Notes: generated by a model not told the origin, from the sequence alone. Shown: positions 1 to 34,599, counted from the first letter of the stretch. The stretch is 34,599 bases of DNA from Eubacteriales bacterium (GCA_021372675.1 JAJFTZ010000004.1:1-34599); one strand, 5' to 3'. A program made the numbers and translations.

Positions 1-174
1 TTTCTTGTGTTCGATAACTTTGCCTATGCGCAAAGCCTGCTTGACGCGGGACGGCAGGTCCGGGTCGTCGTTTACCGCGGTATGGGGCATGGGTTTGCCG
101 ACCAAATCGGCGTTGCCCCGCAAGCGGAGGATTGCATGGAGGAAATTGCGCGCTTCATGCAGGAAGCGCAGTAA
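1..174 (+). CDS. alpha/beta hydrolase (esterase/lipase type), C-terminal end only
   Basis: The window opens inside this gene. Frame 1 gives 57 codons and a TAA at 172-174. The tail has the layout of the acetyl-esterase branch of the alpha/beta hydrolases. A helix 'YAQSLLDAG' is followed by a strand and the 'GMGHGF' motif, whose His would be the catalytic one, and then a closing helix with 'EDCMEEIARFM'. The nucleophile and acid lie outside the window, so substrate cannot be judged. The gene ends against the AraC regulator, which converges on it, with hairpins between. The nearby sugar locus makes a carbohydrate esterase plausible, but that is inference only. Confidence 0.7.
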   Translation, partial: FLVFDNFAYAQSLLDAGRQVRVVVYRGMGHGFADQIGVAPQAEDCMEEIARFMQEAQ

Positions 175-343
175 GCAAAAAAAGCATAAGCTAAAACAAA
201 GCCGCCGGCCTTGGGGCTTTGCTCCGGCGGTACGATGCCGCTATGCGCGTGGGAAAAGCTCGCACAAAGTCCGCCAAGTTCCATACCCGCCTCCTTTTGC
301 TTTGGACGTTTTCCCAAAGCGCGTCACGTCCCCGGAAAAATCG

Positions 344-382
344 AAAGCCCCCTTCCTGCCTCCGGCGGGATGAGGGCTTTTG
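344..382. terminator. bidirectional terminator between convergent genes
   Basis: AAAGCCC and GGGCTTT arms flank an inner C-rich/G-rich stem. A-rich sequence precedes it and TTTT follows. It can serve the hydrolase on the plus strand and the AraC gene on the minus strand. The rest of 175-441 has no gene. It holds two further 7-bp hairpins: CAAAGCC 197-203 with GGCTTTG 215-221, and GCTTTGG 299-305 with CCAAAGC 314-320. Confidence 0.6.
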
Positions 383-441
383 TAAAAATGCCGCACGCTC
401 CGCTTCATCAGGCTAAGTATGCGGACCCTCGCCGTTTTGGT

Positions 442-1644
442 TCAATTCAACTGCCTGCGGTATTCCAGCGGCGTCATGGCGACCTGTTTTTTGAATGCGT
501 TTTGGAAATGGCTTTGCGAGGAAAAAGCCAAATGCATCGCAATGTCCGCCATGCTCTTATCGGCGTAACGCAGCAGCTGCTTGGCTTCGTTGATCTTCTG
601 CTCCAAGATGAATTGGGAAAGCGTTTTGCCGGTGACGGCGTGGAAGCGAGTACTGAGATACGTGCTGGACATACGCAATCGCTCGGCCATATCCTTTACG
701 AGTATGCGGCTGAACAGGTGTTGCTTAACGTACAGCGCGCAATCTTCGAACAGTTTAGAATCCAGGGCGCTGCCATAATTGAGCACGCGCACTCTGGCGG
801 CAAAATCCAGCGCCATCTCGGGTATCAGTGTCATGACGGCGCTAGGCTCGCGTAGCAGCTCGCACTTTTGAATGTACAGATCGGACAGCTTGAAGGCTGC
901 CTGCGGCTCCAGCCCGCCGCCGATGGCGGCGCGCGAGAAGGTTGCGGCTGCGCAGATGAACATGTTTTTATGCTGGCGTAATACATCTTTGGCCATGGCG
1001 CCGGCCTTCGTCGCAGACGACTTTTCCAGAAGGTCGTGAAGCTGCTCCACCTGGCCGTTCGTTATGTAATGGTTGGCAAGGCATTCAAAACGATAGCTGC
1101 GGAGCACCTCCTCGTTTAAAACGGAGTCTTCATAGGCGTCAAAAGCTTGCGCCGTATACGCTTGCGCGATCGCGCGCTCCGGCCGCCCCGAATCGGTTTG
1201 GATGTGGACCTGCTCCACGCCAAAAACCTGCCCGTCAAGCGCCGTGATAAAAAACGACAGCATCCACGCAAGCTGCTCGGCGGAAACCTGAGGCGCGCAG
1301 CATAAAGAGCGCCGGTACAGTTCCTTTTCCTCCGTCGGCACCCCCAGAAGAAAAGTTAAAGATTCCATTTCGACGTCGTCCTCTTTGAGCACGGCGGTCG
1401 GCCCGACGACCAGCATGCTGTCATGGTCGAGCTGCGCATAGCCGTAATACTGGTACAGTGGGGTCAGCAGCACGCCCGCGCGGCGGCGGTCGGAGAACAG
1501 CGCCGCAAGCTGCGCTTTCACAGGATCGGGCAGCATGTGCGTGGGAGAATAATGGTAGACGAGTTGGCGGTCTTGGTATAGGCGCACGCACAGGCCGGTC
1601 GTTTTGGCAAAACTCTTGAACAGGTAATGCGGGTATTCTTTCAT
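442..1644 (-). CDS. AraC-family transcriptional regulator
   Basis: About 400 residues. The last ~95 residues form a double helix-turn-helix of the AraC/XylS family. The first helix pair is around 'ILVKDMAERLRMSSTYLSTRF', and the second region has 'SMADIAMHLAFSSQSHFQNAFKK' and ends in 'TPLEYRR'. The N-terminal ~300 residues are an unrecognised sensor part, as in the long AraC regulators that sit beside sugar loci in Clostridia. I start at the ATG at 1644, nine bases after GGAGG; a TTG directly before it at 1647 is also possible. The gene is divergent from the GPH symporter operon and is probably its regulator, with the shared 1650-1809 interval as operator region. The ligand is unknown. Confidence 0.88.
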   Translation of the reverse strand: MKEYPHYLFKSFAKTTGLCVRLYQDRQLVYHYSPTHMLPDPVKAQLAALFSDRRRAGVLLTPLYQYYGYAQLDHDSMLVVGPTAVLKEDDVEMESLTFLLGVPTEEKELYRRSLCCAPQVSAEQLAWMLSFFITALDGQVFGVEQVHIQTDSGRPERAIAQAYTAQAFDAYEDSVLNEEVLRSYRFECLANHYITNGQVEQLHDLLEKSSATKAGAMAKDVLRQHKNMFICAAATFSRAAIGGGLEPQAAFKLSDLYIQKCELLREPSAVMTLIPEMALDFAARVRVLNYGSALDSKLFEDCALYVKQHLFSRILVKDMAERLRMSSTYLSTRFHAVTGKTLSQFILEQKINEAKQLLRYADKSMADIAMHLAFSSQSHFQNAFKKQVAMTPLEYRRQLN

Positions 1645-1667
1645 CAAAGATTACCTCCGTGCTAAGA

Positions 1668-1696
1668 ATTGTATAAAAAATAAGATGATTTTGCAA
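1668..1696 (-). promoter_or_regulatory. sigma-A promoter of the AraC gene
   Basis: On the minus strand TTGCAA (1691-1696) and TACAAT (1668-1673) are separated by exactly 17 bases, about 25 bases upstream of the AraC start. A palindrome TTGTACAA lies at 1715-1722, between the two divergent genes, and could be an operator half. I saw no equally clear promoter for the symporter operon. Confidence 0.6.
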
Positions 1697-1809
1697 TATA
1701 CTTTCAATGCCGTTTTGTACAATTTTCTTAAGGCGGGGAGAGCGAAAATCCTGTGGCTCCGGGCAGTTCCTGTTGATCTCATCTTAACAACAAATCGAGG
1801 AGGGTATGT

Positions 1810-3213
1810 ATGGAAAAAACAAGTGTCAAAACACGCCGGGCGGCGGCCCCGGAAGGCAGCCTGACAGAAAAGATTGGCTTCCGCGAAAAGTTTTTCTATG
1901 GCGGCGGCGATCTGGCGAGCAACCTCGTTTTGGTGCTTACGAGCACATTCGCGACATTTTTCTATACCGACGCCTTGGGGCTCAATGCGAGTATCATCGG
2001 CATGATCTTGCTGGTTTCCCGCCTGCTTGACGGGGTCAGCGACATCCTTATGGGCTATATCATGGACAAAACACGCTCCAGGCATGGCAAGGCGCGTCCG
2101 TGGATGCTGTGGCTGGCGATCCCCATCGCCATTTCCACGGTACTGGTCTTTGTCGTACCCAACATGGGGGACGTGGGCAAGTACATCTACATCGCCATTA
2201 CCTACAACCTGGTGACCACCATACTTTATACGGCGATCAACATCCCCTACGGCGCGCTTACCGCGCGCTTGTCGCGCGACCAGAATCAGCGCATGATCAT
2301 CAACGTGTTCCGCATGTTCATGGCGCAGATCGGCTCTTTGGCGATCAACGCGCTGACGCTGCCGTTCGTGAAAGCCATGGGCGGCGCGGCGGGAACTTCA
2401 AGCCAAAGCGCGTGGGTCATCGTTTCGTGCGTTTACGGCGTGCTGGCGGCGCTGCTGTTTCTGCTGTGCTTCTATAACACCAAGGAGCGCGTGGACGTGC
2501 CCTCGGAGAATATCGGCTTCCTAAAAAGCCTGAAGCTCTGCCTCAAAAACGACCAATGGCTGCTCTTGGTGGCCGTATGGGTGGTGTTGGTGCTCGGTCT
2601 GGCGACCAGCATGTCCGTAGGCACCTATTACGCCAAATATGTGCTGGGCGACGAATCCTACTTCGGCTTCTTGTCGGCGGCGGGCATACTCGTGGCGCTG
2701 GTCGTAATGCCCGTGATGACGGTGTTCATCAAAAAGTACGGCAAGCGCAATGTGGCGCTGCTGGGCGCGGTCATTTCCCTCGTGGGGCAGGCGATGGCCC
2801 TTATCGATCCCGCATCGTTCAACTGGCTGATGCTGTGCTCGGTGATCAAGGGCGTGGGCAGCGCCACCGCCATGGGAACGATGTTTGCGATGATCGCGGA
2901 TACCATCGAATACGGCCAATGGAAAACAGGGATACGCGTGGAGGGCATGCTCTATTCCACCACCACATTCGGCGCGAAGGTAGGCGCGGGCGTGGGCGGC
3001 GCGGTGGCTATGGCCGCGCTGGGCGCGGCCGGTTACAATGGTCTGCTGGCCGTGCAAAACGAGTCCGCCATGCAAGCCATCAAGACGATCTACCTGATCG
3101 TTCCGCTTCCCTTCCTCGCGCTGATGCCGCTGATCTATCTGCTCTATAAGCTCGATAAGATCTATCCCAAGGTGATGGCGGATCTCTCCGCAGGAAGAAC
3201 GATGGGGTCTTAA
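1810..3213 (+). CDS. GPH-family sugar:cation symporter (MFS fold)
   Basis: 467 residues, with about twelve hydrophobic segments after a ~35-residue cytoplasmic start. The family signature of glycoside-pentoside-hexuronide:cation symporters is visible near residues 73-97: 'DGVSDILMGYIMDKTRSRHG' followed by 'KARPW'. This loop joins TM2 and TM3 in melibiose carrier relatives. A second family trait is 'DTIEYGQWKTGIR' late in the protein. It would import an oligosaccharide or glycoside with H+ or Na+. The start is the ATG at 1810, six bases after AGGAGG (1798-1803); the ATG at 1806 is out of frame. It is the first gene of an operon with PAP2 and GH3 genes. Confidence 0.9.
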   Translation: MEKTSVKTRRAAAPEGSLTEKIGFREKFFYGGGDLASNLVLVLTSTFATFFYTDALGLNASIIGMILLVSRLLDGVSDILMGYIMDKTRSRHGKARPWMLWLAIPIAISTVLVFVVPNMGDVGKYIYIAITYNLVTTILYTAINIPYGALTARLSRDQNQRMIINVFRMFMAQIGSLAINALTLPFVKAMGGAAGTSSQSAWVIVSCVYGVLAALLFLLCFYNTKERVDVPSENIGFLKSLKLCLKNDQWLLLVAVWVVLVLGLATSMSVGTYYAKYVLGDESYFGFLSAAGILVALVVMPVMTVFIKKYGKRNVALLGAVISLVGQAMALIDPASFNWLMLCSVIKGVGSATAMGTMFAMIADTIEYGQWKTGIRVEGMLYSTTTFGAKVGAGVGGAVAMAALGAAGYNGLLAVQNESAMQAIKTIYLIVPLPFLALMPLIYLLYKLDKIYPKVMADLSAGRTMGS

Positions 3214-3215
3214 TT

Positions 3216-4061
3216 ATGAAAAACAAAGAAAGGATCGCGCTGTTGCTCATCCTCATCGCGCTGATGACGGTGTTCACCTTTACCGACTTGGCGATCTCTA
3301 CGGCGCTTTATACGAAAAACCTCTTTGCCCGCATCATGGAGGTGGTCGGCGAGCTCCCCTTCACGTTTTTCGCGGTGTTCGCGTGGGTGCTGCTTTTCCG
3401 CTCCCGCAGCAAAAAGAGCAAGGCTGCGTCCATCCTGACGGGCGCGCTCTTCGGGGTGCTGTCGGCGCTTTTTGCGGCCATGGGAGGCTTCATGACCTAC
3501 AACTATCTGCACGAGCAAAACGCGGGCGTGCCGCCGTGGATCGCTGCCGTCATCGCGCTGGCGCTTCTTGGCGCGGCGATCTATGCGGCGCGGCGCGTGC
3601 CCGGGGAGAAATCCCGCCGGGCCGCCAAGTTTGCGTGGACTGCCATCGTTTATTTCATCGCGGTGATCGTGGTGATGAATGTGACAAAAGGAGTTTGGAG
3701 CCGCCTGCGCATGCGCGAAATGACCGACCCGCTGGTGCAGTTCACGCGGTGGTATGTTATTACGCCGCACAGCGGGTTCGACAACGCCTATGCGTCCTTC
3801 CCCTCCGGGCACGCCATGAACGCGGCCGGCAGCATCCTTTTATGCCTGCTCCCCACGTTCCTCCCCGGCTTTGCGGGAAAGGAGCGGATTCTCAAGGGCA
3901 TCGTCCTGCTTTGGGTATTGGCCGTATGCGTCAGCCGCGTCATGATGGGCGCGCATTTCGCAAGCGACGTCACGATGGGCGTATTGCTGTCGCTGCTGCT
4001 GTTTGAGGCCATCCGCGGCATCGTTTACAGAAAGGGCGGGAAATTGGAGGAAGCGGCATGA
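3216..4061 (+). CDS. PAP2-superfamily membrane phosphatase
   Basis: 281 residues with six hydrophobic segments. The three phosphatase motifs are present. A KxxxxR-type motif starts at K158, although the usual RP is replaced by 'RLRMRE'. 'FPSGH' spans 195-199. 'SRVMMGAHFASD' at 240-251 carries the catalytic His and Asp. The family dephosphorylates lipid phosphates such as undecaprenyl diphosphate or phosphatidate at the membrane. It starts two bases after the symporter stop, and its last bases overlap the next start (ATGA), so all three genes are probably translationally coupled. A lipid phosphatase between a sugar importer and a glycosidase is unusual; the substrate is unknown. Confidence 0.85.
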   Translation: MKNKERIALLLILIALMTVFTFTDLAISTALYTKNLFARIMEVVGELPFTFFAVFAWVLLFRSRSKKSKAASILTGALFGVLSALFAAMGGFMTYNYLHEQNAGVPPWIAAVIALALLGAAIYAARRVPGEKSRRAAKFAWTAIVYFIAVIVVMNVTKGVWSRLRMREMTDPLVQFTRWYVITPHSGFDNAYASFPSGHAMNAAGSILLCLLPTFLPGFAGKERILKGIVLLWVLAVCVSRVMMGAHFASDVTMGVLLSLLLFEAIRGIVYRKGGKLEEAA

Positions 4062-5824
4062 AGAATCCGGACTTGCGGGCAACCCCTTTTTTTCTGGACG
4101 ATGCGTCCATAGAATGGGTGAAGGCCACGCTTGCCTCCATGACGGAGGAGGAGAAGATCGGCCAGCTTTTCTGCCCCCTCGGGGCAAGCGGCGATGAGGA
4201 TGTGCTGCGCAAGCTGGCCGAGCAGATCGGTGTTGGCGGCATCATGTACCGGCCGGGCGAAGCGCAAAACGTACAGCACGTGCATCGCCTGCTTCAAAAC
4301 TGCGCAAAGATCCCCATGCTGCTGGCCGCGAATTTGGAGTCGGGCGGCAACGGGGCTGCGCTGACGGGAACCAATTTCGCAAAGCCCATGGGCGTTGCCG
4401 CTACCGACGATGATGAAATGGGCTATTGGCTGGGCAAGATCGCCTGCCGTGAGGGCGCGGCGCTGGGGTTGAACTGGGCGTTTGCGCCCATCGTGGATAT
4501 CGATATGAACTTTCGAAACCCCATCACCAACCTGCGCACCTTCGGCAGCGACCCGCAGCGCGTGATCCGCATGGCCGGCGGCTATTTGCGTGCCGCTGAC
4601 GAGGAGGGCGTTGCGGTGTCCATCAAACACTTCCCCGGCGACGGCGTGGATGAGCGCGACCAGCACTTGGTCACCAGCGTCAACACGCTGTCCTGCGAGC
4701 AGTGGGACGCCACCTACGGCAAGGTATACAAGGCGCTGATCGACCAAGGCGCCAAGACGGTGATGGTGGGGCATATCGCGCAGCCCGCCTATCAAAAGGC
4801 GCTCTCGTACGACCCCGCCGTTTATGAAAACCGCACGGTACCCGCAACGCTCTCGAAGGAATTGATGACGGGGCTCTTGCGCGACAAATTGGGCTTCAAC
4901 GGGCTGATCGTTACCGACGCCACGACCATGATCGGCTTCACCGTCGCGAAAGAGCGAGCGAAAGCCGTACCGCTGACCATCGCCTGCGGCGCGGACATGT
5001 TCCTGTTCAACAAGAGCTTGGAGGAGGACTACGGCTATATGCTCGCGGGTTACCGCGAAGGCGTATTCGACGGAAAGCGGCTTGACCAGGCGGTCACGCG
5101 CATTTTGGCGCTGAAAGCCTCGCTCGGGCTTCCCCAAAAGCGTGCCGCGGGCGTGCTCGTACCGCCTCCCGAAGCGCTTGCCGTACTGGGTGATGAATCG
5201 CACCTCGCCAAGGCGCGCGCCTGTGCCGATAAGGCCGTGACGCTGGTCAAGGATACCCAAGGCCTGCTGCCCCTCTCCGCCGCCAAAACCAAGCGCGTGT
5301 ACCTAAACGTGCTGGAGCCCGGCGGCGCTGTGGATACGCCCCTGAAACAGGCCTTCAAGCGCAAGCTCGAGGCCGAGGGCTTTGCTGTGGAGGTGCGTAA
5401 CCGCGATGTCAACGCCGATGTGATGGCCGCCTTCTTAGGGCAGAGCGACGATGCGCACGCGCTCGAGCTGATGCGCGAAATATTTGAGAAGGTGGAGGAT
5501 TTTAAAGGCCGCTATGACCTCATCCTCTACGTTGCCAACTATGAAACCGCCAGCAACAACGTGGTGATACGCCTGCAGTGGCAAGGCTTGATGGGGATGG
5601 GCAACGACGCGCCGTGGTTTGCCGCCGAACTGCCGATTCTGTTCGTGAGCTTGGCCAATCCCTACCACCTGCTGGATATACCCATGGCAAAAACATTCGT
5701 AAATGCCTACACCAACACCCCCTTTGTAATCGATGCCGTTTTTGAAAAGCTGATGGGACGCAGCGCCTTCAAGGGCACATCGCCGGTGGACGCCGCTTGC
5801 GGGCGGGAGGATACCCTGTATTAG
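4058..5824 (+). CDS. glycoside hydrolase family 3 beta-glycosidase
   Basis: 588 residues without a signal peptide, so cytoplasmic. The N-terminal barrel has the GH3 motif 'KHFPGDG' at 190-196. A D-x-H pair (D201-Q-H203) is as in NagZ-type beta-N-acetylhexosaminidases, where His is the acid/base. The nucleophile region is 'GLIVTDATTM', with D287 as nucleophile. 'SMTEEEKIGQLF' near the start is also typical. After residue ~360 an alpha/beta second domain follows. The His pair favours an N-acetylglucosaminidase over a plain beta-glucosidase, but this is inference. It is the last gene of the symporter-PAP2-GH3 operon and would hydrolyse the imported sugar inside the cell. Confidence 0.88.
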   Translation: MKNPDLRATPFFLDDASIEWVKATLASMTEEEKIGQLFCPLGASGDEDVLRKLAEQIGVGGIMYRPGEAQNVQHVHRLLQNCAKIPMLLAANLESGGNGAALTGTNFAKPMGVAATDDDEMGYWLGKIACREGAALGLNWAFAPIVDIDMNFRNPITNLRTFGSDPQRVIRMAGGYLRAADEEGVAVSIKHFPGDGVDERDQHLVTSVNTLSCEQWDATYGKVYKALIDQGAKTVMVGHIAQPAYQKALSYDPAVYENRTVPATLSKELMTGLLRDKLGFNGLIVTDATTMIGFTVAKERAKAVPLTIACGADMFLFNKSLEEDYGYMLAGYREGVFDGKRLDQAVTRILALKASLGLPQKRAAGVLVPPPEALAVLGDESHLAKARACADKAVTLVKDTQGLLPLSAAKTKRVYLNVLEPGGAVDTPLKQAFKRKLEAEGFAVEVRNRDVNADVMAAFLGQSDDAHALELMREIFEKVEDFKGRYDLILYVANYETASNNVVIRLQWQGLMGMGNDAPWFAAELPILFVSLANPYHLLDIPMAKTFVNAYTNTPFVIDAVFEKLMGRSAFKGTSPVDAACGREDTLY

Positions 5825-5837
5825 CCAAAGCGGACGA

Positions 5838-5881
5838 AACGGGGCTGTTTTAGGTTTTAATCCTGATGCAGCCCCGTTTTT
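5838..5881 (+). terminator. intrinsic terminator of the symporter-PAP2-GH3 operon
   Basis: AACGGGGCTG (5838-5847) pairs with CAGCCCCGTT (5869-5878), and a T run follows to 5881. It sits 14 bases after the GH3 stop. From 5882 to 6030 I see no gene or clear signal. Confidence 0.8.
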
Positions 5882-6030
5882 GCGTTTTTCAGCGGGGTGA
5901 GCCGCGCCGTAACGGCTGCGGAACGGGGGAGACGTTTCTGCGGGGGCACGGACGGGCAGGTTCCGCACCGCAATGAAACGCCACGGTATATTCCAAATTA
6001 CTGAAAGGTATGGCGAACCGTGACATGGTT

Positions 6031-6252
6031 TTAAAAACTATCCGGAGATATGCGCATGGATTGCCTGACCGTCAAAGAAGCGGGTGAGAAACGGGGCATA
6101 ACCGGCCGCATGGTCGCCAGAATTGGGTAGCTGATGGGTGCGTGCGAATCATCCATGTGCAGCAGTTTGATACGCGTTCCGGGCGGATATGAAGCCTTGT
6201 ACCTTTCGACCTTCAGAGGTTTGGGGATGCCGTTGATGCTTGAGTCCTCCAT
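6031..6252 (-). pseudogene. truncated DUF4314-like protein
   Basis: The minus-strand ATG at 6252 opens 73 codons. Residues ~14-41, including 'VERYKASYPPGTRIKLLHMD' and the following 'DSHAPI', resemble the start of DUF4314 proteins, which begin with a helix, then 'YPxGTRVxLxxMDDxxAP', then a small beta barrel. The barrel part ('GTxGTV..VDD...') is missing. After residue 41 (near position 6130) the frame runs antisense through the HTH fragment, so the last 32 residues are not native. This is a deletion or rearrangement product. Confidence 0.45.
6056..6130 (+). pseudogene. N-terminal fragment of a small HTH (excisionase/MerR-like) protein
   Basis: An ATG after CGGAGA opens 24 codons, including 'LTVKEAGEKRGITGRMV', then hits TAG at 6128. 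This is the first helix-turn-helix of the small proteins with 'LTVKEAAEKWGIS' starts that accompany mobile elements in Clostridia. The expected second half (recognition wing with a W-x-IP motif) is not found in any frame downstream. The break coincides with the end of the DUF4314-like fragment on the other strand. Confidence 0.4.
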
Positions 6253-6389
6253 TTTTTGATAAATACAAAAGGCTGCCCCAGCCCTTTGGGGCGTCAGGGG
6301 GCATCTTGATGCGCAATATTGTATGTTTGACTTGCATTCCATAGCAAGCCAAGCTAACATGCGGAAAGCATTAGGGAGGGGTGGTTTGA

Positions 6390-6838
6390 ATGGAAAATAG
6401 CAATGGCCGGTTCCAAGACTTGCTTTTTAAAGCATGTAACGACGCGATACAGGATTTTCGGGCAAAGGATACCGTTTATCATGCCCAGTCAAGCGCCGTG
6501 CGGAGTTGCGTGGAACGTTCGATTTATTTGAGAGAGCGGAGATGCTGTAACGCTCACCGCCACGTAGCGCAGGCTACTTGCCGAATATTATGCGCCCCTG
6601 AACGGGGATAAGGAGTTGGAGTATATGTCGATTGCCATCCACAGGCCGGAATGGGGCAAGTTTGACGATGATTGGAACGTTGAATATTACGACGAGGTGA
6701 ACGGCTGCGTTGTGCGGGTTACCTATAACGCAGGCGAGGGCAAGGCATTATGCTGATGTTCGAAATACTCGCAAGGCGGAAATCCTGAAAAGCTATCATC
6801 AGGCAATTGTGAAAAGAAAGGATGAGCCGGAACGATAA
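6390..6838 (+). pseudogene. frameshifted short gene of unknown function
   Basis: A good ribosome binding site (AGGGAGGGG) precedes ATG 6390. The reading frame must change several times to remain protein-like. It begins 'MENSNGRFQDLLFKACNDAI'. A second-frame piece is 'RRAELRGTFDLFERAEML' (~6495-6550). A third-frame piece, 'ELEYMSIAIHRPEWGKFDDD' onward, runs to 'GEGKA' (~6568-6748) after an in-frame TAG at 6565. A last piece reads 'NTRKAEILKSYHQAIVKRKD' and ends with TAA at 6836-6838. Together this would be one ~150-residue acidic protein. I do not recognise the family. At least three lesions make it a clear pseudogene. Confidence 0.5.
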
Positions 6839-6954
6839 TCGAAAGTGCACGAGCCATAATCGTGTGGCAAACACACAAGAAAGGTGATATAAAACGATTT
6901 GCGGAAAAGTCCCTGTTTAAAGGGATTCCCACAGTAAGATATAAAGAGATATGA
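6835..6954 (+). pseudogene. coding-like tail without a start
   Basis: This frame gives ~39 residues, including 'THKKGDIKRFAEKSLFKGIP', and ends at TGA 6952-6954. The composition looks like a real protein C-terminus, but no start codon with a ribosome binding site is present. It lies just upstream of the tRNA scar, where an element's terminal gene would be. I do not recognise it. Confidence 0.25.
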
Positions 6955-6988
6955 GAAGAAAAGTTCCGATTTTAGGCATTTTGGCGGA

Positions 6989-7047
6989 CTGGAAATCGTG
7001 TGTGCCCCTTAAAGGCACCGAGAGTTCGAATCTCTCTCTCTCCGCCA
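6989..7047 (+). other. 3' half of tRNA-Ser(GGA), probable attachment-site scar
   Basis: From the anticodon loop onward this is a tRNA-Ser. Loop CTGGAAA has anticodon GGA at 6991-6993. The long variable arm is GTGCC (7002-7006) with GGCAC (7014-7018). The T arm is GAGAG (7020-7024), loop TTCGAAT, CTCTC (7032-7036). The acceptor 3' strand is TCTCTCC (7037-7043), then G and CCA (7045-7047). The 5' half is absent: no GGAGAGA acceptor strand or D arm lies upstream. The anticodon stem pairs at only two of five positions. It cannot make a functional tRNA. Such a 3' half is what integration into a tRNA gene leaves at one end. Confidence 0.8.
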
Positions 7048-7048
7048 G

Positions 7049-7078
7049 AAAAAAGCATTGCTTGTGCAATGCTTTTTT
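7049..7078 (+). terminator. terminator of the former tRNA-Ser gene
   Basis: A perfect 13-bp stem, AAAAAAGCATTGC (7049-7061) with GCAATGCTTTTTT (7066-7078), has a TTGT loop and starts one base after the CCA. Its position shows that the tRNA 3' end and its native downstream flank are preserved together. Confidence 0.85.
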
Positions 7079-7115
7079 CAACTGCAAATTACAAATGAAT
7101 AGGAGGCATGATCCT

Positions 7116-8072
7116 TTGGAATGTACGGCCTATGATTTCGGCACATTGAAGAATTACGGGTATGCGGATATTTTTGCGTGGCACAGGGGGAAATGGGTTT
7201 TCTGCAAGCATAAAGAAAGAACGTCGTGGGAGGCTCCCGGCGGCCATATAGAGCATGGGGAAACCCCGTTGGAAGCGGCAAAAAGAGAATTGTATGAAGA
7301 AACGGGGGCCATCTCTTTTGATATGGAACCCCTTTGCGATTATCGGGCGCGGGGGAAATTTGGCGGTGTTAAGATAGATGCCGCCGGACAGGTGTTTTTT
7401 GCAAATATCCATACCTTGGGAGAAATCCCGCCAAGCGAAATGGAGCGTATATGTTTGCTGGACGGCCTTCCCGATGAATTGACGTATCCGGAATATACAA
7501 ATACGGTTTTTCCAATAGCGCTAGAGGGGCTGGATCGTTTTCAAAACCGCCAACCGCCCGAGCAATTTTCCATACCCGGTGCCGGGGGCATACTTGTAAA
7601 AAAGATGGACGGTGCCGAACATATCTTGTTGCAGGAAAGATGCAAACCCGGCACACCCGGCGAAACCGGCCTTTTGGAAATTCCGGCCGGAAAAATACGG
7701 GCGTTCGAGTGTATTTTCGATACGCTGAAAAGGGAGATAAAAGAGGAAACGGGCTTGCATGTAACGGAGATATTGGGCGAAAATCTATCGTCTGTTTACG
7801 AAGGGCATTCCTACAAGGTCATCAACTTCACTCCTTTCTCGTGCTCGCAAAACATAGAGGGCAGCTATCCTATTATGGTTTTTGTATTTATTTGCCATGT
7901 GGAAGGCGAGTTGCTGCCTTTTTCGGATGAAGCAAAGAATTACAGATGGATTTCTGTGGAAGAAACGAAAGCCTTGCTGAACGACAATCCCGAGCTGATT
8001 TATCCTATGCATGTGGATACCCTAAGAAAATATGTTGCTTTGAAAGGAAATAACGCGCCGATTACGGAATAA
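7116..8072 (+). CDS. tandem NUDIX hydrolase (two complete NUDIX domains)
   Basis: 318 residues from a TTG start nine bases after AGGAGG (7101-7106). A frame extension upstream would run through the tRNA scar and is not credible. Domain 1 has a full NUDIX box at residues 43-65 (G43, E49, R57-E58, E61-E62, G64). Domain 2 has another at 192-214 (G192, E198, R206-E207, E210-E211, G213). Domain 2 resembles ADP-ribose pyrophosphatases, with 'LLEIPAGK' before the box. Both boxes keep all metal-binding residues, so both may hydrolyse a nucleoside diphosphate linked to another moiety. Two active NUDIX domains in one short chain is uncommon. The gene is AT-richer than its neighbours, which suggests transfer. 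Confidence 0.85.
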   Translation: MECTAYDFGTLKNYGYADIFAWHRGKWVFCKHKERTSWEAPGGHIEHGETPLEAAKRELYEETGAISFDMEPLCDYRARGKFGGVKIDAAGQVFFANIHTLGEIPPSEMERICLLDGLPDELTYPEYTNTVFPIALEGLDRFQNRQPPEQFSIPGAGGILVKKMDGAEHILLQERCKPGTPGETGLLEIPAGKIRAFECIFDTLKREIKEETGLHVTEILGENLSSVYEGHSYKVINFTPFSCSQNIEGSYPIMVFVFICHVEGELLPFSDEAKNYRWISVEETKALLNDNPELIYPMHVDTLRKYVALKGNNAPITE

Positions 8073-8098
8073 AAACGCCCGGTGAATCCACCGGGCGT
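8071..8098 (-). terminator. terminator, mainly for the coat-like minus-strand gene
   Basis: ACGCCCGGTG (8075-8084) pairs with CACCGGGCGT (8089-8098) around an AATC loop. On the minus strand it is followed by T5. It lies between the convergent NUDIX and Gln-rich genes and overlaps the NUDIX stop. Confidence 0.7.
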
Positions 8099-8120
8099 GA
8101 AGGGTATAGCTATAAACGCT

Positions 8121-8447
8121 TTAGTGGGCGCTATCCGCTGCGTTGCCGCGGTGCTCTAAATAGGTTTGAAGAGCGCTTGCGTCCAAGCCGCCGCCCAAAA
8201 GTACGTCTACCAGCACAAGCACGGCTACGAGGATATTCTCGTTATCCACCGTGATATTCACATTGCTGTTTCCAATGTCCTTGATGATGGTTCTCAGGTT
8301 CTGATCCTGATCCTGACCTTGGGCCTGCGCCTGAAGCTGAGCCTGCTCCTGCTCCTGCGCTTGCGCCTGCGTTGCGTATTGCCACGGATACCAATAGGGG
8401 ATGCAGCATTGGCTTTGGCTGTTGCATGAATTACCGTAATTCCACAT
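8121..8447 (-). CDS. small Gln/Ala-rich protein, spore-coat-like
   Basis: 108 residues. The first 25 are rich in Tyr, Trp, Cys and Asn ('CCIPYWYPW' near 14-22). Residues 27-49 are a run of alternating Gln with Ala, Glu or Asp. 'SNVNITVDNENILVAVLVLV' starts at residue 61, and a hydrophobic 'DVLLGGG' follows. AGGAGGTT precedes the ATG. Low-complexity, aromatic and Gln-rich small proteins are common in Clostridia spore coats. The bofA gene shows that this organism probably sporulates. I do not recognise a named family; coat role is inference. Confidence 0.7.
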   Translation of the reverse strand: MWNYGNSCNSQSQCCIPYWYPWQYATQAQAQEQEQAQLQAQAQGQDQDQNLRTIIKDIGNSNVNITVDNENILVAVLVLVDVLLGGGLDASALQTYLEHRGNAADSAH

Positions 8448-8674
8448 TTCTATAACCTCCTTTGTTTAGGGATTACATATATATATTATTAGCATCGCCG
8501 CCGAAGTGTGAATGGCTGAAACGGCGCGGGGGATGGGGCCTTTCGCGAGCCGGTCTGCCTTTTATTTGTAGATAACCGCATACCTGCATATCGGAAAAGC
8601 GAACCCGCTTCGGCGCGTAAATCACCTTTTTGCGCGGGGGGGAAGAGAGGCGTTTTGGCGGCTTTCCCGGCGTG

Positions 8675-8703
8675 TTGCTTTTTTTAGGCGGGTACCGTAA
8701 AAT
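8675..8703 (+). promoter_or_regulatory. probable sigma-A promoter of the TSUP gene
   Basis: TTGCTT (8675-8680) and TAAAAT (8698-8703) are 17 bases apart, about 50 bases before the TSUP start. The remaining part of the 8448-8750 gap shows only an AT-rich stretch near 8476-8490 upstream of the coat-like gene. Confidence 0.5.
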
Positions 8704-8750
8704 AAGCAGGGCCGCTTTGCCCTAGCTTTTGTCGAAGGGAACCTATCTTC

Positions 8751-9488
8751 ATGGAAATGGTCTATACCTGGCTGGTGCTGGTTTCTTTTGCGGGCGGGTT
8801 CTTGCAGGCGGCTATAGGTTTTGGCTATGCCACGATCGTGATGGTGTTCTTTCCCGCGTTTTTGCCGAGCATGCCGGTCGCGTCCACGGTATGCGCGGTC
8901 CTATCGCTGCTCGCGTCGGCCGTGATGTTATTTCGGCACCGTAAAGCCGCGCGGCCAAAGCATGTGCTGTGGCCCATCCTTATCTACTTCGTGGTCATGC
9001 CGTTTGCCGTCGCATGGTCGGCCGGTGCGCCAAAGCTCATTTTGAGCGTCATTTTCGGCCTTTTTCTGGTGCTGCTGGGCCTTTACTATCTGTTTCGCGC
9101 CGATAAAATACGCATACCGGCCACGCCCGCGGCGGGCATGGCCGCAGGGCTTCTTTCCGGCGTGTTCGGCGGGCTGTTTGCCGTGAGCGCGCCGCCCGCG
9201 GCGCTCTATTGCCTTAGCACGCTCGACACGAAAGAGGAATACATAGGCACCCTGCAATTCTTCTTTTTTGTGACCAATACCTATGCCGTGGGCGTTCGCA
9301 CCTTCAACGGGCTTGTGACCTCGCAGGTGCTCCTGTGGTCGCTTGCCGCCTCCGGCGGGCTGCTGCTTGGGCTGTGGCTCGGGCAGGCCGTTCTTTACAA
9401 GCATGCGAACCTATCGCGCGTTAAAACATGGGTCTTTGTTTTTATCGCGTGCATGGGCGTGTGGACCGTCGTTTCCAACTTTATTTAA
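8751..9488 (+). CDS. TSUP-family (TauE/SafE) membrane permease
   Basis: 245 residues with about eight hydrophobic segments. The N-terminus has 'SFAGGFLQAAIGFGYATIVM', the GxGG..PAL-like start of the sulfite-exporter TauE/SafE family. The repeat half has 'AAGLLSGVFGGLFAVSAPPA', the mirrored motif typical of this family. Members move sulfite, sulfonates or other organic anions. The ligand here is unknown because no metabolic neighbour is present. The ribosome binding site (AAGGGA) is modest. A structured repeat begins 12 bases after the stop. Confidence 0.85.
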   Translation: MEMVYTWLVLVSFAGGFLQAAIGFGYATIVMVFFPAFLPSMPVASTVCAVLSLLASAVMLFRHRKAARPKHVLWPILIYFVVMPFAVAWSAGAPKLILSVIFGLFLVLLGLYYLFRADKIRIPATPAAGMAAGLLSGVFGGLFAVSAPPAALYCLSTLDTKEEYIGTLQFFFFVTNTYAVGVRTFNGLVTSQVLLWSLAASGGLLLGLWLGQAVLYKHANLSRVKTWVFVFIACMGVWTVVSNFI

Positions 9489-9500
9489 ACAAGAGAGCTT

Positions 9501-9868
9501 AAAGCTTTTGGGGGTTCGGGGGCCGCTCGCAGTTCGCAATAGTCGTTCCGCTCCCGTATGGTCGCGTTATTCCTTTGCTTACTGGGCTTCCGCCTCGCTT
9601 CTTCTGCCACTGGCAGCGCTCGGCCCCGCCCCGCGGAGGCTCTAATCCGCCGCCGGCGACATGTGCGGCGGCGGAAAGCCTTACTGCGTAAGGCTTTCCT
9701 TGCAGGAAGTACCGACCGCAACCTTAATTGTCGCTGAAGGCGACATCCGTAGTGCCCGTAGGGTACGAGGTACGAAGCCCCCAGCGGGAGACACCTTGGC
9801 CACTCGGCCTTCGAACCTTGCAGGTACTTTCTGTAATCCTCGAACAAGTGACGTATGTCACTTGTTTG
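9501..9868 (+). repeat. hairpin-rich intergenic repeat, copy A
   Basis: Fills the gap behind the TSUP gene. Landmarks shared with copies B and C, in order: GGGGGTTCGGGG near 9511; 'GACATGTGCGGCGGCGG' near 9658; a 12-bp hairpin GGAAAGCCTTAC-TGC-GTAAGGCTTTCC (9673-9699); TTGCAGGAAGT; 'GTAGTGCCCGTAGGG' near 9750; 'GCAGGTACTTTCTGTAATCC' near 9820; and a closing hairpin CGAACAAGTGAC-GTAT-GTCACTTGTTTG (9841-9868). Reading frames through it are shadows. This is the longest copy of the three. Confidence 0.8.
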
Positions 9869-9876
9869 AAAAATAT

Positions 9877-9904
9877 ATGTCCCGCGGGAAACCCCGCGGG
9901 ACAT
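9877..9904 (-). terminator. strong hairpin, probable terminator of the Cys/Arg-rich gene
   Basis: ATGTCCCGCGGG (9877-9888) pairs with CCCGCGGGACAT (9893-9904), a 12-bp stem. On the minus strand it is followed by ATATTTTTC. It lies just beyond repeat copy A and 79 bases after the end of the minus-strand microprotein gene. Confidence 0.6.
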
Positions 9905-9982
9905 CGGCATTTCTTGAGGAGAGCGGCCGTACGCCGGCCGTGGAGGGCCGCCTTGTTAAGGGCGGGCGGGGGAGCCGGTTTT

Positions 9983-10102
9983 TTAACGCCAGCATCTGCG
10001 GCAGCGGCAGTTGCGGCGGCACCGGTTACGGCAGCGGCGGTTGCAGCGCCTGTTCCCGGAGCCGGCATTGCCTAGAAAAAAGAAGGGCCAACATGAGCGC
10101 AT
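9983..10102 (-). CDS. 39-residue Cys/Arg-rich basic microprotein
   Basis: The minus-strand ATG at 10102 lies eight bases after AAGGGAG and opens 39 codons to TAA. After a short hydrophobic start 'MRSCWPFFFLG', residues 15-39 are almost only Arg, Cys, Asn and Trp in a repeating C-x2-3-R-R-C pattern ('NRRCNRRCRNRCRRNCRCRR'). It has seven Cys and 15 Arg. This could bind nucleic acid, metal or crosslink in a spore layer. It is too short for usual gene finders. A longer frame start at 10174 has no ribosome binding site. Family unknown. Confidence 0.6.
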   Translation of the reverse strand: MRSCWPFFFLGNAGSGNRRCNRRCRNRCRRNCRCRRCWR

Positions 10103-10208
10103 GGTATTCACTCCCTTTGGTTTATTTGCAAAGCAAGAAGCTGTTACAGTACACAGTATGTCTATGAAAGGCAATGCGTGAAAGCGTGAGAAAGGAAGCC
10201 GCCGCGGG

Positions 10209-10376
10209 TCAGCTCTTCTCCCCGGGGCAAAGCTCCTCGAATACCGAAGTGGCGACCATCATTCTGCTGAGCTCGCGCAGAAAAATGCTCAGGCAGACAA
10301 AATCCTCCCGGGAGAGGCTGCAATAAAAATAATTGGTCAGGGTCGCGATAAGGACGTTCATCTCGCACGGATCCAA
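10209..10376 (-). CDS. 55-residue DUF6774-like small protein
   Basis: A TTG at 10376, five bases after AGGTGA, opens 55 codons to TGA at 10209-10211. The sequence 'CEMNVLIATLTNYFYCSLSR' and then 'EDFVCLSIFLRELSRMMVAT' has the two-helix pattern (T-x-L.., L-S-x-[DE]-[ED], F-L-x-x-L) that I associate with the DUF6774 family of short Clostridia proteins. This match is from memory and needs a profile search. Function of that family is not known. The overlapping 68-codon frame at 10162-10368 is a shadow. Confidence 0.5.
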   Translation of the reverse strand: MDPCEMNVLIATLTNYFYCSLSREDFVCLSIFLRELSRMMVATSVFEELCPGEKS

Positions 10377-10590
10377 AGCAATCACCTAAGGCATAATATG
10401 CCGAAGCCCCTTTTTCCGCCGCACCGTGCCTTTTTAGGTGCGCCGCGGCCTAAATTTTATCCCTTGCGGGTTCTCGGGCCGCGCCGGTTGTGGTACGATA
10501 AGACTAAAGGGCGCTTAGTTTACCGCGCCTTACGTCCAATTGAAATATGCGGGGCCGGCCGCGGCGCGCGGAAGCCCGGAAAGGGGTCAT

Positions 10591-11511
10591 ATGGAGTTTT
10601 TAAGGATGCTGCAGGAGGTGCGTACGCCTTTTTTCGCGCAGGTGTTCGCTCTTATTACCTATCTGGGCGACGAGCTTATCTTCATGGCGGTCGTAATGGC
10701 CGTGCTTTGGTGTGTGGATAAAAAGTGGGGCTACCGGCTGTTCGCCATGGGGCTGATGGGCTCCATCCTCAACCAGCTTCTCAAGGCGATCTTTCTGATA
10801 CCCCGCCCGTGGGTGCTCGACGCGTCCTTAAGGCCTGTCGATGCGGCGTTGCCGGGGGCCACGGGGTATTCGTTCCCCAGCGGGCACACGCAAAGCGCCT
10901 CCACGCTGTTCGGCGGCGTGGCCGTTTGGCTTAAGAAAAGCGCCGTCACCATAATATGCGTGCTTTTGATCTTGCTCACGGGCTTTTCAAGGATGTATTT
11001 AGGCGTGCATACGCCGCTCGACGTGGGCGTTTCCCTCGGCACGGGGCTCCTCACGGTGATGCTGTTCGCCTATTTGTTCAAACGGGAGGATCGCGGCAAA
11101 AGGCATGTGAGCGCGGGCGTGGGCTTTGCGCTTTTGGTAACTTCGCTCGTTTTGCTCCTTTACGCGCTGCTTGCGCCTAAAACGGAGCGCAACGTGGAGC
11201 AGTTCGATTTGGAGGGTGTAAAGACCGCTTACACGGTGCTGGGCGCCGTGCTGGGGCTTATCGTTTCGTGGCTCGTCGATAGGCGCTGGCTCCGCTACGA
11301 GGTGCGCGCCGCGTGGTGGGCGCAGGTGTTGAAGTTCGCGATCGGCGTCGGCCTGCTGGCGGGGCTGCGTGCGGTGCTCAAGGCCCCGCTTCTCGCCCTG
11401 TTCGGCGGCGCGGACATCGCGCACGGCTTAAGGTATTTTCTGGTGGTCGTCACGGCCGGGGTGCTATGGCCGCTTACGTTTCCGCTCTGGGCGAAAACGG
11501 CTCACAAATAA
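10591..11511 (+). CDS. PAP2-superfamily membrane phosphatase (second copy)
   Basis: 306 residues with at least eight hydrophobic segments. All three phosphatase motifs are canonical: 'KAIFLIPRP' (K-x6-RP), 'SFPSGHTQSAS' and 'SRMYLGVHTPLDVG' with catalytic His and Asp. The C-terminal ~110 residues add further membrane segments. I choose ATG 10591, preceded by AAGGGG, because the upstream frame is low-complexity. Likely a lipid-phosphate phosphatase, for example undecaprenyl diphosphate recycling. It is only distantly similar to the PAP2 gene in the sugar operon. Its end overlaps the convergent DUF1294 gene by ten bases. Confidence 0.88.
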   Translation: MEFLRMLQEVRTPFFAQVFALITYLGDELIFMAVVMAVLWCVDKKWGYRLFAMGLMGSILNQLLKAIFLIPRPWVLDASLRPVDAALPGATGYSFPSGHTQSASTLFGGVAVWLKKSAVTIICVLLILLTGFSRMYLGVHTPLDVGVSLGTGLLTVMLFAYLFKREDRGKRHVSAGVGFALLVTSLVLLLYALLAPKTERNVEQFDLEGVKTAYTVLGAVLGLIVSWLVDRRWLRYEVRAAWWAQVLKFAIGVGLLAGLRAVLKAPLLALFGGADIAHGLRYFLVVVTAGVLWPLTFPLWAKTAHK

Positions 11512-11780
11512 TAAAGCGCCGCGACTAAGGCCGCAAGCTGCAAGATAAAAATCGCGGGCATGCCGAAGCGGAACGCGCTCTTCCGCGTTTTGTGGCGGAA
11601 GGCGTACATGCCCAGGAGGCTCCCCAAAGCGCCGCCGAGGAAAGCGCATAAAAAAAGCGCGCGCTCGCGTAGCCTGCGCGCGTTTTTTTGCGCGCGGGAT
11701 TTATCGAACCCCATCAGCGCGAAGCCGAAAAGGTTCATAACGAGCGCATAAAGGCCGAGGGCGGGGAGAAGTCCCTTCAT
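11502..11780 (-). CDS. DUF1294 membrane protein
   Basis: 92 residues with hydrophobic segments at both ends. It shows the DUF1294 signature: 'FGFALMGFDKSRAQKNARRL' then 'RERALFLCAFLGGALGSLLG' and 'MYAFRHKTRK'. Function of the family is unknown. Its ATG overlaps the stop of the TtcA-like gene (ATGA), so the two are co-transcribed. Confidence 0.85.
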   Translation of the reverse strand: MKGLLPALGLYALVMNLFGFALMGFDKSRAQKNARRLRERALFLCAFLGGALGSLLGMYAFRHKTRKSAFRFGMPAIFILQLAALVAALYYL

Positions 11781-12535
11781 GGCGCTTCCGCCTCCCGCGC
11801 CTCGCCGCGCGGCGGCAGGCTTAATCTATCCCACATGCCGTATTTTCCCGTTTCGGAAATGGCGGTCATGATGCGCTCCGGCGCGTCGGGCAAAAGGGAA
11901 GTGAAGTAGCGAAGCACATCCTTCATCTCCTCGCGCTTGGTCTTGCCCGCGACGGGGCAGTTGGGCTTGCACACGGGCACCTCGAGCCGCCGCGCGGCGC
12001 TGAGCGCGTATTTTTCGGGCAAAAACACGAGCGGGCGTATCACGGTAACGCCGCTACGGCTCAGGTACGTGACGGGCCCGAAGGTGTTAAGGCGGCTTTC
12101 GTAGAGAAGGCTCATAAAAAAGGTCTCGAGCACGTCGTCGCGGTTGTGGCCGAGCGCCACGAGGTTGCAGCCGCGTTCCCTTGCGGCGTCGTTGAGCGCG
12201 CCGCGCCGTAGCTTCGCGCATAGCGCGCAGGGGTGCTTTTCCGCGCGCGCGTTAAACACCACCTCGCCGATGTCGGTGCGGAGAATGTCGAAGGGGACGC
12301 CTATTTTGCGCGCGAAGTTCTCAACGGGCGCATGGTCCTCCTTCGTGAGGCCGAGGTCGAGCATCACCGCGCATACGTCGAAGGGCGTTTTGGAGAACGC
12401 GGCATAGAGCTTGAGACCGTACATCAAAAGGAGGCTGTCCTTGCCCCCGGAAACGCCCACGCATACCTTGTCGCCGGGATGTATCATGTTGTAGCGCTCG
12501 TCGGCGCGGCGGATACAGCCGAGTATTCTCTTCAT
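11777..12535 (-). CDS. TtcA-like PP-loop tRNA-thiolation enzyme
   Basis: 252 residues. The N-type PP-loop 'SGGKDS' is at 29-34. A C-x2-C pair (C103, C106) in 'HPCALCAKLRRG' and a C-x3-C pair (C189, C193) in 'CKPNCPVAGK' are placed as in the TtcA/TtuA group. These enzymes adenylate a tRNA base and use an Fe-S cluster or zinc to insert sulfur. 'GHNRDDVLETFFMSLLY' is a further TtcA trait. Whether it makes 2-thiocytidine or another thiolated base cannot be told. The start ATG follows AAGGGGAAGC. Confidence 0.88.
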   Translation of the reverse strand: MKRILGCIRRADERYNMIHPGDKVCVGVSGGKDSLLLMYGLKLYAAFSKTPFDVCAVMLDLGLTKEDHAPVENFARKIGVPFDILRTDIGEVVFNARAEKHPCALCAKLRRGALNDAARERGCNLVALGHNRDDVLETFFMSLLYESRLNTFGPVTYLSRSGVTVIRPLVFLPEKYALSAARRLEVPVCKPNCPVAGKTKREEMKDVLRYFTSLLPDAPERIMTAISETGKYGMWDRLSLPPRGEAREAEAP

Positions 12536-12650
12536 GCTTCCCCTTACTTTAAGCCTGCCGCAATCGGCAGGAAGTGCTTTTTTATTATAACAGGCGATCG
12601 TGTGCGCCGCAACGCGGCAAGCGTTTTTGCCGCAGGCTGCCCCAAAACCC

Positions 12651-12871
12651 CAGGGGGGTTCGGGGACCGAAGCCCCCGGAAGCTAAGTTCGCGAGCGGCG
12701 ATATGTGCGGCGCGAGCGAGAAGCCTTGCTTTGCAAGGCTTTCTTTGCAGGAATCGCTGGCCGCAACCTTGTTTAGTTACCGAAGGTAACATCTGTAGTG
12801 ACCGAAGGGTATGCGGGACGCACAGGCGGGTCCTGTAATTGTCAAAAAAGTGACTACGTCACTTTTTTGAC
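12651..12871 (+). repeat. hairpin-rich intergenic repeat, copy B
   Basis: Shares the landmarks of copy A in the same order: GGGGGGTTCGGGG near 12654; 'GATATGTGCGGCG' near 12700; hairpin AAGCCTTGC-TTT-GCAAGGCTT (12721-12741); TTTGCAGGAA; 'GTAGTGACCGAAGGG' near 12795; TCCTGTAATT; and a perfect 14-bp closing hairpin GTCAAAAAAGTGAC-TAC-GTCACTTTTTTGAC (12841-12871). It occupies most of the 12536-12955 gap. A small hairpin ATGCC-GCA-GGCAT follows at 12872-12884. Confidence 0.8.
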
Positions 12872-12894
12872 ATGCCGCAGGCATGAAATAACGG

Positions 12895-12924
12895 TTGCTC
12901 TTGCCGCGGCACAGAGGTTATAAT
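12895..12924 (+). promoter_or_regulatory. sigma-A promoter of the P-loop gene
   Basis: TTGCTC (12895-12900) and a perfect TATAAT (12919-12924) are 18 bases apart, 31 bases before the TTG start of the P-loop gene. Confidence 0.65.
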
Positions 12925-12955
12925 AGAGTTAACAAAAGTAAGGGAGGGGTTTCTC

Positions 12956-13387
12956 TTGATACGCGTAATCGTGGGCGAGACCGGTACGGGTAAAACCAAG
13001 CGCATCATCAGCATGGCGAACGAAACGCTGCAATCGGCAAAGGGAAGCATCGTTTTCCTCGATCACGACAGCAAGTACATGTTCGACCTGAAGAACGCGA
13101 TCAGGTTCATCGACGCATCCGAATTCCATATCGACTGCCCGGAAAAGTTTACCGGCTTTTTAGCGGGGCTTGCGGCTCAGGACTTTGATTTGGAATACAT
13201 CTTCATCGACGGTTTTCGTAAGATCGTGCGTCACCCGCTGGAAACGCTCCCCGGCCTTTTCGAGGAGCTCGAAGCCTTCTCGAAGGAACGCGGCGTCAAA
13301 ATCATTTTCAGCATCAGCGCCAACCCCGAAACGCTTCCCGAATTTTTACGCGGCTATTTCCTCGAAATGTCGGAAAACCTCGTATAA
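12956..13387 (+). CDS. small P-loop ATPase-like protein of unknown role
   Basis: 143 residues. Walker A 'GETGTGKT' lies at residues 7-14. A hydrophobic strand ending in Asp, 'LEYIFIDGF' near 77-85, is a plausible Walker B. The small size and lack of further domains suggest an ATPase core related to ATP-binding proteins of the KaiC/RecA-like or signal-recognition folds, but I do not recognise a family. The TTG start lies six bases after GGGAGGGG. Its own promoter and terminator make it monocistronic. Confidence 0.7.
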   Translation: MIRVIVGETGTGKTKRIISMANETLQSAKGSIVFLDHDSKYMFDLKNAIRFIDASEFHIDCPEKFTGFLAGLAAQDFDLEYIFIDGFRKIVRHPLETLPGLFEELEAFSKERGVKIIFSISANPETLPEFLRGYFLEMSENLV

Positions 13388-13409
13388 TGTAAATTTATAC
13401 ATTTCTCAT

Positions 13410-13436
13410 AAAGCGGACGCATTCGCGTCCGCTTTG
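13410..13436 (+). terminator. intrinsic-type hairpin after the P-loop gene
   Basis: AAAGCGGACGC and GCGTCCGCTTT form an 11-bp stem around ATTC (13410-13435). The T run behind it is short, so termination strength is uncertain. Confidence 0.55.
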
Positions 13437-13467
13437 CTGTTATGGCCCGCCGCATAGAATTGTTCAT

Positions 13468-13497
13468 TTGACGGGCTGTACTGAAACTTGATACAAT
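13468..13497 (+). promoter_or_regulatory. sigma-A promoter of the processing protease
   Basis: TTGACG (13468-13473) and TACAAT (13492-13497) are separated by 18 bases, giving a leader of about 60 bases before the ATG at 13563. Confidence 0.65.
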
Positions 13498-13562
13498 GTG
13501 CATACATAATACGGAACGAAAAAACGTTCCCTTTTTTCCATTCGGGCTCGGGAGGCAAAATT

Positions 13563-14783
13563 ATGAAGTCCTGGCTGAGGACGACCTTATATTTTCTGGC
13601 GGTGATCCTCATCACCGCCGCGGTCACGGCGGGCGTCACCGTGGGCGTTATGAACCGCAGCGCTTCGGACGCGGTCGTAATGAGCGTGGAGGAATACCGC
13701 AAGCTCAAGGACGTGCTGGTACTCAAGGAGATCATGGAAAAGATCGACGCGGAAGCGCTTCACAGCGCCGTTACGCACGACGAGCTTGTGGAATTCGGCG
13801 CGCGCGGCATGCTTTCCGCTTTAAACGACCGCTATGCGGAGTATTATACCGCCGCGGAATACGAGGCATACCTTTCGCGTATCAACGGCGAGTACAACGG
13901 CATCGGCATTTTGGTGGGGCAGCCCAACGAATCAGGCGCGCCCGTGCTCGATGTGTACGACGGCAACCCCGCGGCTTTGGCGGGCGTGATGCCGGGGGAT
14001 ATCATCACCGCTGTAAACGGGCAAAGCATGATAGGCGCGCAGCTCGACGAGCTCGTGGCGGCCGTGGACGTGGAGATCGGCGAAACCGTTACGCTGAGCA
14101 TTCTTCGCGGCGCGCAGACGCTCGAAATACCCGTGACGAGCGCGGCGGTAAACATCAAGCGCGTGAGCTACGCCCTTTTTAAGGAGCGCACGGGCTATAT
14201 CCGCCTCGATATGTTCACCGGAAACTGCGTGGACGAATTTGAGGAGGCGCTCAAAAACCTCAACGAGCGCGGCATGAAATCCCTCGTGATCGACCTTCGC
14301 AACAACCCCGGCGGCTCGCTCGACGACGTGGTGGAGATCGCCGACATGCTCCTTGGGGATTGCGACATCGTGAGCCTGAAGGGGAACGACGCGGCGGATG
14401 TGCGCGTGTACCGCTCCAAAGGGCGGCCGGTCAAGGTGCCGCTCGCTATTTTGGTCAACGAAAACTCCGCCTCCGCCAGCGAAATCTTAGCGGGCGCGAT
14501 ACAGGACAACAGCGCGGGCGTTATCGTGGGCATGAAAACCTTCGGCAAGGGTATCGTGCAAACGACGATGCCGCTCGATTCTAACGGCGGCTGGCTCAAG
14601 CTCACCACCGAGGAGTATTTTACGCCAAGCGGTGAAAACATCCACGGCGTGGGCATCACGCCCGATATCATTGTGGATCTGCCCGCGGATATGAAGGGCC
14701 TTCCCATCGGCCAGCTCGATCAGGAAAACGACGCGCAGCTTTGGGGCGCGCTCGACTACGTGCGCGCGGAGGCGAATAAATAA
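13563..14783 (+). CDS. C-terminal processing peptidase, S41 family
   Basis: 406 residues. An N-terminal membrane anchor (residues ~7-30) is followed by a PDZ domain (~105-185, 'GVMPGDIITAVNG') and the S41 protease core. The catalytic pair is read as S304 in 'NENSASASEI' and K329 in 'GKGIVQ', with the 25-residue spacing of known tail-specific proteases. 'DLRNNPGGSLDDVVEIAD' is another hallmark. It would cleave exported or membrane proteins outside the membrane; paralogues act in sporulation signalling (CtpB) in Bacillus. I start at ATG 13563, seven bases after GGGAGG, rather than at the upstream in-frame start, which overlaps the promoter. Confidence 0.92.
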   Translation: MKSWLRTTLYFLAVILITAAVTAGVTVGVMNRSASDAVVMSVEEYRKLKDVLVLKEIMEKIDAEALHSAVTHDELVEFGARGMLSALNDRYAEYYTAAEYEAYLSRINGEYNGIGILVGQPNESGAPVLDVYDGNPAALAGVMPGDIITAVNGQSMIGAQLDELVAAVDVEIGETVTLSILRGAQTLEIPVTSAAVNIKRVSYALFKERTGYIRLDMFTGNCVDEFEEALKNLNERGMKSLVIDLRNNPGGSLDDVVEIADMLLGDCDIVSLKGNDAADVRVYRSKGRPVKVPLAILVNENSASASEILAGAIQDNSAGVIVGMKTFGKGIVQTTMPLDSNGGWLKLTTEEYFTPSGENIHGVGITPDIIVDLPADMKGLPIGQLDQENDAQLWGALDYVRAEANK

Positions 14784-14806
14784 CGTGTTTTTGTAAAACA
14801 CGAAGC

Positions 14807-14838
14807 ACAAAAAAACGGCTCGCGGGCCGCTTTTTTGT
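14807..14838. terminator. bidirectional terminator
   Basis: ACAAAAAA-a-CGGC and GCCG-c-TTTTTTGT arms form a stem with T runs on both strands. It sits between the protease and the convergent DUF378 gene. A second hairpin, CGTGTTTT-TGT-AAAACACG, lies just upstream at 14784-14802. Confidence 0.75.
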
Positions 14839-14863
14839 GTGGATGCTATCGTCTTTTTTTCAA

Positions 14864-15076
14864 TCAATCGCGATCCCGCTCGTGCCTCAGACCGTCCCTG
14901 CGGAACAGGATGGAGATGCCCCATATGCCCGCAAGCCCCACGATGGTGTAGACCACGCGCGCGAGCACGGTGCCCATCCCCCCGAAGATGGCGGCGACGA
15001 GATCAAACTGGAAAAGTCCGATGAGGCCCCAGTTGAGCGCGCCGATGATGACGAGTATAAGCGCAAGTGTATCCAT
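14864..15076 (-). CDS. DUF378 membrane protein
   Basis: 70 residues with two hydrophobic helices. The DUF378 signature 'GALNWGLIGLF' is at residues 12-22, and 'VVYTIVGLAGIWGI' forms the second helix. Function of the family is unknown. The ribosome binding site AAAGGAG precedes the ATG. Confidence 0.85.
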   Translation of the reverse strand: MDTLALILVIIGALNWGLIGLFQFDLVAAIFGGMGTVLARVVYTIVGLAGIWGISILFRRDGLRHERDRD

Positions 15077-15174
15077 GCTCTTTCTCCTTTGCTAGATGTA
15101 GCACTAGCTTGCGCAGATACATGATTTTCATACGCAGGGCGTATGGGAAAAGCTGGAAGAAGAAAGAAACGCGT

Positions 15175-15441
15175 TTATTTCTGAAAAAACAGCTCCACCT
15201 CGAACCGGTCGAAATCTACGCTCTCCATGAAGTCCTCCGGCTTGAACACGGCGCGGGAAAAACGCTCGAAATCGCTGATATGCTTATTCAAAAGCACCGG
15301 CCGCGAAAGGTCGAGCGTGCGGCAAAGCTCGTTTACGAGAAGGCCGGGGTCTTTGACCTCGTCTTTTTTTTGATGCGTCGTTTCCAAAAGCGCATCCTTC
15401 ACGATGCGCCCATCCGTGCGTAAAACGCCCCAAACCTTCAT
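15175..15441 (-). CDS. conserved hypothetical small protein
   Basis: 88 residues, soluble, with no signal peptide. It begins 'MKVWGVLRTDGRIVKDALLE', followed by a helix with 'LCRTLDLSRPVLLNKHISDF' and ends 'EDFMESVDFDRFEVELF'. This pattern (short beta start, helix, 'P-x-x-L-x-K-H', 'F-x-P-x-D-F-x-E-S-V') recurs in short Clostridia proteins of unknown role, as far as I recall. Repeat copy C lies 20 bases upstream of its start. Confidence 0.7.
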   Translation of the reverse strand: MKVWGVLRTDGRIVKDALLETTHQKKDEVKDPGLLVNELCRTLDLSRPVLLNKHISDFERFSRAVFKPEDFMESVDFDRFEVELFFQK

Positions 15442-15460
15442 GCGCCGCTCCTTAAATTAT

Positions 15461-15680
15461 CGAAAAGGTGACGCGTCACTTTTTCGAGGATTACAGGAAG
15501 TACCTGCTCGTGCCTCGCGCACGGCACTTCCTGCAAAGAAAGCCTTGCCACGCAAGGCTTTCCGCCGCCACCGCGCATGTCGGCCCTAGGCGGGCCACGC
15601 CTACGGGCACTAGGCCTGCGGGCCGTCGCCGGCGGCGGATGGAAACCTCCGGGGCTCCGGCCCCGAACCCCTAAGAGGAT
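15461..15680 (-). repeat. hairpin-rich intergenic repeat, copy C (minus orientation)
   Basis: Read on the minus strand it repeats the landmarks of copy A in order: GGGGTTCGGGG near 15668; 'CATCCGCCGCCGGCGAC'; 'TAGTGCCCGTAGG' near 15605; 'GACATGCGCGGTGGCGG'; hairpin GAAAGCCTTGC-GTG-GCAAGGCTTTC (15538-15562); TTTGCAGGAAGT; 'GCAGGTACTTCCTGTAATCC'; and the closing hairpin CGAAAAAGTGAC-GC-GTCACCTTTTCG (15461-15486). The 'TAGTGCCCGTAGG' block sits before the hairpin here but after it in A, so internal order is partly permuted. Confidence 0.8.
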
Positions 15681-15695
15681 CTTTGACAATACACT

Positions 15696-15720
15696 GCGGG
15701 CGGGCTCAACGCCCGCCCGC
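15696..15720 (-). terminator. strong GC hairpin after the zinc-ribbon protein
   Basis: GCGGGCGGGC (15696-15705) pairs with GCCCGCCCGC (15711-15720). It is placed 20 bases after the stop of the minus-strand zinc-ribbon gene. The following bases are not T-rich, so it may act as a 3' stabiliser instead of a terminator. Confidence 0.45.
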
Positions 15721-15740
15721 AAGGAAGCTCCGTTTGGCGC

Positions 15741-17612
15741 TTAGTTCTTCAGGATATACCAAGCGTAAATGATGGGGATGTTCAGCTCGCTGTCCTTGCC
15801 GTTAGGGTCGCCGTAGACCTTGTAGGTCTTGGAGTCGTTCGCCTCCACGGTGGCAATGCCGCTGTAGTAGTAGAACAGCACGTCGCCGCTGCTGGTTTGG
15901 AGCTTGGCGATCACGAACGGGGAGGACTGGATGATCTCCGTGACCTTGCCCACCACCTCGTAGGCCTGCTTGTGGCGCGGCGAATCCATGAGATACTGGT
16001 AATCGAGGATGTACGCGCCCTTGATATAGGTTTCTTTATCGGGGCTGCGCTCGAGGTAGATGGTGCGCGTGCCGCTTGTGCCGTTAAGGTTGGAGGTGAC
16101 GGTCGCCACATAAAGGCTGACCTCGGGCATTTTCACGGTAAAGCTGAAGGTGCCGTCGGTGTTGACCGTGACCTGGCCCGAAAGCTCAACGCCCGATACG
16201 CTCAGCGCCGCGCCGGACTGCACGGTTCCCTTTACGGTGAGGGTCGTGTCGGTGGTGCGGCGGGACTGGTCGCCCGCAAAGTCGAACGAGGGGGTGCCGG
16301 AGGAGGCGGGCAAATTCTGCGCCGTTTCGCCGCCGGTGCCGCCCGTTGTGGCATTGGGGGTGTAGGTTACGTCCACGGTCTGCCGCGCGATCTGGTAGCC
16401 GTTCTTGCGCGCCTCCACCACGATGGAGCTCTTTCCTTCGGCGCCCACGGTATAGGTGCCCGTGAAGCTGCCGGTCTCGTCCACGGTAAGCAGCTTGTCG
16501 CCTACGAACACGGAGGCGGTGTTATCGGTAACGGTGCCGGAAACCGCCACGTCCGGCGACGCGGTCTCGAGCGGCGAGACGGGGGAGGTGAGCGTGAGGC
16601 CGATGTTCGGGAGGTTGATGACGATGGGCGTTTCAAACTCCACCTTTTCCTCCGTGGTACCGTCCTTGCCGATGACCACGATATCGGGGTAGACCTCCAC
16701 CGTAGCGCCGTCCACAGGCTCGGCGGGGATGAAGATATCCTCGCTCACAATCATGGTCTTTTTGCCCTCGGTGATGATCATGCTGTCGTCGTCCACCACG
16801 AGGGAGCCGGAGGTGAAGCGCAGGCGCGAACCGTTTTTGGCGTAGACCGTGATGTAGTACTGCTTGTTGGACGGATCGGTGCTATCCTCCGTGATGGTCG
16901 CCTGGCGCGTGATGTTGCTCTTGCTGAAAATGCCGCCAAGGAAAGCGCCCGAGTTTTTGGCGCCTCCGCCGGAACCGCCGCCGAAGCCCCTGACGAGCAG
17001 AGAGATGCCGAGAACCACGATCACGATCACGAGCACGCCCGCGATCACGCCGTAGACCAACGGCTTTCTGATGCGCGATTTGCGCTTGCGGCTGTTGGCA
17101 TAGCCGTAATCCGGAAACGATTCGGCCTTCGGGGGCTTCGGTTCTGCTCTGCGCCTCACGGGGGCGACAGGCTCCGCTTCCTCCGCCTGTTCGTCGGCGG
17201 GGCCGCAAACAGGCGCGCCACGGCGAAGGGGCGAGGGATCGGAGGCGTTGAAGCGGGGAGCGCTCGCGGGCGCGGCAACCGGCGCGGGCTGCGCAGGCTC
17301 GTCCTGCTTGGGTGCATCCTGCTTGAACGCGTCCGGCTTAGGCGGCTCCGCGGCGCTTGCCGGGCGTGGTTCGAAGCGGTTGAGGTACGCCTCGGGGACA
17401 TCCTCGGCGCTTACGGTATTCGCGTCAAAGTCGGGCTTGGGCCAGCTTGGGGAACGCACGAACCCCCATGCCGAGGGCTCTGCCTGCCGTTCGCCGGCGG
17501 AAGAAAGGCCGGCCGGGCCGCCGGCCGCCGCATCAGGCTCAAGGGGCGCGGCGCAGTTTTCGCAAAACTCGAGGTAATCCTCGTTGTAGGCGCCGCATAC
17601 CTTACATCTCAT
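15741..17612 (-). CDS. zinc-ribbon / single-TM / Ig-like envelope protein
   Basis: 623 residues. It starts with a zinc ribbon (C3, C6, C17, C20). A Pro/Ala-rich linker (~25-165) and a basic stretch lead to one membrane helix at ~185-207, then a Gly-rich hinge. The outer part holds beta-rich modules. One spans ~340-420 ('ASPDVAVSGTVTDNTASVFV') and a similar one follows ~440-530; both look like bacterial Ig-like/glucodextranase-B repeats. A C-terminal ~90-residue domain ends 'IPIIYAWYILKN'. The cytoplasmic zinc ribbon with an extracellular Ig array is typical of Clostridia envelope proteins of unknown function. AGGAGG precedes the ATG. Divergent from the AMIN lipoprotein gene. Confidence 0.8.
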   Translation of the reverse strand: MRCKVCGAYNEDYLEFCENCAAPLEPDAAAGGPAGLSSAGERQAEPSAWGFVRSPSWPKPDFDANTVSAEDVPEAYLNRFEPRPASAAEPPKPDAFKQDAPKQDEPAQPAPVAAPASAPRFNASDPSPLRRGAPVCGPADEQAEEAEPVAPVRRRAEPKPPKAESFPDYGYANSRKRKSRIRKPLVYGVIAGVLVIVIVVLGISLLVRGFGGGSGGGAKNSGAFLGGIFSKSNITRQATITEDSTDPSNKQYYITVYAKNGSRLRFTSGSLVVDDDSMIITEGKKTMIVSEDIFIPAEPVDGATVEVYPDIVVIGKDGTTEEKVEFETPIVINLPNIGLTLTSPVSPLETASPDVAVSGTVTDNTASVFVGDKLLTVDETGSFTGTYTVGAEGKSSIVVEARKNGYQIARQTVDVTYTPNATTGGTGGETAQNLPASSGTPSFDFAGDQSRRTTDTTLTVKGTVQSGAALSVSGVELSGQVTVNTDGTFSFTVKMPEVSLYVATVTSNLNGTSGTRTIYLERSPDKETYIKGAYILDYQYLMDSPRHKQAYEVVGKVTEIIQSSPFVIAKLQTSSGDVLFYYYSGIATVEANDSKTYKVYGDPNGKDSELNIPIIYAWYILKN

Positions 17613-17796
17613 ACGATAGACCTCCTAGAGCGGATTATCTATTTGATTATATCAAAGTTACATGCTCCTGCAAACAGAAATTCTCTTCGGGATTTGGAAA
17701 CATTCTATGAAATCGGGCTTTACGCTACGTTTTTCCCACGCGATATGCTATACTTGCTTTAACTATAAGTGCACTTTTTTGATCCGGGAGCGGGAT

Positions 17797-19704
17797 ATGC
17801 GAAAGAAAATTGCCGCGGTCATGGCCCTTTTTTTGATGCTTGCGCTCGCCGCGGGCTGCGCGCAAAAGGCGGAGGAAGCGCCCCAAATAAGCTACGAGGG
17901 CTTTGAGGCCTCAAACCGCCTTACGGGCGGCGTCGAAGTCGCCGAAGCCAACGTGAAGAGCCTCGGCTTTGCACTCGACGGCGACGATCTTTGCCTCACC
18001 TTCGGCTTCCTTTCGGGCAGCCGCCTTTCGGGCGGCGAGAGCGAAAGCGCCGCTTCGGGCGCGCCCGCCTACGCCGTATACATGCTCAAAAACCCCGCCC
18101 GCCTCATCGTTGAATTTACAAACATTTCCTATTGGGATTACACGCGCGAGCTTGCCGGGACGGACGCTGCGCCTTTGTTTGGCTTTTTCCAAACGCGGTT
18201 CAAGGGAGATACGCTCCTTCGCTTCACCTTCCAGCTTTCCTCCGACGCCGTATATAAGGCGGAGGAGGTAACGGGCGGCCTCGCGGTAACGCTCCGTCCC
18301 ATCGCCAAACCGGCTTTGACCGACAGCGGAAGCGCGCTCGATATCACGCAGGGGCAGCGCTACTACGCCGTGGCCGACGCGTATCGCGATTACTGCGACG
18401 GCACGCTGCCGCGCGACGCGGGCGTTTACCCCGCGCTCGCCCGAAACGGCAGCGATATTTTGATGCTTTCGGGCGCGTTTTACAGCGAGGCGGAGGCGAA
18501 AAACTTCCTTTCCTCGCTCGCCGCCAAAAATGAGGGCGTCGTGGAGGAGCAGTGGAGCGTAGCGCCCCTCAAGGAAAACGAAGCGCCGCAAATCGACGAG
18601 CGGCAGGCCCACGACCGCGCTTACGCGCAAAACGTGCTCCGCGTCGGCGGCGTGGAGAACGAGGCGGAGGTATTCATCGAGGACGGGCTTTACCTTTGCC
18701 ACACGCCGGATAAAAAGGGCGTCTTGTATTCCAGACGCATGGAGGGCGGCCAGCCGGGCGTGGACGAGTACGCCTACGAGATGATCTATTACCGCGAGGG
18801 GAACGCCGCCGCGCGGCCGTATCTCGAGCGGGAGTTTCAGGTCGTGGAGCAGGTGAAGTTTTCGCCCGACGGGCGCAAGCTCGCCGTGCTTGAGCGCGAC
18901 GAGGAGCGCACGCATCTTTACGTGTTCGACGCCGACGCGCGCGAGCTGTTGACCGATCTTACGGAGGTCGGCTTCGGGGAGCTCGTGAGCGCGTTCACAT
19001 GGGATAGCCTGGGGCTTTCGATCTACGCGGTGAGCGGCTCCGGCGCCATGCAGGTGCATGCCTACGATTTCGGCGTGCCGCAAGAGGGCAAGCGCCACAG
19101 CGTGGTGGATAAAAACGGCGCGGACGAGGGCTATCTCGCCTATTGCGACGGCGAGCTTTACTTTATACAGTCCGACATGAACACCGGCGAGCAGATTTAC
19201 AGGATCAAGCCCGACGGCGGCGTGCGAAAGGCGTTCACGGCGGGCGGCGCGTTCGCGTTCTCGCCCGACAACCGCTACATGGCGCTGGGCGTTTCCGGCA
19301 CGGGCGTCGAAACGCCGGGGGCCGCGGCCGGCTTCTCGCTCTACGATATGGAAACGGGTAAGACCGAGGTCATAACGACCGAGTTTTCCGTAAGCAATTT
19401 CCTCTGGTCGCTCTCCGGGGCGCGCCTGTATTACGTCGAAAACAGGCTTGCGGGCGTGGGCGGCGAGGAGGCCACCTCAGGCGAGGACGAGCCGGAAGCT
19501 TCCGCCGTGCCCGCGGCCGGGGACCCGTACCCCTATACGCTTTGGGTCTACGACGCGGCATCGAAACAAGCGCACGCGCTCATGGACCTACCGTCCCCGT
19601 GGATCGTCGCGTCGCTCGGCGCGGACGAGCTTTACCTCAACTATTACGACGCGCAGACCGGCGGCGACCTCGTGCGCGCAACGTACCGCCTGCCGGCGGC
19701 GTGA
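17797..19704 (+). CDS. AMIN-domain / beta-propeller lipoprotein
   Basis: 635 residues. A lipoprotein signal ends in 'ALAAGC', with C21 as lipid-modified residue. Residues ~30-170 fit an AMIN domain ('LKNPARLIVEFTNISYWDY'), which in other proteins binds peptidoglycan. A SPOR-like stretch follows ('GAFYSEAEAKNFLSSLAAKN'). From ~340 on there are TolB/WD-like blades with 'FSPDGRKLAVL' and 'FAFSPDNRYMALGV'. It is probably a cell-wall associated surface protein. I start at ATG 17797 after GGGAGCGGG; the upstream in-frame region crosses the promoter (TATACT at 17749-17754). Confidence 0.8.
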   Translation: MRKKIAAVMALFLMLALAAGCAQKAEEAPQISYEGFEASNRLTGGVEVAEANVKSLGFALDGDDLCLTFGFLSGSRLSGGESESAASGAPAYAVYMLKNPARLIVEFTNISYWDYTRELAGTDAAPLFGFFQTRFKGDTLLRFTFQLSSDAVYKAEEVTGGLAVTLRPIAKPALTDSGSALDITQGQRYYAVADAYRDYCDGTLPRDAGVYPALARNGSDILMLSGAFYSEAEAKNFLSSLAAKNEGVVEEQWSVAPLKENEAPQIDERQAHDRAYAQNVLRVGGVENEAEVFIEDGLYLCHTPDKKGVLYSRRMEGGQPGVDEYAYEMIYYREGNAAARPYLEREFQVVEQVKFSPDGRKLAVLERDEERTHLYVFDADARELLTDLTEVGFGELVSAFTWDSLGLSIYAVSGSGAMQVHAYDFGVPQEGKRHSVVDKNGADEGYLAYCDGELYFIQSDMNTGEQIYRIKPDGGVRKAFTAGGAFAFSPDNRYMALGVSGTGVETPGAAAGFSLYDMETGKTEVITTEFSVSNFLWSLSGARLYYVENRLAGVGGEEATSGEDEPEASAVPAAGDPYPYTLWVYDAASKQAHALMDLPSPWIVASLGADELYLNYYDAQTGGDLVRATYRLPAA

Positions 19705-19774
19705 GCGCTTAAAAGCTTCGTTTTTTTATAACGGCGGACGGTTTGAAGAATGCGCCCGAAAAACTGTCGCATAC

Positions 19775-19803
19775 TGTACAAATCCGCCGTTTTGTGTTAT
19801 GCT
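19775..19803 (+). promoter_or_regulatory. promoter of the folate operon
   Basis: TGTACA (19775-19780) and TATGCT (19798-19803) are 17 bases apart, and TG before the -10 makes it an extended -10. Transcription would start near 19810, directly before the riboswitch. Confidence 0.5.
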
Positions 19804-19815
19804 ACGTTACATTCA

Positions 19816-19968
19816 GGCAGAGTAGGATGCCGCGCGTTGTACCGCATGCGAAAGCATGCGGGGAGTGCCGCCCGAACGGGGAGTTTGTCGGGCGGACGAA
19901 AAGCCGAAGCAAGGGGGAACGTTCCCGCGCTTCCAACGCTTGCGGTGCGGTGTCCGCATCCCGCTGCC
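19816..19968 (+). promoter_or_regulatory. THF (tetrahydrofolate) riboswitch, enlarged
   Basis: The ends match the THF (folT) riboswitch: GGCAG-AGTAGGATGC at 19816-19830 and 'CCGCATCCCGCTGCC' at 19954-19968. P1 is GGCAG with CTGCC. GGATGC can pair with GCATCC, and GCGTTG (19834-19839) with CAACGC (19934-19939). Conserved CGCGTT and GCGGTG blocks are in place. Known type-I examples are about 100 nt; this one is 153 nt because the interior carries extra hairpins: CCGCATGC-GAAA-GCATGCGG (19842-19861) and CCGCCCGA (19868-19875) with TCGGGCGG (19888-19895). The following folT and folC genes fit exactly. It senses reduced folates. Confidence 0.85.
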
Positions 19969-19983
19969 GCATACTGGACGCTG

Positions 19984-20031
19984 CTCCTCTATGTGGTGCG
20001 ATTGCTCTCCGCCATTTTGGAGGAGTTTTTT
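19984..20031 (+). promoter_or_regulatory. expression platform: SD sequestration or terminator
   Basis: The folT Shine-Dalgarno GGAGGAG (20019-20025) can pair with CTCCTC (19984-19989), or locally CTCC (20007-20010) with GGAG. T6 follows the SD directly (20026-20031). The same stem could hide the SD or act as a terminator when folate is bound. The sequence does not decide between them. Confidence 0.5.
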
Positions 20032-20032
20032 C

Positions 20033-20575
20033 GTGTCGAACAACACTCATTTGAAAACGAAACGTCTTGTTATGAATGCCATGCTGGCTGCCATGTGCGC
20101 CGTTCTTGGCTACTTGGCGGTTGATCTCGGCAATCTCAAGGTAACGTTTGAGAGCTTGCCGATACTTATCAGCGCCTTTCTCTTCGGCCCTGTTTACGGC
20201 GCTTGCGTGGGCGCTGTGGGGACTTTGGTATACCAGCTGGTGCGCTATGGGGTATCCGTTACGACCCCGCTATGGATGCTGCCTTATATTGCGGCGGGCT
20301 TCCTGGTGGGAATTTACGCCAAAAGGAAGGACTTTAGCCTGAATCCGCGGCAAACTTTGGTTGTCACGTTTCTTGCCGAGCTCCTGATTACATTGCTCAA
20401 TACCGGCGTATTGTACATCGACAGCAAGATATTCGGCTATTATTCGCCTGTATACATTTTCGGATCCTTAGGCATGAGGCTTGTTATCTGCGTTGTAAAA
20501 GGGATCGCCTTCGGCCTGATTATACCCGGCATTGTGCGGGCGGTGACCAAAGTAACAGGCAGCGGAAAAGCATAA
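20033..20575 (+). CDS. folT: ECF transporter S component for folate (FolT)
   Basis: 180 residues with six hydrophobic segments, the size of ECF substrate-binding subunits. 'MNAMLAAMCAVLGYLAV' at the start and 'FGPVYGACVGAVGTLVYQL' are typical of the FolT family. It binds folate and works with a shared EcfT/A energising module encoded elsewhere. Function is supported by the THF riboswitch in front and folC behind. The start is GTG 20033, seven bases after GGAGGAG; upstream in-frame codons lie inside the riboswitch. Folate import suggests the organism salvages folates. Confidence 0.88.
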   Translation: MSNNTHLKTKRLVMNAMLAAMCAVLGYLAVDLGNLKVTFESLPILISAFLFGPVYGACVGAVGTLVYQLVRYGVSVTTPLWMLPYIAAGFLVGIYAKRKDFSLNPRQTLVVTFLAELLITLLNTGVLYIDSKIFGYYSPVYIFGSLGMRLVICVVKGIAFGLIIPGIVRAVTKVTGSGKA

Positions 20576-20589
20576 AGGGGAACATTCCT

Positions 20590-21891
20590 GTGACGGCGTT
20601 GGAAGCGATTGAATACATCGAAAACTGCGGCTGGAGCAAGACGCGGCTTGGGCTTGAACGGACGAGAGAGCTGCTGAAGGGACTAAAAAACCCGCAGGAT
20701 GAACTGAAATTCGTTCATGTGGCGGGCACCAACGGCAAGGGCAGCACTTGCGCTATGCTGGAGTCCATACTGCGCCGGGCGGGTTACAAAACGGGGCTTT
20801 TTACCTCGCCCCCTATACTCGATTTTTGCGAACAGATCCGGATAAACGGGGAAAACATTACGGATACGGCGCTTGCGGATATTACCGCGAGGGTGAAGCT
20901 CGTCGCCGAGAGAATGGACGACCATCCCAGCCGGTTTGAGCTTCTCACCGCTGTCGCCATGGAGTACTTCCGCGAAAGCCGTTGTGACATCGTGGTTCTT
21001 GAAGTGGGAATGGGCGGCGCCTTGGATGCCACGAATGTGATCCATGCGCCTGAGGCAGGCGTCATTACCAATATAGGCTTGGAGCACACGGAATACTTAG
21101 GCAGCACGCTTGAAGAAATCGCGGCGGCAAAAGCGGGCATCATTAAACCGGGCTGCTCCTGTATCTGTTACGATGGAGCCGCCGAAGTAACGGCGGTTAT
21201 ACGAAAAGTATGCGCGGAGCAAAATGTACCCCTGAAATGCGCTGACTTTTCAAAGCTGACGCTGCTTTTAGAAACGCTGAACGGCCAGAGCTTCCTGTGG
21301 GAGGGAAAAGAATACCGCTTATCTCTGAATGGCAGGCATCAGCGGCATAATGCGGCCGTGGTTTTGGAGACGGTGGCGGCGCTGCGCGAACGCGGCTGGC
21401 AGATTGGCCAAGATGCCGTAACAAAGGGCCTCGCGTCGGTCGAGTGGCCGGCCAGAATGGAGATATTGAGCAAAAAGCCGCTGTTCATTCTGGACGGCGG
21501 TCATAATCCCCAATGCGCGAAAGCTTTGGCGGAAAGCCTCAAAGCGCTGCTTCCAAACCCCAAAGCGGTGTTTCTTATAGGCGTGCTGGCGAATAAGGAT
21601 TATCCCAAGATCATTCGGGAGCTTCTGCCTTTTGCGCAGGAATTTATTTGCTTAACGCCGCTAAACGACGGGGCCCTGCCTGCGGAAAAGCTCGCGGATT
21701 ATCTCGCCACCCTGGGCGCAAAGGCCACGGTGGGCGGCAGCGTGGAGGATGGGATAAAGGCGGCGCTGGCCGCCGCGGGAGATGCGGCCGTCGTCTGCTT
21801 CGGCTCCCTGTATATGGTGGGCCATGTGAAGGCGGCGTTTCCCGGCGTTTACGATAATTGGCTGCGCGGGAAGAGGGGATTGCTTTCATAA
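20590..21891 (+). CDS. folC: folylpolyglutamate synthase / dihydrofolate synthase
   Basis: 433 residues, normal for the family. The ATP-binding loop is 'GTNGKGST' at 46-53. 'FTSPPILDFCEQIRINGENI' is the folate-binding loop. 'NIGLEHTEYLGSTLEEIAAA' and 'GGHNPQCAKALAESL' are further Mur-ligase-like landmarks. It adds glutamate to (dihydro)pteroate or tetrahydrofolate, trapping folate in the cell. It starts with GTG 14 bases after folT behind AAAGGGG, in the same riboswitch-controlled unit. Import by FolT and polyglutamylation by FolC form a retention pair. Confidence 0.93.
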   Translation: MTALEAIEYIENCGWSKTRLGLERTRELLKGLKNPQDELKFVHVAGTNGKGSTCAMLESILRRAGYKTGLFTSPPILDFCEQIRINGENITDTALADITARVKLVAERMDDHPSRFELLTAVAMEYFRESRCDIVVLEVGMGGALDATNVIHAPEAGVITNIGLEHTEYLGSTLEEIAAAKAGIIKPGCSCICYDGAAEVTAVIRKVCAEQNVPLKCADFSKLTLLLETLNGQSFLWEGKEYRLSLNGRHQRHNAAVVLETVAALRERGWQIGQDAVTKGLASVEWPARMEILSKKPLFILDGGHNPQCAKALAESLKALLPNPKAVFLIGVLANKDYPKIIRELLPFAQEFICLTPLNDGALPAEKLADYLATLGAKATVGGSVEDGIKAALAAAGDAAVVCFGSLYMVGHVKAAFPGVYDNWLRGKRGLLS

Positions 21892-21972
21892 CGCTCTCCG
21901 CGCGGGTATACCCCGGGTTATGAAAACCCCGTAAAAAGTGCATACTCCTTGCAAAATAGCAGGAGGTGCAAA

Positions 21973-22188
21973 ATGGGGTTTTTGGGTGCCGCGCCCGTTC
22001 GGGGCGGCAAAAGAGATAGGAAGGGAATGCGCGAGGAGGTCGGCAAGGCGCTTCGCGCGTGGCAGGACGCGGTAAAATACTTCGAAAGCGTTCAGGACCC
22101 GGAGCTGGTGGATTTCGCGATCTACGAAATGGAGGCGGCGCGGCGCAAGTACATGTTTTTGCTCAAGCGCGCGGGCCTTGCGGACTAG
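21973..22188 (+). CDS. yaaL: YaaL-like DUF2508 protein
   Basis: 71 residues. 'KALRAWQDAVKYFESVQDPE' and 'LVDFAIYEMEAARRKYMFLL' match the DUF2508/YaaL family, a short helical hairpin. In Bacillus yaaL lies directly before bofA, as it does here. The ATG at 21973 follows AGGAGGTG by four bases; the earlier start at 21949 has no ribosome binding site. Its molecular role is unknown; the pairing with bofA ties it to sporulation. Confidence 0.85.
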   Translation: MGFLGAAPVRGGKRDRKGMREEVGKALRAWQDAVKYFESVQDPELVDFAIYEMEAARRKYMFLLKRAGLAD

Positions 22189-22229
22189 GTAAAGTTCGAC
22201 ATACCTAAAAGAGGGGTGGGGGATCGGTT

Positions 22230-22490
22230 TTGGCTGCGCTTTACATGCTGCCGGTGTTTGCGGCAGGCATCTTCGTGCTGTGGCTCGTCTGCAAAATACT
22301 GTCGGTGCCGCTCAAAATACTTTGGAAGCTCCTCGTAAACGCCGTGATCGGCGCGGTGCTTCTTTTGATCGTCAATTTCTTCGGCGGCTTTTTCAACTTC
22401 GCTATTCCCATAAGCCCCGTGAGCGCCCTCGTGGCGGGCATATTCGGCATACCGGGCGTGATCGTGCTGGCGCTGATTGCGCTGTTCTGA
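22230..22490 (+). CDS. bofA: BofA, inhibitor of pro-sigma-K processing
   Basis: 86 residues, almost all hydrophobic. The family block 'NAVIGAVLLLIVNFFGGFFN' then 'FAIPISPVSALVAGIFGIPG' spans the middle and C-terminus. In Bacillus BofA holds the SpoIVFB protease inactive in the outer forespore membrane until the forespore signal arrives. The start is a TTG behind GGGGGAT, and yaaL precedes it by 41 bases. This is the strongest marker of endospore formation in the window. Confidence 0.88.
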   Translation: MAALYMLPVFAAGIFVLWLVCKILSVPLKILWKLLVNAVIGAVLLLIVNFFGGFFNFAIPISPVSALVAGIFGIPGVIVLALIALF

Positions 22491-22507
22491 CTTCAACACC
22501 GCAAGCT

Positions 22508-22542
22508 AAAAAGGGCTGCCGCGTTTTTCCGCGGCAGCCCTT
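22508..22542. terminator. terminator between bofA and the aminotransferase
   Basis: AAGGGCTGCCGCG (22511-22523) pairs with CGCGGCAGCCCTT (22530-22542). On the minus strand T5 follows, serving the aminotransferase; on the plus strand the T run is short. Confidence 0.75.
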
Positions 22543-22559
22543 GCCATACTTCTGCTTCT

Positions 22560-23831
22560 TTACCCCAAAACCTTCTCGCATGCCGCGAGCTTAAGGCAAA
22601 CGCAAAGCGCTTCCATGGCGGCGTTCAACTCCGCGGTGGGCGGGTAGCTGGGCGCGATGCGGAGGTTTTTATCCTCCGGGTCCACGCCGTAGGGGAAGGT
22701 CGCGCCCGCGCCCGTCATCACCACGCCGAGCTCCTTCAAAAGCGCGTGCGTGCGCTTGGCGCAGCCGGGCAAAGTGTCGAGGCTCACGAAATACCCGCCC
22801 TTGGGACGGTTGTAGGACGCGATGCCCAAGGGGGCGATTTCAGCGTCGAGGCGGCTAATCACCGCGTCGAACTTAGGCTTCAAAATGGCCGCGTGCTTTT
22901 TCATATGCGCGAGCACATTTGCCTTATCCTTTAAAAACAGCACGTGACGGAGCTGGTTTACCTTATCGTAGCTGATGGACTGCGCCGCGATGAGCTTTTT
23001 CATGTGCGCCATGCTGCGCTCGCTGCACGCAAAGCAGGATACGCCCGCCCCGGGATAGGTGACCTTCGAGGTCGAGGCGAACTCGAACACCATATCGGGG
23101 CTACCCGCCTCGCGGCAGGTGGAAAGTATCTCGCGTATCTCAACGTATTCGCCGTCGAACTCGTGCACGCAGTAGGCGTTGTCCCACATGATGATGAAGT
23201 CCGGCGCGGCGGGCTTTAGCCGCGCAAGCCTTAGAATGGTCTCGTCGCTGTAGACGATGCCCTCGGGGTTAGAGAACTTAGGCACGCACCAGATACCCTT
23301 CACGTCGGGGTCCTTCACGAGGCGCTCCACAAGGTCCATATCGGGGCCGTGCTCGGTCATGGGCACGGTGAGCATCTCCATGCCGAAGGTTTCGGAAATT
23401 TTAAAATGCCTGTCGTAGCCGGGCGCGGGGCAGAGGAACTTTACGCGCTCGAGGCGGCTCCACGGCTTTTCGCTGTTGACGAGCCCGTGCGTATACGCCT
23501 TGGCGATTACGTCGTACATGAGGTTGAGGCTCGCGTTGCCCGCAGCGAACACCTCTTTTACGTCCACGCCCAAAATATCGGCGAAAAGCCTGCGGCAGGA
23601 GGGAAGCCCGTCCAAAACGCCGTAGTTCCGCACATCCATGCCGTCCGCGGTCGTTTCGCCGCTTACGGGCAAAGAAAGAAGGCCGTCCGAAAGGTCGAGC
23701 TGGTCGCTGCCGGGCTTGCCGCGCGACATGTCGAGCTTGAGCCCTTTCGCCTTGATCTGTTCGTACTTTTGAAGTTCTTCAGCGTACAGCGCTTTCAACT
23801 GCGCCCGGTCCATAGATGCAATACGATTCAT
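22560..23831 (-). CDS. PLP-dependent aminotransferase, aspartate aminotransferase Ic type
   Basis: 423 residues. 'DMSRGKPGSDQLDLSDGLLS' near the start, 'NYGVLDGLPSCRRLFADILG' and the PLP lysine K256 in 'ASTSKVTYPGAGVS' are traits of the aspartate aminotransferase group Ic (PF12897), as in the Corynebacterium enzyme. It would exchange amino groups between aspartate or a similar amino acid and 2-oxoglutarate. ATG 23831 lies five bases behind GGAGG; the TTG-started extension at 23843 would include the ribosome binding site. Stands alone on the minus strand. Confidence 0.87.
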   Translation of the reverse strand: MNRIASMDRAQLKALYAEELQKYEQIKAKGLKLDMSRGKPGSDQLDLSDGLLSLPVSGETTADGMDVRNYGVLDGLPSCRRLFADILGVDVKEVFAAGNASLNLMYDVIAKAYTHGLVNSEKPWSRLERVKFLCPAPGYDRHFKISETFGMEMLTVPMTEHGPDMDLVERLVKDPDVKGIWCVPKFSNPEGIVYSDETILRLARLKPAAPDFIIMWDNAYCVHEFDGEYVEIREILSTCREAGSPDMVFEFASTSKVTYPGAGVSCFACSERSMAHMKKLIAAQSISYDKVNQLRHVLFLKDKANVLAHMKKHAAILKPKFDAVISRLDAEIAPLGIASYNRPKGGYFVSLDTLPGCAKRTHALLKELGVVMTGAGATFPYGVDPEDKNLRIAPSYPPTAELNAAMEALCVCLKLAACEKVLG

Positions 23832-23863
23832 AGCTTCCTCCAAGTAAAAAGGATTGGAAATTT

Positions 23864-23893
23864 TATATAGACTAGACTACAATATATTGTAAA
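23864..23893 (-). promoter_or_regulatory. sigma-A promoter of the aminotransferase gene
   Basis: On the minus strand TTTACA (23888-23893) and TATATA (23864-23869) are 18 bases apart. A palindrome ACAATATATTGT lies at 23879-23890, inside the promoter, and could be a repressor site. Confidence 0.5.
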
Positions 23894-23985
23894 CGCAGAC
23901 GCGCAGGAAGTAAAGCGAAAATGAAAGGAAAACTGCAATAATATTTATTTTTTGAATTTATTCTCGCAAGAGGAGGCGGAAGCGC

Positions 23986-24732
23986 GTGGAGGGGCTTAAT
24001 GCGTTGAAGCGCTGTATCGCGGAGGCGAAACACATCGCGTTCTTAGGCGGCGCGGGGGTTTCCACGGAAAGCGGCATACCGGATTTCCGGAGCGAATCCG
24101 GCCGCTTTGAGGCGATCCGCGAGTTTGGGGAGGAGCCCGAAACGCTTTTAAGCCGCGCGTTTTTCCTGCGTTACCCCGAGCGTTTTTTCGCCTACTATAA
24201 AAAGGCGCTTCTCGTGACGGACGCCGGGCCGAACCCTGCGCACAAGGCGCTTTGCGAGCTTGAAAAAATAGGGAAGCTCACGGCGGTGATCACGCAGAAC
24301 ATCGACGGGCTCCACCAAAAGGCGGGCAGCAAAAACGTGCTGGAGCTGCACGGCAGCATTTACAGGAACACCTGCATGGGCTGCGGCAAAAGCTACGGCA
24401 TAGAGAAAATCCTCGAGGATGAGGTCGTGCCGCGCTGCGCGTGCGGCGGCATCGTAAAGCCCGACGTGGTGCTTTACGGGGAAGGCTTGGATACCGCGGT
24501 TCTCAACGCCGCCGTGCGGCATATCATGGAAGCGGATATGCTGCTCGTAGGCGGCACGTCGCTCGCGGTGTACCCGGCGGCGGGGCTTATCGATAATTTC
24601 CGCGGGGAACGCCTCGTTCTCATCAATAAGAGCGCCACGCCCTACGACGGCGCGGCGAGCCTCGTGATCCGCGCGCCCATTGGCGAAACCTTGAGGGCGG
24701 CTTTGGCGCGGCCGGAGGAAGGAGCGATATGA
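23986..24732 (+). CDS. cobB: Sir2-family NAD-dependent protein deacylase
   Basis: 248 residues. The NAD motif 'GAGVSTESGIPDFR' is at 22-35. 'TQNIDGLHQKAG' spans 103-114, H122 in 'LHGS' is the catalytic His, and the zinc site is C130, C133, C151 and C153. It removes acyl groups from lysines with NAD. The short C-x-C spacing of the second pair is slightly unusual. The GTG start lies behind GAGGAGG. It overlaps the CDF gene by four bases (ATGA), so the two are coupled. Confidence 0.92.
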   Translation: MEGLNALKRCIAEAKHIAFLGGAGVSTESGIPDFRSESGRFEAIREFGEEPETLLSRAFFLRYPERFFAYYKKALLVTDAGPNPAHKALCELEKIGKLTAVITQNIDGLHQKAGSKNVLELHGSIYRNTCMGCGKSYGIEKILEDEVVPRCACGGIVKPDVVLYGEGLDTAVLNAAVRHIMEADMLLVGGTSLAVYPAAGLIDNFRGERLVLINKSATPYDGAASLVIRAPIGETLRAALARPEEGAI

Positions 24733-25907
24733 CAAAGCTTTTGATCCGCTTTTTCATCAAAAATCACGACGACGTGAAGGACCCGCGCGTGCGCGAGGAA
24801 TACGGCGTGCTTTCGGGCGTGGTGGGCATCGCGCTCAACGTGGTGCTGAGCGCGGTGAAATTCGTGATCGGCATCCTCACCTCCAGCATCGCCGTGCAGG
24901 CGGACGCGGTAAACAACCTTTCGGACGTGGGCTCGGCGGTGGTCACGCTCATAGGCTTCAAGGCGGCGGGCAAGCCCGCCGACCGCGAGCATCCCTACGG
25001 CCACGCGCGCATCGAGTATGTGAGCGCGCTCATCATCGCGTTTCTCATCCTCGTGGTGGGTTTTGAGCTCGGCAAGGAATCGGTTACGAAAATACTCTAT
25101 CCCACGCCCGTGCATTTCGACCTCGTGAGCATCGCGGTGCTGGCGCTTTCCATTCTCGTGAAGCTTTGGATGAGCGTGTTCACCTCGTACATCGGCAAGC
25201 GCATCTCCTCGAGCGCCATACGCGCGAGCACGGCCGACAGCATCTGCGACGTGATCACCACCGGCTCCATCCTCATTTCCGGCATCATAAGCTACTATAA
25301 GCGCATCAACATCGACGGCTATATCGGCCTTTTCGTGGCGGGCTTCGTGCTCTATTCGGGCGTGAAGATCATCCGCGACGCCATAAGCCCCCTCATGGGC
25401 GAGGCGCCCAACCCCGAAATGATGCAGGAGCTTAAAACGCGCATTTTGAGCTACGAGGGCATCCTCGGGTTGCACGACGTTACGGTGCACAGCTACGGCC
25501 CCAGCCGCGTGATGGTGAGCGCGCACGCGGAGGTGGGCGCGGACGCGCGGCTCATGGAAATCCACGAGACGATCGACCGCGCGGAGCGCGAGATCGGTAC
25601 GGCGATGGGGCTTTTACTCACCATCCACATCGACCCCGTGGAGCGCGATAACACCTTGCAAAACGAGGCGCGCCTTATCGTGGAGGGTATTTTGAAGGAG
25701 CTTGACGCGCGGCTTTCCATGCACGATTTCCGCGCCGCGCGAAGGGAAGGGCAAATCCTTCTCACGTTCGACCTCGTGGTGCCGCCGGAGCTTAAGAGCC
25801 TCGAGGTAAAGCTGATAAAGGCGCGCATCAAGGAGCGTTTGAAGGAGGCGAACAGGGCTTACGCCTGTTCGATCACGCTCGACACGGACTATCATGGGAG
25901 GGTATGA
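24729..25907 (+). CDS. cation diffusion facilitator (CDF) metal efflux protein
   Basis: 392 residues with six membrane helices. The TM2 metal site 'DAVNNLSD' is at 59-66, and 'HPYGHARIEY' at 88-97 is the family's loop motif. The cytoplasmic C-terminal part (~210-392) is longer than in YiiP-like members and could hold two ferredoxin-like domains. It exports divalent metal such as zinc, manganese or iron with proton exchange; the metal cannot be read. The start overlaps the sirtuin stop. Confidence 0.9.
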   Translation: MTKLLIRFFIKNHDDVKDPRVREEYGVLSGVVGIALNVVLSAVKFVIGILTSSIAVQADAVNNLSDVGSAVVTLIGFKAAGKPADREHPYGHARIEYVSALIIAFLILVVGFELGKESVTKILYPTPVHFDLVSIAVLALSILVKLWMSVFTSYIGKRISSSAIRASTADSICDVITTGSILISGIISYYKRINIDGYIGLFVAGFVLYSGVKIIRDAISPLMGEAPNPEMMQELKTRILSYEGILGLHDVTVHSYGPSRVMVSAHAEVGADARLMEIHETIDRAEREIGTAMGLLLTIHIDPVERDNTLQNEARLIVEGILKELDARLSMHDFRAARREGQILLTFDLVVPPELKSLEVKLIKARIKERLKEANRAYACSITLDTDYHGRV

Positions 25908-25930
25908 CATTCAATAAATCGGAGGTACTT

Positions 25931-26398
25931 ATGAAGATTTGGAAGGAATTCAAGGAATTCGCATTCAAGGGCAACGTGATCGACATGGCCGTGGGCGTGA
26001 TGATCGGCGGCGCGTTCGGCAAGATCGTCACCTCGGTCGTGAACGATCTGTTCATGCCGCTGTTAAACATCGTCACGGGCTCGATGGGCGACCTCGCCGC
26101 GCACTTTGTGGCGCTCGATGGCAAAACCTACGCCGACCTCGCCGCCGTGCGGGAGGCGGGCGCGCCGTACATCGCGTACGGCCCGTTTTTGAGCACCGTG
26201 ATTGACTTTTTGCTCATGGCGCTGTGCATTTTCCTGTTCGTGAAGCTCATAACGCGGCTCCGCAGCGGCGTATCGCGCAAGAAGGCCGCGGAGGAGCCCG
26301 CGACCGCGCCGCGCCTTTGCCCGTACTGCAAAACCGAAATACACGCGGAAGCCACGCGTTGCCCGCATTGCACCAGCGTTTTAGACGAGGCGAGGTAA
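25931..26398 (+). CDS. mscL: MscL mechanosensitive channel with C-terminal zinc ribbon
   Basis: 155 residues. 'FKEFAFKGNVIDMAVGVMIG' (TM1) and 'GPFLSTVIDFLLMALCIFLFV' (TM2, read from ~84) are MscL hallmarks. After a short linker a zinc ribbon follows, with CPYC at 130-133 and CPHC at 144-147. Typical MscL ends in a charged helical bundle instead. The channel opens on hypo-osmotic shock. Start is ATG 25931, five bases after GGAGG; the frame starting at 25904 overlaps the CDF gene and lacks a site. Confidence 0.9.
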   Translation: MKIWKEFKEFAFKGNVIDMAVGVMIGGAFGKIVTSVVNDLFMPLLNIVTGSMGDLAAHFVALDGKTYADLAAVREAGAPYIAYGPFLSTVIDFLLMALCIFLFVKLITRLRSGVSRKKAAEEPATAPRLCPYCKTEIHAEATRCPHCTSVLDEAR

Positions 26399-26401
26399 CC
26401 T

Positions 26402-26812
26402 ATGACGCTCTATGAATACCTTTCCTCGGGCGCGCTCGACGGGATGGACCTCAACTGCGCGGAAAAGATACTTTACGGCGCGAACGCCGCCTACGGTCTG
26501 GGGCTCGATAAAAGCGCGCTTAAGTTGAGCGCGGGCTTTGGCGGCGGCATGGGCGCGGAGGATATCTGCGGTATCGCGACGGGCGGCGCCATGGCGCTCT
26601 CGGCGCTTTTCGTGAAGGACCGCGGGCACGAGGGGCCGCGCATCAAGGCGCTCACGAGCGAATGGCTCCAAAGGATGCGGGAAAGCTTTTCAAGCGCCGC
26701 GTGCGCCGCGCTCAAGCCAAAATACCGCACGCAAGAACGCGGCTGCGCCGACCTTATTCTGGAGGGCGCAAAGCTGCTCGACGAGATTATACAAAGGGAA
26801 CTGGCGGAGTGA
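26402..26812 (+). CDS. C_GCAxxG_C_C family redox-type protein
   Basis: 136 residues. The conserved cysteines are in place: C19 in 'DLNCAE', C56 in 'EDICGIATGG', C101 and C115. 'FGGGMGAEDICGIATGGAMA' is the family core. These proteins may be redox active and are often next to selenium or metal genes, but no activity is proven. It starts four bases after mscL and closes the cluster. Confidence 0.83.
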   Translation: MTLYEYLSSGALDGMDLNCAEKILYGANAAYGLGLDKSALKLSAGFGGGMGAEDICGIATGGAMALSALFVKDRGHEGPRIKALTSEWLQRMRESFSSAACAALKPKYRTQERGCADLILEGAKLLDEIIQRELAE

Positions 26813-26831
26813 AACTCCAAGAGGTTCAATT

Positions 26832-27051
26832 CCGGCTTCGGGGGCATGTACGCGTCCGGCGAAGCCGGAGCCCTTTGGGCCAAGGCCTTCGGCCTTGCGT
26901 CCCGAAACGGATGAAATCCGTAGGATTTCGTTCCTATCGTCTCCGCCGCCCGGGAGCGCTTGCGCGAGAGGCGGAGGCGTAAAACCCCCGAAGGGCCGTT
27001 CCCCCTCGCGAAAGCGGCTACGCCGCTTTCGCGACACGCGCTTCGCGCGTG
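26832..27051. repeat. cluster of five hairpins in the gap before the GlmU-like gene
   Basis: Consecutive stems: CCGGCTTCG (26832-26840) with CGAAGCCGG (26860-26868); CAAGGCC-TTC-GGCCTTG (~26881-26897); GAAATCC-GTA-GGATTTC (~26914-26930); CGCGAAAGCGGC-TAC-GCCGCTTTCGCG (27007-27033); CACGCGC-TTC-GCGCGTG (27035-27051). Most have three-base loops. No open reading frame is convincing. It is not a copy of the A/B/C repeat but is of similar style. Confidence 0.55.
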
Positions 27052-27079
27052 ATATACCTGTATGCAATGCCGCGTTCGC

Positions 27080-27109
27080 TTGACATGCGAGAGCGTGCGA
27101 CCCTACAAT
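27080..27109 (+). promoter_or_regulatory. sigma-A promoter of the cell-wall operon
   Basis: A perfect TTGACA (27080-27085) and TACAAT (27104-27109) are 18 bases apart, giving a leader of about 40 bases before the GlmU-like gene. Confidence 0.75.
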
Positions 27110-27156
27110 AGGGAAGGAAATGTCACCCTATCCATTTTAGGCATGAAAGGACGGCT

Positions 27157-28428
27157 ATGAAAGCTGATGTCGCCTTCGTCCTCGCGTTTCAAGAGGACGC
27201 CGCCATGAACTCCGCGCGCCATACGGCGCTGCACGAAATATGCTTCCGCCCCCTCCTAAGCTACGCGCTCGATCTGGCCGCGCAGGCCGCTTCGGGCGGC
27301 GTTAAGGTCGTAACGGGTTTCGACGCCGAGCGTGTGGAGGCATATATCAATGACCGGGCAAGCTGCGTACGCGTTTCGGAAAACGAGGATAACGCCGCGG
27401 CGCTTTCTCTCGCCGCGCAAAGCGCGGGGAAAGTAGAGGGCTACGCGCTCGTCCTTTCGGGCACCGCGCCCCTTATCAGGGCGGAAACGCTGCTTAAGCT
27501 CGTCGAGGCCGCGCGGGGCAACGCCGCCTCCGCGCTCATACCCGCGCGAGAGGGGGAAACCGCGGAAAACAGCGCGGAACGAAAAGGGGAATGTCCCGCC
27601 TACTGCGTCGATCTCGCGCTTTTACATGGCGCGAAGGGGAGCGTGCGCGAGTTTTTAATCGCCGCGCGCCAAAATGGCGCCACGGTCGTTAACGTGTACG
27701 CGCCGGAACACGAATGCCTTCGCGTGCGCGATCGCGCCTCGCTTTGGGAATGCAATTATCTTACGAACAGCTTCCTTGCCGCGCGCCATCTGGAGGCGGG
27801 CGTCACCATGCTCGACCCCACGAAAATACTCTTGGGCGCGGAGGTGGAGATCGGCCGCGATACGGTCCTTTACCCCAACGTGATCCTTTCCGGGAAAACC
27901 AAAATAGGCGAAAACTGCGTGCTCTACGACGGCTGCCGCCTGCACGATACGGTCGTGGGCGACGGCTGCGTTTTGCAGAGCGTGGTGGCGAACCAAACGG
28001 AGATCGGCAGCGATGTAACCGCCGGGCCGTTCGTGCACCTTAGGCCCAACACCCGCCTCGGCGACGGCTGCAAGGTGGGAAATTTCGTGGAGGTCAAAAA
28101 CTCTATCGTGGGCGAAAAAACCAAGCTGCCGCATTTGAGCTACATCGGCGACGCCGACGTGGGCGCGCGCGTCAACGTAGGCTGCGGCTGCGTGTTTGTC
28201 AACTATGACGGCTATAAAAAGTACCGCACCACCGTGGGCGACGACGTGTTCTTAGGCTGCCAGACCAATCTCGTCGCGCCCGTCACGGTGGGCGATGGCG
28301 CGTATACCGCCGCGGGCTCCACCATCACGGACGACGTGCCCCCGAACGCGTTCGCTATCGCGCGGGCGTATCAGGTGAACAAGCCCGATTGGGTGGCGAA
28401 AAAGCGCGCGCGGATGCGCGACCTGTAG
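27157..28428 (+). CDS. glmU: GlmU-like protein with eroded uridylyltransferase half
   Basis: 423 residues; true GlmU is about 455. The C-terminal left-handed beta helix is well kept: 'VHLRPNTRLGDGCKVGNFVE' from 293, catalytic His H326 in 'PHLSYIGDADVG', and 'VNYDGYKKYRTTVGDD'. This half should acetylate GlcN-1-P. The N-terminal half has lost its nucleotide loop: where GlmU has LAAG-x-GTRM-x-S, this protein reads 'LAFQEDAAMNSA'. The 'GDxPL' region reads 'SGTAPL', losing the metal-binding Asp. UTP transfer is therefore unlikely. Head of the operon with hydrolase, MurF-like and Ddl-like genes. Confidence 0.85.
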   Translation: MKADVAFVLAFQEDAAMNSARHTALHEICFRPLLSYALDLAAQAASGGVKVVTGFDAERVEAYINDRASCVRVSENEDNAAALSLAAQSAGKVEGYALVLSGTAPLIRAETLLKLVEAARGNAASALIPAREGETAENSAERKGECPAYCVDLALLHGAKGSVREFLIAARQNGATVVNVYAPEHECLRVRDRASLWECNYLTNSFLAARHLEAGVTMLDPTKILLGAEVEIGRDTVLYPNVILSGKTKIGENCVLYDGCRLHDTVVGDGCVLQSVVANQTEIGSDVTAGPFVHLRPNTRLGDGCKVGNFVEVKNSIVGEKTKLPHLSYIGDADVGARVNVGCGCVFVNYDGYKKYRTTVGDDVFLGCQTNLVAPVTVGDGAYTAAGSTITDDVPPNAFAIARAYQVNKPDWVAKKRARMRDL

Positions 28429-28441
28429 GAAGGAAAATCGC

Positions 28442-29206
28442 TTGCAATTAACCATCGACGGACTCAACCTCCACTACGAACGGCAGGGAAGCGGCAAACC
28501 GGTGCTCATTTTGCACGGCTGGGGCGCCTCCATTGCGGCTATGCGGCCCGTTATGAACTGCATGCTACGCCTCGGGCGCGAGGCCGTGGCGCTCGATTTT
28601 CCGGGCTTCGGCGAAAGCGCCGAACCCCTTAAGGCGTGGGGCGTGGAGGACTTTGCCGCGATCACCCGCAAATTCATTGCGGAGCAGGGCATTTATGGCT
28701 GCGACTGCATCGCCCATTCGCACGGCGGGCGCGTCGCCATCTACCTTGCCTCGGAGGAGAAAAGCCTGTTTCATAAGCTCGTGCTCGTAGACGCGGCGGG
28801 CGTGAAGCCCAAGCGAAGCCTCAAGTATTATTTGAAGGTGTGGTCGTATAAGCTCGGCGTCCGGCTTGCCAAAATAAGCTTACTCGACAGGGCGTTTCAC
28901 ATTTCCGAGCGACAAAAGAACGCGGGCAGCGAGGATTATAGAAACACCTCCGGCACGATGCGCCAGACCTTCGTGCGGCTCGTGAACACCGATTTGACGG
29001 ATCGGCTTCCCATGGTGGAAAACGAGACCCTGCTCGTGTGGGGCGAAAACGACGCCGATACGCCGCTTTACATGGCCGAGCTTATGCAAAAGCGCATGAA
29101 AAGCGCCGGGCTCGCCGTGCTAAAAGGCGCGGGGCATTTTTCCTACGCGGACGATTACCCCCGTTTTTGTGCCATGATGGACGTATTGTTTAAGGAGCGA
29201 ACATAA
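28442..29206 (+). CDS. alpha/beta hydrolase
   Basis: 254 residues. 'ILHGWGAS' gives the oxyanion loop near residue 23. The nucleophile elbow is 'AHSHGG' (Ser). The acid is in 'GENDADTP', and the His is in 'GAGHFSYAD'. All three catalytic residues are present. It is a soluble single-domain enzyme of the esterase/MhpC type with unknown substrate. It lies between the GlmU-like and MurF-like genes. The TTG start follows AGGAAGG; 13 bases separate it from the previous stop. Confidence 0.88.
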   Translation: MQLTIDGLNLHYERQGSGKPVLILHGWGASIAAMRPVMNCMLRLGREAVALDFPGFGESAEPLKAWGVEDFAAITRKFIAEQGIYGCDCIAHSHGGRVAIYLASEEKSLFHKLVLVDAAGVKPKRSLKYYLKVWSYKLGVRLAKISLLDRAFHISERQKNAGSEDYRNTSGTMRQTFVRLVNTDLTDRLPMVENETLLVWGENDADTPLYMAELMQKRMKSAGLAVLKGAGHFSYADDYPRFCAMMDVLFKERT

Positions 29207-29209
29207 TTT

Positions 29210-30859
29210 ATGGATACCGGAACCACGGCATACGCATTCTGGGCGGTCGTGGCAATTGAAGCGGCCGCCGCCGCGCTCGCCGCGACGCAGTTCATCCACA
29301 TGCTCCAGCTCGAAAGCTATCAGGGCAAAATGTACCTGAAATGGCTTTTTAGGCACGCGGGCGACGCGCTCACCTTTTTGATGGTGGGCATCGTAGCCTT
29401 GGCGCTTCGCGCTTCCGCCGCGTTTTTGGTGCATTACGGCACGCTGGTCGCCAACATCGCCTACGTGGGGGCGGACGCGCTGTATGTGCTGATGCTCCTT
29501 CTCATGTATTTTGCCGACCGCAAAAAGGAAAAGAAAAAGCCGCTCGTCTATACCGGCCGCGTGAAGCGCCTCATCGCGGTGCTCTTCCTCCTTTCGGCCG
29601 CGTTTGCGGCGTCGCTTTTCATAAGCGTGGAGGCTTCTCCTAACGGCATCCCCACTTGGGGCGCGTTTTTGCTGCTGTACGGCCTTCGCTACCTGCCCGG
29701 CGCGCTTTTGCCGCTGTTCGTTTTCCTTGCGTGGCTTATCACCTACCCCTTGGAGGAGGCCGTGAAGGCGTGGTATTTCAACGACGCGCGCAATATTTTA
29801 AAAAAGCGAACCGACTTAATTAAAATCGGCATCACGGGGAGCTACGGCAAAACGAGCGCCAAGCACGCCTTGGGTGAAATTCTGAAGGAGCGCTACGACG
29901 TTTTGTACACCCCCGGCAGCTTCAACACCCCCATGGGCGTTTCGCGCGTGGTGCGCGAGAAGCTCAAGGACGACCACAACGTGTTCATCGCCGAGATGGG
30001 CGCGCGCTATAAGGGCGATATCGAGGAGCTATGCAGGCTCGTCGGGCCGCGCTACGGCATCATCACCTCCGTCGGAAAGCAGCATTTGGAAACCTTCGGC
30101 TCCCTCGAAAACGTGGTGGCGACCAAATCCGAGCTCATGGAGGGCATCGCGGAAAACGGCGCGTGCTTCTTCAACGGCGACAACGCGCTTTGCCGCGAAA
30201 TGTACGAAACCAGCAAGCTAACCGATAAATTCCTGTTCGGCACGGACGGGGACGGCCTTTATATGAAAGCCTCCGAGCTTTCCGTGAGCGCCAAGGGCTC
30301 GCGCTTCGCGCTCACCGCGCAAGGCGGCGAAAGCGTAGCTTGCGAAACGAAGCTTCTTGGCCGCCACAACATCATAAACATCGCGGGCGCGGCCGCGCTG
30401 GCGCATTTCTTAGGGCTAACGCTTGAGGAGATCGCCGCCGCCATAGCCCGTCTGAAGCCTGTGGAGCACCGCCTTGAGCTTATAGAAGGGCCCGTCACGG
30501 TGATCGACGACGCGTTCAACTCCAATCCCGAGGGGGCCAAGGAAGCGCTCGAGGTGCTCAAAAGCTTTAGCGGCAAGCGCATCGTGGTCACGCCGGGCAT
30601 GGTGGAGTTGGGCGGCGAGGAAAGCGCGCTCAACCGCGCGTTCGGGCAGGCTATGGCGAAGGCCGCGGATGTCGCCATCCTCGTGGGCTATGAGCGCGCG
30701 GAGCCGATCCGCGAGGGGCTTATGAGTTTGGGCTTCGACGAAAAGAACATCGTCAAAGCGAAAAGCCTCAACGAGGCCGCGGAGCTATTGAAGCTTTATA
30801 CCGAGCCGGGCGCGGCGGTTTTATTTGAAAACGACCTGCCCGACAATTACGACGAATAG
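29210..30859 (+). CDS. murF: membrane-anchored MurF-like Mur ligase
   Basis: 549 residues, ~100 more than standard MurF. Residues ~1-180 hold about five membrane helices. The Mur ligase core starts with the ATP loop 'GITGSYGKTS' (207-216). 'FNTPMGVSRVVREKL', 'AEMGARYKGDIEELC' and 'VIDDAFNSNPEGAKEALEVL' are MurF traits. It would add D-Ala-D-Ala to the UDP-MurNAc peptide at the membrane. Fusion of a membrane region to MurF occurs in some Firmicutes and may bring synthesis close to MraY. Translation is coupled to the hydrolase (stop 29206, start 29210) and followed by a Ddl-like ligase, its substrate provider. Confidence 0.85.
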   Translation: MDTGTTAYAFWAVVAIEAAAAALAATQFIHMLQLESYQGKMYLKWLFRHAGDALTFLMVGIVALALRASAAFLVHYGTLVANIAYVGADALYVLMLLLMYFADRKKEKKKPLVYTGRVKRLIAVLFLLSAAFAASLFISVEASPNGIPTWGAFLLLYGLRYLPGALLPLFVFLAWLITYPLEEAVKAWYFNDARNILKKRTDLIKIGITGSYGKTSAKHALGEILKERYDVLYTPGSFNTPMGVSRVVREKLKDDHNVFIAEMGARYKGDIEELCRLVGPRYGIITSVGKQHLETFGSLENVVATKSELMEGIAENGACFFNGDNALCREMYETSKLTDKFLFGTDGDGLYMKASELSVSAKGSRFALTAQGGESVACETKLLGRHNIINIAGAAALAHFLGLTLEEIAAAIARLKPVEHRLELIEGPVTVIDDAFNSNPEGAKEALEVLKSFSGKRIVVTPGMVELGGEESALNRAFGQAMAKAADVAILVGYERAEPIREGLMSLGFDEKNIVKAKSLNEAAELLKLYTEPGAAVLFENDLPDNYDE

Positions 30860-30870
30860 AGCGGGGGGAT

Positions 30871-32058
30871 ATGATGACCGACCTTGGCATATTTTTCGGG
30901 AGCCGAACAGCCGAGCACGACGTTTCCGTCATCTCTGGGCTACAGGCGCTCGAAAACGCGGATAAAAGCAAGTATAACGCCTTTCCCGTGTACATTTCCC
31001 GCGCGGGGGAATGGTTTACGGGCGAGCCGCTAAAGCATATCGAAACCTATCGGGATTTCGACCCGAATTTAAAGGGCCTCACCCGCGTGTTTCTGCCCGC
31101 CGTACCCAATATGAACGGGCTTTACACGCTCGAATCGGGCGGGCTTTTCAAAAGAAACGCAAAGGTATGCAATCTCGACTGCGCGCTTCTCGCGCTCCAC
31201 GGCTTGCATGGCGAGGACGGCTCCATACAGGGGCTTTTCGAGCTTGCGAACCTGCCGTATACGAGCTGCGGCCTTATCGGCTCCGCCGTGGGCATGGATA
31301 AGATTGTGATGAAGGAAGTTTTCAGGAGCATGGGCCTTAACGTGCTCGAAAGCGTGCATTGCTGCCGCAGCGAGTGGCAGCGGGATAGGGAAGCCGTGCT
31401 TAGGCGCGCGCAATCGCTTTCCTACCCGCTCATCGTAAAGCCCTGCAACCTTGGCTCGTCGATCGGCATCACCAAGGCGAAAAACGAGACGGAGCTTATC
31501 GCAGCCATCGACGTGGCGGCGGGCTTCGACAGGCGCATCCTCATCGAGCGCGCGCTTCATAGGCCCACGGAGATCAACTGCGCGTGCGTGGGTTATGGCG
31601 GCGAGGCCACGGTATCGCTTTGCGAGCAGCCGCTGAGCTGGGAGCTTTTCATGGGCTCCGACGACGACATGCTCGACTTCAACAAAAAATACCTCCAAAA
31701 GGGCGGGAAGGGCATGGAAAGCCTAAGTAGGCGCATCCCCGCGCCCATCGGCGACGAGCTTACCGAGAAGGTGCAGGCTTGGACGAAGCAAATCTTCTCT
31801 TTGCTCGAATGCAAGGGCGTGGTGCGCATCGACTACATGCTCGACGCGGAAGGGGAGCTTTACGTCAACGAGATCAACACCATCCCCGGCTCGCTCGCGT
31901 TTTACCTTTTCGAACCCATGGGACTTAAGTTTTCACAGCTTGTGGATAAGCTCGTAGAATATGCGTACAAGGCACTGGCGCAGAAAAACGAATCCACATA
32001 TGCCTATAACTCGGACATACTGAAGAAATCCCTGCGGGGAGCAAAACACAAGAAGTAA
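30871..32058 (+). CDS. ddl: D-alanine--D-alanine ligase family protein
   Basis: 395 residues. 'SRTAEHDVSVISG' near residue 11 is the first Ddl signature. 'YPLIVKPCNLGSSIGI' is the ATP-grasp loop, and the C-terminal 'VNEINTIPGSLAFYLF' binds metal and D-Ala. It makes D-Ala-D-Ala for the MurF-like enzyme directly upstream. A standard Ddl ends the motif with 'TxPGMT'; here it is 'IPGSLAFYL', as in the VanA/Ddl-related Clostridia subgroup, so D-Ala-D-X specificity is possible. Starts 11 bases after the MurF stop behind GGGGGG. Confidence 0.87.
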   Translation: MMTDLGIFFGSRTAEHDVSVISGLQALENADKSKYNAFPVYISRAGEWFTGEPLKHIETYRDFDPNLKGLTRVFLPAVPNMNGLYTLESGGLFKRNAKVCNLDCALLALHGLHGEDGSIQGLFELANLPYTSCGLIGSAVGMDKIVMKEVFRSMGLNVLESVHCCRSEWQRDREAVLRRAQSLSYPLIVKPCNLGSSIGITKAKNETELIAAIDVAAGFDRRILIERALHRPTEINCACVGYGGEATVSLCEQPLSWELFMGSDDDMLDFNKKYLQKGGKGMESLSRRIPAPIGDELTEKVQAWTKQIFSLLECKGVVRIDYMLDAEGELYVNEINTIPGSLAFYLFEPMGLKFSQLVDKLVEYAYKALAQKNESTYAYNSDILKKSLRGAKHKK

Positions 32059-32076
32059 GAATTAAGGAGAGTAACC

Positions 32077-33294
32077 ATGGCCAAAATTCAGATGCGCACA
32101 CCTCTTGTTGAGATGGACGGAGATGAAATGACCCGAATCATCTGGAAGATGATCAAAACCAATCTTCTGGAGCCATACATCGAGCTCAAGACCGAGTATT
32201 ACGACCTCGGGCTGCCGCGCCGCGACGAGACCGACGACCGCATCACCGTAGAGGCCGCCGAGGCCGTAAAAAAGTACGGCGTGGGCGTGAAGTGTGCCAC
32301 CATCACCCCCAACCAGCAGCGCATGAGCGAGTATAGCCTCAAGCGCATGTACAAAAGCCCCAACGGCACCATCCGCGCCATCCTCGACGGCACGGTGTTC
32401 CGCGCGCCGATCACGCTGCCCTGCCTCAAGCCTGCCGTGCGCAACTGGAAAAAGCCCATCACCATCGCCCGTCACGCCTACGGCGACATCTACAAGTGCT
32501 CGGAATTCCGCGTGCCCGGCCCCGGCAAGGCGGAAATACTCTTCCGCGACGAGGCGGGCAACGAGCTTTTCCACGAGACCGTGTTCGATTTTAAATGCCC
32601 CGGCGTGCTGATGGGCATGTACAACAAGGACGATTCCATCGAGAGCTTTGCGCGCGCGTGCTTCAACTACGCGCTTTCCACCAAGCAGGACCTTTGGTTT
32701 TCCACCAAGGATACGATCTCCAAAAAGTACGACCACCGCTTCAAGGACATCTTCGAGGAAATCTACGAGAAGGATTACAAGGCGAAGTTTGAAAAGGCGG
32801 GCCTCGAGTATTTCTACACCCTCATCGACGACGCCGTGGCGCGCGTGATCCGTTCCGACGGCGGCTTCATCTGGGCATGCAAAAACTACGACGGCGACGT
32901 GATGAGCGACATGGTGGCCACGGCGTTCGGTTCCCTCGCGATGATGACGAGCGTGCTCGTTTCGCCCGACGGCAACTTCGAGTTCGAGGCGGCGCACGGC
33001 ACCGTGACCAAGCATTACTACAAGCACCTCGAGGGTGAAACTACCTCCACCAACTCCATGGCGACGCTGTTCGCGTGGACGGGTGCAATCAATAAGCGCG
33101 GCGAGCTCGACGATATCCCCGAGCTTTGCGCGTTTGCGAAAACGCTCGAGACGGCTTCGCTCGCGACCATCGAGGCGGGTTATATGACCAAGGATCTCGC
33201 GCAGCTCGCGGAGCTCGAGCACATCGAGGTGCTCTCCACCGAGGGCTTCATCCTCAAGGTGCGCGAAACCTTCGACAAGATGCGGAAGAACTAA
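32077..33294 (+). CDS. icd: NADP-dependent isocitrate dehydrogenase, type II
   Basis: 405 residues. '[15 protein letters not shown]' at the start, '[16 protein letters not shown]' (substrate Ser/Arg region) and '[20 protein letters not shown]' are the hallmarks of the dimeric, eukaryote-like type II enzyme. It converts isocitrate to 2-oxoglutarate with NADP. Starts 18 bases after the Ddl-like stop behind AAGGAG, so it may share the operon. No other TCA gene is in view, fitting a partial cycle that feeds glutamate synthesis. Confidence 0.93.
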
Positions 33295-33304
33295 GCGGAA
33301 GCGG

Positions 33305-33340
33305 CGTGTGCGGGCGGACGGATGCGTCCGCCCCTACACG
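33305..33340. repeat. palindromic intergenic repeat
   Basis: GGGCGGAC (33312-33319) pairs with GTCCGCCC (33325-33332), and outer CGTGT (33305-33309) with ACACG (33336-33340). This GGGCGGAC...GTCCGCCCCTACA type palindrome is, as I recall, a widespread dispersed repeat in Clostridia. One copy here, between icd and the SEC-C gene. Confidence 0.6.
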
Positions 33341-33386
33341 GTGTATCCGGCCCAACCACCCAATCAACAAACGAGGAGAACACCAA

Positions 33387-33884
33387 ATGTCACTCTACCA
33401 ACAGTGGCGCGCGCTCGCGGATGAAGAGCGCACGCAGGCCGAAGCGGACAAATTCTGGCAGGCGTATTTTGAGCGTGAAACCGAGAACTATAAGAAAATA
33501 CTCGGCGATCCCGCGCATGTTTACGAGGGCAGCTTACAGGAGCTTGCGGCGGCCTTTTCCATGGAGGAAACCACCTTTGCGGGCTTCCTCGACGGCATCA
33601 ACACGAGCCTCAAGCAAGAGCTTAAACTCGAAACGCTTGAGAGCGAAAGCGCGGTTTCACTCGATATTGACTTTGAAAAGCTCTACTACAACATGCTCAA
33701 CGCCAAGGCGGACTGGCTCTACGAGCTGCCCGAGTGGGAGCCTATCCTCACGGTTGAGCAGCGCAGGGAGATCACCAAAAAATTCCGGCTGAGCAAGGTC
33801 TACGTGAGCGAAACGAAGGTTGGCCGCAACGACCCCTGCCCGTGCGGGAGCGGTAAAAAGTACAAAAACTGCTGCGGAAAATAA
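33387..33884 (+). CDS. SEC-C motif protein
   Basis: 165 residues, acidic and helical. It ends with a SEC-C zinc motif at 146-165 (C151-x-C153, then C162-C163 in '[20 protein letters not shown]'), as at the end of SecA. The first ~140 residues show no known domain. Such stand-alone proteins may bind ribosomes or SecA partners; function here is unknown. I start at ATG 33387, behind GAGGAG, since the upstream frame runs antisense-like through icd. Confidence 0.85.
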
Positions 33885-33897
33885 GGGAGGAGTGGCC

Positions 33898-34599
33898 TTG
33901 AAGCTCAAATTTTGCGGCGCCGCGCAGAGCGTGACGGGTTCGAGCTACCTTTTAACCTATGAGGGCGGCAAGCTCCTCGTGGATTGCGGCATGCGACAGG
34001 GTGCGGATACCAAGGGCGCTTTGGGCGAGGGCGGCTTCGCGTTCGAACCCGCCGAGATCGACGCGGTGCTTTTGACGCACGCGCACATCGACCACAGCGG
34101 GCTACTGCCCCTTCTCGTAAAGCGCGGCTTTAAGGGAAAGATTGTGTCCACGAGCGCCACGGCGAGGCTCGCCACCATCATGCTGCCCGATAGCGGGCAC
34201 ATTCAGGAGCAGGAGGCGGAATACCAAAACCGCAAAAACCTCCGCGCCGGAAAGCCGACCGTGGAGCCGCTTTACACCGTGAAGGACGCCGCGAACTCCT
34301 TAAAGGCGTTCGCGCCCGTGGAATATAACGAAACCGTTACGGTGCTCGAGGGCGTAACGGCCAGGTTCGTGGATGCGGGGCACCTTTTAGGCTCCGCCTC
34401 GGTGGAGGTATGGGTCAAGGAAAACGGCAAAACGGTAAAGCTCGCGTTTTCGGGCGATATCGGCAGGAGCGACCGCCCCATCATCGCCGACCCAACGCCC
34501 ATCGACTCCGCGGATTTCCTCATCATGGAGGGCACGTACGGGGACCGCAACCACGAGAGCACGGGCGTCGCCAAGGAATCGCAGCTCGCCGCCATTTTG
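33898..34599 (+). CDS. metallo-beta-lactamase-fold RNase-type protein (beta-CASP/CPSF group), 3' end missing
   Basis: 234 codons to the window edge. The TTG start follows GGGAGGAG. 'GAAQSVTGSSYLL' is the start typical of the YSH1/CPSF-like group of metallo-beta-lactamases. The metal motif H-x-H-x-D-H is at 61-66 ('HAHIDH'). 'DAGHLLGSASVEVW' and 'AFSGDIGRSDRPII' are the next metal-site motifs. These proteins usually carry a beta-CASP and a Zn-dependent RNA-cleaving domain further on, not visible here. It is 13 bases after the SEC-C stop and likely co-transcribed. Confidence 0.88.
   Translation, partial: MKLKFCGAAQSVTGSSYLLTYEGGKLLVDCGMRQGADTKGALGEGGFAFEPAEIDAVLLTHAHIDHSGLLPLLVKRGFKGKIVSTSATARLATIMLPDSGHIQEQEAEYQNRKNLRAGKPTVEPLYTVKDAANSLKAFAPVEYNETVTVLEGVTARFVDAGHLLGSASVEVWVKENGKTVKLAFSGDIGRSDRPIIADPTPIDSADFLIMEGTYGDRNHESTGVAKESQLAAIL

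Follow-up and report, generated by a model that had tools for sequence, protein, structure and literature searches.

What is the strongly folded repeat that occurs three times between positions 9,501 and 15,680 of the window, the 34,599-nucleotide stretch of an Eubacteriales bacterium analysed here, and why does its structure persist while its sequence varies? The first-pass annotation had proposed a functional RNA or a mobile structured element. The mobile half of this proposal is strongly supported by hairpin duplications, ends of the IS1182 type, empty sites, a patchy distribution and four copies of equal score in one genome (G013), while the RNA half finds no support in orientation or in Rfam, even though the covariation and the loop motifs do fit an RNA. 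We consider it very probable that the repeat is a non-autonomous, MITE-like element of the IS1182 family, inserted in trans at palindromes with duplication of the whole hairpin.

The three copies lie where they had been noted, A and B on the + strand and C on the - strand, and they have in common five hairpins with compensatory changes in their stems. Read on the + strand of the element, the left end TGTCRAAAAA is followed by P1 (GGGGTTCGGGGGC..GCCCCCGG), P2, whose loop carries the motif GGCGACATGYGCGG, P3 (AAAGCCTTGC..GCAAGGCTTT), P4 (TTGCAGGAAGTACC..GGTACTTCCTGTAA) and P5 (TCGAAAAAGTGNC..GNCACTTTTTCGA). The core measures about 190-240 bp, and nested extra modules, which copy A carries in P1 and P4 and copy C in P2, bring some copies to about 380 bp. 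Copy A (9493..9871, +) is such a long form, with a degenerate left end, GAGAGCTTAAAGCTTTTGGGGG, at 9493-9514. The loop of its P1 (9510..9639, +) is enlarged by about 100 nt (9530-9620) by a second repeat, an expansion also found at four other loci (L028, L238, L243 and L244). It is followed on the same strand by P2 (9646..9675), with the conserved loop motif GGCGACATGTGCGG, by P3 (9673..9699), which is the AAGCCTT hairpin, by P4 (9700..9836; TTGCAGGAAGTACC / GGTACTTTCTGTAA), into which an internal module is inserted, and by the terminal hairpin P5 (9840..9869), the counterpart of the right-end hairpin of IS1182. A host hairpin, ATGTCCCGCGGGAAACCCCGCGGGACAT, stands directly to the right of A (9877..9904, +), and its left counterpart was not found beside this copy. 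Copy B (12633..12872, +) extends from the left end CAGGCTGCCCCAAAACCCC to the right end ...TTTTTTGACA, with its terminal P5 at 12840..12872 (+), and the hairpin directly to its left occupies 12614..12633 (+). Copy C (15458..15696, -) has its left end, CAGTGTATTGTCAAAG, at 15677-15696 and its right-end P5 at 15460-15487, and a terminator-like host hairpin, GCGGGCGGGCGTTGAGCCCGCCCGC, abuts its left end (15696..15720, -). The three are indeed intergenic: A is flanked by a TauE/SafE gene and a PAP2 gene, B by a PP-loop ATPase gene and a P-loop gene, and C by a small ORF and a glucodextranase-B-domain gene. They are real copies, but the tally of three overlooked a fourth, diverged relative ('form II', E 2.9e-5) at 26829..27036 (+), in which P2 starts at 26832, P3 at 26909 and P5 (TCGCGAAAGCGGC..GCCGCTTTCGCGACACGC) covers 27006-27039. 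Elsewhere in the window, the Rfam search picked up a THF riboswitch.

Each copy folds far better than its dinucleotide shuffles (z of -5.99 for A, -5.65 for B and -6.94 for C). The paired change reported for the AAGCCTT hairpin is present: copies B and C have (A)AGCCTTGC/GCAAGGCTT where A has AAAGCCTTAC/GTAAGGCTTT. The closing hairpin, said to keep GTGAC/GTCAC while its outer stem varies, does so in A, B and C, where a single A.C mismatch is found in copy C (AAAAAGTGAC / GTCACCTTTT), but the rule does not extend to the genome, in which GTGCC/GGCAC or GTGGC/GCCAC also occur.

The expectation of a large family in the genome proved correct. In the source genome, a 2.56 Mb draft in 123 contigs, copy C retrieved 66 BLAST pieces, and a covariance model spanning P2-P5 gave 41 matches. 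The same model gave 37 matches in the congener G001 and was matched in 18 of the 103 genomes and 13 of the 26 genera of the bacterial family; a sample of 390 other Clostridia genomes yielded no match, under filters so strict that diverged forms would escape. The distribution is patchy even among close relatives, since two congeners carry 18 (G030) and 2 (G008) matches, and the four G013 copies with identical model scores occupy four different loci. A pattern scan of genome contigs returned mostly chance matches in GC-rich genomes, except in Christensenella sp. UBA7707 and a few candidate gut MAGs.

The covariation of the stems holds when 28 copies drawn from several genera are aligned with MAFFT and not fitted to the structure: 161 cells are doubly changed, where shuffles give 55.8, and the covariation score reaches 0.365 instead of 0.152, a level attained by 0 of 500 shuffles, these controls being made without correction for the relatedness of the copies. 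In this alignment, 25 of the 50 pairs change on both sides, and sliding the partners by 1-3 columns lowers pairing from 83.5% to 41-46%. Compensatory changes affect 11 of the 14 pairs of P4 and 7 of the 13 pairs of P5. A set of copies from the source genome alone concurs, though its structure had been taken from the very alignment tested. P2 keeps the loop motif CGRCATGYRCG, and P4 the loop motif CCGNCCGYG, across genera while the stems change. In the stems of the + strand, G.T exceeds A.C by 45 to 8 in the source genome set and by 187 to 46 when the copies of G001 are included, with P5 as an exception (2:2). This excess is no more than a hint of a constraint acting at the RNA level, because few independent columns contribute to it and the larger set is model-fitted. 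Covariation, conserved loops and the G.T excess are nevertheless what speaks for a structured non-coding RNA or 3'-UTR element, multiplied by selection for a cellular function such as mRNA 3'-end stability or termination, and such a reading has to be weighed against the surroundings of the copies.

The most telling feature lies beyond the coordinates of the first-pass annotation: well-preserved copies stand between two near-identical hairpins, which differ from locus to locus. Of about 116 copies examined, 32 are enclosed by such duplicated, locus-specific hairpins. When the left and right flanks were aligned locally, with the 99th percentile of mismatched-locus pairs as the cut-off, 27 of 96 copies scored above it compared to 10 of 1133 control pairs, the best real score being 32 and the top control 13. 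The clear duplications are mostly 20-33 bp long and each covers an entire hairpin (for example AAAAGGCGTACGGAATCCCTCCGTACGCCTTT at L189, AGCAAAGCGCCCGTCGTTTGACGGGCGCT at L192, AAAAAGGAGCGGTGTGACCGCTCCTTT at L003 and AAGCGCGAACCTTGCGGTTCGCGCTT at L309), with eight further cases; at L039, half a hairpin (15 bp) is duplicated. Most copies do not have both hairpins, a state that we assume to result from decay. This includes A, B and C, none of which (0/3) keeps the two; these are old copies. With DDE transposases, the distance between the two strand transfers normally fixes the length of the target duplication. Here the duplication covers the whole hairpin and mostly measures 20-33 bp, so that the hairpin and not a fixed stagger determines how long it is, which suggests that target choice and duplication size are governed by DNA shape; a duplication that tracks the host hairpin is what one would expect of a target extruded as a cruciform or hairpin. 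Variable direct repeats are listed in ISfinder for members of the IS1182 family, so that specialists may already have seen single cases.

The duplicated hairpins also bear on how the paired stem changes came about. In 2 of the 32 pairs, the two copies are mutually inverted (TTTTA/TAAAA at L014 and TTTT/AAAA at L311), which points to a later flip of the palindrome, and duplicated host hairpins, for instance those of L013, show paired arm changes too. Both observations would be expected if the paired changes of the repeat arose mainly from DNA-level correction of one arm by the other, through template switching at palindromes, and not from structural selection. Such a process bears on the covariation alone and does not conflict with a mobile element. 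However, correction alone does not predict that the P2 and P4 loops are conserved while their stems change, and inversions are confined to those two pairs, so that we regard it as a possible, though rather doubtful, main source of the covariation.

Could the two host hairpins have pre-existed, as separate bidirectional terminators between which the element landed? Tandem terminators exist, and the syntenic sites available for comparison come from another species only, but the two hairpins of a locus are near-identical to each other and unrelated to those of other loci, and in the sister species a recognisable hairpin always stands alone, which makes this scenario highly improbable. Indeed, a contig of G001 (C232) is syntenic with 10578-16300 of the window, and copies B and C are absent from it; at the C site there is one hairpin, CGCGGGCGGGAAACTCCCGCCCGCG, the counterpart of GCGGGCGGGCTCAACGCCCGCCCGC beside C in the window. 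The sites orthologous to L014 and L018 in G001 are empty as well, with one terminator-like hairpin each, and in the orthologues of L009 and L013 the left flank alone aligns and is then followed by one hairpin. These sites belong to a different species with diverged terminators and are not strain-level before/after pairs. Since terminators diverge quickly between species, they show the absence of the element and the presence of one hairpin, not the identity of the target base by base.

The gene context points in the same direction. The orientation of neighbouring genes was called by codon usage, the test of stop-free runs being uninformative in this GC-rich genome. Calls on both sides were obtained for about 42 copies, of which only 2 lie between divergent genes, while convergent and tandem pairs dominate; copy B, adjoined by the hairpin GCGGCAAGCGTTTTTGCCGC, is an exception that sits between divergently oriented genes. 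The copies are found downstream of unrelated genes, and the codon-usage calls show the element in no constant orientation with respect to its neighbours. Few divergent pairs and no consistent orientation fit insertion at terminators and speak against a cis-regulatory role, as the fixed position and orientation to a gene class that would mark a cis-regulatory RNA are not what we observe. At the Rfam gathering threshold there was no match to the repeat, with sub-threshold matches on four relatives only. A group II intron, a riboswitch and a known sRNA were rejected, none having an Rfam match. Taken with the locus-specific hairpin duplications, the empty orthologous sites, the unequal numbers in congeners and the IS1182 ends described below, this makes a functional RNA improbable as the explanation of the repeat.

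The ends of the repeat connect it to a known family of transposons. Their pattern, [hairpin]TCAGRC-TGTCRAAAAA ... TTTTTCGACA-NGC[TGA], matches the ends of full-length IS1182-family ISs of the same bacterial family, one of which is in the source genome. These ISs have ends like TCAGNC-TGTCGANAAA, a right-end hairpin comparable to P5 and an adjoining host hairpin. Full or near-full ISs encoding the IS1182 transposase NF033551 end in TCAGCCTGTCGAAAAAGTCCAG (L290), CAGTCTGTCAAAAAAGTCC (L289) or CAGCTTGTCGAGAAA (L183, in the source genome), and the repeat in TCAGGCTGTCAAAAAAGCC (source genome), TCAGTCTGTCGAAAAAGTC (G083) and TAGACTGTCGAAAAAG or CAGACTGTCGAAAAG (G021). The left ends are nearly base for base alike between the repeat of G083 and the IS of G084 (TCAGCCTGTCGAAAAAGTC), and between the repeat of the source genome (CAGGCTGTCAAAAAAGCC) and the IS of L289 (CAGTCTGTCAAAAAAGTC); G084 itself holds both repeat and IS, with matching ends. 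The hairpin duplication is also found around two complete ISs, L274 (CCCCCGGCTCTGCCGGGGGA on both sides) and L290 (AATCAGTTTCTGCAGAAAYTGA). The repeat thus has the shared termini and the hairpin duplication, as in the parent IS, that define an IS1182-family MITE, and with its 190-380 bp or so it is too short to encode a transposase of about 480 aa. Of the 103 genomes from this bacterial family, 16 carry NF033551, and the source genome has an intact 494-aa copy (L183, 394 bits, with Pfam DDE_Tnp_1_6 and DUF772). In most element-rich genomes, an intact IS1182 transposase was not found, and repeat and IS co-occur in only three genomes, where about 2.8 would be expected by chance, with no correlation across draft genomes; draft genomes commonly lose multicopy ISs. 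The TGT ends and the long duplications had at first hinted at an IS1202-type origin, an idea set aside in favour of IS1182 when NF033551 elements with matching ends were found. As such ends would already explain mobility, there is no need to invoke REP hairpins, with their tetranucleotide guide, and a RAYT transposase.

Judging from these sequence likenesses, the repeat has probably been moved by IS1182-type transposases. A DDE transposase of this type, supplied in trans, would recognise the cruciform or hairpin shape of a palindrome, in most cases the rho-independent terminator of an adjacent gene, and insert the element there. Each transposon end would join one side of the hairpin, so that gap repair would leave a full hairpin on each side. 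The left copy is parted from its T-tract by TCAGRC-TGTC, and the right one commonly retains a T-rich tract, by which the terminator probably survives; insertion would then be nearly harmless, and many copies could build up. In this way, a mobile element might colonise terminators and leave termination intact, and the same reading accounts for an unannotated repeat family that is plentiful between genes in these Christensenellales genomes. The internal hairpins P1-P4 go beyond the minimal need of a MITE and are not accounted for by transposition alone. There is a small chance that the conserved P2-P4 act, as RNA or single-strand DNA, in transposition itself, for example in recruiting the transposase or choosing the hairpin target, in which case the element would be a parasite assisted by a structured nucleic acid rather than a passive MITE.

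Our searches of the literature returned two IS1272 papers and general MITE papers only for IS1182 MITEs or hairpin duplication by insertion sequences, and nothing relevant for Christensenella and MITEs. The pneumococcal BOX, RUP and SPRITE elements (PMC3049150) and bacterial MITEs (PMC10969869) resemble the present repeat in being short, multi-copy, modular, strongly folded and intergenic, with terminal repeats, target duplications and an enrichment downstream of genes; they differ in their ends and hosts, and the available sections of these papers describe no duplication of a whole hairpin target. Closer still are IS1272, an IS1182-family element of Staphylococcus, and TnSha1, with an IS1182-family transposase and hairpin targets that follow no sequence consensus (PMC5678879, PMC4923244), several of which were confirmed as terminators by RNA-seq by Furi et al. 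(PMC4923244). However, IS1272 replaces or partly deletes its target hairpin without duplication, the deletion being the only outcome seen by Wan et al. 2017 (PMC5678879) and likewise reported by Furi et al. (PMC4923244), while here the full hairpin stands on both sides in 32 copies of an element that lacks a transposase gene. Wan et al. 2017 proposed that IS1182-type 3' ends joining the 3' feet of an extruded stem-loop would delete it, whereas joining at the 5' feet would duplicate it whole (PMC5678879). The latter, their 'pathway b' (PMC5678879 Fig 13), predicts the very product described here, with a copy of the stem-loop at either end of the element, and was drawn as a possibility without examples; about 32 copies of the element and two ISs display it. 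For the IS1182 family, this pathway had until now been a hypothesis, and these natural cases of it make structure-directed integration directly testable.

The P1 loop of copy A of the element (9530-9620 in the window) holds a second repeat, CGCAGTTCGCAATAGTCGTTCC...CTGCCACTGGCAGCGC, which is likewise found within the P1 loop at loci L028, L238, L243 and L244 and which also adjoins locus L007, where it lies antisense. These P1 loops represent either nested repeats or a long-P1 subfamily. A nested module, GACGGCCCGCAGGCCTAGTGCC..GGGCCGAC, is contained in P2 of some copies of the element, copy C (15584-15632) among them; the module was also seen at L066, L067, L068 and in the right flank of L012. 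As this module was also found by itself at other genome sites, once amid tRNA-like sequences, it is probably a small repeat independent of the element.

A diverged form of the element, form II, is present at 26829-27036 (+), at L060-L063 and at L093. Its hairpins include P2 CCGGCTTCGGCGGCATGTACGC and P3 ATGAAATCCGTAGGATTTC, and its P5 terminates in CGCGA-CACGC or CGCGA-AAGC; its ends are less clear. The window also contains a tetrahydrofolate (THF) riboswitch aptamer at 19816-19968 (+), which scores 61.5 bits, above the Rfam gathering score.

In the congener G001, the orthologue of the L012 site (L271, contig C13) has, in place of the element, a gene of about 500 bp that possibly encodes a NUDIX-type protein. 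Hairpins GGCGCGC..GCGCGCC stand on both of its sides; this is perhaps a further hairpin-flanked insertion. At two other loci, the loops of the two flanking hairpin copies are inverted (TTTTA/TAAAA at L014, TTTT/AAAA at L311), as expected for palindrome flipping via template switching.
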